Assembly (NCBI RefSeq): GCF_000730625.1
Contig: NZ_BBIT01000010.1
Location: 1 to 64,000, forward strand
Source: Pseudomonas oryzihabitans NBRC 102199
GTDB taxonomy: Bacteria; Pseudomonadota; Gammaproteobacteria; Pseudomonadales; Pseudomonadaceae
Direction: 5' to 3'
Length of the DNA: 64,000 nt
Shown here in pieces: positions 1 to 64,000 of the stretch. The position numbers and the translations under genes are program-made. Under the pieces are notes generated by a model. That model was given only the letters and a program-made list of their open reading frames with translations. It did not search any database and was not told where the DNA came from. Position 1 is the first letter of the stretch. Each line of letters opens with the position of its first letter.

Positions 1-69
1 GCTACGGCTCTACACCAGGTGCACCCCTATAACGGCTAAGACAGTGGCTCCTACAGGCTCGATGTAATC

Positions 70-153
70 GTAGGAGCGGCCCATGGCCGCGATCAACAAA
101 ACACCGGAGTGCCATAGGATCAGTTGCATCGGCGAGCGGCCCATGGCCGCGAT
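70..153. repeat. Two REP-like palindromic units
   Basis: Two direct copies of a short palindromic unit with core GAGCGGCCCATGGCCGCGAT lie at 70-93 and 134-153, just beyond the stop codon of the helicase gene. The inner part CGGCCCATGGCCG is almost self-complementary. The same unit recurs at 41556-41580 and as an inverted pair at 56269-56334. The spacing and the position at a gene 3' end fit a pseudomonad REP element. The rest of 1-158 shows no supported gene. Confidence 0.8.
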
Positions 154-158
154 AGTCT

Positions 159-2432
159 TCAAGCCGGCGCAGGTTCGCCCGTGGGCACCGCGCCCTCCTC
201 CACCTGCCACCAGCTCGGCAGCAGCGCCCTGACCTCGGGCTGGGTGAATCTGTCGTCGATGAGATAGAGGCAGCCGCGGTCCTGCACGGTGCGGATCACC
301 CGGCCGGCGGCCTGGATGACCTTTTGCAACCCAGGATAGAGGTAGGCATAGCGATAGCCGTCGCCGAAGCGCCGCTGCAGGCGCTGGCGCAGCTGTTCGT
401 TGACCGGATTGAGCTGGGGCAGGCCCAGGGTGGCGACGAAGGCGCCGATCAGGCGGTCGCCGGGCAGGTCGATGCCCTCGCCAAAGCTGCCGCCGAGCAC
501 GGCGAAGCCGATGCCGCGGCCGTCGGCCTGGAAACGCTCGAGAAACGCCTGGCGGGCGGCTTCGTCCATGCCGCGGGACTGGCGCCACTGGGGCACGTCG
601 GGCGCCAGCTCGGCCAGCGCCTCGGCCACCTGGTCGAGGTAGTCGAAGCTGCTGAAGAAGGCCAGGTAGTTGCCTGGGCGCTGGCGATAGCGACTGGCGA
701 TCAGGGCGGCGATGGGCGCGCGGGAGGCGGCGCGGTCGGCGTAGCGGGTGGACAGCCGCACCAGGCGCACCTCCAGCTGCTCGGCGGCGAAGGGCGAGGC
801 GACGTCGACCCAGGCGCTGCCGGCCGGGACCCCGAGCAGGTCGCGGTGGAAATGCTGGGGAATCAGGGTGGCGGAGAACAGGGTGCAGCTATGCGCCGCC
901 GCCAGCCGCGGACCGACGAAGGGCGCCGGCACCAGGTTGCGCAGGTTGAGTTGCGACTGCGCCTTGCCGCGACCCTTGAGCAGGGTGACATCGAACAGCG
1001 AGTGATCGCCGAAGGTCTCGCCCAGGCGCATGAACTGCAACAGGTCGAAGAACAGCGTCTGCAACTCCGGCGCCGGCGGCTGCCCGGATTCGCCGAAGTG
1101 CTCGGTGAGCAGACCCACCACCCGTTGCAGGGCGGTCAGGAAGGCGGCGGGCAAGTCCGGCTGCACCTGGTAGTCGACCTGCTGCTCCTTGTGCAGGCGA
1201 TTCCACTCGCGATTGAGCGCCTGCAGGCCTTTGGCGATGGCCGGCGGCGCCACGGCCTTGCCGGCGGCCAGGCGACGCTGGTCGAGGCTGGCGCTGTACA
1301 TGCCGCGCGCCCGGTCGAGCAGGTTGTGGGCTTCGTCCACCAGCACCCCGACCCGCCACTCCTGGGTCTGGGCCAGGGCGTGGAGCATGGCGCTGCCGTC
1401 GAAGTAGTAGTTGTAGTCGCCCACCACCACGTCGCTCCAGCGCGCCAGTTCCTGGGCCAGGTAATAGGGGCAGACCTCATGGGCCAGGGCCGTCTCCCGC
1501 ACCCGCGCCCGGGTCAACTGCGTGGGTTCGGCCAGGGCGGCGGCGCGAGCGGCCGGCAGGCGGTCATAGAAGCCGCGGGCAAGCGGGCAGGACTCGCCGT
1601 GGCAGGCCAGTTCCGGGTGCTCGCAGGCCTTGTCCCGCGCCACCAGTTCCAGCACCCGCACCGGCGCGGCCAGGGACTCCAGGCCATGCAGGGCCAGGGC
1701 GCGGCCAGGGGTCTTGGCGGCGAGGAAGAACAGTCGGTCCAGGTTCTGCCGCGGCATGGCCTTGAGCAGCGGGAACAGGGTGCCCACCGTCTTGCCGATG
1801 CCGGTAGGCGCCTGGGCCAGCAGGCAGCAGCCGACGCTGGCGGCCTTGTAGACGGCTTCCGCCAGGGGCCGCTGGCCGTGGCGAAAGTCGGGATGGGGAA
1901 AGGCCAGGGTCGCCAGCGCCGCATCCCGCGTGGCGCGATGGGCCAGCTCCTGGCGCGCCCAGGCGAGAAAGCGCGAACACTGGAGTTCGAAATGCGCGGC
2001 CAGGTCCGCCGCCGTCCACTGCTCGGTGAAGACGGTCTCGGCACCCGTGCCGATGTCGAAATAGACCAGCGCCAGGGTCAGCTCAGGCAGCTCGCGGCTC
2101 TGGCAGAGCAGATGGCCATAGACCTTGGCCTGGGCCCAGTGCAGGTGGCGGTGGTTGCCCGGCTGGCGCTCCAGACTGCCCCTGTGGGTCTTGATCTCTT
2201 CCAGACGCTGGGCAGCGGCGTCGAAGCCATCGGCACGGCCGCGCACCTGCAGGTCTTCGAAGTCGCCCTGCAGACTGACCTCGCGCTCATAGCCGGGGCC
2301 GCGCCGGGCGGCCACCCGCTGGTGGCCCTCGATGCCTTCCAGGGCGGTGGGCGACGGGGTGAATCTGAGATCCAGATCGCCGGCCTTGGCGGTGAATTCG
2401 CAGAGGGCGCGAACGGCGATGCGATAGCTCAT
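159..2432 (-). CDS. XPD/DinG-type ATP-dependent DNA helicase with N-terminal nuclease-like domain
   Basis: A 757-residue superfamily 2 helicase of the XPD/DinG class, expected to unwind DNA 5' to 3'. Walker A APTGIGKT is at residues 208-215 and the DEAH box at 366-369. Four cysteines (270, 277, 282, 321) stand between them as in the iron-sulphur domain of XPD and DinG. The first 110 residues hold a PD-(D/E)XK-like set: Asp68, Glu79-x-Lys81 and a QxxxY motif at 101-105, resembling RecB/Cas4 nucleases. I chose the ATG at 2432 because it overlaps the stop of the upstream FAN1-like gene as ATGA; a longer frame to 2456 exists but loses this coupling. A role in structure-specific or crosslink repair with its partner is inferred. 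Family call is firm; nuclease activity is unproven. Confidence 0.9.
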   Translation of the reverse strand: MSYRIAVRALCEFTAKAGDLDLRFTPSPTALEGIEGHQRVAARRGPGYEREVSLQGDFEDLQVRGRADGFDAAAQRLEEIKTHRGSLERQPGNHRHLHWAQAKVYGHLLCQSRELPELTLALVYFDIGTGAETVFTEQWTAADLAAHFELQCSRFLAWARQELAHRATRDAALATLAFPHPDFRHGQRPLAEAVYKAASVGCCLLAQAPTGIGKTVGTLFPLLKAMPRQNLDRLFFLAAKTPGRALALHGLESLAAPVRVLELVARDKACEHPELACHGESCPLARGFYDRLPAARAAALAEPTQLTRARVRETALAHEVCPYYLAQELARWSDVVVGDYNYYFDGSAMLHALAQTQEWRVGVLVDEAHNLLDRARGMYSASLDQRRLAAGKAVAPPAIAKGLQALNREWNRLHKEQQVDYQVQPDLPAAFLTALQRVVGLLTEHFGESGQPPAPELQTLFFDLLQFMRLGETFGDHSLFDVTLLKGRGKAQSQLNLRNLVPAPFVGPRLAAAHSCTLFSATLIPQHFHRDLLGVPAGSAWVDVASPFAAEQLEVRLVRLSTRYADRAASRAPIAALIASRYRQRPGNYLAFFSSFDYLDQVAEALAELAPDVPQWRQSRGMDEAARQAFLERFQADGRGIGFAVLGGSFGEGIDLPGDRLIGAFVATLGLPQLNPVNEQLRQRLQRRFGDGYRYAYLYPGLQKVIQAAGRVIRTVQDRGCLYLIDDRFTQPEVRALLPSWWQVEEGAVPTGEPAPA

Positions 2433-4090
2433 GCGGAGGTCGCGGCCACCTGCCACTGCACGTGGCAGACGCTGACCGGGATGTCATGGGCAGCGAAGAA
2501 GTCCAGCCAGCGGCGCTGGTTGTCCTGCAGACGGTCGCCCGGGCCCTTGACCTCGATCATCCGGTAGCGGCCTTCCGCCGGCCAGAACTGGATCAGGTCG
2601 GGCAAGCCGGTGCGGTTGTTTTCCGGATCCTCCAGCAGCCGTTCGAAGCACAGCCGCAGGTGCCGCGCCGGCAGGCAGGCAAGGGCCTGGTCCAGCAGTT
2701 CGCTGCCGAGGATGCCCCAGGCGACGAAGGGCGATGCCAGGCCGCGCTTGCTGGCGAAGCGCTCGCGGATCACCGCGGGATAGGAGCCGTCGTCCAGGCG
2801 CGCCAGGCAGGCGGCGAAGGCCTCGGCCCGCCGCTCGCGAAAGCCCGGCAGACGCAGGTCGGCCGGTTCGCGCTGATAGGGGTGGAAGAAGGCGCCGGGG
2901 ATGGCGAGGAAGATGGCGTCCCAGCACAGCAGCCCGAACAGGCTGGTGAGCAGGGTGTTTTCCACGTAGTGCACCGGCGCCTCGTCGCAACCCAGGTGCT
3001 CGCGCACCAGCCACTCGACCCGGCGCAGGCCGTCGTTGACCAGTTCGAAGTCGAGGCGCTCCACCGGGCTGGCCGGACGGCGCTTGTTGGGCGGGCCGCC
3101 CTGCTTGCGCACCAGCCGCGGCAGGATGCGCGCCACCTGCTGGCGTTCGGCGTCATGGGCCGGGGCGGCGACGATGGCTTCCGCCAGCGCCTGGGCGGCG
3201 GGCCAGTCCTCCAGCCGTTCGAGCATGCGCAGGGCGCGGATACGCGATTCGGGGTGCGCCGAGGCGGCGTAGAGCGCCTGCGCCTGGGCCAGTTCGCCAA
3301 GGCGTTCGTGGTGCTGCGCCAGTTCGTGGAGCAGCTTGCCGCGGCGCAATTCCAGCCAGGTGTTGGCGAAGCGTTCGGCGGGCAGCAACGGCAGCAGCTC
3401 GGCGGCCGGCAGCCCATCGCGCAGCGCCTGGCGGCAGCGCTGGATGTGGAGGTAGGCGTCCACCTCGTGGCGCTGGCCGAAGGCGCGGGATTCGGCGCTG
3501 AAGGCCACCGTCTCGTACTGGAAGATACCCATATCGGCCAGCACGAAGTCGGTCCAGTCCTGGTGCAGGTTGCCAAAGAACAGCAGACGCAGGCGATCGC
3601 AGAGGTCCATCAGCGTCAGCCGCCAGACGCCCTCCGCCACCAGCTCGGGCACGCTGCCGGTCCAGCCGCTGAAGGCCAGGGGTGTGGCCTGCTCGGCCTC
3701 CAGCCGCGCCAGCCAGTCTTCCTTGCGCCCGGCCTTGGGTAGGCGATTGCCAAAGCAGCCGAGCAGCTCTTCCTTGCGCAGCAGGGCGAAGAGTTCGATC
3801 AGGTGCAATTCCGGATCGGCCAGCAGCCAGCCGAGCTCCACCAGCGGACTCGCCGCGGCGCGGGGGCAGCCGATCTCGCCATACACCAGCTTGCTGGCAC
3901 GGAACACCTCGCCCTTGCGCATAACCAGGCGCACCAGCAGAGCCCGCGAGGGCTGCGGCAGCTCGGCGAAGGCGGTGATGAAGGCCTGCTCGCGGTCGTC
4001 GAGCAGATCGGGATAGCGCAGGGCGACCCAGTCCAGTACCCGCTGGAAGTTGTGCAGATAGTAGAGGGGATCTTCGAGCGGAGCTTTCAT
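2429..4090 (-). CDS. FAN1-type VRR-NUC structure-specific nuclease
   Basis: A 553-residue protein of the bacterial FAN1 (KIAA1018) family, close to the usual length of about 560. These enzymes cut 5' flaps and take part in interstrand-crosslink repair. The C-terminal VRR-NUC domain shows the PD-(D/E)XK core: GLPDLI with Asp498, then IEVKGP with Glu513 and Lys515. The central part (roughly residues 210-320) is rich in alpha-helical TPR-like sequence. It is the first gene of a leftward pair; its TGA overlaps the ATG of the helicase, so the two products are probably made together. The intergenic gap to the rightward gene at 4273 holds the divergent promoters. Confidence 0.93.
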   Translation of the reverse strand: MKAPLEDPLYYLHNFQRVLDWVALRYPDLLDDREQAFITAFAELPQPSRALLVRLVMRKGEVFRASKLVYGEIGCPRAAASPLVELGWLLADPELHLIELFALLRKEELLGCFGNRLPKAGRKEDWLARLEAEQATPLAFSGWTGSVPELVAEGVWRLTLMDLCDRLRLLFFGNLHQDWTDFVLADMGIFQYETVAFSAESRAFGQRHEVDAYLHIQRCRQALRDGLPAAELLPLLPAERFANTWLELRRGKLLHELAQHHERLGELAQAQALYAASAHPESRIRALRMLERLEDWPAAQALAEAIVAAPAHDAERQQVARILPRLVRKQGGPPNKRRPASPVERLDFELVNDGLRRVEWLVREHLGCDEAPVHYVENTLLTSLFGLLCWDAIFLAIPGAFFHPYQREPADLRLPGFRERRAEAFAACLARLDDGSYPAVIRERFASKRGLASPFVAWGILGSELLDQALACLPARHLRLCFERLLEDPENNRTGLPDLIQFWPAEGRYRMIEVKGPGDRLQDNQRRWLDFFAAHDIPVSVCHVQWQVAATSA

Positions 4091-4200
4091 GCGAAAGGTG
4101 CGAATAGGGTGGCGGCTGGCTATTTATCCAGCCCCGACCAGAGCGGGCAACCCCGATGCGATATGCGGTCATCCCGCCGGGGTCATGGCACTTCTTTCGG

Positions 4201-4233
4201 TTGAAGATCCCGACCGGTAGTCATACGATGACT
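4201..4233 (+). promoter_or_regulatory. Candidate glucarate promoter with LacI-type operator
   Basis: The palindrome AGTCATACGATGACT (4219-4233) is identical to the one in the promoter of the LacI-family gene at 20947. It overlaps a possible promoter, TTGAAG (4201-4206), 16-bp spacer, TACGAT (4223-4228), 40 bases before the dehydratase start. The palindrome is seen directly; repression by that LacI protein is inferred from the match. Confidence 0.75.
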
Positions 4234-4272
4234 GACAAAGACCACCACAACTACAAGTCCAGGAGTCTGAGC

Positions 4273-5550
4273 GTGAAGATCAAACGGATCACCGTCACCC
4301 CCATCGCCTTTCGCGATGCCCCGCTGCTCAACGCCAGCGGCATCCACGAACCCTATGCGCTGAGATCCATCATCGAGGTGGAAGGCGACAACGGCCACAT
4401 CGGCCTCGGCGAGAGCTATGGCGACGCCCCGGTGCTGGCGGTGTTGAAGGCCATGGAAAGCAGCCTGGTCGGCCTCTCCGCCTGGGACCTCAACGGCCTG
4501 CGCGCCCGGGTGGTGGAGACCGTCGCAGGCCTCGCCGGCGGCGTGGTGGCCGGTGCCGAACTGGCGCCCGGCTCCCATCCGAGCAAGCAGGTGGCCAACG
4601 CCTATTCCGCCTTCGAGGTGGCCTTCCTCGATCTGCAGGCGCGCTCCCTGGGCATTCCCCTGGTCGAATTGCTGGGCGGTGCGGTGCGCCGCGAGGTGCC
4701 CTTCAGCGCCTATCTGTTCCTCAAGTACGCCGAGCATATCGATGCGCCCTACCCGCCCGATCGCTGGGGCGAGGCCATCAGCCCCGAGCAGGTGGTGGCC
4801 CAGGCGGCGCGGATGATCGAGGAGAACGGCTTCCAGAGCATCAAGCTCAAGGCGGGCACCCTGCTCGGTCCGGATCACGAGGCGGCTTGCATCAAGGCCC
4901 TGCGCCTGGCCTTCCCGGAAGCGCCGCTGCGTATCGACCCCAACGGCAACTGGTCGCTGGAAACGTCGCTGCGCATCGCCGAGGTGCTGAAGGACGACCT
5001 GCAGTACTACGAGGATCCAACTCCGGGCCTGGACGGCATGGCCGAATTGCATCGGCGCACCGGCATACCCCTGGCCACCAACATGGTGGTCACCGATTTC
5101 GACGAATTCCGCCGCAGCGTGGCCCAGAACAGCGTGCAGATCGTGCTCGCCGACCACCACTACTGGGGCGGCCTCCGGGACACCCAGATCCTCGCGCGGC
5201 TGTGCGACACCTTTGGCCTGGGCGTCTCCATGCACTCCAACTCGCACCTGGGCATCAGCCTCATGGCCATGACCCACGTGGCCGCCGCGGTGCCCAACCT
5301 GGCCTATGCCTGCGACACCCACTATCCCTGGCAGGAAGAGGACGAAGAGGTCATCCGGGGCGGCAAGCTGCCGATCCGCAATGGCTGCGTGGCGATCACC
5401 GATGCGCCCGGCCTGGGCGTGGAGCTGGACCAGGATCAGCTCGCCAAGCTGCACGAGCAGTTCCTCGCCATCGACATCCGCAGCCGCGACGACGTGCGCC
5501 AGATGCGCAAGTACCAGCCGGACTGGGAAACCCGCAAGCCGCGTTTCTAG
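4273..5550 (+). CDS. gudD: Glucarate dehydratase (enolase superfamily)
   Basis: A 425-residue enolase-superfamily enzyme that dehydrates D-glucarate (and probably L-idarate) to 5-keto-4-deoxyglucarate. Visible catalytic positions are the KxK pair Lys191/Lys193, metal-ligand candidates Asp222 (IDPNGNW), Glu247 (YEDP) and Asn270 (ATNM), and the Asp294/His321 dyad (LADHH, SMHSNSH) typical of glucarate dehydratases. I chose the GTG at 4273 because AGGAG at 4261-4265 is seven bases upstream; in-frame ATGs at 4228 and 4156 lack such a site. A LacI-type operator shared with the 20.9-kb locus precedes it. The neighbouring GH3 gene is co-directional but 147 bases away. Confidence 0.93.
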   Translation: MKIKRITVTPIAFRDAPLLNASGIHEPYALRSIIEVEGDNGHIGLGESYGDAPVLAVLKAMESSLVGLSAWDLNGLRARVVETVAGLAGGVVAGAELAPGSHPSKQVANAYSAFEVAFLDLQARSLGIPLVELLGGAVRREVPFSAYLFLKYAEHIDAPYPPDRWGEAISPEQVVAQAARMIEENGFQSIKLKAGTLLGPDHEAACIKALRLAFPEAPLRIDPNGNWSLETSLRIAEVLKDDLQYYEDPTPGLDGMAELHRRTGIPLATNMVVTDFDEFRRSVAQNSVQIVLADHHYWGGLRDTQILARLCDTFGLGVSMHSNSHLGISLMAMTHVAAAVPNLAYACDTHYPWQEEDEEVIRGGKLPIRNGCVAITDAPGLGVELDQDQLAKLHEQFLAIDIRSRDDVRQMRKYQPDWETRKPRF

Positions 5551-5697
5551 ATCTTCGCCCCCTCTCCCAGGCCCCTGACGACCGGCTCGCCCGCCGGCCG
5601 TCAACGGCTCCGCTTCCCGGCGTCGCGGTTGTACAATCCCCTCGGCACAAGGGTGCCCAAGAACAACGAGAAAGTACGCACAGGGAATTGGGGGACG

Positions 5698-7977
5698 ATG
5701 TTGAACGCACCACGCCTCACCGCACTCATGCTCGGCCTGGGACTGGCGGTCAGCGCCACCCTCGCCCCGGCGCAGGACAGGGATCCGGCACGCGCCTACG
5801 TCGACGCCCTGCTGGCGAAGATGACCCTGGAGGAAAAGATCGGCCAGCTCAATCTGGTGAGCGTCGGGCCGGACTATCCCAAGGAAGCCATCATGGCGGA
5901 CATCCGCGCCGGCAAGGTGGGCGCCATGTTCAACACCGTGACCCGCCCCGATATCCGCCAGATGCAGGACCAGATCGCCCACAGCCGGCTGAAGATCCCG
6001 CTGTTCTATGCCTATGACGTCATCCACGGCATGCGCACCATCTTCCCCATCAACCTGGGCCTGGCCAGCACCTGGAATCTCGACGCCATCGCCACCAGCG
6101 GGCGCATCTCCGCCCTGGAAGCGGCGGCCGATGGCCTCAACCTGACCTTTTCCCCCACCGTCGACGTCACCCGCGAGCCGCGCTGGGGCCGTGCCTCGGA
6201 AACCTTTGGCGAAGACACCTGGCTGACCTCGCGCATCGGCGCCACCCTGGTGCACGCCTACCAGGGCAAGGACCTTCGCGCCCCCGACAGTCTCATGGCC
6301 AGCATCAAGCACTTCGGTGGCTATGGCGCCGTGGAAGCCGGCCGTGACTACAGCAACGTCGACATGAGTCCGCAGCGACTCATGCAGGACTACCTGCCGC
6401 CCTATCGCGCCGCCGCCGAGGCCGGTGCCGGAGCAGTGATGGTGGCGCTCAACAGCATCAACGGCGTCCCGGCCACGGCCAATCGCTGGCTGCTGCAGGA
6501 CCTCTTGCGCAAGGACTGGAACTACCAGGGCCTGCTGATCAGCGACCACGGCGCCATCAACGAGCTGGTGCTGCACGGGGTGGCCAAGGACACCCGCGAC
6601 GCCGCCGAACAGGCGCTCAAGGCCGGCGTCGAGCTGAACATGCACGACGACGTCTACGGCAAGCAGCTGCCCGCCCTGCTGGCCGCCGGCAAGGTGACCC
6701 AGGCCGAGATCGACCAGGCCGTGCGCGACATGCTCTTGACCAAGTACCGCATGGGCCTGTTCGACGATCCCTATCGCCGGCTGCAGGGCCAGGATCCGGC
6801 CGACACCAACGCCGAATCGCGGCTGCACCGCGCCGAGGCGCGTCAGGTGGCCCGCGAGAGCCTGGTGCTGCTGAAGAACGAAAAGGCCGTGCTGCCACTG
6901 CGCAAGGGCGCCACCCTGGCGGTGGTCGGCCCGCTGGCCGACAGTCCGCGCGACGTCATGGGCAACTGGTCCGCCGCCGGCGTGGCCGCCCAGGCCGTCT
7001 CCATCCGCCGCGGCCTGGAAAACGCCGTGGCCGGTCAGGGCAAGGTGCTCTATGCCAAGGGCGCCAACCTGCTGGACGACCGCGATGTGCTGGCCTACCT
7101 GAACTCCTACGAACCGGCGGTCGCCGTGGATCCGCGCAGCGCCAGCGAACTGATCGCCGAAGCCGTGGCCACCGCGCGCCAGGCCGAGGTGGTGGTGGCC
7201 GTGGTCGGCGAATCCCAGGGCATGGCCCACGAGGCCTCCAGCCGCGCCCGCATCAGCGTGCCCGACACCCAGCGCGAGCTGATCAAGGCGCTCAAGGCCA
7301 CCGGCAAACCGCTGGTGCTGGTGCTGATGAACGGCCGCCCGCTGGCGCTGGAATGGGAGCAGGAACAGGCCAACGCCCTGCTGGAAGCCTGGTTCCCCGG
7401 CACCGAAGGCGGCAACGCCGTGGCCGATGTGCTGTTCGGCGACCACAACCCCTCCGGCAAGCTGACCATGACCTTTCCCCGTGAAGTGGGCCAGGTGCCG
7501 CTGTACTACAACCACCTGAGCAGCGGTCGCCCCTTCGATGCGGCCAAGCCGAACAAGTACACCTCGCGCTACTTCGACATCGTCAACGGTCCGCTCTACC
7601 CCTTCGGCTACGGCCTGAGCTACACCTCCTTCGAGGTCTCGGCGCCGCAGCTGTCCAGCGCCACCCTGAAGAAGGGCGATACCCTGACCGCCAGGGTCAC
7701 GGTCAAGAACACCGGCAGCCGCGCCGGCGCTACCGTGGTGCAGCTCTATCTGCACGACGTGACCGCCTCCCTGGCGCGACCGGTCAAGGAGCTCAAGGGC
7801 TTCCAGAAGGTGATGCTGCAACCGGGCGAGAGTCGCGAGCTGGACTTCCCCATCACCGAGGCGGACCTGCGCTTCTACAACAACGACCTCAAGCTGGTCT
7901 CGGAGCCGGGCGAGTTCAGGGTGATGGTCGGCCTGGATTCGGAGCGGGTGCGCGAGGGGCGTTTCACGCTGCTCTGA
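5698..7977 (+). CDS. bglX: Periplasmic beta-glucosidase, glycoside hydrolase family 3
   Basis: A 759-residue exported GH3 enzyme, the expected length for periplasmic BglX, which releases terminal beta-D-glucose from oligosaccharides. A signal peptide occupies about residues 1-25 (cleavage after APA). The N-terminal barrel carries KHFGGYG (Lys204-His205) and the nucleophile Asp283 in LLISDHGAI. The C-terminal half has the alpha/beta sandwich and an FnIII-like domain (about 660-755). The start ATG at 5698 has only a weak GGGGA upstream, but it gives a clean signal peptide whereas the longer frame from 5629 does not. It is followed directly by a REP cluster. Confidence 0.93.
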   Translation: MLNAPRLTALMLGLGLAVSATLAPAQDRDPARAYVDALLAKMTLEEKIGQLNLVSVGPDYPKEAIMADIRAGKVGAMFNTVTRPDIRQMQDQIAHSRLKIPLFYAYDVIHGMRTIFPINLGLASTWNLDAIATSGRISALEAAADGLNLTFSPTVDVTREPRWGRASETFGEDTWLTSRIGATLVHAYQGKDLRAPDSLMASIKHFGGYGAVEAGRDYSNVDMSPQRLMQDYLPPYRAAAEAGAGAVMVALNSINGVPATANRWLLQDLLRKDWNYQGLLISDHGAINELVLHGVAKDTRDAAEQALKAGVELNMHDDVYGKQLPALLAAGKVTQAEIDQAVRDMLLTKYRMGLFDDPYRRLQGQDPADTNAESRLHRAEARQVARESLVLLKNEKAVLPLRKGATLAVVGPLADSPRDVMGNWSAAGVAAQAVSIRRGLENAVAGQGKVLYAKGANLLDDRDVLAYLNSYEPAVAVDPRSASELIAEAVATARQAEVVVAVVGESQGMAHEASSRARISVPDTQRELIKALKATGKPLVLVLMNGRPLALEWEQEQANALLEAWFPGTEGGNAVADVLFGDHNPSGKLTMTFPREVGQVPLYYNHLSSGRPFDAAKPNKYTSRYFDIVNGPLYPFGYGLSYTSFEVSAPQLSSATLKKGDTLTARVTVKNTGSRAGATVVQLYLHDVTASLARPVKELKGFQKVMLQPGESRELDFPITEADLRFYNNDLKLVSEPGEFRVMVGLDSERVREGRFTLL

Positions 7978-7987
7978 GGGGGCTCAG

Positions 7988-8180
7988 CCCTCACCCCAGC
8001 CCTCTCCCAGAGGGAGAGGGGGTAAAAGCGCGCAGCTCGATGCCGCCTTGCCTTCCTGCGGGCCCTCACCCCAACCCTCTCCCAAGGGGAGAGGGGGTAA
8101 AAATCCTGCATTTTGATGCCGCCGCATCCCTTCATGCCCCAGCCGCCCCCTCTCCCTCCGGGAGAGGGTTGGGGTGAGGG
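7988..8180. repeat. Cluster of three REP elements (CCCTCACCCC family)
   Basis: Three copies of a 35-40 bp hairpin unit: CCCTCACCCCAGCCCTCTCC and its symmetric GGAGAGGGGG half at 7988-8026, a second direct copy at 8063-8102, and an inverted copy at 8146-8180. Copies one and two both end in GTAAAA. Another copy lies at 41706-41740. They sit immediately 3' of the GH3 gene, where such elements may limit transcription or protect mRNA ends. Confidence 0.85.
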
Positions 8181-8206
8181 ACAGGCTCCGCGCCCTGAGT
8201 CCGACC

Positions 8207-8286
8207 CGTTGGGCTTCGCTGGCGCTCAACCCAACCTAGAGTTCCCGTAGGTTGGGTTGAGGCGGCTCTATCGCCGAAGCCCAACG
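8207..8286. repeat. Long imperfect hairpin repeat (TAGGTTGGGTTGAG family)
   Basis: Inner arms CTCAACCCAACCTA (8225-8238) and TAGGTTGGGTTGAG (8248-8261) are perfect complements around a nine-base loop. Outer arms CGTTGGGCTTCG (8207-8218) and CGAAGCCCAACG (8275-8286) are also complementary. A half unit of the same family is at 41787-41820. It is non-coding. The sequence from here to 8347 shows no supported gene. Confidence 0.8.
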
Positions 8287-8347
8287 AATCGAACCACGCC
8301 TCGTAGCGGCAGGCTCGCGGCCGATCAAGCCCCGCTCCTATTACAGT

Positions 8348-8421
8348 CCGTTATACGCAAGCAACGACTTGCTCTAGGCTAGAGCCCTCGGGATCAACCA
8401 TAAGCAAGCGCGGTATAACGG
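8348..8421 (+). promoter_or_regulatory. LysR-gene upstream region with inverted GTTATAC boxes
   Basis: CCGTTATACGC (8348-8358) and GCGGTATAACGG (8410-8421) form a widely spaced inverted pair directly before the LysR gene. The half GCGGTATAAC recurs exactly at 13959-13968, between the divergent alcohol dehydrogenase and carbon-nitrogen hydrolase genes. A shared regulator-binding half-site is inferred; no clear -35/-10 pair could be fixed. Confidence 0.45.
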
Positions 8422-8428
8422 TCGGTCA

Positions 8429-9367
8429 ATGAAGCAGCTCGCCAGCCTCAACGCCATCATGTCGCGCCTGCACGCCAAGCAGCTGCGCCTGCTCATCGCT
8501 CTGGCGGAAAAGGGTTCGCTGCTCAATGCCGCGGAAGGCCTGGGGCTCACCCAGCCGGGCGCCAGCAAGGCGCTCAAAGAGCTGGAGTCCGCCCTCGGAG
8601 TGGAATTGTTCCTGCGCACCAATCGCGGCCTGCTGCCGACCCCGGCGGGTACCTGCGCCATTCGCTTCGCCCGGCTGATCCAGGCCGACCTGGACAATCT
8701 GCGCCTCGAACTCCACGCCATCGCCAGCGGCTCCGGCGGCAAGCTGGCCATCGGCACCATCATGGGCGCCGTGCCCCTGCTCACCCATGCCATCTCGCGG
8801 CTGCTGGACTTGCAGCCGCGGCTGTCCATCGAGGTGGTGGAAGACACCAGCACGACCCTGCTCGGCCTGATCGACCAGGGGCGGCTGGACGCGGCCATCT
8901 GTCGCCTGTCGGTCAGCGAGCGGCCGGAAAGCTACGACGCCCTGGTCATCAAGGACGAGTCCCTCGCGGTCATCGCCCACGCCGCCCATCCGGCCGCCCA
9001 GCGCGAGCGGGTCGAGTTGCGGGATCTCTCGGACAGTCGCTGGGTGGTCTATCGAGCCAACATGCCCATGAGACGCACCCTGGAACACGAATTCTTCGAG
9101 GCGCAGCTGCCCTTTCCGCTGCACCTGATCGAGACCACCTCGGCGCTGACCACCCTTTCGCTGTTGAGCCGCAATCCCCGGCTGGTGGCCCTGGTGTCGG
9201 TCGAGGTGGCGGACTATGTCTGCCAGCATGGCCTGGTCAGCCGCCTGCCGCTGGAGCTGAGGTCGCACAGCGAGCCCTATGAGCTGGTCTCGCGGCGCAG
9301 CGCCCAGCAGAATCCGGCGTTCGCGCTGCTGGTGGAATCGCTCTACGCCATCCAGCAGAAAGACTGA
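8429..9367 (+). CDS. LysR-family transcriptional regulator
   Basis: A 312-residue LysR-type regulator. The winged helix-turn-helix covers about residues 15-75 (LLNAAEGLGLTQPGASKALK), and the effector-binding substrate-binding-protein-like domain covers about 100-305. An ATG at 8459 would remove ten residues and is possible, since neither start has a strong ribosome site. It is transcribed toward the convergent D-lactate dehydrogenase gene with an 18-base gap. It probably controls the neighbouring leftward genes and perhaps the 13.9-kb divergent promoter, where the same GCGGTATAAC box is seen. The effector is unknown. Confidence 0.9.
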   Translation: MKQLASLNAIMSRLHAKQLRLLIALAEKGSLLNAAEGLGLTQPGASKALKELESALGVELFLRTNRGLLPTPAGTCAIRFARLIQADLDNLRLELHAIASGSGGKLAIGTIMGAVPLLTHAISRLLDLQPRLSIEVVEDTSTTLLGLIDQGRLDAAICRLSVSERPESYDALVIKDESLAVIAHAAHPAAQRERVELRDLSDSRWVVYRANMPMRRTLEHEFFEAQLPFPLHLIETTSALTTLSLLSRNPRLVALVSVEVADYVCQHGLVSRLPLELRSHSEPYELVSRRSAQQNPAFALLVESLYAIQQKD

Positions 9368-9385
9368 GCCGCCCCGCACGACCGC

Positions 9386-11155
9386 TCAGGACGTGCGACT
9401 CGTCTCCGCGGTCTCCGCCCGGGCCGCCTTCGCCACCGCGGCGATGGCATCGCCGGCATGCGCGGCGCAGCAGTCCTCCTGCCAGCGATGGCGCCGCGTC
9501 AGCTGCCCGATGCCCGGATTGAAGGCGTTGGTCGGATCGAGCTGGCGATAGTGCCGCTCCAGTTCCGGCGCCGCGGCGTAGAGGTGACCGACATTGTGCT
9601 CGGCGGGATAACGGGCGCCGCGAGCCTCCAGCAGGGCCAGCAGGCGACGCTTGAGCGCCGCGCAGTCCCGGCCCTTCTTCACCAGGTATTCCTGGTGCAG
9701 CACGTGGCAGAAGAAGTGCCCGCAATACATGGTCACCTCGATCTGCTCCGCCAGCTCCGGCGGCAGGGTCTCGAACCAGTCCTGGGTGTTGCGCGGCAGG
9801 GCGATGTCCAGGGCGAGGATGTCTTCCACGGTGTCCCGGTGCACCGCCCGGTAGCGATTCATGGCATTGCCGACCGCGAAGCGATTGAGGAAGGCGGCGT
9901 TGCCCTCCTCCAGGTCGCACTCGATGAAGTCCGCGTCGGCGCTGGGCAGCCAGGACTGCAGATAGGCGCGGGCCTCGTCAATGCCGTCTTCGCCCATCTT
10001 CAGCAGCAGATGGTGCTCGAAGCGCGCGGCAAAGGCGTTGAGGCGCGCCGGCAGGTGCTCCGGCAAGGGCGCCGCCAGACGTTGCAGCAGGCGATCGCCA
10101 AGCTGGGCACCCAGGCCCAGGCGTTCGCTCAGGGCATCGAAGCGAGTCTTCCAGGCAAAGGCTTGGGGCACCCGTTGCGCACCACAGCGCTGAATAAACA
10201 GGAACAGGTCCTTGCCGTAGGTACGACTGAGTTCGTAGGCCGTGCGGTGCATGTATTCGCCGGCGATGGGCAGCTGGGCGAAGTTGACCAGGATGTGCCG
10301 GCGGATGGCTTCCAGATCGGCGGCCCGATTGGAGCCGATGTAGAACACCCGGGTGTTGCGATCGGCGACGAAGGTATCCAGGCGCAGGGCGAACACGGCG
10401 ATCTTGCCCGCCGAACCCGAGGCTTCGTACAGCCGCCGCGGATCGGCGTTGTAGCGCGCCGGGGTGGCTGAGGCCACGTCGCGGACATGGCGGGCGTATT
10501 CGCGATCTGAGGCCATGGCCCCGGCCGGATCCTGCACGACGCTGTCGTCGAAGCGACCCTCGTCGAGTCGGCTAAGGATCTCCTCGGGGGTGTCGCCCAA
10601 GGCCAGGCCCAGGTGATTGACCAGTTGCAGCTGCCCGGCTTCATCGATGCGGGCGAACAGCGACAGCTGGGTGAAGGCCGGTCCGCGGCGGATCAGCGAG
10701 CCGCCAGAGTTGTTGCAAACGCCACCGGTGACGGAGGCGCCGATGCAGGTCGAGCCGATCACCGAATGCGGCTCGCGCCCCAGGGGTTTCAGTGTCGTCT
10801 CCAGCTGGCTCAGGGTCACACCCGGCTGGGACAGCACCTGTTCGCCCTGGCGCAGCAGGGCCAGGCGGGTCAGGCGTAGGGTGTTGATCAGCACCACCGG
10901 CCGGTCGTAGCCCTCGGCCACCGGGGTGGAGCCGCCGGTCAGGCCGGTGTTGGCCGCCTGGCAGATGATGATGGTGCCGGCGCTGTGGCAGCGCTGCAGC
11001 ACGCGCCACATCTCCAGCAGGGTGCCGGGCCGCACCACGGCGAGCACCGCCCCGCCGCCATAGCGGATGCCCAGGCGGAAGCGCCGGGTCGCCGCGTCGC
11101 CCTGCAGGACATGGCGCCGCCCGACGATGGTGTGCAACTCGCTGACCAGATCCAT
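9386..11155 (-). CDS. dld: Quinone-dependent D-lactate dehydrogenase
   Basis: A 589-residue peripheral membrane flavoenzyme that oxidises D-lactate to pyruvate and feeds electrons to quinone; E. coli Dld is similar in length. The FAD-binding domain fills about residues 10-240, with CQAANTGLTGGSTP and CIGASVTGGVCNNSGGSL matching the FAD-contacting segments. The C-terminal half is the membrane-binding and cap region specific to Dld rather than to glycolate oxidase GlcD. It lies downstream of an MFS transporter (80-base gap), suggesting a shared uptake-and-oxidation unit for a hydroxy acid. The end is convergent with the LysR gene. Confidence 0.92.
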   Translation of the reverse strand: MDLVSELHTIVGRRHVLQGDAATRRFRLGIRYGGGAVLAVVRPGTLLEMWRVLQRCHSAGTIIICQAANTGLTGGSTPVAEGYDRPVVLINTLRLTRLALLRQGEQVLSQPGVTLSQLETTLKPLGREPHSVIGSTCIGASVTGGVCNNSGGSLIRRGPAFTQLSLFARIDEAGQLQLVNHLGLALGDTPEEILSRLDEGRFDDSVVQDPAGAMASDREYARHVRDVASATPARYNADPRRLYEASGSAGKIAVFALRLDTFVADRNTRVFYIGSNRAADLEAIRRHILVNFAQLPIAGEYMHRTAYELSRTYGKDLFLFIQRCGAQRVPQAFAWKTRFDALSERLGLGAQLGDRLLQRLAAPLPEHLPARLNAFAARFEHHLLLKMGEDGIDEARAYLQSWLPSADADFIECDLEEGNAAFLNRFAVGNAMNRYRAVHRDTVEDILALDIALPRNTQDWFETLPPELAEQIEVTMYCGHFFCHVLHQEYLVKKGRDCAALKRRLLALLEARGARYPAEHNVGHLYAAAPELERHYRQLDPTNAFNPGIGQLTRRHRWQEDCCAAHAGDAIAAVAKAARAETAETSRTS

Positions 11156-11234
11156 GACGTCCTCTTCACTGACAAGGAAAGCGGCAGCGAAGGATAGTCG
11201 CTTCCGCTCGAAAGGCGCGGCTGGCGCGGCGTGG

Positions 11235-12578
11235 CTACTCGGCCAGCAGCCCGGTAGTCGACGGCGCGGGCCGGCGGGTCACCCACAGCATCAGCGCCGC
11301 GCACCCCAGCAGGCAACCCCCGAGCAGCATCAGCCCGACCTGCGCCGAGCCGAACAGCGTGGTCAGCAACCCCAGCAGATAGGGCCCGGCGAAGCCGCCG
11401 AGATTGCCGAAGGAGTTGATGATGGCGATGCCGGCCGCGGCGGCGGCGCCCTGCAGAAAGGCCCCGGGCAGCCCCCAGAACAGGGCGATGGCGCTCAGGC
11501 TGCCACCCACGGCGAAGGCGACACCGAGGATCATCAGCAGCAGGTGCTGGGGAAAGGCCGCGCAGAGGATCAGGCCGATCCCGGCCAGCACCGACATCAG
11601 GGCGCCATAGGCGCGCTGGTTACCCGTGCGCTGGGCCTGGCGGGTGACCCAGACCATGGTCGCCGCGCCGAACACATAGGGGATGGCGGTGATGAGCCCG
11701 ATGTCCAGGACCGAGGCCACCCCGGCGTTCTTGATGATGGTCGGCACCCAGAAATTGATGCCGTAGTTGCCAAGCATCAGCAGGACGTAGATGACCGTGA
11801 GCAGCCAGATGATGGGCAGGGCATACAGCCGCTTGAGGGCGATGCGCGGCTTTTCCGCGGCCTCCAGGGCCAGACGCCGGGTGAGTTCGGCCTTTTCCTG
11901 CTGGTTCAGCCACCGGGCGTCCTGGATGCCGTTGTCCAGCAGCCAGAGCACCACCACCCCGACCACCACGGCCGGCACCGCCTCGATGACGAACATCCAC
12001 TGCCAGCCCGCCAGTAGGCCGTTGCTGCCCATGTAGTACATGATGGCGCCGCTGAGCGGACCACCAAAGATGAAGGACACCGGATTGCCGAGGATGACGA
12101 TGGCCATCATGCGGCTGTGCAGCGCCGCGGGAAACCAGTAGGTCAGGTAGAGGATGACCCCGGGAAAGAAGCCCGCCTCGCAGACGCCGAGCAGGAATCT
12201 CAGGCCATAGAAGGTCAGTTCGTGGCTGATGCCCAGCAACTGGGCAATGGGCCCGGTGAAGGCCATCAGCGACGAGACCAGGCCCCAGGTGATCATGATG
12301 CGGGCGATCCACAGCTTGGCGCCGACGCGATGCAGCATCAGGTTGCTGGGGACCTCGAAGAGGAAGTAACCGATAAAGAAGATACCAGCGCCCAGGCCGT
12401 AAGCCGCATCGGACATGCCGAGGTCGCTGAGCATGGCAAGCTTGGCGAAGCCGACGTTGACCCTATCGAGATAGGCGATGATGTAACCGAGCAGCAGCAG
12501 CGGCAACACGCGCCAGGCGACCTTGCGATAGAGCGGATCGAATTGCACCGGGGATGCGGCGGTACTGGGATGGGCCAT
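11235..12578 (-). CDS. MFS transporter, anion:cation symporter type
   Basis: A 447-residue inner-membrane carrier with twelve predicted transmembrane segments. The segment LLLLGYIIAYLDRVNVGFAK and the motif FFIGYFLFEVPSNLM are typical of the ACS branch that imports organic anions such as hexuronates, phthalate or tartrate with protons. The central cytoplasmic loop, around residues 195-240, contains a charged stretch (NQQEKAELTRRLALEAAEK). It stands between the iron alcohol dehydrogenase and dld on the same strand, so it probably brings in their substrate. The exact substrate cannot be read from sequence. Confidence 0.9.
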   Translation of the reverse strand: MAHPSTAASPVQFDPLYRKVAWRVLPLLLLGYIIAYLDRVNVGFAKLAMLSDLGMSDAAYGLGAGIFFIGYFLFEVPSNLMLHRVGAKLWIARIMITWGLVSSLMAFTGPIAQLLGISHELTFYGLRFLLGVCEAGFFPGVILYLTYWFPAALHSRMMAIVILGNPVSFIFGGPLSGAIMYYMGSNGLLAGWQWMFVIEAVPAVVVGVVVLWLLDNGIQDARWLNQQEKAELTRRLALEAAEKPRIALKRLYALPIIWLLTVIYVLLMLGNYGINFWVPTIIKNAGVASVLDIGLITAIPYVFGAATMVWVTRQAQRTGNQRAYGALMSVLAGIGLILCAAFPQHLLLMILGVAFAVGGSLSAIALFWGLPGAFLQGAAAAAGIAIINSFGNLGGFAGPYLLGLLTTLFGSAQVGLMLLGGCLLGCAALMLWVTRRPAPSTTGLLAE

Positions 12579-12738
12579 GATGTTTCGCGTCCTTTAATTG
12601 TTGTGATTGTCGCGAGGGTCTTGCAGAACGGCTGTCGGTCATCCGCAGCCCACTACCCGCCCGGAACGAGTCGAGGCGCAGGGCAGGACGGCGGATGGCA
12701 CTGCAGCGGAAGGGCTTGCCGCTAGGGAAGTCGGGGCC

Positions 12739-13875
<1,137 letters not shown>

Positions 13876-14090
13876 GACCCGTCCTGTTATTCTTGAAATT
13901 GATAGACGGCCCGACTATAGCGAGGCGCCTCCCGGCCAAATACTGAGAGGTAGCGATAGCGGTATAACCAGGAGGCAACCCAGCCTGTTCAGCTAAAGCC
14001 GGCATAGCCCTGCCTCCCCTGCCGGACGCCCTCCCCACAGCGATGGCCGGGCCCGCTCTCCCGGGCGCCGCCGCTTTCCCTGGAGTCTCG
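13876..14090. promoter_or_regulatory. Divergent promoter region with GCGGTATAAC box
   Basis: This gap separates the leftward alcohol dehydrogenase and the rightward carbon-nitrogen hydrolase. It holds GATAGCGGTATAACCAGG near 13955-13972, whose core GCGGTATAAC is identical to the box at 8410-8419 before the LysR gene. Nearby CTATAGCGAGG (13915-13925) is a weaker relative. No gene is seen in the gap. Confidence 0.4.
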
Positions 14091-14840
14091 ATGCCCACCC
14101 CTACCCTGGCCGCCGCCCAATCCGTTTCGCTCGCCGGCGACCTCGCCGCCAATCTGCGCACCCATCTCGACTTCATCACCGCGGCTGCCGACGTCGGGGT
14201 GGAGCTCCTGCTGTTTCCGGAACTGTCCCTGACCGGCTATGAGCCGACCCTGGCGGCAGGGCTGACGCTGGAAAGCAGCGATGCGCGCCTGCTGCCGCTG
14301 CGAGACGCCTGCCGCGCGGCCGGGCTGACGGCCGTGGTCGGAGCGCCCGTGCGGGGCGTGGCGGGATTGCAGATCGGCGCGCTGATCCTGGGCGCCGATG
14401 GCCGCTGCCATGTCCATACCAAGGAGTACCTGCATCCGGGCGAGGCGCCGCCCTTCGTGCCCGGCGATGGCGGGGACTTGCTGGAGGTGCGCGGGCTGAA
14501 GGCCGCCCTGGCCATCTGCGCCGACAGCAATCACGAGGCCCATGCCGATGGCGCCCATGCCCGCGGCGCCGATCTCTACCTGGCCTCGGCGGTGATAGGT
14601 CCGACCGGCTATCCCGCCGACAGCGCGCGCCTGGCCGGCCATGCCCGACGCCTGGGCATGCTGGTGCTCCTGGCCAATCACGGCGCGCCCACCGGCGGCT
14701 ATGCCTGCGTGGGCCGCAGCGCCTTCTGGCAGGCCGATGGCGGGTGCCTGGTCGCGGCGCCAGGCGACGGTCCCTGCCTGGTGATCGTCCGGCAGGTCGC
14801 CGGTGCCTGGCAGGGCGAAATCCGCACCGTGCGACCCTGA
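14091..14840 (+). CDS. Carbon-nitrogen hydrolase (nitrilase superfamily)
   Basis: A 249-residue hydrolase of the nitrilase/omega-amidase superfamily, which cleaves C-N bonds of amides. The catalytic triad is complete: Glu44 in FPELSLTGYE, Lys111 in TKEYLH and Cys143 in AICADSNH. The protein is short but spans the whole domain. I chose ATG 14091, preceded by TGGAG five bases upstream, over the in-frame ATG at 14043. It is divergent from the alcohol dehydrogenase and shares a promoter region with it, so it may take part in the same catabolic process; the substrate is not known. Confidence 0.9.
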   Translation: MPTPTLAAAQSVSLAGDLAANLRTHLDFITAAADVGVELLLFPELSLTGYEPTLAAGLTLESSDARLLPLRDACRAAGLTAVVGAPVRGVAGLQIGALILGADGRCHVHTKEYLHPGEAPPFVPGDGGDLLEVRGLKAALAICADSNHEAHADGAHARGADLYLASAVIGPTGYPADSARLAGHARRLGMLVLLANHGAPTGGYACVGRSAFWQADGGCLVAAPGDGPCLVIVRQVAGAWQGEIRTVRP

Positions 14841-14931
14841 TCGCCGCACGGCGCAATCCTCTGACCGGAAAGCGGCTGCCAGGTCACGGCGCGACTGGAT
14901 TCGCGTCCCGATATCCCGCGCCTCCTGCGAC

Positions 14932-14958
14932 TAAAGGTCACACGTCAGACGCCGATAA
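14932..14958 (+). promoter_or_regulatory. FliA (sigma-28) flagellar/chemotaxis promoter
   Basis: TAAAGGTC (14932-14939), an 11-base spacer, and a perfect GCCGATAA (14951-14958) match the sigma-28 consensus in both boxes and spacing. It lies 80 bases before the chemoreceptor start, so the receptor is probably expressed with the late flagellar genes. Confidence 0.88.
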
Positions 14959-15038
14959 GGCTCTGACATCCTCGTTCAGAACACCGCCAAGGATGCCTTT
15001 CGCAGCGTGAACGACGCTGTAACCGCAGGAGCGACACC

Positions 15039-17039
15039 ATGGCCTTGAACACCATTCGGACCCGCTACACCCTGATCTTCCTCGGCTTCATCGGCGCGAC
15101 CCTCGCGGCCACCGTCATCGGCATTCGCCTGTGGGTGACGCCGGACCTGGTCGCCGCCGGTGAATCCGCCGTGCTCACCCGCGTCAACGAGGTGGGCACC
15201 CGCATCTATCGCGAACTCAACCAGATCCAGGCGCAGCAGCGCTCCATCACCCAGACCGTGCCGCTGCTGGACAGCGCCGCCATCGACCGGGTGCTGCCCG
15301 GCCTGGTGGACCAGTACGGCGATGCCAAGGTGTTCGGCGGCGGCATCTGGCCGCTGCCCAACCAGCGCGAGCAGGGTCGCGACAAGTTCAGCACCTTCTA
15401 TCACCGCGATGCCGGCGGAAAGCTGATCGTCAACACGCACTGGAACTCCCCCGAGTCGCTCAACTACTGGGAGCAACCCTGGTTCCAGGCTGGCCTCAAG
15501 GCTCCCGCCGGCCAGTGCGTCTGGGCCGCCGCCTACAAGGACGCCGCCAGCGCCGAGCCGCGCACCAACTGCGCCATGGCCATCCAGCGCGACGGCAAGG
15601 CCTTTGGCGTCTCGACCATCGACCTCACCCTGGGCTTCTTCAACCCCCTGGTGGACAGCCTGCGCAAGGAACTCGACGACACCGACATGATGATCGTCGA
15701 GGCCGACGGCAAGATCCTCAGCAACCTCAGCGAACTCGGCGATTCGCAGATCCTGAACAACGTCTCGGCCTATGCCACCCGTTCGCCCTTCGTCGCCGCC
15801 ATCCAGCAGAACCTCGGCAAGCTCAAGGGCGAGGCCGTGGTGCGCGACACCTATGTCGACGAGCACGGCACGCCCCACACCTTCTTCCTGCGCCCGCTGG
15901 CCGGCACCCCCTGGCTGCTGGCCACGGCGCTGCCCACCTCGCTCATCGCGGCGACCAACACCGGTATCCTCAAGACCCTGGCGGCGATCCAGCTGCCGCT
16001 GGTCCTGCTGCTGGTAGGCATCATGGTGCTGGCGCTCGGCAAGCTGATGGGTCGCCTGGGCCTGCTGCAACGCAACATCGAATCCCTGTCCGCCGGCGAC
16101 GCCGACCTGACCCGGCGCATCCCGGTGCACGGCCAGGACGAGGTGGACGCGGTGGCCGGCGCGGTCAACGGCTTCATCGGCTATCTGCAGCGGCTGATCG
16201 GCGAGGTGGGCGACGCCACCGACCGCATCGACACCGGTCTCAAGCAACTGCACGGCCAGGCCCAGCAGAACGGTGCCATCCTGGCCCGCCATGCCAGCGA
16301 GACCGACCAGGCGGTGACCGCCATCACCGAGATGAGCGCCACCTCCGACTCCGTGGCGCGCAGTGCCAGCGATACCGCCACCCTCACCCAGGCCGCCAAC
16401 GGCCAGGCCGAGCGTTCCCGCGCGGTGGTCCAGCAGGCCTCGGCCAGCGTGCTGGCCCTGGTGGATCAGGTGGAAGACGCCACCCTCAAGGTGCAGGCCA
16501 TGCAGAGCGATGCCCAGCGCATCAACGACGTGCTCGGGGTGATCGGCGGGATTGCCGGTCAGACCAACCTGCTGGCGCTCAACGCGGCCATTGAGGCGGC
16601 CCGGGCCGGCGAACAGGGTCGCGGCTTCGCGGTGGTGGCCGACGAGGTCCGCGCCCTGGCCGGCCGTACCCAGCAGAGCACCGCCGAGATCAACGAGATG
16701 CTCAACCGGTTGCAGCAGGGGGTGAGTTCCGCGGTCGCGGCCATGGAAATGACCAAGGCCAGTTGCCAGAGCACTGCCGAGCGCACCCGCGAGGTCACCG
16801 AAGGCCTGGACGAGATGAGCGGTTCGGTGGTGCGCATCAGCGATCTCTCAACTCAGATCGCCGCAGCGGCCGAAGAGCAGAGCGTGGTGGCCGGCGAGAT
16901 CAACCAGAACATGGTTGCCGTGCGCCATATCGTCGACGACCTGGTCACCAGCGGTCAGCGCACCGCCGAGAGTACCGCGGCGGTGCAGTCGTCCAACGAG
17001 CAGCTGATCGCGGTGGTCCGGCGCTTCCGGGTGAGGTGA
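15039..17039 (+). CDS. Methyl-accepting chemotaxis protein with Cache sensor
   Basis: A 666-residue transmembrane chemoreceptor. TM1 is about residues 11-30, a large periplasmic double-Cache-type ligand domain runs to about 305, and TM2 ([15 protein letters not shown]) follows. A HAMP domain begins near 335, and the cytoplasmic signalling hairpin contains the conserved tip [20 protein letters not shown] and the block [18 protein letters not shown]. It ends in VVRRFRV with no C-terminal CheR/CheB-binding pentapeptide. AGGAG lies seven bases before the ATG. A sigma-28 promoter precedes it and an intrinsic terminator follows. The ligand is unknown; Cache receptors often bind amino acids or organic acids. 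Confidence 0.95.
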
Positions 17040-17057
17040 CCCGAGCGTCGCGACAGG

Positions 17058-17087
17058 AAAAAGCCGGGCACTGCGCCCGGCTTTTTC
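17058..17087 (+). terminator. Intrinsic terminator after chemoreceptor gene
   Basis: The arms AAAAAGCCGGGC and GCCCGGCTTTTT form a strong 12-bp stem around a six-base loop, with the 3' arm ending in five T residues. It lies 19 bases after the receptor stop codon. Confidence 0.92.
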
Positions 17088-17092
17088 GTTTC

Positions 17093-17234
17093 AGAACCTG
17101 TTCACGATCTCGCGAGCTAGAGACAAACAAGGCAAAAACGCCTGAGGAAGCGGAGTTTACAAGTGGTAAATGAGCATTCCGAAGGCGTTTTTAACGCAGT
17201 TTGGCCGACGCGCAGCAGATCGTGGATAGGTTCT
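17093..17234. repeat. Structured 142-bp repeat, copy 1 (MITE-like)
   Basis: The terminal arms AGAACCTGTTCACGATCT (17093-17110) and AGATCGTGGATAGGTTCT (17217-17234) pair over 18 positions, with two G-U pairs. Inside is a second stem AAAAACGCC/GGCGTTTTT and a central hairpin TTTAC-AAGTG-GTAAA. A second copy lies at 27442-27583 with compensatory changes in the stems. The element ends on the first base of the BetT-type gene's stop codon read from the other strand. No transposase is present. Function unknown. Confidence 0.88.
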
Positions 17235-19207
17235 CAGCCCACCAGATGCAGAAAATGCATATGGCGCTCGTACTGGTCGAGGATGTCGCCGATGACGTCC
17301 TCGCGGGACCAGCCCATGACGTCATGGTCCTGGCCACCCTCGCGCAGATAGACCTGGGCGCGGAAGTACTTGCGCTCCTCCCCCGGCTCGCTGCCCATGA
17401 CGAAACTGGGCATGGCGTAGGCGTGGGGTCTGACCTGGTAGACGAACTCGGGCTGCTCGGCCGGACCGACATACAGCCGCACCCCGCCATCCTCGCGGTC
17501 TTCCACGCCACAGACATAGCCCTGCTTGCGCCACTCCTCGGCCACCGCCAGGCAAGCCGGCTTGGCCACCTCGCCGATGAAGCGCACCACGTGGCTGCGC
17601 CGCGGAAACATCGCCAGACCGCGCAGGCGGCGCTGCCAGCCGCCCGGCGTACGGCTGGTGGGCGGGGTGAGACTCAGCGACTGATGGCGCAGGCCGCGCT
17701 TGGTGGCGTCCAGCTTCAGGGCCTTGAGCAGGCCATGCATGCTGAACAGCAGGGCGAGGGTGAACGGCAGGGCACTGGCGATGGTGGCGGTCTGCAGGGC
17801 CTTGAGACCATCGGCCAGCAGCAGCGCGATGGCCACCAGCCCCATGCTGGCGCCCCAGAACACCCGCTGCCAGACCGGCGTCTGGTCCTGGCCGCCGGAG
17901 GCCAGCATGTCCACCACCATGGCGCCGGAATCGGCGGAGGTGACAAAGAACACCACCACCATGACGATGGCGATCAGCGAGATCACGCTGGCGAAGGGGA
18001 AGTGCTCGAGGAAGGCGAACAGCGCCAGGGAGCTGTCCTGGGATACCGCGGCGGCCAGATCGGTGATGCCCTCGGTGAGGATCATGTGGATCGCCGTGTT
18101 GCCGAACACCGTCATCCACAGCAGGGTGAAGCCGGCCGGCACCAGCAGCACGCCGGAGACGAATTCGCGGATGGTCCGCCCGCGCGAGATGCGCGCGATG
18201 AACAGCCCGACGAAGGGCGACCAGGCCAGCCACCAGCCCCAGTAGAACAGCGTCCAGCCGCCGATCCAGTCGGTGGGTCGATAGGCGTTGAGGTTGAGGG
18301 TGCGGCTGACGATCTCGCTGAGATAGCCCCCGGTGTTCTCGACGAAGGTCTGCAGGATCAGCACCGTGGGGCCGAGGATGACCACGGTCAGCATCAGCAG
18401 CACCGCCAGGCCCAGATTGAGCTCCGACAGCCGCCGGACGCCCTTGTCCAGCCCCGAGACCACCGAGAGGGTGGCCAGCGCCGTGGTGACGACGATCAGG
18501 CCGATCTGCACCGGGGTGGACACCGGCACGCCGAACAGCACGTTGAGCCCGGTGTTGATCTGCGAGACGCCGAAGCCCAGGGAGGTGGCGACGCCCAGCA
18601 CCGTGCCGATGATGGCGAAGATGTCCACGGCATGGCCGATGGGCCCATGGATGCGCTCGCCGATCAGCGGATAGAGCGCCGATCTCAGGGTCAGCGGCAG
18701 GCCGTGGCGATAGCTGAAGTAGGCCAGGATCAGGGCGACGATGGCATAGATCGACCAGGCGTGCAGGCCCCAGTGGAAGAAGGTGATGCGCATGGCCTGG
18801 CGCGCGGCGTCCACCGTCTGGCCATCGGCATAGGGCGGGTTGAGAAAGTGCATCACCGGCTCGGCGACGCCAAAGAACATAAGACCGATGCCCATGCCGG
18901 CGGAAAACAGCATGGCGAACCAGGTGGTGTTGGCGTAGTCCGGCTCACTATGGTCCGGGCCGAGCTTGATGTCGCCATAGCGACTCATGCCGAGAAACAC
19001 CACGGTGCCGAGGATGATGGCCACGGCGAGGATGTAGAACCAGCTGAGGTTGGTGATGATCCAGCCCTGGATGGCGGCGAACAGCCACTGGGCGTTGGCC
19101 TGGAACAGGCTGGCATAGAGCACCAGCACGAGTAGCAGCAAGGTCGAGGTCCAGAAGACCGGAGGACTGAAGGTGGGACGAGCGGCGGATTCTCCCTGGC
19201 CGGTCAT
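17234..19207 (-). CDS. betT: BCCT-family choline/betaine transporter
   Basis: A 657-residue inner-membrane transporter of the betaine-choline-carnitine family with twelve transmembrane segments and a cytoplasmic C-terminal extension of about 150 residues, as in BetT. Diagnostic segments are FSAGMGIGLMFFGVAEP, the conserved block near residue 180 (FFHWGLHAWSIYAIVALI) and FYWGWWLAWSPFVGLFIARI. It is predicted to import choline for glycine betaine synthesis under osmotic stress. I chose ATG 19207, with AGGAG seven bases upstream, rather than the ATG at 19225. No bet oxidation genes are in the window. Its 3' end abuts repeat copy 1. Confidence 0.92.
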   Translation of the reverse strand: MTGQGESAARPTFSPPVFWTSTLLLLVLVLYASLFQANAQWLFAAIQGWIITNLSWFYILAVAIILGTVVFLGMSRYGDIKLGPDHSEPDYANTTWFAMLFSAGMGIGLMFFGVAEPVMHFLNPPYADGQTVDAARQAMRITFFHWGLHAWSIYAIVALILAYFSYRHGLPLTLRSALYPLIGERIHGPIGHAVDIFAIIGTVLGVATSLGFGVSQINTGLNVLFGVPVSTPVQIGLIVVTTALATLSVVSGLDKGVRRLSELNLGLAVLLMLTVVILGPTVLILQTFVENTGGYLSEIVSRTLNLNAYRPTDWIGGWTLFYWGWWLAWSPFVGLFIARISRGRTIREFVSGVLLVPAGFTLLWMTVFGNTAIHMILTEGITDLAAAVSQDSSLALFAFLEHFPFASVISLIAIVMVVVFFVTSADSGAMVVDMLASGGQDQTPVWQRVFWGASMGLVAIALLLADGLKALQTATIASALPFTLALLFSMHGLLKALKLDATKRGLRHQSLSLTPPTSRTPGGWQRRLRGLAMFPRRSHVVRFIGEVAKPACLAVAEEWRKQGYVCGVEDREDGGVRLYVGPAEQPEFVYQVRPHAYAMPSFVMGSEPGEERKYFRAQVYLREGGQDHDVMGWSREDVIGDILDQYERHMHFLHLVG

Positions 19208-19327
19208 AAAAGGGCTCCTGTTCATGAAGTGCGCACAGGTTGACTGCCCTCGCCCGTGATCGTTTCGCTGGCGACGCTGCGGGAAGGGCGCATGCCGCTG
19301 TGTGCTACCGCACCAATCGCTGGGGCG

Positions 19328-20185
19328 CTAAGGGTCGGATACGCCAGCCAGCACAGTGGCGCCGGGTGCTCCCGCCAGCCCCCGAAACCAGCGCGCCGGC
19401 GCCACGCCGAAGGCCTGGCGGAAATGTTTCGTCATATGACTCTGGTCATAGAAGCCGGCGGCAACGGCCGCCTCGGCCAGCCCCCGACCGAGGCGCACCT
19501 GCAGCCGTACCTGGTCGAGACGGCGCAAGGTCAGGTAGCGATGGGGACTGGTGCCGAAGTAGGCACGGAAATCCCGGGTCAGACTCCAGCGATCCCGACC
19601 GGCGCAGCGGGCCAGGTCGTCGAGGGTGACCGCCTGGTCCAGATGATCCTCCAGGTATTCCCGCGCACGCAGCGCGGCGGCGAAGTCCACCCGTCCGCGA
19701 CTGGGCCAGGCCTGGCAGACCTCGGCCAGGGTCGCGACCAGGCCATAGAGGGCGTCGTCGCGAGCCAGGACATCGGATTGCGCGTCGAGGGCGGCGAACA
19801 CCGCCTCGGTGGCTCGGGCCAGGCGCGGGTCCCGGGAGACGCTCTCGCGGTGGAAGGGCAAGGGCCGTCCACCCAGGATGTCCTGCACCAGGGTCGGCGG
19901 CAGGTAGAGCATGCGATAGCGAAAGCCATCGGCAGCGCCGGCACGCCCGTCATGGACCTCGTCCGGATGCAGGATCATGGTCTCGCCGGGCAGGCTGTTG
20001 GTCCGGGCGCCGCGATAGGAAAAGCTCTGCACACCGGCCAGGGTACGGCCGATGGCATAGGTGGCATGGCGATGGGGGTCGAACGCATGGCCACTGAAGA
20101 AGGCCTCGATGGACTCCAGCTCGGCATGGGCCGGGGCGTGCCTCACCCAATCCGTGGCACCGGGCAATTCGATCTGGCTGCTCAT
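19328..20185 (-). CDS. AraC-family transcriptional regulator
   Basis: A 285-residue regulator with an N-terminal cupin-like arm domain (about 20-150, including HRHATYAIG and SFSYRGARTNSLPGE) and a C-terminal pair of helix-turn-helix motifs (about 185-275; FYDQSHMTKHFRQAFGVAPARW is the conserved second half). It starts 17 bases after the stop of the LysE-type exporter on the same strand, so the two form an operon. Such pairs usually act as amino-acid sensor and efflux pump. The frame is open far upstream, but only this ATG gives the complete AraC domain layout. Confidence 0.92.
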   Translation of the reverse strand: MSSQIELPGATDWVRHAPAHAELESIEAFFSGHAFDPHRHATYAIGRTLAGVQSFSYRGARTNSLPGETMILHPDEVHDGRAGAADGFRYRMLYLPPTLVQDILGGRPLPFHRESVSRDPRLARATEAVFAALDAQSDVLARDDALYGLVATLAEVCQAWPSRGRVDFAAALRAREYLEDHLDQAVTLDDLARCAGRDRWSLTRDFRAYFGTSPHRYLTLRRLDQVRLQVRLGRGLAEAAVAAGFYDQSHMTKHFRQAFGVAPARWFRGLAGAPGATVLAGVSDP

Positions 20186-20202
20186 GGCGACTCCTCCGGC
20201 GC

Positions 20203-20802
20203 TCAGCCTAGCAGACCGCGCCAGGCGTCGTGGAACAACAGCAGGGCACAGCCGACCAGACTCAGGCCCAGCAGCCGATTCACCGCGCGAAAGCCGCGTC
20301 CCCGCACCAGGTAGCGCCCGAGCAGCGCCCCGAGCAAAGCGTAGCTCGCCGGGGCGCCGCAGGCCGACAGCGCCAGCGGCAGCGACCAGAAGGCGATCTT
20401 GCCCCCGGTCACCTGGGCCGCCGGAAACATCACCGTGGCGATGGGCAGCACCGCCAGCCACGCCTTGGGATTGAGGCCCTGGATCAGCAGGCCGCTGGCA
20501 AAGGTCAGCCGCGTGGCGGCGCCCTCCCCCTCCGCCGTCGGCGGCGCGGCCCGGGCGATGCGATAACCGAGGTACAGGCAATAGCCACCGCCGAGGAGCG
20601 CCAGCCACGGCAGCAGCGCCCCCGAGACCACGACCGCCCCGGCATAGCCCAGCGCCAGAAAGAGCACCAGCATGGCGCAGCCCACCCCGGCATAGAACCC
20701 TAGCGACCGGCGGGCCTGGCCGCGCAAACCGGCATTGAGGCCCAGGGCGTTTACCGGGCCAGGGCTGTAGATGACGCTGAAGGCATAGAGGACGATTTCC
20801 AA
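20203..20802 (-). CDS. LysE/RhtB-family amino-acid exporter
   Basis: A 199-residue inner-membrane protein with about six hydrophobic segments, the usual length for LysE/RhtB exporters. The N-terminus SVIYSPGPVNALGLNAGLRG matches the family's PGP motif, and GLNPKAWL is the second signature. The start is taken as TTG at 20802, since no ATG or GTG lies near and AGGTG is upstream. It probably pumps out an amino acid or analogue; the substrate is not readable. It is divergent from the LacI-family gene and leads into the AraC regulator. Confidence 0.88.
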   Translation of the reverse strand: MEIVLYAFSVIYSPGPVNALGLNAGLRGQARRSLGFYAGVGCAMLVLFLALGYAGAVVVSGALLPWLALLGGGYCLYLGYRIARAAPPTAEGEGAATRLTFASGLLIQGLNPKAWLAVLPIATVMFPAAQVTGGKIAFWSLPLALSACGAPASYALLGALLGRYLVRGRGFRAVNRLLGLSLVGCALLLFHDAWRGLLG

Positions 20803-20886
20803 GGGGCACCTGCCAGGCTTCGAGAAGGAAGCCCAGGCTAGCCAGCGCGCCCGGGGTCTGGCTTGTACGTATGTGGCTGGTCTGCC

Positions 20887-20915
20887 TTGAGAGTCATCGT
20901 ATGACTCGGCAGAAT
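20887..20915 (+). promoter_or_regulatory. Autoregulated promoter of LacI gene with palindromic operator
   Basis: TTGAGA (20887-20892), a 17-base spacer and CAGAAT (20910-20915) form a sigma-70-type promoter. The palindrome GAGTCATCGTATGACTC (20891-20907) covers the -35 edge and spacer. Read on the other strand its core is AGTCATACGATGACT, identical to the site before the glucarate dehydratase gene at 4219-4233. The position suggests direct autorepression. Confidence 0.8.
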
Positions 20916-20946
20916 CAGGCTTTCCTCTCCTGTCGCGGAGTCGCTC

Positions 20947-21981
20947 TTGTCCGGTGATCGCAACACCTCGCCCTGGCCTGGCCGCCCCGATGGCAAGCCG
21001 CCGACCCTCAAGGACGTGGCGCGCCTGGCTGGGGTCTCGCCGATCACGGTCTCGCGCACCCTCAACCAGCCGGAGATCGTCCGCCCGGCATTGCGTGAGA
21101 AAGTCTTTCGCGCGGTGCGCGAGAGCGGCTACCAGCCGGCCATGCTCACCACAGGCAGCGCGCCCCAGGAGAGTCGGCTGATCGCCATCCTGGTGCCCAC
21201 CATCGTCAATTCCATCTTCGCCGACACCGTGCAGGCGCTCATGCAGACCCTGACCGAGGCCGGCCACCAGACCCTGCTGGGCCTGACCGACTATTCCACC
21301 GAACGCGAGGAGCAGCTGCTTGATGCCCTGTTGCGCCGCCGCCCCGATGCCATGGTGCTGACCGGCACCCTGCACACGGCCGCCAGCCGACTACGCCTGT
21401 CCCAGGCCGGCATTCCGCTGGTGGAGTGCTGGGACCAGGGCGAGCGGCCGCTCGACATGCTGGTGGGCTTTTCCCATGTCGCGGTAGGCCAGGCCGTCGC
21501 CCGGGCGCTGTTGGCGCGCGGCTATCGCCACTTCGCCAGCCTGACCCTGGACGATCCCCGCGGACGGCTGCGCCGCGATGCCTTACGCGACGAACTGGCC
21601 ATCCAGGGCCTGGCCGCGCCAGCCGATGTCAGCCTGCCACCGCCGGCCACCCCGGCACTGGGTCGCCAGGGCCTGGCCCGCCTGCTCGACGTTGGCGCCT
21701 GCCCCGAGGTGGTGGTCTGCAGCTCCGATACCCTCGCCCACGGGGCGTTGGCCGAAGCCCATGCGCGCGGCCTGCGGGTCCCGGAGGAGCTGGCCGTGAT
21801 GGGCTTCGGCAACCTGGCCAGCGCCGCCCATCTGATCCCGGCGCTGAGCACCGTGGACGTGCGCGGCGCCGAGATGGGCACCCAGGCCGCGGAGGCCCTG
21901 CTCGCCCGGCTGGCAGGCGCGGAGACACGGCTGCGACGGGATACCGGCTTCGAACTGGTCATGCGCGAGAGCACGCGCTGA
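20947..21981 (+). CDS. LacI-family regulator, likely aldarate-responsive
   Basis: A 344-residue LacI/GalR repressor. The helix-turn-helix and hinge are at about 20-70 (LKDVARLAGVSPITVSRTLNQPE), followed by a periplasmic-binding-protein-like effector domain to the C-terminus. It resembles GntR-type LacI members. The start is a TTG, since no in-frame ATG or GTG occurs before the HTH. The GudP-type transporter and talarate/galactarate dehydratase follow on the same strand. The identical operator before the distant glucarate dehydratase supports control of both aldarate loci, with glucarate/galactarate or a metabolite as the likely inducer (inference). Confidence 0.9.
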   Translation: MSGDRNTSPWPGRPDGKPPTLKDVARLAGVSPITVSRTLNQPEIVRPALREKVFRAVRESGYQPAMLTTGSAPQESRLIAILVPTIVNSIFADTVQALMQTLTEAGHQTLLGLTDYSTEREEQLLDALLRRRPDAMVLTGTLHTAASRLRLSQAGIPLVECWDQGERPLDMLVGFSHVAVGQAVARALLARGYRHFASLTLDDPRGRLRRDALRDELAIQGLAAPADVSLPPPATPALGRQGLARLLDVGACPEVVVCSSDTLAHGALAEAHARGLRVPEELAVMGFGNLASAAHLIPALSTVDVRGAEMGTQAAEALLARLAGAETRLRRDTGFELVMRESTR

Positions 21982-21989
21982 CGCTTGAA

Positions 21990-22003
21990 TGATTGCGTAA
22001 TCA
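21990..22003 (+). promoter_or_regulatory. Palindrome before transporter gene
   Basis: TGATTGCGTAATCA has five-base complementary arms (TGATT/AATCA) around GCGT. It lies between the LacI gene stop and the transporter start and differs from the AGTCATACGATGACT operator. It could be a second regulator site; no promoter boxes were fixed. Confidence 0.3.
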
Positions 22004-22068
22004 GCTTAGCGTCCTCCTGCAGGTGCTGGCCTCGCCGCCGGCTTTGCCCGCTGAAAAGGACAATAACA

Positions 22069-23427
22069 ATGCGCAACCCCACCGCTCCGTCGCGGCGGAC
22101 CCACGTCCGCTATCTGGTCCTGGCGATGATTTTCCTGGTCACGGTATTCAACTACGTCGACCGCGCCACCCTCTCCATCGCCGCACCGGCCATGCGTCAC
22201 GACCTCGGCTTCGACGCCGTGGCCATGGGTCTTGCCTTCTCGGCCTTTGGCTGGGCCTATACCGCCATGCAGATTCCCGGCGGCATCGTGCTCGATCGCT
22301 TCGGCTCGCGCCTGGTGCTGGGCGCCAGCCTGATTCTCTGGTCGGCGCTGACCTTCCTGCAGGGCTACGTCGAATTCTTCTCCTCGGCACTACTGGCTCT
22401 GTTCGTGCTGCGCTTTCTGATGGGGGTGGCGGAGTCGCCGGCCTTTCCGGCCAACAATCGCCTCACGGTGATGTGGTTCTCGCGCCAGGAGCGCGGCCTG
22501 GCCACCGCCATCTTCCAGTCGGCGCAGTATTTCGCCCTGGCGGTGTTCACGCCGCTGATGGTGATCCTGCTCAACCAGTTCGGCTGGGAGCACGTATTCT
22601 TCTGGACGGGCGGCGCCGGCATCCTCATCGGCCTGCTGTGGTTCGCCACCGTGCAGGAGCCCCGGCACGACAAAAGGGTCAGCCAGAGCGAGCTGGACCA
22701 CATCGAGGCCGGCGGCGGTCTGCCCGACCTGGGCGACACCCGGGCGCCCTTCAGCTGGCGCACCTTCAAGGCCATCAGCGGCAATCGCATGATGCTGGGC
22801 ATCTACCTGGGGCAGTTCTGCCTGACCACCATCACCTGGTTCTTCCTCACCTGGTTTCCCACCTACCTGGTCGAGGCCAAGGGCCTGACAATGCTCAAGG
22901 TCGGCCTGATCGCCGCCATCCCGCCGGTGGCCGGCTGCCTGGGCGGCGTTCTCGGCGGACTCTGGTCGGACGGCATGCTGCGCCGCGGCTACAGCCTCAC
23001 CGCCGCGCGCAAGACGCCGATCATCGTCGGCCTGCTGCTCTCCAGCAGCATCGTGGTGGCCAACTACACCCAGTCCATCGCCCTGGTCACCCTGGTGATG
23101 TCCATCGCCTTCTTCGCCAAGGGCGTGGGCAACCTCGGCTGGTGCATCGTCGGCGACGTCTCGCCTAAGCGCGCCATGGGCGTGAGCGGGGCCATCTTCA
23201 ACTTCTGCGGCAACATCGCCAGCATCGTCACCCCGCTGGCCATCGGCCTGATGATCAACCAGCTCGGCTCCTTCGACGTGGCCCTCACCTACGTCGCCGC
23301 CATGGGCCTGCTCGGCGCCTTCTCCTACCTGGTCATCGTCGGCCCGCTCAAGCGCCTGGACCTGGGCGAGCTCAACGACGAGCCATCCGCCACCACAGAC
23401 ACCGCCCTGCCTGCCACCCGCCCCTGA
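22069..23427 (+). CDS. gudP: MFS D-glucarate/galactarate transporter
   Basis: A 452-residue major facilitator, almost the length of E. coli GudP, with twelve transmembrane segments. FNYVDRATLSIAAPAM near the N-terminus and GWAYTAMQIPGG, GVAESPAFPANNRL and WFSRQERGLATAIF are characteristic of the hexarate (GudP/GarP) group within the ACS family. It is expected to import D-glucarate and galactarate with protons. ATG 22069 is chosen for AAGGA eight bases upstream. It lies between the LacI regulator and the talarate/galactarate dehydratase, 24 bases from the latter, so the two are probably co-transcribed. Confidence 0.92.
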   Translation: MRNPTAPSRRTHVRYLVLAMIFLVTVFNYVDRATLSIAAPAMRHDLGFDAVAMGLAFSAFGWAYTAMQIPGGIVLDRFGSRLVLGASLILWSALTFLQGYVEFFSSALLALFVLRFLMGVAESPAFPANNRLTVMWFSRQERGLATAIFQSAQYFALAVFTPLMVILLNQFGWEHVFFWTGGAGILIGLLWFATVQEPRHDKRVSQSELDHIEAGGGLPDLGDTRAPFSWRTFKAISGNRMMLGIYLGQFCLTTITWFFLTWFPTYLVEAKGLTMLKVGLIAAIPPVAGCLGGVLGGLWSDGMLRRGYSLTAARKTPIIVGLLLSSSIVVANYTQSIALVTLVMSIAFFAKGVGNLGWCIVGDVSPKRAMGVSGAIFNFCGNIASIVTPLAIGLMINQLGSFDVALTYVAAMGLLGAFSYLVIVGPLKRLDLGELNDEPSATTDTALPATRP

Positions 23428-23451
23428 TCCCTCACCCCGGAGACTTTCCCC

Positions 23452-24603
23452 ATGACCGACACCTCCTACAGCGCCGACCAGGACCGCATCGCCTGGGTCC
23501 GTCTGGCTTCCGTGTTCCTGCCGCTGGCCACCCCCATCAGCGACGCCAAGGTGCTCACCGGCCGGCAGAAGCCGATGACCGAGATCGCCATCCTCTTCGT
23601 CGAGATCGAGACCCGCGACGGCCAGCGTGGCCTGGGCTTCAGCTATTCCAAGCGCGCCGGTGGCCCGGGCCAGTTCGCCCACGCCCGGGAAATCGCCCCG
23701 GTGCTGCTCGACGAGAATCCCAGCGACATCCAGAAACTCTGGACCAAGCTCTGCTGGGCCGGCGCCTCGGTGGGTCGCAGCGGCATCGCCACCCAGGCCA
23801 TCGGCGCCTTCGACGTGGCCCTCTGGGACCTCAAGGCCCGTCGCGCCAACCTTTCCCTGGCGCGCCTGCTGGGCGCCCAGCGCGACTCGGTACGTTGCTA
23901 CAACACCTCCGGCGGCTTCCTGCACACGCCACTGGAGCAGTTGCTGGTGAACACCGATCTTTCCCGGGAAAAAGGCATCGGCGGCATCAAGCTCAAGGTC
24001 GGCCAGCCCGACTGCGCCCTGGACCTTGAGCGCGTCGCCCGCGTGCGCCGCCACCTGGGCGAAAGCTTCCCGCTGATGGTCGACGCCAACCAGCAATGGG
24101 ACCGACCCACCGCCCAGCGGATGTGCCGGCGCTTCGAGGAATTCAACCTGATCTGGATCGAGGAACCGCTGGACTGCTACGACGCCGAGGGCCACGCCGC
24201 CCTGGCCGCGGCCTTCGATACCCCCATCGCCACCGGCGAGATGCTCACCAGCATTGCCGAACACCAGGAATTCATTCGTCTGCGCGGTGCCGACTTCCTG
24301 ATGCCCGACGCGCCAAGGGTGGGCGGTATCACGCCCTTCCTCAAGGTGGCTGCGCTGGCCGAGCAGGCCGGCGTGATGCTGGCGCCGCACTTCGCCATGG
24401 AATTGCATGTGCACCTGGCCGCCACCTACCCCACCGAGCCCTGGGTGGAACACTTCGAATGGCTGGAGCCGCTGTTCAACGAACGCCTGGAAACCCGTGA
24501 CGGGCGGATGCTGGTGCCGACCCGCCCGGGCCTGGGGCTGTCGCTTAGCGACAGGGTCGCCGGCTGGACCGCGCAGGAAGCCGAATTCGGCCGGCGCGGC
24601 TGA
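23452..24603 (+). CDS. L-talarate/galactarate dehydratase
   Basis: A 383-residue enolase-superfamily enzyme of the mandelate-racemase subgroup. It matches the TalrD/GalrD family residue for residue at the active site: Lys180 and Lys182 (IKLKVGQ), metal ligands Asp211 (MVDANQQWDR), Glu237 (WIEEPL) and Glu263 (ATGEM), and the Asp286/His313 dyad (MPDAP, APHFAMEL). A constant offset of 15 aligns these with the numbering I recall for Salmonella TalrD. It dehydrates galactarate or L-talarate to 5-keto-4-deoxyglucarate, the same product as GudD makes. Downstream aldolase or KDG dehydratase genes are not in the window. Confidence 0.93.
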   Translation: MTDTSYSADQDRIAWVRLASVFLPLATPISDAKVLTGRQKPMTEIAILFVEIETRDGQRGLGFSYSKRAGGPGQFAHAREIAPVLLDENPSDIQKLWTKLCWAGASVGRSGIATQAIGAFDVALWDLKARRANLSLARLLGAQRDSVRCYNTSGGFLHTPLEQLLVNTDLSREKGIGGIKLKVGQPDCALDLERVARVRRHLGESFPLMVDANQQWDRPTAQRMCRRFEEFNLIWIEEPLDCYDAEGHAALAAAFDTPIATGEMLTSIAEHQEFIRLRGADFLMPDAPRVGGITPFLKVAALAEQAGVMLAPHFAMELHVHLAATYPTEPWVEHFEWLEPLFNERLETRDGRMLVPTRPGLGLSLSDRVAGWTAQEAEFGRRG

Positions 24604-24675
24604 CACCCGCTCTGCGCCGCGAACTCCACACGGGTGTGGCACTCTATCCAGGCCAAGGCCTGGAAGAGAAAGCCC

Positions 24676-26121
24676 ATGTTCGGATCGCTGCGCAGTCGTC
24701 TGATTGCCCTGCTGCTGATGCTCGGCGGCATGGCCGTCGGGGTCGGCTGGCTGATGATCCTGCTCTTGCGCCAGTCGGAAAGCGCCCAGCTCGGCCAGGC
24801 CACGGTGGAAGCCGAGCAGGCCTGCCAGGCCATCGCCAGCAGCTATCGCTTCTACAGCAATGGCTGGTCCGGCCCTACCGCGGGCCTCGCCGACCCGTCG
24901 CTGCAGCGCAGTCTCGGGGGCGTGGCCAGTGTCGCCCTGCTGCGCTATCGCGGCATGGCCGGCGGCCTCTGGCAGGAACAGGCGGGACTGCTGGCCGATG
25001 CCAGTCCCTTCCCCCTGACCGCCGCCGAACGCCAGCACCTGGCCGATCTCTCCGCCGCGACCCTGGCCGAGGCACGCAGCCTGAGCGACAGCTTCAGCGC
25101 GGACGGCGCCACGGTGCTGGTGGCCGCCTGCCCGCTGTCCGGGCCCATTGCCGATCTCGCCGCCTGGACCCTGACCCGCCTGACCTTCGCCGAGGGCAGC
25201 GGGCAGCGCCAGCTGAAACTGGGCCTGGGCCTGCTGCTGCTGGCCATGCTCGCCGCCACCCTGCTGCTCGGCCGACTCACCTGGCAGTGGTCGCGCCATG
25301 TCGCGCGGGTCGAGCGCGATCTGGGCGCCAATGCCAGCCATGACCTGCCCACCCTCGCCCTGACTGGCGAGCGCGAGCTGGACCGGGTGCTGGCGGCGCT
25401 CAACCAGGCCGGGCAGCGCCTGACCCAGGCCCGGGACGAGGCCCAGCGATTGACCACCCAGGTCCACGCCAGTGAACGGCTGGCCGCCCTCGGTCGGGTG
25501 GCCGCCGGGGTCGCCCACGAGATCCGCAACCCTCTGGCCGCCATGCGCCTCAAGGCCGAGAACGCCCTGGCCGGCGACAGCGGCCGGCAGCAGAAGGCGC
25601 TGGACGCCATCCTCACCCAGGTCACCCGGCTGGACCGCCTGCTGCGCCGCCTGCTCGACCTCACCCAGCCGCTGCACCTGCAACCCACTGTCATCGCGCT
25701 GCCGGCCTTTTGCCGCGAGGTGCTGGCCGGTCACGAAGACCAGGCCGCCCAGCGCGGCATCCGCCTGACCGCCCGGGTGGCCGTCGAAGAGGGCTGGTTC
25801 GATCGCGACGCCCTGGCCCGCGCCCTGGACAACCTGCTGCTCAACGCCCTCCAGGCCGCCCCGGCAGACAGCGAAATCCGTCTCGACGCCAGCCGGCGCG
25901 GCGACTGGCTGGTGCTGGCGGTGGAAGACGAAGGCCAGGGGCCACCCGCCGAGTTGCGCGCCCAGCTCTTCGAGCCCTTCGTCACCGGTCGCCCGGAGGG
26001 CACCGGCCTGGGCCTGGCCCTGGTCCGCGAGACCGCCCGCGCCCACGGCGGCGAGGCGCGACTGATCGATCCCTCCCTTCCCACGCGCTTCGAGATCCTC
26101 CTGCCATGCCAACCCTGCTGA
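24676..26121 (+). CDS. Sensor histidine kinase of a sigma-54 two-component system
   Basis: A 481-residue membrane histidine kinase. TM1 is about residues 9-31, a periplasmic sensor region of about 150 residues follows, and TM2 is about 181-199. A short linker leads to the DHp helix with phospho-acceptor His281 (GVAHEIRNPLAAMRLKAENAL) and the ATPase domain (DNLLLNALQAAP as N box; GTGLGLALVRE as G2). The sensor has no recognised named fold. ATG 24676 is preferred to 24634 because it begins just before the TM1 positive charges. The last 16 bases overlap the response-regulator gene. The signal is unknown. Confidence 0.9.
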   Translation: MFGSLRSRLIALLLMLGGMAVGVGWLMILLLRQSESAQLGQATVEAEQACQAIASSYRFYSNGWSGPTAGLADPSLQRSLGGVASVALLRYRGMAGGLWQEQAGLLADASPFPLTAAERQHLADLSAATLAEARSLSDSFSADGATVLVAACPLSGPIADLAAWTLTRLTFAEGSGQRQLKLGLGLLLLAMLAATLLLGRLTWQWSRHVARVERDLGANASHDLPTLALTGERELDRVLAALNQAGQRLTQARDEAQRLTTQVHASERLAALGRVAAGVAHEIRNPLAAMRLKAENALAGDSGRQQKALDAILTQVTRLDRLLRRLLDLTQPLHLQPTVIALPAFCREVLAGHEDQAAQRGIRLTARVAVEEGWFDRDALARALDNLLLNALQAAPADSEIRLDASRRGDWLVLAVEDEGQGPPAELRAQLFEPFVTGRPEGTGLGLALVRETARAHGGEARLIDPSLPTRFEILLPCQPC

Positions 26122-27443
26122 TCATCGATGACGACGCCGGTCTGCGCGACGCCCTGGCGGAAACCGCCGCGGACCAGGGCTACCGGGTGCTGCAGGCCGA
26201 CGGGGGCGAAGCGGGCTTGCAGCTCCTGACGCAGGAGGCGGTGGACGCCGTGCTGCTCGACCTGCGCATGCCCGGGCTGGATGGCCTGGAGGTGCTGGCG
26301 CGCATCCGCGCCCTCCCCGAACCACCGGCGGTCACGGTGCTGACCGCCTTCGCCAGCGCCGGCAACACCATCGAGGCCATGCGCCTGGGCGCCTTCGACC
26401 ACCTCACCAAGCCCATCGGCCGTGACGAGCTGATCCGGGTACTGGCCGGCATGACCGCCCAGCGCCGTCCGGCCAGTGCGCCACCGGCCGCGGTCGAGGG
26501 CCATACCCTGGTGGGCGGCAGCGACGCCCTGCGCCAGGTGCAGAAGACCATCGGCCGCCTGGTGGACAGCGAGGCCACGGTGCTGGTGACCGGCGAGACC
26601 GGCACCGGCAAGGAACTGGTGGCCCGGGCCATCCACGAGCATGGCAAGAGACGCGGGGCGCCCTTCGTGGCGGTCAATTGCGCGGCCATCCCGCCGGATC
26701 TGCTGGAAAGCGAACTCTTCGGCCATGTGCGCGGCGCCTTCAGCGGGGCCACCGCCAATCGCCTCGGTGCCTTTCGCGAAGCCCAGGGCGGCACCCTCTT
26801 TCTCGACGAGATCGGCGACATGCCGCTGCCGATGCAGGCCAAGATCCTGCGCGCCCTGCAGGAACGCGAGGTGACGCCGGTGGGTGGCGCGCCGGTGCGC
26901 CTGGACGTGCGCCTGGTGGCCGCCACCCACCGCGACCTGGCCCAGCGGGTCGCCAGCGGCGACTTCCGCGAGGACCTCTTCTATCGCCTGCACGTGGTAC
27001 CCATCCACCTGCCGGCGCTGCGCGAGCGGCGGGCCGACATCCTGCCGCTGGCCGAACACTTCCTCGCCCCCAGCGGCCGCGTCCTGGCGGACGATGCCGC
27101 CGCCCTGCTCTTGCGCCACCCCTGGCCGGGCAACGTGCGCGAATTGCGCAACGCCATCCAGCGCGCCGCGACCCTGGCCCAGGGCGAACGCATCGTCGCC
27201 GCCGACCTGGCCTTTCTGCAGGGCGAGCCCCCGGATGCGGTCGCCATCGACGCCAGCTGGCCGGAGGAGACCCTGGCCGAAGCCACCGCGCGCCTGGAAC
27301 GCCTGCTGATCGAGCGCGCCCTGCAGCGCAGCGGCGGCAATCGCGCCGAAGCGGCCCGCCGCCTGGGCATCCATCGCCAGCTGCTCTACACCAAGCTGAG
27401 TCGGCTGGGCCTGGGTGTCGGCGCAGACGACAGTCCCGCTTAG
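26106..27443 (+). CDS. NtrC-type sigma-54 response regulator
   Basis: A 445-residue bacterial enhancer-binding protein. The receiver domain has Asp52 (LLDLRMPG) and Lys102 (HLTKPIG). The AAA+ domain shows Walker A GETGTGKE (163-170), Walker B LFLDEIGD (Asp234) and the sigma-54 contact loop as GAFSGA (210-215), where serine replaces the usual threonine of GAFTGA. A Fis-type helix-turn-helix ends the protein (GGNRAEAARRLGIHRQLLYTKL). It overlaps the kinase gene by 16 bases. A -24/-12 promoter with tandem upstream sites lies 150-260 bases beyond its stop, so its target is probably the exported protein gene that follows. Confidence 0.93.
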   Translation: MPTLLIIDDDAGLRDALAETAADQGYRVLQADGGEAGLQLLTQEAVDAVLLDLRMPGLDGLEVLARIRALPEPPAVTVLTAFASAGNTIEAMRLGAFDHLTKPIGRDELIRVLAGMTAQRRPASAPPAAVEGHTLVGGSDALRQVQKTIGRLVDSEATVLVTGETGTGKELVARAIHEHGKRRGAPFVAVNCAAIPPDLLESELFGHVRGAFSGATANRLGAFREAQGGTLFLDEIGDMPLPMQAKILRALQEREVTPVGGAPVRLDVRLVAATHRDLAQRVASGDFREDLFYRLHVVPIHLPALRERRADILPLAEHFLAPSGRVLADDAAALLLRHPWPGNVRELRNAIQRAATLAQGERIVAADLAFLQGEPPDAVAIDASWPEETLAEATARLERLLIERALQRSGGNRAEAARRLGIHRQLLYTKLSRLGLGVGADDSPA

Positions 27444-27583
27444 AGCCTATTCAAAGTCTCGCGAGCTAGAGACAAACAAGGCGAAAATGACTGAGGAAGC
27501 GGAGTTTACGAGTGGTAAATGAGCATTCCGAAGCCATTTTCAACGCCGTTTGGCCGACGCGCAGCAGACTTTGGACAGGCTCT
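27442..27583. repeat. Structured 142-bp repeat, copy 2 (MITE-like)
   Basis: The arms AGAGCCTATTCAAAGTCT (27442-27459) and AGACTTTGGACAGGCTCT (27566-27583) pair. Compared with copy 1 at 17093-17234, about six stem pairs are changed on both sides so that pairing is kept, while the loops are nearly identical. The element starts within the TAG stop codon of the response-regulator gene. It may act as a 3'-end RNA structure or terminator; this is inference. Confidence 0.88.
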
Positions 27584-27588
27584 TAGGC

Positions 27589-27643
27589 TGTCCGCTTTGC
27601 CGACAGGCCTGTCCGCCAGCCGGACGCAATGCCGGGCTCGGAC
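27589..27643 (+). promoter_or_regulatory. Candidate enhancer (UAS) array for the sigma-54 regulator
   Basis: TGTCCG occurs at 27589 and 27610, exactly 21 bp apart (two helical turns). The second copy is part of the inverted repeat GTCCG-CCAGC-CGGAC (27611-27625); the first is followed by CCGACA. A further CGGAC is at 27639-27643. The array is 65-100 bp upstream of a -24 element, a normal distance for NtrC-type activators. Confidence 0.6.
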
Positions 27644-27689
27644 GGTCTCAATAAATCGCAAGGTATTGATTTATATAGAAAATAAAAGC

Positions 27690-27705
27690 TGGCACAGGCC
27701 CTGCA
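27690..27705 (+). promoter_or_regulatory. Sigma-54 (-24/-12) promoter
   Basis: TGGCACAGGCCCTGCA matches the TGGCACG-N4-TTGCA consensus, with GG and GC at the required spacing. An AT-rich stretch (27650-27690) lies directly upstream. Transcription would start near 27716, giving a leader of about 24 bases before the ATG at 27740. Confidence 0.85.
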
Positions 27706-27739
27706 ATATCCTGATCGTCAACCACCGCAGGAGTCATCC

Positions 27740-28522
27740 ATGCCTACCAAGACCCAAACCCTCGTGATCGGGACCTTCGCCCTGCTGTCCGTCAGCGGCC
27801 TCGTCCTGGCACAAACCGCACCCGCTGGCAGCGCCGCCTCCACCACCGCGGCCAGCGCCCAGATCCCTACCCAGCAGGGCCAGCTCAAGCAGTTCCTGCT
27901 CAATCCCCGCGGCGATATCGACGGCCTGATCCTGGCCGACGGCACCGAGGTCAACACCCCGCCGCACCTGTCCGAGCAACTGGCCGCCACCTTCAAGCCG
28001 GGTGACAGCATCAACGTCGCCGGTCTGCGCGCCGCCAGCCTGCCGCTGGTCCAGGCGGTGTCCCTGACCAACGTCCAGACCGGCAAGACGGTCACCGACG
28101 AAGGCCCCGATCGCGTGGGCGGTCGCCGTCCGCCGGCACCCCCGGCACCGGGCACCGAGCGCGATGGCGACAGCCTCCAGGGCCAGATCGTCCAGCTGCT
28201 GCACGGTCCCCGTGGCGACGTGAACGGCGCCCTGCTGCAGGACGGTACCGCCCTGCGCCTGCCGCCCCATGAAGCCCTGCGCCTGCAAGCGCTGCTCAAA
28301 CCCGGCCAGACCGTAGCCGTCCGCGGCGAGCTGGTGGTCAATGCCCAGGGCCGTGCCTTCCGGGTCAGCGCCCTCGGCGCCGATGCCAACTCGCTGCAGA
28401 CCCTGGATACCCCGCCGGCACCCCGCGGTCCCGGTCGTCTGCCGCCGCCCCCGCCCCCCGGCGTCCAGCCGGTCGCCCCGGGCGCTCAACCGCCGGCGCC
28501 CCCGGCACCGCCGGCCGGCTGA
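27740..28522 (+). CDS. Exported protein with two homologous repeats and proline-rich tail
   Basis: I do not recognise a named family. This 260-residue protein has a signal peptide (about 1-24, cleavage near VLA-QT) and two related segments of about 51 residues. They are at 47-97 (NPRGDIDGLILADGTEVNTP) and 148-198 (GPRGDVNGALLQDGTALRLP); each ends in KPGx-xxxVxG and resembles a small beta-barrel. A proline/arginine linker separates them, and the last 40 residues are mostly proline, alanine and glycine. AGGAG is six bases before the ATG. A sigma-54 promoter and the preceding two-component system suggest tight signal-dependent expression. Periplasmic or cell-surface location is inferred. Confidence 0.9.
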   Translation: MPTKTQTLVIGTFALLSVSGLVLAQTAPAGSAASTTAASAQIPTQQGQLKQFLLNPRGDIDGLILADGTEVNTPPHLSEQLAATFKPGDSINVAGLRAASLPLVQAVSLTNVQTGKTVTDEGPDRVGGRRPPAPPAPGTERDGDSLQGQIVQLLHGPRGDVNGALLQDGTALRLPPHEALRLQALLKPGQTVAVRGELVVNAQGRAFRVSALGADANSLQTLDTPPAPRGPGRLPPPPPPGVQPVAPGAQPPAPPAPPAG

Positions 28523-29743
28523 TCAGGCCAGCAGCCGCCGGGTCGCTTCGGCGATCCGGCGGCAGGCTTCCTCCAGCACCTCGCGCGAGGTGGCGTAGGA
28601 AACCCGGAAGTAAGGCGCCAGGCCAAAGGCCGAGCCTGGCACCACCGCCACCCCGCCCTCGTCCATGAGGTAGCGGGCAAAGGCCGTATCGCTGTCGATC
28701 AGCTCCCCGCCCGGCGTTCGCCGACCCAAAACCCCCGCGCAACTGGCATAGACATAGAAGGCCCCCTCGGGCCGCCGCGCCGACAGGCCCGGCACCGCGT
28801 TCAGCGCGTCCACCACCAGATCCCGCCGCTGGCGAAACAGCTCGCAGCGCTCGCGCACGATGTCCTGCGGCCCATCCAGGGCGGCGATGGCCGCGGCCTG
28901 GCTGACCGAGCAGGGGCAGGAGGTCACCTGGCTCTGCACACTGGCCATGGCCTGGATCAGCGCCTTGGGTCCGCCGGCATAGCCCAGGCGCCAGCCGGTC
29001 ATGGCATAGGCCTTGGAGACGCCGTTGATGGTCAGGGTCCGCTCGCGCAGCCGTGGCTCCAGGGCCGCCGGAGTGACGAAGCGAAAGCCGTCGTAGAGGA
29101 TGTGCTCGTACATGTCGTCGACCATCAGCCAGACCTGCGGATGGCGCAGCAGCACCTCCAGCAGCGGGCGATAGTGTTCCTCGCCATAGGCCGCCCCGGA
29201 GGGGTTGGAGGGCGAGTTGAGCATCACCCAGCGGGTGCTCGGGGTGATGGCCGCATCCAGGGCCTCGGCGGTCAGGCGGAAGCCATCCTCCTCACGGCAC
29301 GGCAGCACCACTGGCGTGCCGCCGAGGATGGTGACGATGTCGGCATAGGTCACCCAGAAGGGCGCGGGGATGATCACCTCGTCGCCCGGGTCCAGGGTCG
29401 CCATCATGGCGTTGAAGATCACCTGCTTGGCCCCGGCCGAGGCGGTCACCTCGTCCTGGGCGAACACCAGGTCGTTCTCCCGAGCGAACTTGCGGCGGAT
29501 GGCCTCCTTGAGCGCCGGGCTGCCGTCGAGCACCGTGTACTTGGTCTGGCCGGCGCGAATGGCCTGGATCGCCGCTTCCTTGATGTGCTCCGGGGTATCG
29601 AAGTCCGGCTCGCCCGCACCCAGCACCAGCAGATCGGCGCCCTGGCGGCGCAGGGCATTGGCGCGCTCGGTGATCTTGAGGATCTCGGAGACGCCCACGG
29701 AGGCGAGGCAGTGGGCGAGGTGCAGGGTCGAATCGGCGGCCAT
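28523..29743 (-). CDS. Class I aminotransferase (aspartate aminotransferase-like)
   Basis: A 406-residue PLP-dependent fold-type I aminotransferase of the subgroup Igamma type. LGAGEPDFDTPEHIKEAA at the N-terminus, SPSNPSGAAY, and the Schiff-base lysine in GVSKAYAMTGWRLGYAGG are all present, and the C-terminal FRVSYATS supplies the carboxylate-binding arginine. It probably transfers amino groups between an amino acid and 2-oxoglutarate or oxaloacetate; substrate choice is not readable. Its stop codon directly touches the stop of the convergent exported-protein gene, forming TGATCA with no spacer. The ZapE-like gene is divergent from its start. Confidence 0.92.
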   Translation of the reverse strand: MAADSTLHLAHCLASVGVSEILKITERANALRRQGADLLVLGAGEPDFDTPEHIKEAAIQAIRAGQTKYTVLDGSPALKEAIRRKFARENDLVFAQDEVTASAGAKQVIFNAMMATLDPGDEVIIPAPFWVTYADIVTILGGTPVVLPCREEDGFRLTAEALDAAITPSTRWVMLNSPSNPSGAAYGEEHYRPLLEVLLRHPQVWLMVDDMYEHILYDGFRFVTPAALEPRLRERTLTINGVSKAYAMTGWRLGYAGGPKALIQAMASVQSQVTSCPCSVSQAAAIAALDGPQDIVRERCELFRQRRDLVVDALNAVPGLSARRPEGAFYVYASCAGVLGRRTPGGELIDSDTAFARYLMDEGGVAVVPGSAFGLAPYFRVSYATSREVLEEACRRIAEATRRLLA

Positions 29744-29894
29744 GACAGGGCTCCAGGCAGGACGAAAAGAGGTGCCGGAAGCGTCCGGCAGGGATCGTCT
29801 CGCACTATCGAACCGCGGCCGCTTGCCTTCAAACGCTATAAAGGACTCACGTCATTCCGCCGGGGCATGGTCTGGCGTCAACACGGAGGCTAGA

Positions 29895-31004
29895 GTGGCG
29901 ACCATGACCACCGCACCCTCCCCCCTCGCCGCCTACCACCACGCCCTGGCCCAGGGCGAACGCCTGCCCGATGCCGCCCAGGAGGTCGCTGTCCTGCGGC
30001 TGGAAGCCTGCCATGCGGCGCTGCTGGCGGGCCGGCCGACGCGCGGTCTCTATCTCTGGGGGCCGGTCGGCCGTGGCAAGACCTGGCTGCTGGATCTGTT
30101 CCACGCCAGCTTGCCGGTGCCCGCCCGCCGCCAGCACTTCCACCACTTCATGCGCTGGGTGCACCAGCGTCAGTTCCAGCTCGCCGGCACTCGCGATCCC
30201 CTGCAGGTGCTGGCCCGGGAGCTGGCCGCCGAGGTGCGGGTGCTGTGCTTCGACGAACTCTTCGTCAGCGACATCGGCGACGCCATCCTGGTGGGCGGCC
30301 TGCTGCGCGCCCTGCTGGACCAGGGTCTGGTGCTGGTGGTCACCTCCAACCAGCCGCCCGGGCAGCTCTATGCCGGCGGCTTCAATCGCGAGCGCCTGCT
30401 GCCCGCCATCGCCGCTCTGCAGGCACACCTGGACGTGCTGGAGGTGGACGGCGGCCAGGACCACCGCCTGCACCAAGGCCAAGCCGAACCGCGCTTCTGG
30501 GTGGACGATCCCACCGCCCTCGCCACGACCTTTGCCCGCCTCACCGCGGGAGAAGCCGTGACGACCGCGCCCCTGATCCTCGGCGAGCGCCCGCTGCCCG
30601 TGGTGCAGCGGGCGTCCAGCGCGATCTGGCTGGATTTCGCCGTGCTCTGCCAGGGCGCCTGGGCCACCACCGACTACATGGATCTCTGCACCCGTTTCCC
30701 CGCCCTGTTGCTGAGCGGCATGCCCTGCCTGTCCGGCGATCCCCGTGCGGGCCGGATCGCCCGCGGCACCGAAGACGGCGCGACGCGGGTCCTGGCCGGC
30801 GACCGCGAACTGCCCCGCCTGGCGCCCCAGGACGACGCCGTGCGCCGCTTCATCGCCCTGGTCGACGAAGCCTACGACCGCCGCCGCCCGCTCTACCTGG
30901 AGGCCGCCGTGCCCCTGGATCAGCTGTACACCCGCGGCTTTCTGGAATTCCCCTTCCGCCGCACCCTGAGTCGCTTGAAGGAGATGCAGCAGGCGCGGTA
31001 CTAG
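29895..31004 (+). CDS. zapE: AFG1/ZapE-family P-loop ATPase
   Basis: A 369-residue AFG1-like ATPase of the ZapE type, which in E. coli acts at the division ring under low oxygen. Walker A GPVGRGKT is at 56-63 and Walker B VLCFDELFVSD near 116-126, followed by VVTSNQPP, a typical sensor segment. The GTG at 29895 stands five bases after GGAGG and is preferred; the in-frame ATG at 29904 is 14 bases away from it. The sequence looks divergent from the usual pseudomonad ZapE, so it may be a second paralogue (inference). It is divergent from the aminotransferase gene and 100 bases before the MBL-fold gene. Confidence 0.85.
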   Translation: MATMTTAPSPLAAYHHALAQGERLPDAAQEVAVLRLEACHAALLAGRPTRGLYLWGPVGRGKTWLLDLFHASLPVPARRQHFHHFMRWVHQRQFQLAGTRDPLQVLARELAAEVRVLCFDELFVSDIGDAILVGGLLRALLDQGLVLVVTSNQPPGQLYAGGFNRERLLPAIAALQAHLDVLEVDGGQDHRLHQGQAEPRFWVDDPTALATTFARLTAGEAVTTAPLILGERPLPVVQRASSAIWLDFAVLCQGAWATTDYMDLCTRFPALLLSGMPCLSGDPRAGRIARGTEDGATRVLAGDRELPRLAPQDDAVRRFIALVDEAYDRRRPLYLEAAVPLDQLYTRGFLEFPFRRTLSRLKEMQQARY

Positions 31005-31104
31005 GCCTAGCACGGCAATCGGGCGCTGCGGCGACGAGGCACGCCGCGGAGCGGCGGAGCCCCGTGGTAAGGTGGGACATCCCACAGCTTGACGAGGCCC
31101 GGTC

Positions 31105-31968
31105 ATGACTCCGCGCATCGAACCCTTCTTCGACGCCACCACGTCCACCTTCACCTATGTGATCTACGAAGCCCCCGGCAGTCGCTGCGCCATCGTCGAC
31201 TCGGTGCTGGACTACGATCCGCATTCGGGCCGCACCGCCACCCTTTCGGCGGATCGCGTCGCCCGCTTCGTGCGCGATCAGGGGCTGACCGTGGAGTGGC
31301 TGCTGGAGACCCATGCCCACGCCGACCACCTCTCCGCCGCGCCCTATCTGCGGCGGCAGTTGGGCGGGCGCATCGCCATCGGCGAGGGCATCCGCAGGGT
31401 CCAAGGCGCCTTCAAGGACGTCTTCAACCTGGAGCCGGAATTCCGCCTCGACGGCTCCCAGTTCGATCACCTGTTCCAGCCCGACGAGGTCTTCCATATC
31501 GGCGCCCTGACCGCCCGCGCCCTGCACGTGCCGGGCCACACTCCGGCCGACATGGCCTACCAGGTGGAAGAGGAGCATGTCTTCGTCGGCGACACCCTGT
31601 TCATGCCCGATGTCGGCTCGGCGCGCTGCGACTTCCCCGGCGGCAGCGCTCGCGACCTCTATCGTTCGATCCGCCGGCTGCTGACCCTGCCCGAGGCCAC
31701 GCGCCTCTATCTGTGCCACGACTATCCGCCCGCCGGCCGCGAAGCGCGCCACGAGACCACCGTGGGTGAAGAGCGCGCCCTCAACGTGCATGTCCGCGAT
31801 GGCGTGGACGAGGATGCCTTCGTCGCCCTGCGCACCCGCCGTGATGCCACCCTGTCCATGCCAACGCTGATCCTGCCGGCGATTCAGGTAAACATCCGCG
31901 CCGGCACCCTGCCGCCCGCCGAGGCCAATGGCCGCCGTTACCTGAAGATTCCCATCGACGGTTTCTAG
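31105..31968 (+). CDS. MBL-fold hydrolase, persulfide dioxygenase/BLH-like
   Basis: A 287-residue metallo-beta-lactamase-fold protein related to ETHE1-type persulfide dioxygenases and the beta-lactamase hydrolase-like (BLH) group, which oxidise glutathione persulfide during sulfide detoxification. The metal motif is ETHAHADHLSA (His70, His72, Asp74, His75), with further ligands in VPGHTPADM, FVGDTLFMPD and YLCHDYPP. SARCDFPGGSA is a recognised block of this subgroup. No rhodanese domain or BigR-type repressor gene is adjacent. An intrinsic terminator follows. Confidence 0.88.
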   Translation: MTPRIEPFFDATTSTFTYVIYEAPGSRCAIVDSVLDYDPHSGRTATLSADRVARFVRDQGLTVEWLLETHAHADHLSAAPYLRRQLGGRIAIGEGIRRVQGAFKDVFNLEPEFRLDGSQFDHLFQPDEVFHIGALTARALHVPGHTPADMAYQVEEEHVFVGDTLFMPDVGSARCDFPGGSARDLYRSIRRLLTLPEATRLYLCHDYPPAGREARHETTVGEERALNVHVRDGVDEDAFVALRTRRDATLSMPTLILPAIQVNIRAGTLPPAEANGRRYLKIPIDGF

Positions 31969-32010
31969 ATCCGCCACCACCCGTCGTACAAGGTAAGAGC
32001 CACAGGTATT

Positions 32011-32043
32011 GGACGCAGCGGCGCCGCTGCGTCCAGGCTTTTT
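32011..32043 (+). terminator. Intrinsic terminator after MBL-fold gene
   Basis: GGACGCAGCGGC followed by GCCGCTGCGTCC is a perfect 24-base palindrome, then AGGC and a run of five T residues. It is about 40 bases after the stop codon. Confidence 0.85.
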
Positions 32044-32086
32044 CACTTCGCACAGCGTCTCTGCTCCGTCCAACCCAGCGGCGAGG

Positions 32087-32115
32087 TTGGACAGCGCCTC
32101 GGCCGAATTTAGATA
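32087..32115 (+). promoter_or_regulatory. Sigma-70-type promoter before KGG protein genes
   Basis: TTGGAC (32087-32092), a 17-base spacer and TAGATA (32110-32115). A later CTACATT at 32216 could be a stationary-phase -10 element close to the first gene. Both are pattern matches only. Confidence 0.45.
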
Positions 32116-32243
32116 CAGACCTGGTAGTGGCCCATGGCCTGCGACCACCCATCCCCTGGCCGGGAAACCTCGCCGCGTCCGCTCCTCAATACCAGGGCAG
32201 GCAATGTGTTCTGCACTACATTCCCAAAAGAGGTAGAGCGACC

Positions 32244-32402
32244 ATGACCACCAAGAATTCGAACTCCAATCCCGGCAACTTCGCCAATGATCGCGAGAAG
32301 GCTGCCGAGGCCGGGCGCAAGGGCGGCCAGAACAGCGGGGGCAACTTTGCCAACGATCGCGAGAAAGCCTCCGAAGCCGGACGCAAGGGTGGTAGCCGCT
32401 AG
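32244..32402 (+). CDS. Small KGG-motif stress-induced protein (two repeats)
   Basis: A 52-residue hydrophilic protein with two copies of the KGG (YciG/con-10-like) motif: GNFANDREKAAEAGRKGG then GNFANDREKASEAGRKGG. Such proteins accumulate under stress or in stationary phase in enterobacteria and fungi; the biochemical role is unknown. AGAGG stands upstream of the ATG. It is the first of a tandem pair of paralogues. A 28-base hairpin (GGAGCC...GGCTCC, 32422-32449) lies between the genes and may reduce read-through. Confidence 0.88.
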   Translation: MTTKNSNSNPGNFANDREKAAEAGRKGGQNSGGNFANDREKASEAGRKGGSR

Positions 32403-32477
32403 GCGCTTCCCTCCTTGTAGCGGAGCCACGTCCGGGTGGACCCGGCTCCTTCGTCCCACGATCAAGAGGAATTCACG

Positions 32478-32783
32478 ATGAGCACCAACAACTCCAATCC
32501 CGGCAACTTCGCCAACGATCGCGAAAAGGCCGCCGAAGCCGGCAGCAAAGGTGGGCAGAACAGCGGGGGCAACTTCGCCAACGATCCGGAGCGCGCCGCC
32601 GAAGCCGGCCGCAAGGGCGGCGAGAACAGCGGCGGCAACTTCGCCAATGACCCCGAGCGCGCCGCCGAAGCCGGGCGCAAGGGCGGTGAGAACAGTGGCG
32701 GCAACTTCGCCAATGACCGCGAGAAGGCGTCCGAGGCCGGCCGCAAGGGCGGTCAGAACAGCGGCGGTGGCGGCCAGCAGTAA
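32478..32783 (+). CDS. KGG-motif stress protein with four tandem repeats
   Basis: A 101-residue paralogue of the preceding gene, expanded to four KGG units of 22 residues (NSGGNFANDPERAAEAGRKGG pattern, with units differing as DREKAA/DPERAA/DREKAS). The repeats are about 66 bp long in DNA and highly similar, so unequal recombination could change their number. AAGAGGA is seven bases before the ATG. The product should be intrinsically disordered, glycine-rich and charged. The family is stress-associated; the exact function is not known. Confidence 0.88.
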   Translation: MSTNNSNPGNFANDREKAAEAGSKGGQNSGGNFANDPERAAEAGRKGGENSGGNFANDPERAAEAGRKGGENSGGNFANDREKASEAGRKGGQNSGGGGQQ

Positions 32784-32806
32784 TCCGGCCTGATCCAGGC
32801 CATGAC

Positions 32807-32836
32807 GAAGGGCAGGCTCATCCTGCCCTTCCTGCT
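32807..32836 (+). terminator. Intrinsic terminator after KGG genes
   Basis: GAAGGGCAGG and CCTGCCCTTC form a perfect 10-bp stem with loop CTCAT, followed by CTGCTTT. It lies between the KGG gene and the convergent YetF-like gene. Confidence 0.7.
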
Positions 32837-32847
32837 TTCACGTCCGT

Positions 32848-33300
32848 TCACTTTTCTCCCAGCTCGGGTATCACCGAGATCTGGCCGTTCTTTTCCAGCA
32901 CCGCGAAGCGGATCTGCTCCAGCCGTTCCAGCCCCTGACTCTGCCGCGCCGCCTCGAGGATGTCTTCCTCGGTGAGGCGGGCCTTGCGCAGTCGCTCCGT
33001 CAGCGGCTTGCCGTACTCCACCACGATCAGCGGCACCCCGTCGAGAAAGCGCCCGACCCGGGGCGAACGTTCCTTGAACAGCGACAGCAGGATGTCGATC
33101 AGCACCAGGGTGGCGATCACCACGAAGGCATTGATCACCGAAAAATCATCCCCCAGCAGCGCCTGCTGGGTCGCCTCGCCGATCACCAGCAGCAGGACGA
33201 AATCGAAGGTGGTGATCTCCGACAGCGCCCGCCGTCCGGTGATGCGAAACAGCACCAGCAGAAAGGCGTAGAGGGCGGCGGCGCGCAGGACGGATTCCAT
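32848..33300 (-). CDS. YetF-like (DUF421) membrane protein
   Basis: A 150-residue inner-membrane protein of the DUF421/YetF family. The N-terminal half has three hydrophobic helices (about 5-22, 35-50, 55-78) with FRITGRRALSEITTFDFVLLLVIGEATQ, a strong family signature. The C-terminal cytoplasmic domain (about 85-150) contains RKARLTEEDILEAARQSQGL and FAVLEKNGQISVIP. Function is not established; YetF-type proteins are linked to spore or envelope stress in other groups. It starts 9 bases after the stop of the upstream membrane protein gene, so the two are probably co-transcribed. Confidence 0.92.
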   Translation of the reverse strand: MESVLRAAALYAFLLVLFRITGRRALSEITTFDFVLLLVIGEATQQALLGDDFSVINAFVVIATLVLIDILLSLFKERSPRVGRFLDGVPLIVVEYGKPLTERLRKARLTEEDILEAARQSQGLERLEQIRFAVLEKNGQISVIPELGEK

Positions 33301-33309
33301 GGCAATTCC

Positions 33310-33801
33310 CTAGGGATAGATGAAGGCGGAGAGTGCCAGCGGTGGCTGGCCGGGTCGCAGAATGCGCCAGTCGACGGTGCCCAGGCGGTCCGGGCGCAAG
33401 GCGAGGTGCAGTCGACTCGACCCCGTTCCCGGCGCCAGATCGAGCCAGAGCACCCCGTCGCTGCTGGTCATGCGCAGCGGCTGGGGATAGAGGGCTTCCA
33501 CCGTCCAGTCGGCCACCAGGCGTTCATCCAGGCCGATGCGGTCGAGGCCGGGTGCCAGTTCCAGAGTCAGGGTCGCCGGCGCACCCCGGCGCTGGAAGCG
33601 CTCGTACTCGACCCGGAGCTGGCCGTCCGCGCTGACCCGGGTCGCCGTGGCCCAGGGCCCGCCGCTGGCGAACAGGCCGGCCAGGGCCAGGGCGACGAAC
33701 AGGCCCAGCAGCACCCAGCCCAGCCGCTCGCAGCGCCAGATCCAGCGTTGCAGGCCCGGCTCCTCGCGGATCGGCAGAGGCTTTTCCACCCGTGGCGTCA
33801 T
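33310..33801 (-). CDS. Small single-pass membrane protein, unknown function
   Basis: A 163-residue protein I do not recognise. A basic N-terminus (RWIWRCERLG) precedes one transmembrane helix at about 30-47 (LGLFVALALAGLFA). The remaining 115 residues look like a beta-rich extracytoplasmic domain (TLTLELAPGLDRIGLDERLVADWTVEALYPQPLRM). It forms a tight pair with the downstream DUF421 gene (9-base gap), suggesting a common envelope function. It is divergent from the DMT-type transporter gene. Confidence 0.85.
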   Translation of the reverse strand: MTPRVEKPLPIREEPGLQRWIWRCERLGWVLLGLFVALALAGLFASGGPWATATRVSADGQLRVEYERFQRRGAPATLTLELAPGLDRIGLDERLVADWTVEALYPQPLRMTSSDGVLWLDLAPGTGSSRLHLALRPDRLGTVDWRILRPGQPPLALSAFIYP

Positions 33802-33914
33802 GGCGGTCGCTCCGGAATTCGATAGAGCTTGGAGCCCGACCGGAGGTCGCCGGTTCGACCGCTTCGCCCACCCACTGGGGCATACTGCGCCCCCTTTTTC
33901 CTGGAGTCCTGTCG

Positions 33915-34358
33915 ATGCCCGTCTGGTGGCTGCTCGTCCTGCCCTTCATCGCCGGTGCCTGCCTGCCGCTGCAGGCCGGCATCAACGGTCAACTCGCCCG
34001 GCACCTCGGCAGCGTCTTCGCCGCGGCGTCCATTTCCTTCATGGTCGGTCTCGTCGCCCTGCTGGGCCTGACCCTCTGGCAGCGTGGTGTCCCTACCCTG
34101 GGTGTCCTGCGCGACCTGCACTGGTGGCACTGGTGCGGCGGCCTGCTGGGCATGTTCTTTATCGCCATGGCCGCCTTCGCCGGTCCGCGCATCGGCGCCA
34201 CCCTGTTCATGGCGCTGGTGATCGCCGGACAGCTGGCCATGTCGCTGAGCCTGGATCACTTCGGCTGGGCCGGCTTTCGCCAGGACCCGGTCACCCTCGG
34301 CAAGCTGGCCGGCGTGGCGCTGATCGGTGCCGGCGTCTGGTGCATCGCCCGGGCCTAG
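33915..34358 (+). CDS. DMT-superfamily small transporter (YdcZ/DUF606)
   Basis: A 147-residue membrane protein with five hydrophobic helices, the typical half-size DUF606 member of the drug/metabolite transporter superfamily. LPLQAGINGQLARHLGSVFAA and GGLLGMFFIAMAAFAGPRIGATLFMALVIAGQ are characteristic. The ATG at 33915 has TGGAG nine bases upstream. The substrate is unknown. Its TAG stop overlaps the TAG stop of the convergent PepSY reductase gene within the palindrome CTAG. Confidence 0.9.
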   Translation: MPVWWLLVLPFIAGACLPLQAGINGQLARHLGSVFAAASISFMVGLVALLGLTLWQRGVPTLGVLRDLHWWHWCGGLLGMFFIAMAAFAGPRIGATLFMALVIAGQLAMSLSLDHFGWAGFRQDPVTLGKLAGVALIGAGVWCIARA

Positions 34359-36862
34359 GTCTTGTAGAGATCGCGACGGTAGCGTTCTTCGTCGATCAGC
34401 CGCTGGACCTCGGCCTCGCCGAGCAGCGCCGCCAGGGTCGCCTGGACACTGCGCCCCAGGCCCGGCAGGCTGCCGCAGACCATGATCACGGCATCCGCCG
34501 CCAGCCAGTCCAGCAGTAACTGCCGTTGCGCTCGCAGGCGGTCCTGCACATAGCCGTCGCCGTCCCGCGAGAACACCCGGTCCAGCCGTTCCAGTTCACC
34601 CCGCGCCTGCCAGGCATCCAGCTCCGCCCCATAGAAATCGTCGTGGGCCGCCGTGCGTTCGCCGAACAGCAGCCAGTTGCGCCGGTACCCGGCGGCGATA
34701 CGGGCAGCCAACAGCGGGCGCACCCCGGCCAGACCAGTACCGGCAGCGATCAGGATCAGCGGGCGCGGGTCCAGCGGCGGTCTGAAGCCCGGATGGGCGC
34801 GGAGCCGCGCCTGCACCGCATCGCCCGGCCTCAGCCCTGAGGTCAGCCAGCCGGAGGCGATGCCCAGGCGACCGTCCGCCTTGCGCTGCTGGCGCACCAG
34901 CAATCGCAGCGCACCTTCGTCGGGCAGCGAGGCGATGGAGTACTGGCGCACGGCGAGTGGCACCAGAGCGTCGAGCAGCGCCTGGGCGCCCAGGCCCGCC
35001 AGCGCGGCCTGGTCTTTCGGCAACAGGCGGGTGTCCAGGGCCGCGGCGAGGGTCTGGCTGACGCCGTCGCCCACCACCACGCTGTCCGCGGCCAGCCCCA
35101 GGGGCGACAACCAGGCCGCCACGCGCTCGGCGCCCTGGCGCGGCGCAATTTCGAGGATATCGCCGGGTGCCCAAATGCTCTCGGGCGGCGGCAACAGCTG
35201 CAGCTCGAAGACGGCTCCACCGGGGCTGCCGGCATTGAGCGGCTGCACCGCTAGCAGCGGCCAGGCCCGCAGTGGCCGTTCGACCGTTGGCTCGATGGCC
35301 ACGGCGCCCAAGGCCTCGAGTCGACCCTGCCAGAGCGCGAGCGCCCGAGCGTCGCCATTGTCCACCTCCACCGGGGCGAACAGCGGCCGCGCGCCCTGCC
35401 CGGCGAGCCAGGCATCCAGCCGCCGGGCGAAGGCGCAATAGGCCGGATAGCGGCGGTCGCCCAGGGCCAGCACCCCGAAGTTCAGATTCGGCAGCGCGTT
35501 CTGGGTCAGCATCCGTCGTTCGAAGCCACGGGCGCCGTCCGGTGCCTCGCCATCGCCTTGGGTGGCGACGACGAACAGCGCCTGGGTGGCCTGCTGCAGG
35601 CGCTCGACCGAGAGTCGTCCGAGCGCGATCACCTCGGCGCTGAGGCCCGCCGCCTGCAACTGGCCGGCAGCCTGCCAGGCCAGTGCCTCGCCCTGGCCGC
35701 TCTGGCTGGCATAGCCGATCAGCCAGTCGGCGGCGCCCGGCGTGGCCGGCAGCAGGCCGCGCCGGGCCTGGTGCGCCTGGCGACGCTTGCGGCGGCGGTC
35801 CAGATAGAGCCAGAGGCCGGTCACCACGAACAGCGGCATGGCCAGGCTGGCGAGCGCCAGGGCCACCCGTCCGGCCAGACCGAAATACTCGCCCGAATGC
35901 AGCGCATAGACACTGAGCAGCAGCCGAGCGCCGAGCGGCTGTTCGCTATAGCGGCGGTGATCGAGCACCCGTCCCGCACCATCGAAGACGATCCGATTGA
36001 GGGCACGGACATGCTCGGCCTCGTCGGGCAGGTACCAGAGGGTCGGCTGACTGACCTTGCGCGCCGGATTGGGCAGCAGCAGGCCATAGCCCTCGACCTG
36101 TCCGCCGGTTTCCTGCCGAAAGCTCTGCCAGAGCGCATCCAAATCCACGTCCTGGCGCGCCACCACGCCACTGATCCGGGGTTCCGGCGCCGCCCCCAGC
36201 AATCGCTCGCTGGCCTGGCGATACCAGTCATAGGACCAGTACAGACCGGTCATGGCCGCCAGCAGATAGAGCAGCAGGCACCAGGTGCCCGCCACGGCGT
36301 GCAGGTCCCAGTGGAAACTCCGCCCCCGACGCGCCCAGTCGAGGGTCAGCCAGGTGCGCCAGCGCCCTGCCTGGCGCGGCCAGCGCAGGTAGAGGCCGGA
36401 CAGGCAGAGCACCAGCAGGATCAGGGTGGCGGCCCCGGTCAGGGCCTTGCCTACCGGCCCCAGGGCCAGGGAGCGGTGCAGGTCCAGGACCAGGCGAAAG
36501 AATCCCTGGCCGCGCGGCGCCTTCAGCACCTCGCCGGTGTAGCGATCGAACAGCAGCACCTCGCCACGGCCCTGGCCGCTCGCCGGCGCCAGGCCGAGCA
36601 GGCCGTAGCCCTCCCCCGCCATGCTGGAGACGAAGCCTAATTCCTGACCCGGAGCGAGCAGACGCTGCCGCACTTCCGGCAGTGTCAGCGGGCGCCGGTC
36701 CGGCGTCGCGGCGGTCGGCGGCGGATTGAGCAGCTCCAGCAACTCCAGCTGAAAGCTGTAGAGCGCCCCTGTCACCCCCAGCACCACCAGCACCAGCCCC
36801 GCCACCAGCCCGAGCAGGCTGTGCAGCTGGAACAGACCCCCGCGGATCAGGGCTGGGCCCAC
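34355..36862 (-). CDS. PepSY membrane-flavodoxin-ferredoxin reductase fusion
   Basis: An 835-residue fusion. The N-terminal 390 residues form a PepSY-TM module with about four membrane helices. A flavodoxin domain follows at about 415-555 ([14 protein letters not shown] binds FMN), then a FAD/NADPH reductase module like CysJ at about 580-835 ([33 protein letters not shown]). It should pass electrons from NADPH through the inner membrane, probably to reduce ferric siderophore iron in the periplasm. The GTG start overlaps the PiuC gene stop by 16 bases, and no in-frame ATG fits. The order receptor-PiuC-reductase recalls PA4513-PA4515. Confidence 0.9.
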
Positions 36863-37530
36863 AGCCGCAGGAGGTTGTGATAGACGCCGGTCAGCTGCAG
36901 GCAGGCCTCGTGGCCCTGCCCCAGCTCGGCCGCCGCCCGCTGGATACCCTGGTCGAGTTCGAACAGCTGGCCGCGCTGGCCGGCGTCGCGCACCAGGCTC
37001 TGGATCCAGAAGAAGGAACACAGCCGGGTACCGCGGGTGACCGGCAGCACCCGGTGCAGGCTGCTGGCCGGATAGAGGATCAGATCGCCCGCCGCCAGCT
37101 TGACGCTGTGGGCGCCATAGGTGTCTTCCACCACCAGCTCGCCGCCGTCGTATTCGTCCGGCTCGCAAAAGAACAGCGTGGCCGACAGATCGGTGCGCAG
37201 GTAGCCGCTGCCATCCGGTAGCGGCCGCAGGGCATTGTCCACGTGCAGGCCAAAGGACTGGCCGCCCTGGTAGCGATTGAACAGCGGCGGAAACACCCGT
37301 GCCGGCAGCGCCGCGGCGACGAACAGCGGATGCCGTGCCAGCGCCTGCTGGATCAGCTCGCCCACCGCGCGCGCCGCCGGCTCGTCCGCCGGCAGCTGCA
37401 GATTGTCCTTGGCCATGGCCGACTGGAAACCGGCCGTGTGCCGGCCATCGGCCCAGGCGGCCGCCTCCAGCCGCTCCCGGCATTCCCTTACCTGCTCAGG
37501 CGTCAGCACGCCCGGAACGCTGATCATCAT
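36847..37530 (-). CDS. piuC: Fe(II)/2-oxoglutarate PKHD-type hydroxylase
   Basis: A 227-residue non-haem iron dioxygenase of the PKHD/PiuC (YbiX) family, the usual length. The metal and cosubstrate residues are present: His96 and Asp98 (LHVDNA), His159 (SSLHRVLPV) and Arg169 (GTR). In P. aeruginosa the homologue is tied to the PiuA siderophore receptor and to uptake of siderophore-conjugated drugs. AGGGG is seven bases before the ATG at 37530. It lies 62 bases after the receptor gene, with a hairpin between, and overlaps the reductase gene by 16 bases. Confidence 0.93.
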
Positions 37531-37548
37531 GGTGATTCCCCTCTAACG

Positions 37549-37577
37549 CCGAAAGCCCTGCGCAGGCAGGGCTTCGG
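37549..37577 (-). terminator. Hairpin between receptor and PiuC genes
   Basis: CCGAAAGCCCTG and CAGGGCTTCGG are complementary apart from one extra A, around CGCAG. No long T run follows on the leftward strand, so partial termination or mRNA processing that lowers expression of the downstream genes is more likely than full termination. Confidence 0.5.
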
Positions 37578-37592
37578 TTGCTGCAGGCGACC

Positions 37593-39809
37593 TCAGAAGC
37601 TGTAGGTCGCGGTCAGGATGGCGGAACGGGCATCGCCGTATTCGATGGCCGACGACCGGGTGCTCACCCCCAGTTGCGAACGCACCCGCTCCACATAGTC
37701 CTTGTCGAAGACGTTGTTGACGTTGAGTTGCAGGTCGACGTTGCGATTGACGCGATAGCCGACCATGGCGTTGTGCAGCCAATAGTCGTCGAGCTTGGCG
37801 CCGTCGTTGCTGGAGGTGACGTTGCGTTCGCTGACGTAGCGGGCACCATAGCCCACCCGCCAGCCGGCCGGCAGTTCGTAGGTGGTCCAGAGATTGAGCG
37901 AACGCGGCGGGGTATTGGCCAGCGCCTGGCCTTCACGATTGCGGCCGTCCAGGGTATCGGCGGCCTTGAGCGTCTCGCTGTCGAGGAAGGTGAAGTTGGC
38001 GTAGACGTTCCACTGCGGGGTGATCCGTCCGGTGGCGCCCAGCTCGATGCCCTGCACGCGCTGCTTGCCGGCCAGGGCGGTGCTGCCGTCGGCCAGGGTT
38101 TCCCGCGCATTGCTCTTCTCGACGCGGAACAGCGCGCCGTCCAGCTCCAGGCGCTTGTCGAGGAATTCCCACTTGGTGCCCAGCTCCCAGGTCTTGTTCT
38201 TTTCCGGCCCCAGATCCTGGTTGGCCGCGCTCAGCCCGGCGCCGGTGGAGGTCAGGCTTTCCGCCGAGGGGTTGAAGGAGGTGCCATAGGCCACGTAGAC
38301 CCGGCCGTTCGGAGCCGGCTTGAACACCAGGCCGGCGCGCCCGCTCAACTTGGCGTCATCGGAACTGAGCTTGGTCTTGGCGCCGCGCACGCCGTTGGCG
38401 ACCGGGGTGGTGTCGCTGTCGCCGTCGAACCAGTCGTAGCGCAGGCCCAGGTTCAGATCCCAGTAGTCGTTGAGGGCAATGGTGTCGAAGGCATAGAGCG
38501 CCTTGTCGGTCAGCACGTTGTTGGCGATGGCCGAGGTCTGCTTGTCGGTCGCGCCGTCGTAGCGCTCCGGCGGCGCGGCCAGGGAATAGCCGGCGGCCGG
38601 GAAGGTCAGGCCATAGCTGTAGGTGTCGCGGTCGTAGTCCTCGCGGGAGAACTCGGCGCCCAGCACGAAGGAATGACCCAGGCCGAAGGTATCGACATTG
38701 CCGGTCAGGTTGGTCTGGTTGATCCACATCTCCGAGGTCACGTCGCGGCCATAGCCCTGGGGACCGGCCGGGCGATAGCGACCCGCGGCCACGCCACCCA
38801 GGTTGACGTGGGACGCCGAGATCACCACGTCGCGCTCGATGCGGCTGTAGCGGGTCAGGTTCTGCAGACTCAGGTTGTCGTTGAAGCGGTGCTCCAGCTC
38901 CACGGTGAAGACATTGTTGTTGATGTCTTCCTTGTCGATGTTCTTGAAGCCGAAATAGGCATCGCGATCCACCCCGCCCAGGCGCTTGCCGTTGAGCGCC
39001 GGCACCCCGTAGTCGGGCTGGTTGTTGTCGGTCTGATGGAAGTAGCTCAGGGTCAGGCGGGTGTCGTCCGACAGGCCCAGGGCCAGCGACGGCGCGATGC
39101 CCCAGCGCTCGCGATCGATCTGGTCGCGGCCGGGCACGTCGTTCTCGTGCGCCATCAGATTCAGGCGGAAGGCGCTGTCGGTACCCACGCCCTGCAACGG
39201 CTGGTTGGTGTCCAGGGTCAGGCGGCGATAGCTGTCGGTGCCAAGGCCCGCGCCGATGCGGGTGAACTGGCGCTCCTGGGGCTTCTTGCTGATCAGGTTG
39301 ATGGAGCCACCGGTGGTGCCGGCGCCACCGAACACCGAGTTGGGGCCCTTGATGACCTCGACCGACTCCAGGTTGAAGGTGTCGGTACGGTTGGTCTGGG
39401 TGCTGTCGCGCAGGCCATCGATCTGGATGTTCGAGTTGGCGCTGAAGCCGCGGATATTGATGCTGTCGCCGGAGCCACCACCGCCCTCGCCGGCGTTGAA
39501 GGTGATGCCGGATACGTTGGACAGCACCGATCTCAGACTCAGGGCCTGCTGGTCCTGGATGACCTGCGCCGGCACCACGGTGACGGTCTGGGGGGTATCC
39601 AGCAGGGGCGCGGTGTACTTGCGCGAGGCGGACTGCTCGGCCTTGAAGCCTTCCTGCTGCGCCTGACCTTCGATGGTCAGACTTTCCAATCGGGTCACCG
39701 GCTCCTTGGCATCCTGGGCCTGAGCCCCGAGGGAAAGCGAAGCGACGGCGACACTGAAGGTAGAAACCAGCAAACGGCGCTGGGACAGCGAGGACATTTC
39801 CTTGGACAT
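37593..39809 (-). CDS. piuA: TonB-dependent siderophore receptor (PiuA/Fiu type)
   Basis: A 738-residue outer-membrane receptor for catecholate-type ferric siderophores. A signal peptide (about 1-32, ending GAQAQ) is followed by a plug domain (TPQTVTVVPAQVIQDQQALSLRSVL; SINIRGFSANSNIQIDGLRDS; VEVIKGPNSVFGGAGTTGGSINLISK) and a 22-strand barrel ending in ILTATYSF, the usual aromatic C-terminus. The ATG at 39809 has AAGGAGG 12 bases upstream. A probable Fur box lies in the AT-rich leader. With PiuC and the PepSY reductase downstream it makes an iron-acquisition unit. Confidence 0.94.
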   Translation of the reverse strand: MSKEMSSLSQRRLLVSTFSVAVASLSLGAQAQDAKEPVTRLESLTIEGQAQQEGFKAEQSASRKYTAPLLDTPQTVTVVPAQVIQDQQALSLRSVLSNVSGITFNAGEGGGGSGDSINIRGFSANSNIQIDGLRDSTQTNRTDTFNLESVEVIKGPNSVFGGAGTTGGSINLISKKPQERQFTRIGAGLGTDSYRRLTLDTNQPLQGVGTDSAFRLNLMAHENDVPGRDQIDRERWGIAPSLALGLSDDTRLTLSYFHQTDNNQPDYGVPALNGKRLGGVDRDAYFGFKNIDKEDINNNVFTVELEHRFNDNLSLQNLTRYSRIERDVVISASHVNLGGVAAGRYRPAGPQGYGRDVTSEMWINQTNLTGNVDTFGLGHSFVLGAEFSREDYDRDTYSYGLTFPAAGYSLAAPPERYDGATDKQTSAIANNVLTDKALYAFDTIALNDYWDLNLGLRYDWFDGDSDTTPVANGVRGAKTKLSSDDAKLSGRAGLVFKPAPNGRVYVAYGTSFNPSAESLTSTGAGLSAANQDLGPEKNKTWELGTKWEFLDKRLELDGALFRVEKSNARETLADGSTALAGKQRVQGIELGATGRITPQWNVYANFTFLDSETLKAADTLDGRNREGQALANTPPRSLNLWTTYELPAGWRVGYGARYVSERNVTSSNDGAKLDDYWLHNAMVGYRVNRNVDLQLNVNNVFDKDYVERVRSQLGVSTRSSAIEYGDARSAILTATYSF

Positions 39810-39848
39810 GATGGTGGGCCGCCTCCTTATGTGAATGCGGCGCGATTC

Positions 39849-39870
39849 TATTTGCAAACGATTATCAAAT
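39849..39870 (-). promoter_or_regulatory. Probable Fur box upstream of siderophore receptor
   Basis: On the leftward strand TTGATAATCGTTTGCAAAT resembles the Fur consensus GATAATGATAATCATTATC. It sits in an AT-rich segment about 45 bases before the receptor start and probably overlaps the promoter. Iron repression is inferred from the gene type and this match. Confidence 0.55.
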
Positions 39871-39939
39871 CCATAGCGAATGTAAATTATTCTTAACAAT
39901 CCGGAAAACCGCCTGACACAGGGCTTTTCCACAGGCATG

Positions 39940-39970
39940 AAAAAGCCCGCGTCCCTGATGGGACGCGGGC
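39940..39970 (-). terminator. Intrinsic terminator after speC
   Basis: On the leftward strand the 11-bp stem GCCCGCGTCCC/GGGACGCGGGC with loop ATCA is followed by five T residues. It lies about 20 bases after the decarboxylase stop codon. Confidence 0.92.
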
Positions 39971-39990
39971 TCGACTACCGCGGGAAGACC

Positions 39991-41154
39991 TTAGAGGTAG
40001 AAGGCCTTCAGCGGCGGGAAGCCGTTGAATTCCACCGCGCTGTAGCTGGTGGTGTAGGCACCGGTGGACAGCCAGTACAGGCGGTCACCGCTGGCCAGGT
40101 TCAGCGGCAGACCGTACTTGTAGTGCTCGTACATGATGTCAGCGCTGTCGCAGGTCGGCCCGGCGATGACGACTTCTTCCATCTCGCCCTTCTTCTCGGT
40201 CCAGATCGGGAACTTGATGGATTCGTCCATGGTTTCGATCAGGCCGGAGAACTTGCCCACGTCGGTGTAGACCCAGCGCTCCACGGCGGTACGCGACTTG
40301 CGCGCCACCAGCACCACTTCGCTGACCAGGATGCCGGCGTTGGAGATCAGCGAACGACCCGGCTCCAGGATGATTTCCGGCAGTTCATCGCCGAAGTCTT
40401 CCTTGAGGAAACGGATGATCTCCTCGGCATAGGTCTCCAGGCTGTTGGTGCGCTGGATGTAGTTGGCCGGGAAGCCACCGCCCATGTTGATCATCTTCAG
40501 GGTGATGCCGTCTTCTTCCTTGAGGCGCTCGAAGATCACCTTGACCTTGGCGATGGCGGCGTCCCAGACGTCGATGTCGCGCTGCTGGCTGCCGACGTGG
40601 AAGGAGATGCCGTAGGGCTCCAGGCCCAGCTGGCGGGCCAGGATCAGCAGGTCCAGAGCCATGTCGGGCTGGCAGCCGAACTTGCGCGACAGCGGCCAGT
40701 CGGCGGAGTTGGAGCCTTCGGTAAGGATCCGCACATAGATGCGCGAGCCCGGGGCGGCCTTGGCGATATTGCGCAGGTCGGCCTCGGAGTCGGTGGCGAA
40801 CATGCGCACGCCCTTCTCGTAGAAGTAGCGGATGTCCTTGGACTTCTTGATGGTGTTGCCGTAGCTGATACGCTCCGGCTCGACACCGGTGGACAACACC
40901 TTGTCCAGCTCGTAGATGGAGGCGATGTCGAAGTTCGAGCCCTTGTCGCGCAGCAACTCGGTGATCTCGATGGCCGGGTTGGCCTTGACCGCGTAGTAGA
41001 TCTTGGCGAACGGGAAGTTGCCAACGAGATCGTCATAGGCCCGGCCGATGGTGGCGGTGTCGATGACGACGAAGGGGGTTTCATGCTGGTCGGCGAAGGC
41101 CTTCATCTTCTGGAAGGTTTCGCGAGAATAGTAATCTTCGACCTTGATGGACAT
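39991..41154 (-). CDS. speC: Ornithine decarboxylase, group IV (eukaryote-like)
   Basis: A 387-residue PLP enzyme that converts ornithine (some homologues also lysine) to putrescine (cadaverine), the entry to polyamine synthesis. The barrel carries PLP lysine Lys57 in YYAVKANP, the HVGSQQ strand, MGGGFPANY, EPGRSLISNAG and the active-site cysteine in GPTCDSADIM. This is the short alanine-racemase-fold class, not the large E. coli SpeC. ATG 41154 gives the normal family N-terminus. A terminator-like hairpin lies in the leader about 110 bases upstream, and an intrinsic terminator closes the gene. Confidence 0.95.
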   Translation of the reverse strand: MSIKVEDYYSRETFQKMKAFADQHETPFVVIDTATIGRAYDDLVGNFPFAKIYYAVKANPAIEITELLRDKGSNFDIASIYELDKVLSTGVEPERISYGNTIKKSKDIRYFYEKGVRMFATDSEADLRNIAKAAPGSRIYVRILTEGSNSADWPLSRKFGCQPDMALDLLILARQLGLEPYGISFHVGSQQRDIDVWDAAIAKVKVIFERLKEEDGITLKMINMGGGFPANYIQRTNSLETYAEEIIRFLKEDFGDELPEIILEPGRSLISNAGILVSEVVLVARKSRTAVERWVYTDVGKFSGLIETMDESIKFPIWTEKKGEMEEVVIAGPTCDSADIMYEHYKYGLPLNLASGDRLYWLSTGAYTTSYSAVEFNGFPPLKAFYL

Positions 41155-41234
41155 GCGTCGGACTCCCGATGGGCAGAACAAATTGAAGGAGGGGGTGTTC
41201 TGAACGCCTAATCCGTTTCCCCACTTTGGTTCGC

Positions 41235-41339
41235 CTACTTCCCAAGGCACATCGCCGAAAGCAAAAAGGTCAACGCGTACTGGCGTTGACCTCGCTGTCT
41301 CGTCGTCGGTACTTGAGCCGGATGGATCGTTTCCAGCAT
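41235..41339 (-). CDS. Possible 34-codon leader ORF upstream of speC
   Basis: A reading frame of 34 codons (MLETIHPAQVPTTRQRGQRQ, then YALTFLLSAMCLGK) runs through the terminator-like hairpin in the speC leader and stops 80 bases before the gene. No convincing ribosome site precedes the ATG; a longer version could begin at 41396. It is arginine- and glutamine-rich in the middle. A leader peptide role is a hypothesis only. Confidence 0.25.
   Translation of the reverse strand: MLETIHPAQVPTTRQRGQRQYALTFLLSAMCLGK
41263..41291 (-). terminator. Terminator-like hairpin in speC leader
   Basis: On the leftward strand GGTCAACGC-CAGTAC-GCGTTGACC is a perfect 9-bp stem followed directly by TTTTTGC. It lies 110 bases before the speC ATG. 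It may attenuate speC or end transcripts arriving from amn. Confidence 0.75.
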
Positions 41340-41834
41340 GGACGTTCGGGCGCGAACTTTAGGGCCAGACGCCTCAGAGATCAATGTTAAATCCATGATC
41401 TTTACCGAACGGTGACGCGCACGGACTCCCCCCTCTCCTGCAACCGACCGGAGCGATCGCCGAGATGTTCCGGAGGGGCGATGACAGGAGGTTTCCGCGC
41501 GGGTAATCAGGAGGCCGGATAGCGCCATCGTCGGGCTTTGACGGTGGCGCTGGGCAATCGCGGCCATGGGCCGCTCCTACAGGCACGAAAGCAACCGTAG
41601 CATCGGCCGCATCGGCGGACCGCCATGATCGCGATCAGTCCCTTGCCACCGTAGCGTGGAAAACGGCGCAGCCTTTTCCACCGAGACTTTCGGTGCCGAG
41701 GCGTGCCCTCACCCCAGCCCTCTCCCAGAGGGAGAGGGGGCCATCCGCGCGACTCTGGACCAATCGAGCTGGGTCTTATCGCCTTTGTAGGTTGGGTTGA
41801 GCGCAGCGAAGCCCAACAGGCCCAACCCCAACCC
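41340..41834. repeat. Intergenic region with three REP-family elements
   Basis: This stretch between amn and the speC leader holds no supported gene. It contains one unit of the GGCCATGGGCCGCTCCTAC family (41556-41580), one of the CCCTCACCCC hairpin family (41706-41740) and one half unit of the TAGGTTGGGTTGAG family (41787-41820). All three families also occur elsewhere in the window. The speC promoter should lie near 41340-41420; TTTAACAT around 41385 is a weak -10 candidate on the leftward strand. Confidence 0.75.
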
Positions 41835-43307
41835 TTACCGGAACGGCGGCTCGTCGAAGCTGCGCAGCTTACGCGAGTGCAGGGAGTCGAGCTGAGTGCG
41901 CAGCTGGTCCAAGGCAGCGATGCCGATCGCCAGGTGCTGGCTCACCGCGCGGGCATAGAAGGCGTTGGCCGAGCCCGGCAGCTTGATCTCGCTGTGCAGG
42001 GGCTTGTCGGAGACGCACAGCAGGGTGCCGTAGGGCACCCGCAAGCGATAGCCCTGGGCGGCGATGGTGCCGCTCTCCATGTCCACCGCCACGGCGCGCG
42101 CCAGGTTGATCAGCGGGCGTTCCTGGGCCCAGCGCAGCTCCCAGTTGCGGTCGTCGTAGGTCAGCACGGTGCCGGTGCGCAGGCGGCGCTTGAGCGCCTC
42201 GCCGCGTTCGCCGGTGACGCTGGCGGCGGCTTCCTGCAGCGCCACCTGCACCTCGGCCAGCGCCGGGATGGGGATGTGCGGCGGCACCACGCGGTCGAGG
42301 ATGCCGTCGCGTCTCATGTAGGCGTGGGCCAGCACATAGTCGCCGATGGTCTGCGACTGCCGCAGGCCGCCACAGTGGCCGATCATCAGCCAGCAGTGCG
42401 GACGCAGCACCGCCAGGTGGTCGGTGATGTTCTTGGCGTTGGACGGGCCGACGCCGATGTTGACCAGGGTGACGCCATGGCCGTCGCTGGCGATCAGGTG
42501 GTAGGCCGGCATCTGGAAGCGATGCCAGGCGATAGCGGCGATGACCGCCTGGGCCTCGGTGGGGTCCATGTCGCGTTCGATGATGACGTTGCCCGGCAGC
42601 ACCAGGCGCTCGAAGCGCGGATCGCTACGCAGCTGTTCGAGGCCGTGCTGGATGAACTGGTCGACGTAGCGATGGTAGTTGGTCAGCAGGATCCAGGGCT
42701 GCACGTGGCGCCAGTCGCTGCCGGTGTAGTGGACGATGCGACGCAGCGAGAAGTCGGTGCGGGCGGCGTCGAACAGCGCCAATGGCAGCGGATCGATGCG
42801 CTCCCAGTCGTAGTGGCCGTCGGCGATGTCGTCGTGGGCGGCGGAGAGATCGGTGCTGGGAAAGACCCGCGCCAGCTCGGCGGCGGTCACGCCACTGCCG
42901 GCCAGTTCGTCGCCCTGCTCCACCACATAGGGATAGGGGATGTCCTGGCGACTGCGACCGATCTCGACCTGGACGTCATAGTCGCGCATCAGCGGTTCGA
43001 GCTGTTCCAGCAGATAGCCGCGAAAGGCCGCCGGATGGGTCACGGTGGCCACATAGGTGCCGGGCAGCTGGATCTTGGCGTAGGCGCGGGTGGTGGCCGG
43101 CGGCACGCCGGGGGCGCGATAGCGGATGCGGATCTCGGGATAGCGGAACAACTCGCGTTCGGCCGCGCTGGGCTCGACGCGATCCTTGAGATAGCGCTTG
43201 AGGGCGGCATCCAGGGCCTGGGTGGCCTCCTGATGCAGCGCCGCGAGACGGTCCACCGCCTCGCTGGCGGTGGCAACGACGGTGAAATCCTCGGGTACGG
43301 AGGTCAT
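41835..43307 (-). CDS. amn: AMP nucleosidase
   Basis: A 490-residue enzyme that splits AMP into adenine and ribose 5-phosphate, helping to control adenylate pools; E. coli Amn is nearly the same length. The N-terminal AMP-nucleosidase domain (about 1-180) precedes a nucleoside-phosphorylase-like catalytic domain. Conserved pieces include GVTLVNIGVGPSNAKNITDHLAVLRPHCWLMIGHCGGLR (two adjacent blocks), ARAVAVDMESGTIAAQGYRLRVPYGTLLCVSDKPLHSEIKLPG and the C-terminal LRSFDEPPFR. It is transcribed leftward into a REP-rich gap and lies 70 bases downstream of the ABC exporter pair. Confidence 0.95.
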   Translation of the reverse strand: MTSVPEDFTVVATASEAVDRLAALHQEATQALDAALKRYLKDRVEPSAAERELFRYPEIRIRYRAPGVPPATTRAYAKIQLPGTYVATVTHPAAFRGYLLEQLEPLMRDYDVQVEIGRSRQDIPYPYVVEQGDELAGSGVTAAELARVFPSTDLSAAHDDIADGHYDWERIDPLPLALFDAARTDFSLRRIVHYTGSDWRHVQPWILLTNYHRYVDQFIQHGLEQLRSDPRFERLVLPGNVIIERDMDPTEAQAVIAAIAWHRFQMPAYHLIASDGHGVTLVNIGVGPSNAKNITDHLAVLRPHCWLMIGHCGGLRQSQTIGDYVLAHAYMRRDGILDRVVPPHIPIPALAEVQVALQEAAASVTGERGEALKRRLRTGTVLTYDDRNWELRWAQERPLINLARAVAVDMESGTIAAQGYRLRVPYGTLLCVSDKPLHSEIKLPGSANAFYARAVSQHLAIGIAALDQLRTQLDSLHSRKLRSFDEPPFR

Positions 43308-43377
43308 GCAAGTTTCCTTGTTGGGGCACTGCTATAGCTGACACCCTAACACCCCTGCATGACAACGGCTTCCCCCG

Positions 43378-45123
43378 CTAAAGCGTCTTTTCCCCCTGGG
43401 CGTGCTGCTCCCACAGGCGCCGATAGTGGCCGTCGGGACGCTGCAGCAAGGCCTCGTGACTGCCCTCCTCCACCTTGCGCCCATCGCGCAGCACCAGGAT
43501 GCGATCGGCATGGCGGATGGTGGAGAGCCGGTGCGCCACCACGATCAGGGTGACCTGGCCGCGCAACTCGTCCAGCGCCCCCTGCAGCCGTGCCTCGGTG
43601 GCGCTGTCGATGCTGGCGGTGGCCTCGTCGAGCAAGAGCACCTTGGGTTCGCGCAAGAGCGCCCGCGCCAGCGCCAGCAGCTGCCGCTCGCCGGTGGACA
43701 GGGTGAAGCCACGCTCGCCCAGCAGGGTATCCAGGCCCTCCGGCAGACGCGCCACCAGGTCGTCCAGGTGGGCGGCGGCCAGGGCTTCGCGCAGTCGCGC
43801 GTCCGGCACCTGGCTGCCGAGCAGCAGGTTGTCCCTCAGGCTGCTGGAGCGGATGAAGGGTTCCTGGGGCACGCTGGCCAGGGCCGCGCCCAGCACCTCC
43901 GGGGTCAGGCTGCCCAGCTCGCGGCCGTCCAGGCAGAGGTGGCCGCCGGTGACCGGCTGCAGCCCGGCGAGCAGGTCGAGCAGGGTCGACTTGCCGCTGC
44001 CGGTGGGCCCGACGATACCGAGAAAGGTGCCCGGAGGGATGTCCAGGTCGATGCCGTGCAGGGTGTCGTGCCCGGCGCCGGCATGGCGGAAGCGCACGGC
44101 GTCGAGGTGGAAGTGCGCGGTCGCGATGGGCCGGTCGTCTTCGCCGCTCAGCGCCGGCTTCTCTTCCAGCAGGTGCAGCAGGCGGGTACCGGCCACCGTG
44201 GCCTGCTGGAACAGGTTGAATCTCTGGGTGATGTCCATCAGCGGCTCGGTCACCCGCCCCAGGTAGGTGACGAAGGCATAGAGCACGCCAATCTCGGCGC
44301 CGCCCTGCAGATGGCCCAGCCCGTAGACCAGCAGCAGCACCGCCAGCACCGCCACGCTGACCAGGTCCAGGGCCGAACGCAGCAGGAGCCCGGAGACGCG
44401 GATGGTGCGCATGCGGGCGCCGTACTGCGCCTGATTGAGCCGCTGGAAATCCTGGCGGAAGCGCTCGGTCTGGTTGAAGGCCTGCAACAGGCCCATACCG
44501 CCGATGGCCTCGCCCAGGCGGGCGCTCTGCTCGGCGCGCAGCATCCTGACCTCCATGGCCGCCGCCCCGCTGTATCGCTGATAGGCCCAGACGATCAGCA
44601 TGGCCGCCGGGATCAGCAGCACGGCGATGGCCATCAGCCGTACGTCGAGCAGGGCCATGGCTACCAGGATGCCGATCAGCAGCACGATGTTGCCGACCAT
44701 GTTGCCGAGAAAGGCCACATAGAGTTCGCGCAGGGCGTCGGTGTCGTTGGTGACCCGCGCCACCAGTTCGCCGGTGGCGGTGCGGTCGTGGAAGCTCTGC
44801 GGCAGGCTCAACACGTGGCGGAACAGCCGACGCCGCTGCAGGAGCACCACGTCCATGGCGATCTCGGCGAATCTGAGCGATTGCAGGTAGCGACCGTAGG
44901 CGGCCAGGCCCTGGGAGACCACATAGGCCGCCACCAGGCCCACCAGCGGCCAGAGCCGCAGGTCGTGGGGCACCAGGTAGTTGTCCAGGTAGTGCTTGGT
45001 CAGCCAGGGTCCCAGGACATCGAACAGGGTCGCCATGACCAGGATCGCCAGGGTGCCGGCCAGCTTGCGCGGATTGGCCAGTACCGGCTTGAGCAGCAGC
45101 GAGAGCACGCGCGTCTTGGTCAT
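43378..45123 (-). CDS. mdlB: ABC exporter half-transporter (MdlB-like)
   Basis: A 581-residue fused membrane-ATPase subunit. Six transmembrane helices fill about residues 15-310. The nucleotide-binding domain has Walker A GPTGSGKST, signature LSTGERQLLALARALL (threonine-glutamate in place of the usual GGQ) and Walker B VLLLDEATASID. It probably works as a heterodimer with the MdlA-like subunit encoded just upstream, whose TGA overlaps this ATG as ATGA. These exporters move lipids or drugs; the substrate here is not known. Confidence 0.9.
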   Translation of the reverse strand: MTKTRVLSLLLKPVLANPRKLAGTLAILVMATLFDVLGPWLTKHYLDNYLVPHDLRLWPLVGLVAAYVVSQGLAAYGRYLQSLRFAEIAMDVVLLQRRRLFRHVLSLPQSFHDRTATGELVARVTNDTDALRELYVAFLGNMVGNIVLLIGILVAMALLDVRLMAIAVLLIPAAMLIVWAYQRYSGAAAMEVRMLRAEQSARLGEAIGGMGLLQAFNQTERFRQDFQRLNQAQYGARMRTIRVSGLLLRSALDLVSVAVLAVLLLVYGLGHLQGGAEIGVLYAFVTYLGRVTEPLMDITQRFNLFQQATVAGTRLLHLLEEKPALSGEDDRPIATAHFHLDAVRFRHAGAGHDTLHGIDLDIPPGTFLGIVGPTGSGKSTLLDLLAGLQPVTGGHLCLDGRELGSLTPEVLGAALASVPQEPFIRSSSLRDNLLLGSQVPDARLREALAAAHLDDLVARLPEGLDTLLGERGFTLSTGERQLLALARALLREPKVLLLDEATASIDSATEARLQGALDELRGQVTLIVVAHRLSTIRHADRILVLRDGRKVEEGSHEALLQRPDGHYRRLWEQHAQGEKTL

Positions 45124-46853
45124 TGGCTGGCCTCCTCCGCCTGCTGCAGCGTCCAGAGTCGGGCATAGAGCCCGCCCGCGGCGAGCAGCTCGGCGTGCCG
45201 GCCCCGCTCCACCAGGCTGCCCTGGTCGAGCACTATGATCTCGTCGGCCTGCTGCACGGCGGAGAGCCGGTGGCTGACGATCAGGGTGGTACGCCCCTGC
45301 AGCCCGGCCAGCGTCTTCAGCAGGCGGGCTTCGGTGGCGGTATCCACCGCCGAGAGGGTGTCGTCCAGCAGCAGGATGGGCGCCGGCGAGAGCAGCGCCC
45401 GGGCCAGGGCCACCCGCTGGCGCTGGCCACCGGAAAGGGTCAGGCCGCGCTCGCCCACCGGGGTGTCCAGGCCTTGCGGCAAGGCCGCCAGGTCGGTGCC
45501 GAAGGCGGCGGCGTCCAGGGCTTCGCGGATCTCCCCGGCGGTGGCGTCGGGACGACTGAGGGCGACGTTCTCGCCCAGGGTGCGGGCGAACAGGAAGGGA
45601 TCCTGGGGCACATAGGCGAACTGGGCGCGCAGATCGCCCAGGCGATACTCCTCCAGCGGCACCCCGCCCAGGCGGATGCAGCCCTGCTCCAGCGGGAATT
45701 GGCGCAAGAGCAGGCGCAGCAGGGTGCTCTTGCCGCTGCCGGTGGCGCCGACGATGCCCAGGGTATCGCCAGCGGGCAGGTCGATGACCACGTCCTGCAA
45801 GGCCGGCTGGCGCGCCTGGGGATAGGTGAAGGCCGGGATGTAGACCGACAGATCGGCCTGGTCCGGTGGCGTCTGGGTGCCCTCGTCGCGGATGCGCTCG
45901 GTGACGGCGAACACCTCTTCCAGCCTACGCGCTCCAGCCTCACCACGCTGCAAGAGGTTGAAGCACCAGCCAATGGCGAACATCGGCCAGATCAGCTGCA
46001 CCAGATAGAGGCTGAAGCTGGTCAGCTGGCCGAGGGTGATATGGCCGTCGAGATAGCGCCAGCTGCCCATGACCAGGGTCAGCAGGGTGGCGAGGCTCAG
46101 GGCGACAAAGATGATCGGCTCGTAGCGCGCCTCGGTGCGCTGCACCTGGTAGTCGGCCTTGGCCACGCTGCGGGCGCGGGCGTCGAAGTCGTCCAGCTCG
46201 GCTTCGATCAGGGCGTGCTGGCGCAGCATGCGCAGACCGCTCAAGGCTTCCTGGGTACGGTCGTTGAGGGCGGAAAAGCCGGCCAGCGCCAGGCCGAAGC
46301 GCTGCTGCACCCGCCGCGCCACGCGATAGAAGCCCCAGGCCATGAAGGGAAAGGGCAACAGCGCCAGGGCGGCCAGGGGCGCGTCGATGCCGATGAACAT
46401 GGCCAGCAGCACCAGCAGCAGGGTCAGCATGCCGTCGAAACTGGCCAGCACCCCTTCGCCGGCGGCAGTCTCCACGGCGTCGATGTCCTGGGTGGCGCGG
46501 GCCAGCAGATCACCGGTGCGACTGGACTGGAAGAATCCGGGATCCAGCCGCGCCAGCTTGGCGAAGAAGGCGTCGCGCAATTCCACCCCGACCTGGTAGG
46601 AGGTGCCGAACAGCCGCACCCGCCACTGATAGCGGAGCACATAGAGGCCACAGCCGACCGCCACGATCAGGGCGACGCGCCAGAGCAGCCCGGTCTGATC
46701 CAGCTCGCCGGCGCGCAAGGCGTCGATGGCCTTGCCGATCCACCAGGGCAGGGTCAGGTTGAGCAGGCCGACGCCCAGCAGGCAGAGGATGGCAGTCCCG
46801 TAGGCACGCCGTTGGCGCAGGAAGAAATCACGCAACAACCGCCACAACGCCAT
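45120..46853 (-). CDS. mdlA: ABC exporter half-transporter (MdlA-like)
   Basis: A 577-residue type IV ABC exporter subunit with six transmembrane helices and a C-terminal ATPase. Walker A GATGSGKST, signature LSGGQRQRVALARALL and Walker B ILLLDDTLSAVD (aspartate after the Walker Asp instead of the catalytic glutamate) are visible. The DD form suggests a degenerate ATPase site, common in heterodimeric exporters, while the MdlB partner keeps DE. It is the first gene of the pair and is divergent from thiD. Confidence 0.9.
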   Translation of the reverse strand: MALWRLLRDFFLRQRRAYGTAILCLLGVGLLNLTLPWWIGKAIDALRAGELDQTGLLWRVALIVAVGCGLYVLRYQWRVRLFGTSYQVGVELRDAFFAKLARLDPGFFQSSRTGDLLARATQDIDAVETAAGEGVLASFDGMLTLLLVLLAMFIGIDAPLAALALLPFPFMAWGFYRVARRVQQRFGLALAGFSALNDRTQEALSGLRMLRQHALIEAELDDFDARARSVAKADYQVQRTEARYEPIIFVALSLATLLTLVMGSWRYLDGHITLGQLTSFSLYLVQLIWPMFAIGWCFNLLQRGEAGARRLEEVFAVTERIRDEGTQTPPDQADLSVYIPAFTYPQARQPALQDVVIDLPAGDTLGIVGATGSGKSTLLRLLLRQFPLEQGCIRLGGVPLEEYRLGDLRAQFAYVPQDPFLFARTLGENVALSRPDATAGEIREALDAAAFGTDLAALPQGLDTPVGERGLTLSGGQRQRVALARALLSPAPILLLDDTLSAVDTATEARLLKTLAGLQGRTTLIVSHRLSAVQQADEIIVLDQGSLVERGRHAELLAAGGLYARLWTLQQAEEASQ

Positions 46854-47032
46854 AGAACCGCCTTACCCGAGCAAAGGTGCAGTATATCGGCTACCCAACC
46901 GGCAGCGGAGTTCCTTCGTCCCGATGCGGGTCCCATGTCAACGGGTGGCGCGGGGCGCGAGGTCGTTGTAGGGTGCCACTCCCTGCGGCGCCCGGCCGCT
47001 GCGCCCCTTTTTCCTTTGCTAGGCTGACGTCC

Positions 47033-47830
47033 ATGACCCTCGAACCCCAACGTCCCGTCGTCCTCTGCCTGTCCGGCCACGATCCGAGTGGCGGCGCCGG
47101 CCTGCAGGCCGACATCGAAGCCCTGCTCGCCCAGGGTTGCCATGCCGCCCCGGCGGTCACTGCCCTGACCGTGCAGGACACCGTCGACGTGCGCGACTTC
47201 CGGGTGCTGGATCGCGAGTGGGTGCTGGCCCAGGCCCGGGCGATCATCGCCGACCTGCCGGTGGCGGCGGTCAAGCTGGGCATGCTCGGTTCGGTGGAGA
47301 TGGTCGAGACGGTGCTGGAGATCATGGAAGCCCTGCCCGGCGTACCCCTGGTCTGCGATCCGGTGCTGCGCGCCGGTGGCGGCGGCGCCCTGGGCAAGGA
47401 CGAGGTCGGCTATGCCATCCGCGAACGGCTGCTGCCGCGCGCCACCATCGCCACCCCCAACCTGCCCGAGGCACGCATCCTCGCCGAGTTGCCCGAAGGC
47501 ACCCCGGAGCAGTGCGCCGAGCGCCTGCTGCCCTTCTGCGCCCACCTGCTGATCACCGGCGGCCATGGCGAGGAACACGAGGTGCACAACCGCCTTTATG
47601 ACCGTGCCGGTGGCTGCGAGACCCACGTCTGCCAGCGCCTGCCCGGCAGCTACCACGGCTCCGGCTGCACCCTGGCCAGTACCCTGGCCGGGCGCCTGGC
47701 TCTGGGCGAAGCCTTGCCCAGCGCGGTGCGCAGCGCCCTGGACTACACCTGGCGCACCCTGAGAGACGCCGAGCGCCCCGGTCGCGGCCAGTACGTGCCG
47801 CGCCGCCTGCCACTGGACTTCTGCTCATGA
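47033..47830 (+). CDS. thiD: Hydroxymethylpyrimidine/phosphomethylpyrimidine kinase
   Basis: A 265-residue ribokinase-fold kinase that makes HMP-diphosphate for thiamine synthesis. [19 protein letters not shown] at the N-terminus, [16 protein letters not shown] and the anion-hole segment [13 protein letters not shown] are the family landmarks. ATG 47033 gives the standard N-terminus; the longer frame from 46877 has no family similarity. The stop overlaps the thiE start as ATGA, so the two are translationally coupled. No THI riboswitch was recognised in the 180-base upstream gap. Confidence 0.95.
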
Positions 47831-48456
47831 GCCCCTTGCGCGGCCTCTATGCCATCACCGACAGCGCCCTGCTCGCCGAGGGTCGCTTGCTGCCCTATGT
47901 GGAGGCCGCCCTGCAAGGCGGCGCCCGGCTGGTGCAGTACCGCGACAAGTCAGGGGATGCCAGTCGCCGCCAGGACGAAGCCGCCGCCCTGGCCGAGCTC
48001 TGCCGCCAGCACGGTGCCCAGCTAATCATCAATGACGACCTCGCCCTGGCCCGCCGGCTGGGCGTGGGCCTGCACCTGGGCCAGGAAGACGGTTCCCTGG
48101 CCGCGGCCCGTGCCGACCTGGGGGCGAACGCTATTCTTGGCGGTACCTGCCACGCCAGCCTGGAACTGGCCGAGGCCGCGGCCCAGGCCGGCGTCAGCTA
48201 CCTGGCCTTTGGCCGCTTCTTCGCCTCCAGTACCAAGCCAGATGCCCCGCCGGCGCCCCTGGAATTGCTCGACCAGGCTCGCAGCCGCTTCGCCTTGCCG
48301 GTCTGCGCCATCGGCGGTGTCACCCTGGACAACGCCCCGCTTCTGCTCGATCACGGCGTCGATCTGCTCGCCGTCGTCCACAGCCTGTTTTCCGCCGCCA
48401 GCGCGGGCGAGGTGGAGCGCCGTGCGCGCGCCTTCGCCCAGCTGTTCGCGGCCTGA
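47827..48456 (+). CDS. thiE: Thiamine-phosphate synthase
   Basis: A 209-residue TIM-barrel enzyme joining HMP-diphosphate and thiazole phosphate to form thiamine phosphate. Typical segments are [35 protein letters not shown], and GGVTLDN for phosphate binding. Length is normal. It overlaps thiD by four bases and is followed 20 bases later by hemL, an arrangement known in pseudomonads. Confidence 0.95.
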
Positions 48457-48476
48457 TCTCATTCAAGGAGACCCCT

Positions 48477-49763
48477 ATGTCCCGCTCCGCGCAACTCTTC
48501 GACCAGGCCCAGCGCCACATCCCCGGCGGCGTCAACTCGCCGGTCCGCGCCTTCAAGAGCGTCGGCGGCACGCCGCTGTTCTTCAAGCACGCCCAGGGCG
48601 CCTACATCGTCGACGAGGATGACAAGCGCTATGTCGACTACGTCGGTTCCTGGGGTCCGATGATTCTCGGCCACAGCCATCCGGACGTGCTCGACGCCGT
48701 GCGCCGCCAGCTGGAACACGGCCTCTCCTATGGCGCCCCGACCGCCCTGGAAACCACCATGGCCGACCTCATCTGCGAGCTCGTGCCGTCCATGGAAATG
48801 GTGCGCATGGTCAGCTCCGGCACCGAAGCCACCATGAGCGCCATCCGCCTGGCGCGTGGCTACACCGGGCGCGACACCATCATCAAGTTCGAGGGCTGCT
48901 ACCACGGCCACTCCGACAGCCTGCTGGTCAAGGCCGGCTCCGGCGCCCTGACCCTGGGCGTACCCAGCTCCCCCGGCGTGCCGGCGGCCTTTGCCCAGCA
49001 CACCCTGACCCTGGCCTACAACGACCTGGGCGAGGTGGAAGAAACCCTGGCCAAGGTCGGCGACCAGATCGCCTGCATCATCGTCGAGCCGGTGGCCGGC
49101 AACATGAATTGCGTGCCGCCGGCGCCGGGCTTCCTGGAAGGATTGCGTAGCCTCTGCGACCAGTACGGCGTGGTGCTGATCTTCGATGAGGTCATGACCG
49201 GCTTCCGCGTCGCCCTGGGCGGCGCCCAGGCGCACTACGGCATCCGCCCCGACCTCACCACCTTCGGCAAGATCGTCGGCGGCGGCATGCCGGTGGGCTG
49301 CTTTGGTGGCAAGCGCGAGATCATGGAAAAGATCGCCCCGCTCGGCCCGGTCTACCAGGCCGGTACCCTGTCGGGCAATCCACTGGCCATGGCCGCCGGC
49401 CTCACCACCCTGCAGCTGATCCGCCGCCCCGGCTTCCATGCCGAGCTGACCGACTACACCACGCGCATGCTGCAGGGCCTGCAGGATCGCGCCGATGCCG
49501 CCGGCGTGCCCTTCGTCACCACTCAGGCGGGCGGCATGTTCGGTCTCTACTTCAGCGGCGCCGAAGACATCGTCACCTTCAGCGATGTCATGGCCAGCGA
49601 CAGCGAGAGATTCAAGCGCTTCTTCCACCTGATGCTGGACGGTGGCGTCTACCTGGCACCCAGCGCCTTCGAGGCCGGCTTCACCTCCATCGCCCATGGC
49701 GACGAGGAATTGCGCATCACCCTGGACGCCGCCGAGCGCGCCTTCGCCACCTTCAAGGACTAG
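48477..49763 (+). CDS. hemL: Glutamate-1-semialdehyde 2,1-aminomutase
   Basis: A 428-residue PLP enzyme that converts glutamate-1-semialdehyde to 5-aminolevulinate, the committed C5-pathway precursor of haem. [12 protein letters not shown] at the N-terminus, [35 protein letters not shown] and the Schiff-base Lys265 in [14 protein letters not shown] are present. AAGGAG stands seven bases before the ATG. It is the third gene of the thiD-thiE-hemL group. Confidence 0.96.
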
Positions 49764-49868
49764 GTGTCATTCGTCTCGCTTGCGGAACCTCTCTGCCCTG
49801 CCGGCCTCACACCTAGTTGAGTGGCCGGCGTCACAGGTAAAAAAGTTCCGCCGTTGCGCGTAAAGGTT

Positions 49869-49898
49869 TTGAAAGCGTGCGTCGGCTTGACCCATAAT
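49869..49898 (+). promoter_or_regulatory. Sigma-70 promoter of the Sel1-repeat gene
   Basis: TTGAAA (49869-49874), an 18-base spacer and CATAAT (49893-49898). It lies about 60 bases upstream of the ATG at 49961 and separates this gene from hemL. Confidence 0.6.
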
Positions 49899-49960
49899 GA
49901 GACGTCGGCGCGTTTCGCCGACCGGGTTCTCCGAACCTGCCTCGCTTGTGGAGGCGCTTC

Positions 49961-50506
49961 ATGCACCGCGCTGGTCGTACCCTGTGCGCAGCCCTAATCC
50001 TGATGCCCCTGGTCGCCCTGGCCGGAGGCAATTCGCTGCTCGTCCCCAGCACCAGCCGTTGCAACCTGAATCTGGCCAACGAAGCCCTGGCGCAGGCGAT
50101 CGCCCGTTGCCAGCAGATCGCCCATGACGGCGATTCCCAGGCGCAGTACGAACTCGGTGACTTCTACTACGAAGGCAAGCAGACGCCCAAGGACCTGAAC
50201 CAGGCGCGTCAGTGGTTCGAGCAGGCCTCGCTCAAGGGCAATGCCGATGCGCAGAATCGCCTCGGCAACATGTTCTTTCGCGGCGAGGGCGTACCGCCCA
50301 ACAATATCCAGGCCTACATCGTGCTGAAGATGGCCGCCATCAATGGCAACGACGAAGCCATGGACACCGCCGACCTGGTCAGCGCCCAGATGCGCCGGGA
50401 CGAGCTGGAGATGGCCACCCAGGTGCTGGGCCAGATCTTCCGCGACTATCTGCAGGACATGCAGACCGCGGGCAACCTCAATCCCTTCCAGCCGCCGCAG
50501 AACTGA
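49961..50506 (+). CDS. Exported Sel1/TPR-repeat protein
   Basis: A 181-residue protein with a signal peptide (about 1-21, ending VALAGG) and two Sel1-like repeats: SQAQYELGDFYYEGKQTPKD at about 59-93 and DAQNRLGNMFFRGEGVPPNN at about 96-130. Such repeats bind other proteins, often in envelope processes. GGAGG is six bases before the ATG. It corresponds by position to the TPR protein between hemL and DUF1820 in P. aeruginosa. The partner is not known. Confidence 0.9.
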   Translation: MHRAGRTLCAALILMPLVALAGGNSLLVPSTSRCNLNLANEALAQAIARCQQIAHDGDSQAQYELGDFYYEGKQTPKDLNQARQWFEQASLKGNADAQNRLGNMFFRGEGVPPNNIQAYIVLKMAAINGNDEAMDTADLVSAQMRRDELEMATQVLGQIFRDYLQDMQTAGNLNPFQPPQN

Positions 50507-50518
50507 CCGCGAGCCCGG

Positions 50519-50854
50519 TCAGGGCTTGTCGGGCATGGGCATGGGGAACGGCATGACATTGGTGCCGCCCTTGGCTTCGCTGATCTTGGGCTGGCCCAGG
50601 CGCTCCACCTCGTCGATGCGGATGATCGAGTGCATGGGCACGAAGCTGCGCACCACGCCTTCGAATTGCGCCTTGAGCTTTTCCTCGCTCGGATCCACCA
50701 CCACCTGGGTGCGTTCGCCGAACACCAGCTCCTCGATCTCCAGGAAGCCCCAGAGATCGCTCTGGAAGATCTGCTTGGCGTAGATCTCGAAGACCTGACC
50801 CTGGTTGACGAAGATGACCTTGTAGATGGCCGGCTTGCTGGGGGATGAGCTCAT
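50519..50854 (-). CDS. DUF1820 family protein
   Basis: A 111-residue conserved cytoplasmic protein of the DUF1820 family. IYKVIFVNQGQVFEIYAKQI and GFLEIEELVFGE are the typical blocks, and the C-terminus is methionine/proline-rich (MPFPMPMPDKP). Function is not established. It is convergent with the Sel1-repeat gene (12-base gap). The frame is open much farther upstream, but only the ATG at 50854 gives the family N-terminus. Confidence 0.9.
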   Translation of the reverse strand: MSSSPSKPAIYKVIFVNQGQVFEIYAKQIFQSDLWGFLEIEELVFGERTQVVVDPSEEKLKAQFEGVVRSFVPMHSIIRIDEVERLGQPKISEAKGGTNVMPFPMPMPDKP

Positions 50855-50919
50855 GGTGGACGCGGGGTTCGCCGAGGAAAAAGGGGGCGGCGAGCATAGC
50901 ATGTCGTCCCCGGCTGCCG

Positions 50920-51843
50920 TCAGGGCTCGCCCGGGGTTTCCAGCCAGGCCCGCTCGGCCACCAGGGCCGTCACCCAGTCGATGAAGACCCGCAACTTGGC
51001 GCTGACGTGACGGTTGGGCGCGAAGGCCAGATACAGCGGCATGGGGGCAACCCGCCAGTCCGCGAACAGCCTGACCAGTTCGCCGCGGGCGACAGACTCC
51101 GCCGCCAGATAGTGCGGCAGGCAGACCACACCGAGCCCGGCCTGCCCCGCGGCTAGGCAGGCATTGCCGTCGTCCACCTCCAGACGGTGCTGGCTCTGCA
51201 ATTCCAGGCGCTCGCCCCCGCGCCGCAGGGCATAGGGAAAGCCCTTGCCCGCCCCCCAGAGGAATCGCACCACCCGGTGCGGTGCCTCGGCCAGTTCGGC
51301 GGGATGAAGCGGCACACCCTGGGCGGCGAGATAGGCCGGCGCGGCATAGCACCCCAGTTGCAGCGCCCCGAGCGGTCGGGCCACCAGATACTGCTCGCGG
51401 ATGCGCCCGCCGCGGATCACGCAATCGACGTTGTCGCCGATCAGATCCACCTGGCGATCGCTGACGCCCAGTTCGAGCTGGATGTCCGGATAGCGCTGGA
51501 AGAAGTCCGGCAGGGCCGGGATCAGGATCAGCCGCGCCAACGGACTGGGCACGTCTACCCGCAGGCGGCCACGGGGCGTGCGGGTGGCCACCGACAGCCC
51601 CGTCTCGGCATCGTCCACCGCCGCCAGCACGCCCAGGCAGCGGTCGTAGTAGGCGGCGCCGTCGGCGGTGACCTGCACCTGCCGGGTGGTGCGATTGAGC
51701 AGGCGCACCTGCAGGTGCGCTTCCAGCTGCTGCACCTGCTGGGTGACGCGGGTGCGGCTGCTGCCGAGGGTCTCGGCCGCGCGGGTGAAGCTGCCCGCTT
51801 CCACCACCCGCACGAAGGTCTGCATCGCGGCGAACAGATCCAT
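50920..51843 (-). CDS. LysR-family regulator divergent from RidA gene
   Basis: A 307-residue LysR regulator. The helix-turn-helix is at about 5-60 ([23 protein letters not shown]), and the effector domain follows from about 90 to 300. It belongs to the broad CrgA/AphB-like group. It is divergent from a RidA-family gene, and a perfect inverted repeat lies between them, so autorepression and control of the RidA gene are likely. The pair is absent from this position in the P. aeruginosa order I recall, suggesting local insertion. Confidence 0.92.
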
Positions 51844-51862
51844 GCCGATTCCTCACCAGGAG

Positions 51863-51885
51863 ATTGTTTGGATTGTACAAACAAT
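51863..51885. promoter_or_regulatory. LysR operator between LysR and RidA genes
   Basis: ATTGTTTG-N7-CAAACAAT is a perfect 8-bp inverted repeat containing a T-N11-A LysR motif. It lies 20 bases before the LysR start and 78 bases before the RidA start. Confidence 0.8.
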
Positions 51886-51962
51886 GCTGACCGCCGGGCC
51901 GGGTTTATCCCCTGGCGGGCGACGCCTAAGGTGGCCCCATCCATCCCTACCGGAGCCCCACC

Positions 51963-52367
51963 ATGACCCGCGACGTCGTCTTTCCCGCCCAGCGCCACGC
52001 CCTCTACGAACAGCACCGCTATTCGCCGGCCATCCGTTCCAACGGCTTTCTCTTCGTGTCCGGGCAGGTCGGCAGCCGCGCCGATGGCTTGCCCGAGCCG
52101 GAGCTGGAAGATCAGGTCCGCCTGGCCTTCGCCAATCTCGACGCCGTCCTCAACGCGGCCGGCGCTTCCTTCGCCGACGTGGTGGACGTCACCCTGTTCA
52201 TGGTCGATGCCGAAGCCAGCTTCGAACGCATCTGGCCGGTGCTGTTGGAGCACTGGGGCACGGCGCCCTACCCCACGGTGACTGCGGTCGGCGCCACCTG
52301 GCTGGCCGGCTTTCGCTTCGAGATCAAGGTCATCGCCCGGTTGCCGGAGGGCGCTGCCCAGGCCTAG
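51963..52367 (+). CDS. RidA family protein
   Basis: A 134-residue RidA/YjgF/UK114 protein. The family fold is shown by [43 protein letters not shown] and the C-terminal [12 protein letters not shown]. Archetypal RidA hydrolyses reactive enamine/imine intermediates and carries a critical arginine near residue 105. Here [12 protein letters not shown] stands in that place and the arginine is not evident, so this is probably a RidA-subfamily (Rid2-7) member with another role. It is controlled by the divergent LysR gene (inference). Confidence 0.88.
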
Positions 52368-52453
52368 ACCGACCGCCTTCCGGGCGGCTCTTCCCCGTCC
52401 GGAAGGCCATCATTATAATGCGCGGTCCACTCGCCACCGACTCCCTGCCGCGC

Positions 52454-53827
52454 ATGTCCAAGAAGCTCTATATCGAAACCCATGGCTGCCAGATGAACGA
52501 ATACGATTCGTCGCGCATGGTCGACCTGCTCGGCGAACGGGAGACGCTGGAAGTCACCCAGAATCCGGCCGAGGCCGACGTCATCCTGCTCAACACCTGC
52601 TCGATCCGCGAGAAGGCGCAGGAAAAGGTGTTTTCCCAGCTCGGTCGCTGGCGCGAACTCAAGCTGGAGAATCCCGACCTGGTGATCGGCGTCGGCGGTT
52701 GCGTGGCCAGCCAGGAAGGCGCCGCCATCCGTGATCGCGCGCCCTATGTCGACGTGGTCTTCGGGCCGCAGACCCTGCATCGCCTGCCGGAAATGATCGA
52801 CGCCGCGCGCACCACCCGGGCGCCCCAGGTGGACATCTCCTTCCCCGAGATCGAGAAGTTCGACCGCCTGCCCGAGCCGCGCATCGACGGCCCCAGCGCC
52901 TTCGTCTCCATCATGGAAGGCTGCAGCAAGTACTGCACCTTCTGCGTGGTGCCCTATACCCGCGGTGAAGAGGTCAGCCGGCCGCTGGATGACGTCCTTG
53001 CCGAGATCATCCACCTCGCCGAACACGGCGTGCGCGAGGTGACCCTGCTGGGCCAGAACGTCAACGGCTATCGCGGCGCCACCGGCGACGGCCGCATCGC
53101 CGACTTCGCCGAGCTGCTCTATGTGGTGGCGGCGGTGGACGGCATCGACCGCATCCGCTACACCACCTCGCACCCGCTGGAATTCTCCGACGCCCTGATC
53201 CAGGCCCACGCCGAGATCCCGGAACTGGTGAAATTCGTCCACCTGCCGGTGCAGGCCGGTTCGGATCGCATCCTGGCGGCCATGAAGCGCAACCACACGG
53301 CGCTGGAGTACAAGTCGCGCATCCGCAAGCTCAAGGCGGCGGTGCCCGACATCTGCATCAGCTCGGACTTCATCGTCGGCTTCCCCGGCGAGACCGAGAA
53401 GGACTTCGAGCAGACCATGAAACTGATCGAGGACGTCGGTTTCGACTTCTCCTTCTCCTTCATCTACAGCGCCCGCCCCGGCACCCCGGCGGCGGACCTG
53501 GTCGACGACACCCCCGACGAACTCAAGAAGCAGCGCCTGCAGATCCTGCAGACGCGCATCCACCAGCAGGGCTTCGAGATCAGCCGGCGCATGGCTGGCA
53601 GCGTCCAGACCATCCTGGTGAGCGACTTCTCCAAGCGCGATCCCGGCATGCTGCAGGGCCGCACCGAGAACAATCGCATCGTCAACTTCCGCTGCAGCGA
53701 TGCCAGCCTGATCGGCCAGTTCGTCCAGGTGCACATCGACGAGGCCCTGCCGCACTCCCTGCGCGGCACCCTGCTGGCCCCCGTCGCCAGCGGTGCGCGC
53801 CCGCCCGTCGCCGTCGCGCTGGCCTGA
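52454..53827 (+). CDS. miaB: tRNA-2-methylthio-N6-dimethylallyladenosine synthase
   Basis: A 457-residue radical-SAM methylthiotransferase that modifies A37 of tRNAs reading UNN codons. Auxiliary-cluster cysteines are Cys12, Cys49 and Cys83; the radical-SAM motif is Cys157-x3-Cys161-x2-Cys164 ([16 protein letters not shown]). A TRAM domain ends the protein. ATG 52454 gives the family N-terminus [19 protein letters not shown]. The ATG at 52418 would add 12 residues. It heads the miaB-ybeZ-ybeY-corC-lnt run. Confidence 0.96.
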
Positions 53828-53927
53828 TGGATGGTCGCACGCGCCCTTTGCCAAGGGCGCGACGCAGGTTACTCTCAAGCTACGTCAAGTTTTCGTAAAG
53901 CCAATCCAAAGGGTTTCCCAGCACACC

Positions 53928-54944
53928 TTGAATACCCCCCAGACGCTCCAGCATTTCACCCTCGAACCCTTCGATGCCGACCGTTTCGCCAACCTGTGCG
54001 GCCAGCTCGATGAAAATCTGCGCCAGATCGAAGGCCGTCTTGGCATCGAGATCCGCAATCGCGGCAACCAGTTCGAACTGGTCGGCGATCCCGAGCGCAC
54101 CCGCGCGGCCCAGAACCTCCTGCAGCGCCTCTACCGCGAGACCGCCAGCGGCACCGCGGTGGCCCCGGAACTGGTGCACCTCTACCTGCAGGAATCCGGT
54201 CTGGAAGCCCTGCAGCAAGAGCACCGCGGCGGCGGCGACACCAGCGTGGCCCTGCGCACCAAGAAGGGCATGATCCGCCCGCGCGGCGCCAACCAGCAGC
54301 GCTACGTCAAGTCGATCCTCGATCACGACATCAACTTCGGCATAGGCCCGGCCGGTACCGGCAAGACCTATCTGGCCGTGGCCTGCGCCGTGGACGCCCT
54401 GGAGCGCGAGCAGATCCGCCGCATCTTGCTGGTGCGCCCGGCGGTGGAAGCCGGCGAGAAGCTCGGCTTCCTGCCCGGCGACCTGGCGCAGAAGATCGAC
54501 CCCTACCTGCGCCCGCTGTACGACGCCCTCTACGAGATGCTCGGCTTCGAGCAGGTGGCCAAGCTCATCGAGCGCCAGGTCATCGAGGTCGCGCCGCTGG
54601 CCTACATGCGTGGCCGCACCCTCAACAATAGCTTCATCATTCTCGACGAAAGTCAGAACACCACCCTCGAGCAGATGAAGATGTTCCTGACCCGGATCGG
54701 TTTCGGCTCCACCGCGGTGATCACCGGTGACGTCACCCAGGTCGACCTGCCGCGCGGCACCAAGTCGGGTCTCAAGCACGTCATCGAGGTCCTGCGCGAC
54801 GTGCCCGGCATCGGCTTCACCCACTTCGAGTCCAAGGACGTGGTGCGCCACCCGCTGGTGCAGCGCATCGTCGAGGCCTACGACCGCTTCGAGGCGCTGC
54901 AGGACAAGCCGCGCGCTCACGGAGAGGATCGCCATGGCGATTGA
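53928..54944 (+). CDS. ybeZ: PhoH-like ATPase YbeZ
   Basis: A 338-residue PhoH-family P-loop ATPase/RNA-helicase-like partner of the YbeY endonuclease. Walker A GPAGTGKT is at 140-147 and Walker [10 protein letters not shown] follows; the N-terminal KH-like part spans about 10-70. The likely start is TTG at 53928, matching the family N-terminus [14 protein letters not shown], since upstream in-frame starts give unrelated sequence. No good ribosome site is visible. It overlaps ybeY by 11 bases. Confidence 0.93.
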
Positions 54945-55389
54945 GCTGGACGCCCAGGTCGCCAGCGAGGCGGCCGACCTCCCCGAGGAGCCGGACTTAC
55001 GTCGCTGGTGTGAACTGGCCCTGCGCGCCCGCCAGGGCGATTCGGAACTCACCATCCGCCTGGTGGACGAAGACGAAGGCCGCGAGCTCAACCGCACCTG
55101 GCGGCACAAGGACTACGCCACCAACGTGCTGTCCTTTCCGGCCGACGTGCCGGACGAATTCCTCGATATCCCCCTGCTCGGCGATCTGGTGATCTGCGCC
55201 CCCGTGGTGGCGCGCGAGGCCGCCGAGCAAGGCAAGCCCGCCAAGGCGCACTGGGCGCATCTGGTCATCCATGGCTGCCTGCACCTGCTCGGCTACGATC
55301 ATCTGGAGGATGACGAAGCCGAGGAGATGGAAGAACTGGAACGCCAATTGCTCGCTGAACTGGGCTACCCCGATCCCTACGGTGAATGA
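54934..55389 (+). CDS. ybeY: Endoribonuclease YbeY, rRNA maturation factor
   Basis: A 151-residue zinc-dependent RNase needed for 16S rRNA 3'-end processing and ribosome quality control. The H3 motif [11 protein letters not shown] gives metal ligands His113, His117 and His123; NVLSFP is also conserved. GGAGAGG lies upstream of the ATG within the ybeZ 3' end, so the two overlap by 11 bases and are coupled. The corC gene follows after seven bases. Confidence 0.96.
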
Positions 55390-55396
55390 CACACAC

Positions 55397-56233
55397 ATGA
55401 ACGAAGATCGATCAGGCACTGGGCATCGTTCCTGGCTGGAACGCATCGTCCAGGCCTTTGCCCATGAACCCAAGAGTCGCCAGGAACTGCTGGAACTGCT
55501 GCGCGAGGCGCATGAGAACAAGGTGCTCGACAGCGAAGCCCTGTCCATCGTCGAGGGCGCCATCTCGGTGGCCGACCTGCAGGTACGCGACATCATGGTG
55601 CCGCGCTCGCAGATCATCAGCATCCGCGCCCACCAGACCCCGGCGGAATTCCTGCCGGCGGTGATCGAGGCCGCCCACTCCCGCTATCCGGTGATCGGCG
55701 ACGGCCCCGACGACGTCCTCGGCCTGCTGCTGGCCAAGGACCTGCTGCCGCTGCTGCTCGACCACGAGCGCACCTTCGACCTCAAGGCGGTGCTGCGCCC
55801 GGCCACCTTCGTGCCCGAGTCCAAGCGGCTCAACGTGCTGCTGCGGGAATTCCGTTCGACCCACAGCCACATGGCCATCGTGGTGGACGAATACGGCGGC
55901 GTCGCCGGCCTGGTCACCATCGAGGACGTGCTCGAGCAGATCGTCGGCGAGATCGAGGACGAGCACGACGTGGAGGAAGAGAGCTTCATCAAGTCGCTGC
56001 CCAATGGCGACTTCGTGGTCAAGGCGCTCACCCCCATCGAGACCCTCAACGAAACCCTGGAAACCCGTTTCGCCGATGCCGAGGCCGACACCGCCGGTGG
56101 CCTGGTGATGAATCGCCTGGGTCACCTGCCCAAGCGCAACGAGGAAACGGTGATCGACGACTTCCGCTTCCGCGTGCTCAACGCCGACGGCCGCCGCATC
56201 CACCTGCTGCGCGTGACCCCGGTCAATCGGTAG
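55397..56233 (+). CDS. corC: CorC/HlyC family CBS-domain protein (YbeX)
   Basis: A 278-residue cytosolic protein with two CBS domains (about 65-190) and a C-terminal transporter-associated domain (about 205-275). It is linked to magnesium/cobalt efflux in enterobacteria and to ribosome metabolism through its constant linkage with ybeY. IMVPRSQIISI and MAIVVDEYGGVAGLVTIEDVLEQIVGEIEDE are hallmark segments. It is followed by a perfect REP hairpin before lnt. Confidence 0.94.
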   Translation: MNEDRSGTGHRSWLERIVQAFAHEPKSRQELLELLREAHENKVLDSEALSIVEGAISVADLQVRDIMVPRSQIISIRAHQTPAEFLPAVIEAAHSRYPVIGDGPDDVLGLLLAKDLLPLLLDHERTFDLKAVLRPATFVPESKRLNVLLREFRSTHSHMAIVVDEYGGVAGLVTIEDVLEQIVGEIEDEHDVEEESFIKSLPNGDFVVKALTPIETLNETLETRFADAEADTAGGLVMNRLGHLPKRNEETVIDDFRFRVLNADGRRIHLLRVTPVNR

Positions 56234-56268
56234 CGCCCTTACCCCCTCTCCCCCTTCAGGGATTGTTT

Positions 56269-56334
56269 AATCGCGGCCATGGGCCGCTCCTACAAGAGCT
56301 TGACATCCTGTAGGAGCGGCCCATGGCCGCGATT
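56269..56334. repeat. Inverted REP pair (REPIN-like) with 26-bp perfect arms
   Basis: Two REP units (56269-56294 and 56309-56334) are exact reverse complements over 26 bases with a 14-base spacer AGAGCTTGACATCC. Each arm contains GCGGCCATGGGCCGCTCC. It sits in the corC-lnt gap. In RNA it would fold into a very stable hairpin. Single copies of the same unit occur at 70-93, 134-153 and 41556-41580. Confidence 0.92.
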
Positions 56335-56460
56335 GCCCTTCGCCTGAACACTCCTTTCTTCACCCGGACTGCGATCTGCCTCGCTCCCCGCACACGCCTT
56401 TGGCACTCCCCCGCGGCGGCGAGTAAGCTTGCGCAGCCTCGATCGGACCAAGGATTTTCG

Positions 56461-58008
56461 ATGCGCTGGATCTCTCAACCCGGCTGGAAGGGCAACCTTC
56501 TGGCGCTCTTCGCTGGTGCCCTCACGCCCCTGGCGCTGGCCCCCTTCAACATCTGGCCGCTGGCGCTGCTGTCCGCCGCCCTCTTCTACCTGGGCCTCAA
56601 GGGTCTTGGTGTCTGGCGCGCCCTGCTGCGCGGCTGGTGCTACGGCTTCGGCGCCTTTCTCGCCGGCACCAGCTGGATCTACGTCAGCATCCACACCTAT
56701 GGCGCCGCGCCGGTACCCCTGGCGCTCTTTCTCACCGTAGGCTTCTGCGCCGGTATCGCCCTGTTCTTCGCCCTGCCGGCCGCGCTCTGGGCGCTGTGCC
56801 TGAGACGCAACCAGGCGCCCCTGGGCGACGCCCTCACCTTTGCCGGCCTCTGGTTCGCCCTGGAACTGTTCCGCAGCTGGGCGCTGACCGGCTTTCCCTG
56901 GCTGCTGCTCGGCTACAGCCAGCTCAACGGCCCCCTGCAGGGCCTGGCGCCGCTGGGTGGCGTCTGGCTGATCTCCGCCGCGCTGGCCTTTACCGCAGCG
57001 CTGCTGGTCAACGCCCCGCGCCTGATCATGCGGCCGCTCGCCCTGGTCGCGGGCCTGGTGCTGGTGGCCCTGCCGTGGGTGGCCGGCGACGTCTTCAAGG
57101 GCCAGGTCTGGACGCAACCCGCCGGCGCGCCGCTCAAGGTCGCCGGGGTCCAGGGCAACATCGCCCAGGAACTCAAGTGGAATCCCGACCACGCCCGCGC
57201 CACCCTGGCGCTCTATCGCGACCGCACCGCCGAGCAGACCGATGCCGACCTCGTGGTCTGGCCGGAAAACGCCATTCCCGTGCTGCGCGAATACGTCAGT
57301 GACTTCCTCGCCGCCGAAGGCGCCCAGGTGGCGGCCCATGGCGGCGCCCTGGTGACCGGCCTGCCGGCGCGGGAACGCGACGCCGACGGCGATTCGCGCT
57401 ATTTCAACAGCATCACCGCGGTCGGCAACGGCTCGGGCACCTACTACAAGCAGAAGCTGGTGCCCTTTGGCGAATACGTGCCGCTGCAGGACTACTTGCG
57501 CGGCCTGATCGGCTTCTTCGACCTGCCCATGTCCGACTTCGTCCGTGGTCCCGAGCAGCAGGAACCGCTGCTGGTGAAGGGCTATCGCGTGGCGCCCTAC
57601 ATCTGCTACGAGGTGGTCTATCCGGAATTCGTCGCCAGCATGGCGGCCCGGAGTCAGCTGCTGCTCACCATCAGCAACGACACCTGGTTCGGCAAGTCCA
57701 TCGGACCGCAACAGCACCTGCAGATGGCGCAGATGCGCGCCCTGGAAAGCGGGCGCTGGCTGGTACGGGTCACCAACGACGGCATTACCGCCCTGGTCGA
57801 TCCCTTCGGTCGCATCAGCCGGCAGATCCCGGCCTTCGAGGTCGGCGTGCTGCAGGGCACCGTGGTGCCCATGGACGGCCTGACGCCCTATCTGCACTAC
57901 CGCCTCTGGCCGCTGGGGATCTTTTCCGCCCTAGTGCTGCTCTGGGGTCTGCTAATGCGTCGGCAGGATCGCCCGGAAGAGACGCCGCTGGTGGTCACCC
58001 AGAGCTAG
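56461..58008 (+). CDS. lnt: Apolipoprotein N-acyltransferase
   Basis: A 515-residue inner-membrane enzyme that N-acylates lipoproteins in the last maturation step. The N-terminal 190 residues have six or more transmembrane helices. The periplasmic nitrilase-like domain carries the triad Glu269 (VWPENAIP), Lys330 (YYKQKLVPFGEY) and Cys382 (APYICYEVVYPE). A last helix (about 483-503) returns to the membrane. ATG 56461 is chosen because it precedes the first membrane helix; the frame to 56323 enters the REP pair. Confidence 0.95.
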   Translation: MRWISQPGWKGNLLALFAGALTPLALAPFNIWPLALLSAALFYLGLKGLGVWRALLRGWCYGFGAFLAGTSWIYVSIHTYGAAPVPLALFLTVGFCAGIALFFALPAALWALCLRRNQAPLGDALTFAGLWFALELFRSWALTGFPWLLLGYSQLNGPLQGLAPLGGVWLISAALAFTAALLVNAPRLIMRPLALVAGLVLVALPWVAGDVFKGQVWTQPAGAPLKVAGVQGNIAQELKWNPDHARATLALYRDRTAEQTDADLVVWPENAIPVLREYVSDFLAAEGAQVAAHGGALVTGLPARERDADGDSRYFNSITAVGNGSGTYYKQKLVPFGEYVPLQDYLRGLIGFFDLPMSDFVRGPEQQEPLLVKGYRVAPYICYEVVYPEFVASMAARSQLLLTISNDTWFGKSIGPQQHLQMAQMRALESGRWLVRVTNDGITALVDPFGRISRQIPAFEVGVLQGTVVPMDGLTPYLHYRLWPLGIFSALVLLWGLLMRRQDRPEETPLVVTQS

Positions 58009-58015
58009 GCGCGCG

Positions 58016-58777
58016 TCAGCGATAGGCGAGCGGATAGAGAAGTAGTCCGGCAGCCTCGTTGAGCAACTGGGCGGTCTGCTCGACCGCCTTGGCTTCCGGT
58101 AGCCAGCCACCGAAGGGCCGGGCATTGGCGACGCCGATGAAGCCCATGGGCGCGGCCACCACGGCGAAGCCCTGCCGTTCGAAACACCAGCGCGAACGAG
58201 CCATGTGATAGGCCTGGGTCACCAGCACCACCCGCTTGACCCCGGCCTCGCGCAGCAGCGGCGCACTCAGGGTGGCGTTTTCCCAGGTGGTGCGACTGCC
58301 CCCTTCCTGCCAGCGCACCGGCACCCCCAGGTCGCGTTCCATCACCTCGGTCATCAGCGCCGCCTCGCTCAGTGGACGGTCATGGGGCGAGCCCCCGGTG
58401 ATCAGCACCGGCAGGCCGCTGGCCTTGGCCAGCCGCGCCGCATAGCGCAGCCGCTCCACCGCCAGGTGGCTGGCGGCATCGCCCGCCCAGCCCGGATCGT
58501 CCACTTCGCGACCGGCGCCCAGCACCACGATGGCATCGGCCTGCTGCGCAAGCGTCGCCCAGCGCGCCTCGGGCAGGGCGGCATCGCGCTCCAGCAGGCG
58601 CCCGCCGGTCTCCACCACGACCGGCAGGGTACTGGCCCAGAGGCCCAGCAGACCGCCCAGGAAGCAGACCAGCCCCAGGCGCGGATAGCGACGACGCAAC
58701 CACCAGCCCAGCAACAGGAGCAGCAGCAGGCCGCCCGGTGGCAGCAGCAGTTGCTTGAAGAAATAGCGCAGACCCAT
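58016..58777 (-). CDS. YdcF/SanA-type DUF218 membrane protein
   Basis: A 253-residue protein of the DUF218 (YdcF/ElyC) family. Two hydrophobic helices fill about residues 8-55. The DUF218 domain follows with DAIVVLGAG, LPVLITGGSPHDRPLSEA, SRTTWENA and VTQAYHMARSRWCFERQG. Family members affect envelope or peptidoglycan precursor metabolism; the substrate is unknown. GGAGG is four bases before the ATG. It is convergent with lnt (7-base gap) and follows the zinc-ribbon gene by 41 bases. Confidence 0.92.
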   Translation of the reverse strand: MGLRYFFKQLLLPPGGLLLLLLLGWWLRRRYPRLGLVCFLGGLLGLWASTLPVVVETGGRLLERDAALPEARWATLAQQADAIVVLGAGREVDDPGWAGDAASHLAVERLRYAARLAKASGLPVLITGGSPHDRPLSEAALMTEVMERDLGVPVRWQEGGSRTTWENATLSAPLLREAGVKRVVLVTQAYHMARSRWCFERQGFAVVAAPMGFIGVANARPFGGWLPEAKAVEQTAQLLNEAAGLLLYPLAYR

Positions 58778-58818
58778 GGTCCCTCCGGTCGGGGGCGACC
58801 TCCGGGTCGCGGCGGCGC

Positions 58819-59142
58819 CTAGTGTAGGGGAGCGCCGACCGGGGCAGAAGGACTCTCGACCAGCAGTCGTCGACCCTGACACCGCGGGCAGAAGGCACCC
58901 GCCGGCTGGACCCGGCCACAGCCCAGGCAGCAGGCCATGGCGGCGTCGGCCGCCTGATGGCGCGCCAGCCAGCGCTTGACCAGGGCGTATTCGGCCGGAC
59001 TCAGGCCCTGCACCTCGATTTCCTCATCGGCTTTGTCATAGAGGCGCTCCTGGGTAGCCGCCTCATCCAGCGCCAGCGCCAGGCGCCGTTGCAGGCGCAC
59101 GTCGACGGGCAGCTTTTCGGACTCGCGTCGAAACTTTCCCAT
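58819..59142 (-). CDS. Zinc-ribbon protein of unknown function
   Basis: A 107-residue small protein with a C-terminal four-cysteine zinc ribbon CLGCGRVQPAGAFCPRC (about 71-87), preceded by a helical, charged region (LQRRLALALDEAATQERLYDKADEEIE). A conserved gene in this position between lnt and leuS is known in pseudomonads. An in-frame ATG at 59154 directly touches the GGGAGG sequence and is less likely; the ATG at 59142 is 12 bases from it. Function unknown. Confidence 0.82.
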   Translation of the reverse strand: MGKFRRESEKLPVDVRLQRRLALALDEAATQERLYDKADEEIEVQGLSPAEYALVKRWLARHQAADAAMACCLGCGRVQPAGAFCPRCQGRRLLVESPSAPVGAPLH

Positions 59143-59166
59143 GATGGCGATCATCCTCCCGAATAA

Positions 59167-61983
<2,817 letters not shown>

Positions 61984-62008
61984 GACACGCGAACGGAGCA
62001 GACAACAG

Positions 62009-62623
62009 ATGAAGAAACGGATTCTCCCCGGCCTTGCGGTAGTCGGCCTGGCGACCCTGCTGACCGCCTGCGGCTTCCAGCTGCGTGGCACCGGCGAAAC
62101 CCGCCTGAGCCTCACCGAGCTGAACCTGACGGCGCGCGACGCCTATGGTCAGACCGTCAAGGACGTCCGCGACATGCTGGACGACGCCCATGTGCGGGTC
62201 ACCTCGGGCGCGCCCTACACTCTGGATCTGGGCGGCGAAGCCCAGAGCGAGCGCACCGCCAGCTACACCAGCGGCGCCCGCAGTGCCGAGGTCGAGCTGA
62301 CCACCCGTCAGCCCTACAGCATCATTGGCAAGAACCAGGCGGTGCTGGTCAGCGACTACCTGGAAACCCAGCGCTACTACGTGACCGACCAGAACAACAT
62401 CGTTGGTTCCGAACAGCAGAAGGACCAGTTGCGCCGCGAAATGCGTCGCGAGCTGGTGCAACAGCTGGCCGCCCGCCTGCAGGCCGTGACGCCGGAGCGC
62501 CTGGAGAAGCTGCAGCGCGACGCCGATGCCCGTGCCGCCGCCAAGGCCGAAGCCGACCGCCGCGCCCGCGAGTCCGCCCCGCCGCAGCAGTCGCCGATCG
62601 ACATCCCCACCCCCGCGCGCTAA
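62009..62623 (+). CDS. lptE: LPS-assembly lipoprotein
   Basis: A 204-residue outer-membrane lipoprotein that plugs the LptD barrel in LPS export. The signal peptide ends in the lipobox LLTA-Cys21, followed by GFQLRGTG, the typical mature N-terminus. The C-terminal third is charged, with a proline-rich end (PPQQSPIDIPTPAR). GGAG is upstream of the ATG. It stands between leuS and holA as in most gammaproteobacteria. Confidence 0.95.
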   Translation: MKKRILPGLAVVGLATLLTACGFQLRGTGETRLSLTELNLTARDAYGQTVKDVRDMLDDAHVRVTSGAPYTLDLGGEAQSERTASYTSGARSAEVELTTRQPYSIIGKNQAVLVSDYLETQRYYVTDQNNIVGSEQQKDQLRREMRRELVQQLAARLQAVTPERLEKLQRDADARAAAKAEADRRARESAPPQQSPIDIPTPAR

Positions 62624-62632
62624 GCGCCGCAT

Positions 62633-62655
62633 CCGGAGCCGCAAGGCTCCGGTTT
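62633..62655 (+). terminator. Hairpin between lptE and holA
   Basis: CCGGAGCC-GCAA-GGCTCCGG is a perfect 8-bp stem with a stable GCAA tetraloop, followed by TTT. The short T tract suggests partial termination ahead of holA. Confidence 0.6.
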
Positions 62656-62671
62656 GCCCTTCCGGTTCAGC

Positions 62672-63709
62672 ATGAAACTCAACGCCAACCAGCTCGGCAA
62701 GCAGCTCCAGGGCTCGCTGGCCGCCGTCTATGCCGTCAGCGGCGACGAGCCGCTGCTCTGCCAGGAAGCCAGCGACGCCATTCGCGGCGCGGCCCGCGCC
62801 CAGGGCTTCGACGAGCGCGAGGTCTTCGACGTCGATGCCGGTTTCGACTGGGGTCGTCTCTATGAGGCCGGCGCCAGCCTCTCGCTGTTCGCCCAGAAGC
62901 GCATCCTCGAATTGCGCCTGCCCACCGGCAAGCCGGGCGACAAGGGCTCCGCCGCCCTGCTCGACTACCTGGCCCGCCCCGCCGAAGACACCCTGCTGCT
63001 GATCAGCCTGCCGCGCCTGGATGCCGCCGCCCAGAAGACCAAGTGGGCCAAGGCCCTGCTGGAGCACCCGCAGACGCAATTCGTGCAGATCTGGCCCGTG
63101 GAACTGGCGCAGCTGCCGCAGTGGATCAACCAGCGCCTGTCGCGCCTGGGGCTGGCGGCCACCCCCGAGGCGGTCGAACTGATCGCCGAGCGGGTGGAAG
63201 GCAATCTGCTGGCCGCGGCCCAGGAGATCGAAAAGCTCCGCCTGCTCATCGAAGGCTCCCAGGTGGATGCCGAGACCGTGCGCGCCTCGGTGGCCGACAG
63301 TGCCCGCTACGACGTCTTCGGCCTGCTGGACGCCGCCCTGGCAGGCGATGCGGAACATGCCCTGCGCATCCTCGAAGGCCTGCGCGGCGAAGGCGTGGAA
63401 GCCGCCGTAGTGCTCTGGGCCCTGGCCCGGGAGCTGCGCCTGCTGGCCAACCTCGCCCATCTGCAGGAAAGCGGCACGCCGCTGGAGCGCGCCTTCACCC
63501 AGGTCAAACCGCCGGTGTGGGACAAGCGGCGGCCGCTGGTCAGTCGGGCCCTGCAGCGCCAGGGTGCGCGCCGCCTGGAAGCCCTGCTGCGCGAAGCCCA
63601 GGTCGCCGACGAACAGATCAAGGGCCAGGCACCCGGCGAGGTCTGGCTGACCCTGGCCAGCCTGGCGCTGACGCTCGCCGGCAAGCGGCTGGCCCTGCCC
63701 AGGTCCTGA
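62672..63709 (+). CDS. holA: DNA polymerase III delta subunit
   Basis: A 345-residue clamp-loader subunit that opens the beta clamp. The N-terminal P-loop-like domain has VYAVSGDEPLLCQEA, and the segment SLSLFAQKRILELRLP contains the beta-interacting helix (SLFA). The C-terminal collar domain holds DVFGLLDAALAGDAEHALRIL. ATG 62672 gives the normal N-terminus MKLNANQL. arfA follows on the same strand after 88 bases. Confidence 0.96.
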   Translation: MKLNANQLGKQLQGSLAAVYAVSGDEPLLCQEASDAIRGAARAQGFDEREVFDVDAGFDWGRLYEAGASLSLFAQKRILELRLPTGKPGDKGSAALLDYLARPAEDTLLLISLPRLDAAAQKTKWAKALLEHPQTQFVQIWPVELAQLPQWINQRLSRLGLAATPEAVELIAERVEGNLLAAAQEIEKLRLLIEGSQVDAETVRASVADSARYDVFGLLDAALAGDAEHALRILEGLRGEGVEAAVVLWALARELRLLANLAHLQESGTPLERAFTQVKPPVWDKRRPLVSRALQRQGARRLEALLREAQVADEQIKGQAPGEVWLTLASLALTLAGKRLALPRS

Positions 63710-63797
63710 CGCTGGCCGCGCCTTGCAATCCACGGCCCTTGCAATAGACTGGCGCGCCCCCATCAAGGGGGAGTCCCCAACCCTCGGAGCACGCACC

Positions 63798-63959
63798 ATG
63801 GCCAAGAAATACAGCCGCGGCCCCAACAAGGCCAAGGTCCTCGTCAGCGATCCCCGATATCGCGCCCGCCAGGAAAAGCCTGCCAAGGGCAAAGGCAGCT
63901 ACCGCCGCGAAGCCTTCTCGTTGCAAGACGAGAAGGCTTCGGTCTTTCTGGCCGCCTGA
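63798..63959 (+). CDS. arfA: Alternative ribosome-rescue factor A
   Basis: A 53-residue basic protein matching ArfA, which recruits RF2 to ribosomes stalled on nonstop mRNA when trans-translation fails. The core SDPRYRARQEK and KGKGSYRREAF is the family signature. GGAG lies upstream of the ATG. The 3' part of the gene contains a perfect 13-bp inverted repeat (63908-63941), so RNase III cleavage or termination within the coding sequence would leave a nonstop message; the shortened protein would be the active form, as in E. coli. It lies next to holA as in P. aeruginosa. Confidence 0.88.
   Translation: MAKKYSRGPNKAKVLVSDPRYRARQEKPAKGKGSYRREAFSLQDEKASVFLAA
63908..63941 (+). promoter_or_regulatory. 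Intragenic hairpin in arfA
   Basis: CGAAGCCTTCTCG (63908-63920) and CGAGAAGGCTTCG (63929-63941) are exact reverse complements around the loop TTGCAAGA, followed by GTCTTTCTGG. It lies within codons 37-48 of arfA, before the stop. This fits the RNase III/terminator structure that places arfA under tmRNA control. The remaining bases to the window end hold no visible gene. Confidence 0.88.
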
Positions 63960-64000
63960 AAGCCGCGTCCAGACGCCAGCACCCGGGCCGTGCTAAGGTG

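Follow-up and report, generated by a model that had tools for sequence, protein, structure and literature searches.

The closest described counterparts of the element analysed here are short repeats of pseudomonads and enterobacteria. MITEPsy1 of Pseudomonas syringae pv. phaseolicola is about 100 bp long, has IS5-type ends, generates a 4-bp CTAG or YTAA duplication and moves in vivo, with homologues reported in P. stutzeri and other bacteria (PMC3189936). MITEPsy1 resembles our elements in being short and IS5-ended and differs in its printed ends, GGAAGGTCTGAAAAAGCC, which are unlike those of both families described below; none of 389 loci contains that printed end exactly. R178 of Pseudomonas fluorescens (101 bp, with internal inverted repeats) occurs in all three strains studied, and the intergenic repeats of that species favour tail-to-tail gene pairs (PMC2718517); its likeness to our elements, short and with internal inverted repeats, is one of description, not of sequence. 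ERIC (~127 bp) and YPAL (~168 bp) are short palindromic mobile elements of enterobacteria whose transcripts fold, and ERIC affects neighbouring mRNA (PMC2229807). The same source gives TA at the termini of ERIC and duplications of 3 to 26 bp for YPAL, unlike the TNA or CTAG duplications and IS5-type ends of the MITEs considered here. IS5-ended MITEs with CTAG or YTAA duplications, and repeats biased toward tail-to-tail gene pairs, are thus already known, and both MITEPsy1 and R178 may be previously published members of the group analysed here.

Here, we analysed a window of 64,000 nucleotides from Pseudomonas oryzihabitans NBRC 102199 (contig NZ_BBIT01000010.1, positions 1 to 64,000), which holds two copies of a 140-bp repeat, designated type A, with the following features.

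17091-17093: target duplication TCA, left of copy 1, judged from the sequence and the family-wide flank test
17094-17233, + strand: type-A MITE copy 1, 140 bp, its limits set by the TCA/TCA duplication
17094-17110, + strand: left terminal inverted repeat of copy 1, GAACCTGTTCACGATCT, the left arm of the outer stem
17134-17143, + strand: left arm of the inner stem of copy 1, AAAAACGCCT
17146-17181, + strand: conserved core hairpin of copy 1, GGAAGCGGAGTTTAC-N5-GTAAATGAGCATTCCG
17183-17192, + strand: right arm of the inner stem of copy 1, AGGCGTTTTT
17217-17233, + strand: right terminal inverted repeat of copy 1, the right arm of the outer stem
17234-19225, minus strand: BCCT transporter gene
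17234-17236: target duplication TCA, right of copy 1, which doubles as the TGA stop codon of that gene
27440-27442: target duplication TTA, left of copy 2
27443-27582, + strand: type-A MITE copy 2, 140 bp, starting on the final G of the TAG stop codon in gene 25710-27443
27583-27585: target duplication TTA, right of copy 2

Copy 1 has a chemotaxis receptor gene (15039-17039) on its left and the BCCT transporter gene on its right, and the gene whose TAG stop contains the first base of copy 2 encodes a sigma-54 response regulator. A sequence-only reading of the window had delimited the element as 17093-17234, one surplus base per side, and had described a fold from end to end; copy 1 is indeed predicted to fold at -66.5 kcal/mol, against a mean of -36.4 for dinucleotide shuffles, none of 200 reaching it (z -8.1). 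The same reading had reported about six compensatory pairs between the copies, and direct counting gives six, three in the ACGATCT/AAAGTCT segment, one near the end and two in the inner stem, with one inner pair of copy 2 mismatched on direct reading against copy 1. It was also right that the element ends on a stop codon, that of the BCCT transporter gene, and that it carries no transposase, 140 bp being too short to encode one. Within the window, Rfam has no match at gathering scores, and four loci with long copies gave only weak matches, all under gathering scores. A terminator scan returned two matches in copy 1, on the minus strand, and none in copy 2; A4/T4 tracts border the inner stem. 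A hairpin bearing A- and T-tracts at 17058-17086 (AAAAAGCCGGGCACTGCGCCCGGCTTTTT), immediately to the left of copy 1, was seen by eye and is absent from the terminator scan list; it is probably a native bidirectional terminator.

Searching the genome for further copies, as the sequence-only reading had called for, gave 43 matches to the element in the 5.03-Mb assembly (G000, 34 contigs), among them 30 type-A copies in which 30 left arms pair with 30 right arms. The longest of these is ~247 bp; since all 30 arm pairs lie at short distance and the genome has no PF13340 protein, an autonomous type-A copy in this genome was rejected. The long copies L040 (about 983-1232, 247 bp) and L034 (about 899-1118, 217 bp) contain an extra domain, GGGAGTAACAG...GGCCCGAAGGGTGAGCGCTAGCGAATC, unlike other copies. 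A second family, type B, has the inner part in common with type A but different ends and comprises 16 copies (18 rows, from which the spurious L029 and the divergent L016 were removed). L134 (about 7183-7342) has what seems to be a tandem pair of B-like elements, separated by ~140 bp. Among 57 relatives, 35 have a match to the element, with widely differing copy number.

The ends of both families are shared with complete IS5-type insertion sequences. Type-A ends are found on an 833-bp IS in G001 (L297/L314; TGA/TGA flanks, GAGCCTGTTCACGATCTTT ends, DUF4096 and DDE_Tnp_1 frames) and on an 841-bp IS in G183 (L315; TTA/TTA flanks, same ends), whereas a related 846-bp IS of G007, from the same genus (L316; TTA/TTA flanks), has the end variant ...TTCAAAATCTTTT, and L318, L319 and L321 supply more end variants of related IS; the complete type-A-like IS of relatives thus span 833-846 bp. 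The positions that vary among these IS ends fall among those varying between MITE arms, and the left and right arms of copy 1 are identical to the L297 IS end at 16/17 and 14/17 bases. The ends of type-B MITEs match a second IS5-type IS with 906-909 bp between its repeats, CTAG on both sides and GTTCTGTACGAAAAGT ends, found at six loci (L327, L330, L334, L335, L338 and L339). Between the two transposases, identity amounts to 36% across 72 aa and 22% across 114 aa. Matches to PF13340 (DUF4096) and PF01609 (DDE_Tnp_1) mark the partner transposase as IS5-type, and both transposases match NCBIfam NF033580 (transpos_IS5_3), with three of four frames passing the cut-off and the first frame of the type-A IS below it. 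IS5-family IS with these domains thus have the ends and target duplications of types A and B, and the MITEs differ in having no transposase. Duplication of TNA or YTAR would presumably indicate the IS1031 or IS5 subgroup. No core hairpin was found in the IS examined.

Across a pool of 163 type-A copies (30 from this genome, 27 from G003, 26 from G008, 50 from named species and 30 from others, some being orthologues), 57 have identical 3-bp flanks, where shuffling gives 21.4 on average and 38 at most. Five pairs of loci supply candidate empty sites, L024/L082 and L164/L069 being the clearest and L002/L062, L033/L139 and L007/L247 less clear; L013/L120 was left out because its alignment is too poor. 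In the empty site L082, one TTAG is common to two convergent stop codons, whereas in the filled L024 each gene has a separate stop. That insertion creates the stop codon is ruled out, as the genes end at the same place in the clear empty sites. Today, IS and MITE presence do not coincide: PF13340 proteins number zero in our genome, G003, G008 and G009 although MITE copies are present, and PF13340 does occur in G001 and G012, each with a single MITE match. Because our genome has no PF13340, the transposase that moved its copies is inferred from relatives. G006, of the same genus, has 81 exact TNAGAGCCTGTTCA ends versus 4 in our genome, a candidate recent amplification, and its 22 PF13340 matches belong to a different IS. 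The PF13340 element repeated in G006 was rejected as a partner, its examined loci having no exact GAGCCTGTTCA ends; at L306, L308 and L310 of that genome, a 308-bp IS fragment is present as two inverted copies facing each other head to head, and this 308-bp sequence recurs at several contig ends.

We propose, with a probability of about 85%, that the element is a non-autonomous IS5-family MITE whose outer stem is its terminal inverted repeat and which was moved in trans by IS5-type transposases sharing its ends. At the level of sequence, it is demonstrable that the outer stem is a terminal inverted repeat, that insertion duplicated 3-bp TNA and that the element is too short for a transposase; the shared ends suggest movement in trans by IS5-type transposases. 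The transposase would recognise both ends, so that a MITE following another transposase would change both arms together, and the covariation of the outer stem is attributable to this recognition. Insertion would favour C-TRA-G, where TRA is a stop codon (TGA or TAA), largely in one polarity, which would leave copies flush with gene ends. Inside the ends, MITEs whose termini are of many kinds share a hairpin core, and internal modules seem to be swapped between copies in place. The core may be kept because the + strand hairpin promotes the spread of the MITE or lets its insertions be tolerated, and not for the sake of each neighbouring gene, a part of the proposal of which we are less certain.

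Covariation among the type-A copies is real. In 17 standard-length copies from our genome, 93.4% of 850 cells are paired versus 85.6% after shuffling, 70 cells are changed on both sides versus 22.9, 22/50 pairs have both-side changes versus 11.6, and the covariation score is 0.255 versus 0.111 for shuffled alignments, a control that leaves relatedness among copies in place, and 0.042-0.074 for slid structures. Change in place is a different matter: between orthologous copies it is mostly uncompensated. The outer stem was compared in 16 orthologue pairs (21 minus 4 missing and minus L161/L215, with a flank similarity of 0.31), and of 288 pair-cells, 269 are unchanged, 17 have single changes, 2 have double non-compensatory changes and none is compensatory, as against 2322 single, 947 double compensatory and 812 other double changes among the paralogues of our genome. 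The inner stem shows 3 compensatory changes in all between orthologues, of which two double changes, together with one loop base, separate copy 1 from both its orthologues and one separates L010/L139. In 8 of 14 orthologous groups (L003/L206, L004/L213, L005/L205, L010/L239/L139, L013/L252, L021/L216, L033/L199 and L162/L207), internal modules of 14 or 16 nt differ wholly between copies, which looks like conversion or exchange of parts between copies in place; some of the exchanged modules form hairpins of their own. Counted over 18 overlapping orthologue comparisons, differences affect 12/592 core sites, 93/1977 sites elsewhere in the element, 273/3809 in intergenic flanks and 2666/45678 in coding sequence, so that the likeness of the core in place could come from constraint or from conversion.

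The core hairpin extends well beyond the two families. Exact cores occur, among the matches listed, in Pseudomonas, Stutzerimonas, Vogesella, Chitinimonas, Chitinibacter and Pseudogulbenkiania. Of the 43 copies typed as neither A nor B (7 copies cut by locus ends were left out of the typing), several are A- or B-like, and at least 5 further end types are represented. Of 369 genomes taken from the whole class, 133, representing 108 of 272 genera, match a core model, R1, at an E-value of 0.001; of 398 taken from the whole phylum, 60 do so at 1e-5, 31 of them from other classes, these E-values being rough. At the class-wide loci L345-L373, inverted ends match at 13 or more of 16 bases in 27 of 29 and at all 16 in 12, their sequences being clearly distinct, which brings the end types, counted by eye and including A and B, to about ten. 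The inner hairpin, which lies outside the inverted repeats, covaries strongly across these end types: among 42 gapless cores whose ends differ, 97.9% of 924 cells are paired, and 114 cells are changed on both sides (31.7 after shuffling) versus 5 on one side, the alignment having been drawn from 78 rows by dropping false matches and out-of-register true cores (for example, L043, L123, L155, L195, L277 and L025). The internal loops are identical across end types. We infer that the core persisted in the MITEs as their ends came to match different IS5-type transposases, complete IS being tied to types A and B only. No protein gene conserved beside the core emerged among the named species; the clusters near it consisted of same-gene neighbours, unrelated genes or translated stretches of the element.

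If double-stranded ends alone mattered, G-T and A-C mismatches should be about equally frequent. On the + strand, however, G-T exceeds A-C by 117 to 39 in the outer arms (125 distinct in-register pairs) and by 59 to 23 in the inner arms (139 pairs); these counts exclude duplicates and out-of-register arms, the unfiltered figures being 184 versus 105 and 102 versus 68. Class-wide, leaving aside one nearly invariant G-T pair, the ratio is 10 to 1. Within the 14 orthologous groups, Watson-Crick to G-T differences number 19 and those involving A-C number 4; five of the 19 lie at inner position 10 in module-differing groups, and without these the comparison is 14 to 4 (p about 0.03, calculated by hand), some of the remaining G-T differences perhaps also stemming from conversion. 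Flanks are free of such a bias (C/T 34, A/G 33). These comparisons weaken the case for evolution in place free of structural constraint. The G-T excess speaks for a folded + strand, be it RNA or single-stranded DNA, and some selection on single-strand structure is likely, in addition to the mobile-element explanation and not in its place. The claim of the sequence-only reading that selection on structure, rather than simple mobile DNA, accounts for the repeat thus divides: its rejection of mobile DNA fails in view of TNA duplications, empty sites, many copies and IS5-family ends, and its structural half stands in part, the inner hairpin covarying across end types, G-T exceeding A-C on the + strand and the core being slow to change. 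In most stop-abutting type-A copies, the better-pairing + strand is antisense to the abutted gene, so that an ordinary 3′-UTR role is not the obvious reading.

The stop codons themselves were located with a home-made codon-usage gene caller, so the distances rest on approximate gene calls. In our genome, one end lies within -4 to +2 bp of a stop codon in 24 of 30 copies. Of the pooled copies, 110/163 touch a stop codon, the contact being through the right end alone in 90, the left alone in 12 and both ends in 8; the other 53 touch none, and the right-end distance is zero in 77. The right flank is TYA (TRA along the gene) in 72 of the 90 right-end copies; where neither end meets a stop, 18 copies have TYA there, 13 have TRA and 22 another triplet, so that the polarity is weaker away from stops. 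In element-free noncoding sequence, 150 of 472 CTRAG sites (32%) and 259 of 1609 YTRAR sites are at stops. The excess of 110/163 over 32% has p 3e-20 and that of 90 over 12 has p 6e-16, both values being too small because the copies are related. Type-B elements touch a stop in 12 of 16 copies, one via a weakly scored gene, and at the class-wide loci a crude test places stops at the terminus of 15 of 27 elements versus 18 of 270 windows further out. A CTRAG target explains part of this placement, and the remainder may reflect targeting or selection against insertions at other sites.

Could the covariation, that of the inner stem above all, have arisen without selection on structure, by copying from arm to arm (quasi-palindrome correction) combined with conversion between copies? 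The 114 both-side versus 5 one-side changes in the 42 cores, which imply that intermediates are rare, are what such copying would produce, as are the whole-module differences in 8 of 14 orthologous groups and the simultaneous appearance of two double changes and one loop base in copy 1 relative to both orthologues. Yet correction and conversion alone offer no reason why G-T mismatches should outnumber A-C on one strand (117:39 in the outer and 59:23 in the inner arms) or for identical internal loops across end types, and we consider this account, as a sufficient one, rather unlikely. Conversion also bears on the proposal that the repeat is a domesticated structured RNA, that is, a bidirectional terminator, 3′-UTR element or small RNA kept at each gene, with mobility explaining its arrival only. 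The low divergence of the core relative to intergenic flanks (12/592 versus 273/3809) speaks for domestication but could also be a product of conversion between copies; the 19 to 4 excess of G-T differences in place, the A4/T4 tracts beside the inner stem and the adjoining stop codons also fit. The outer stem, however, changes in place without compensation, the better-pairing strand is antisense to most abutted genes, terminator-like matches are confined to the minus strand of copy 1 and are lacking in copy 2, and Rfam has no match, all of which makes domestication improbable.

Movement as single-stranded DNA, as thought for REP/REPIN elements with RAYT transposases, would accommodate both the strand-asymmetric mismatches and the polarity at the target, given a single-strand intermediate. 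Against it stand the TNA and CTAG duplications and the ends resembling those of DDE-type IS5 elements; HUH-type single-strand transposition is not known to leave a target duplication, and we regard this mode as very improbable. The IS5-family MITE remains our preferred reading, but the covariation of the inner stem and the one-strand excess of G-T lie outside what transposase recognition of ends explains, the placement at stop codons is above what a CTRAG target predicts, and IS and MITE presence do not coincide today, all of which counts against it. Tentatively, and without regarding it as the probable outcome, we entertain the possibility that a one-strand hairpin module, acting as RNA or single-stranded DNA and shared across the class, makes MITEs of many IS5-type transposases succeed, remaining constant as the ends shift toward new transposases and guiding insertions to stop codons or making them tolerable at these sites.

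Among the open-access papers listed, we found no account of a core common to different end types, of such exact placement on stop codons or of such covariation, and words from the core sequence gave only chance-looking matches among the 20 of 48 papers listed. A search on covariation methods brought up no work on these elements. For the discovery of structured RNAs, the results are a caution: terminal inverted repeats that follow different transposases yield strong covariation without the need for an RNA function. For mobile element biology, they point to a very widespread superfamily of MITEs with one conserved hairpin and varying ends, and raise the question of why the same internal structure persists under different transposases and why these elements sit so exactly on stop codons.
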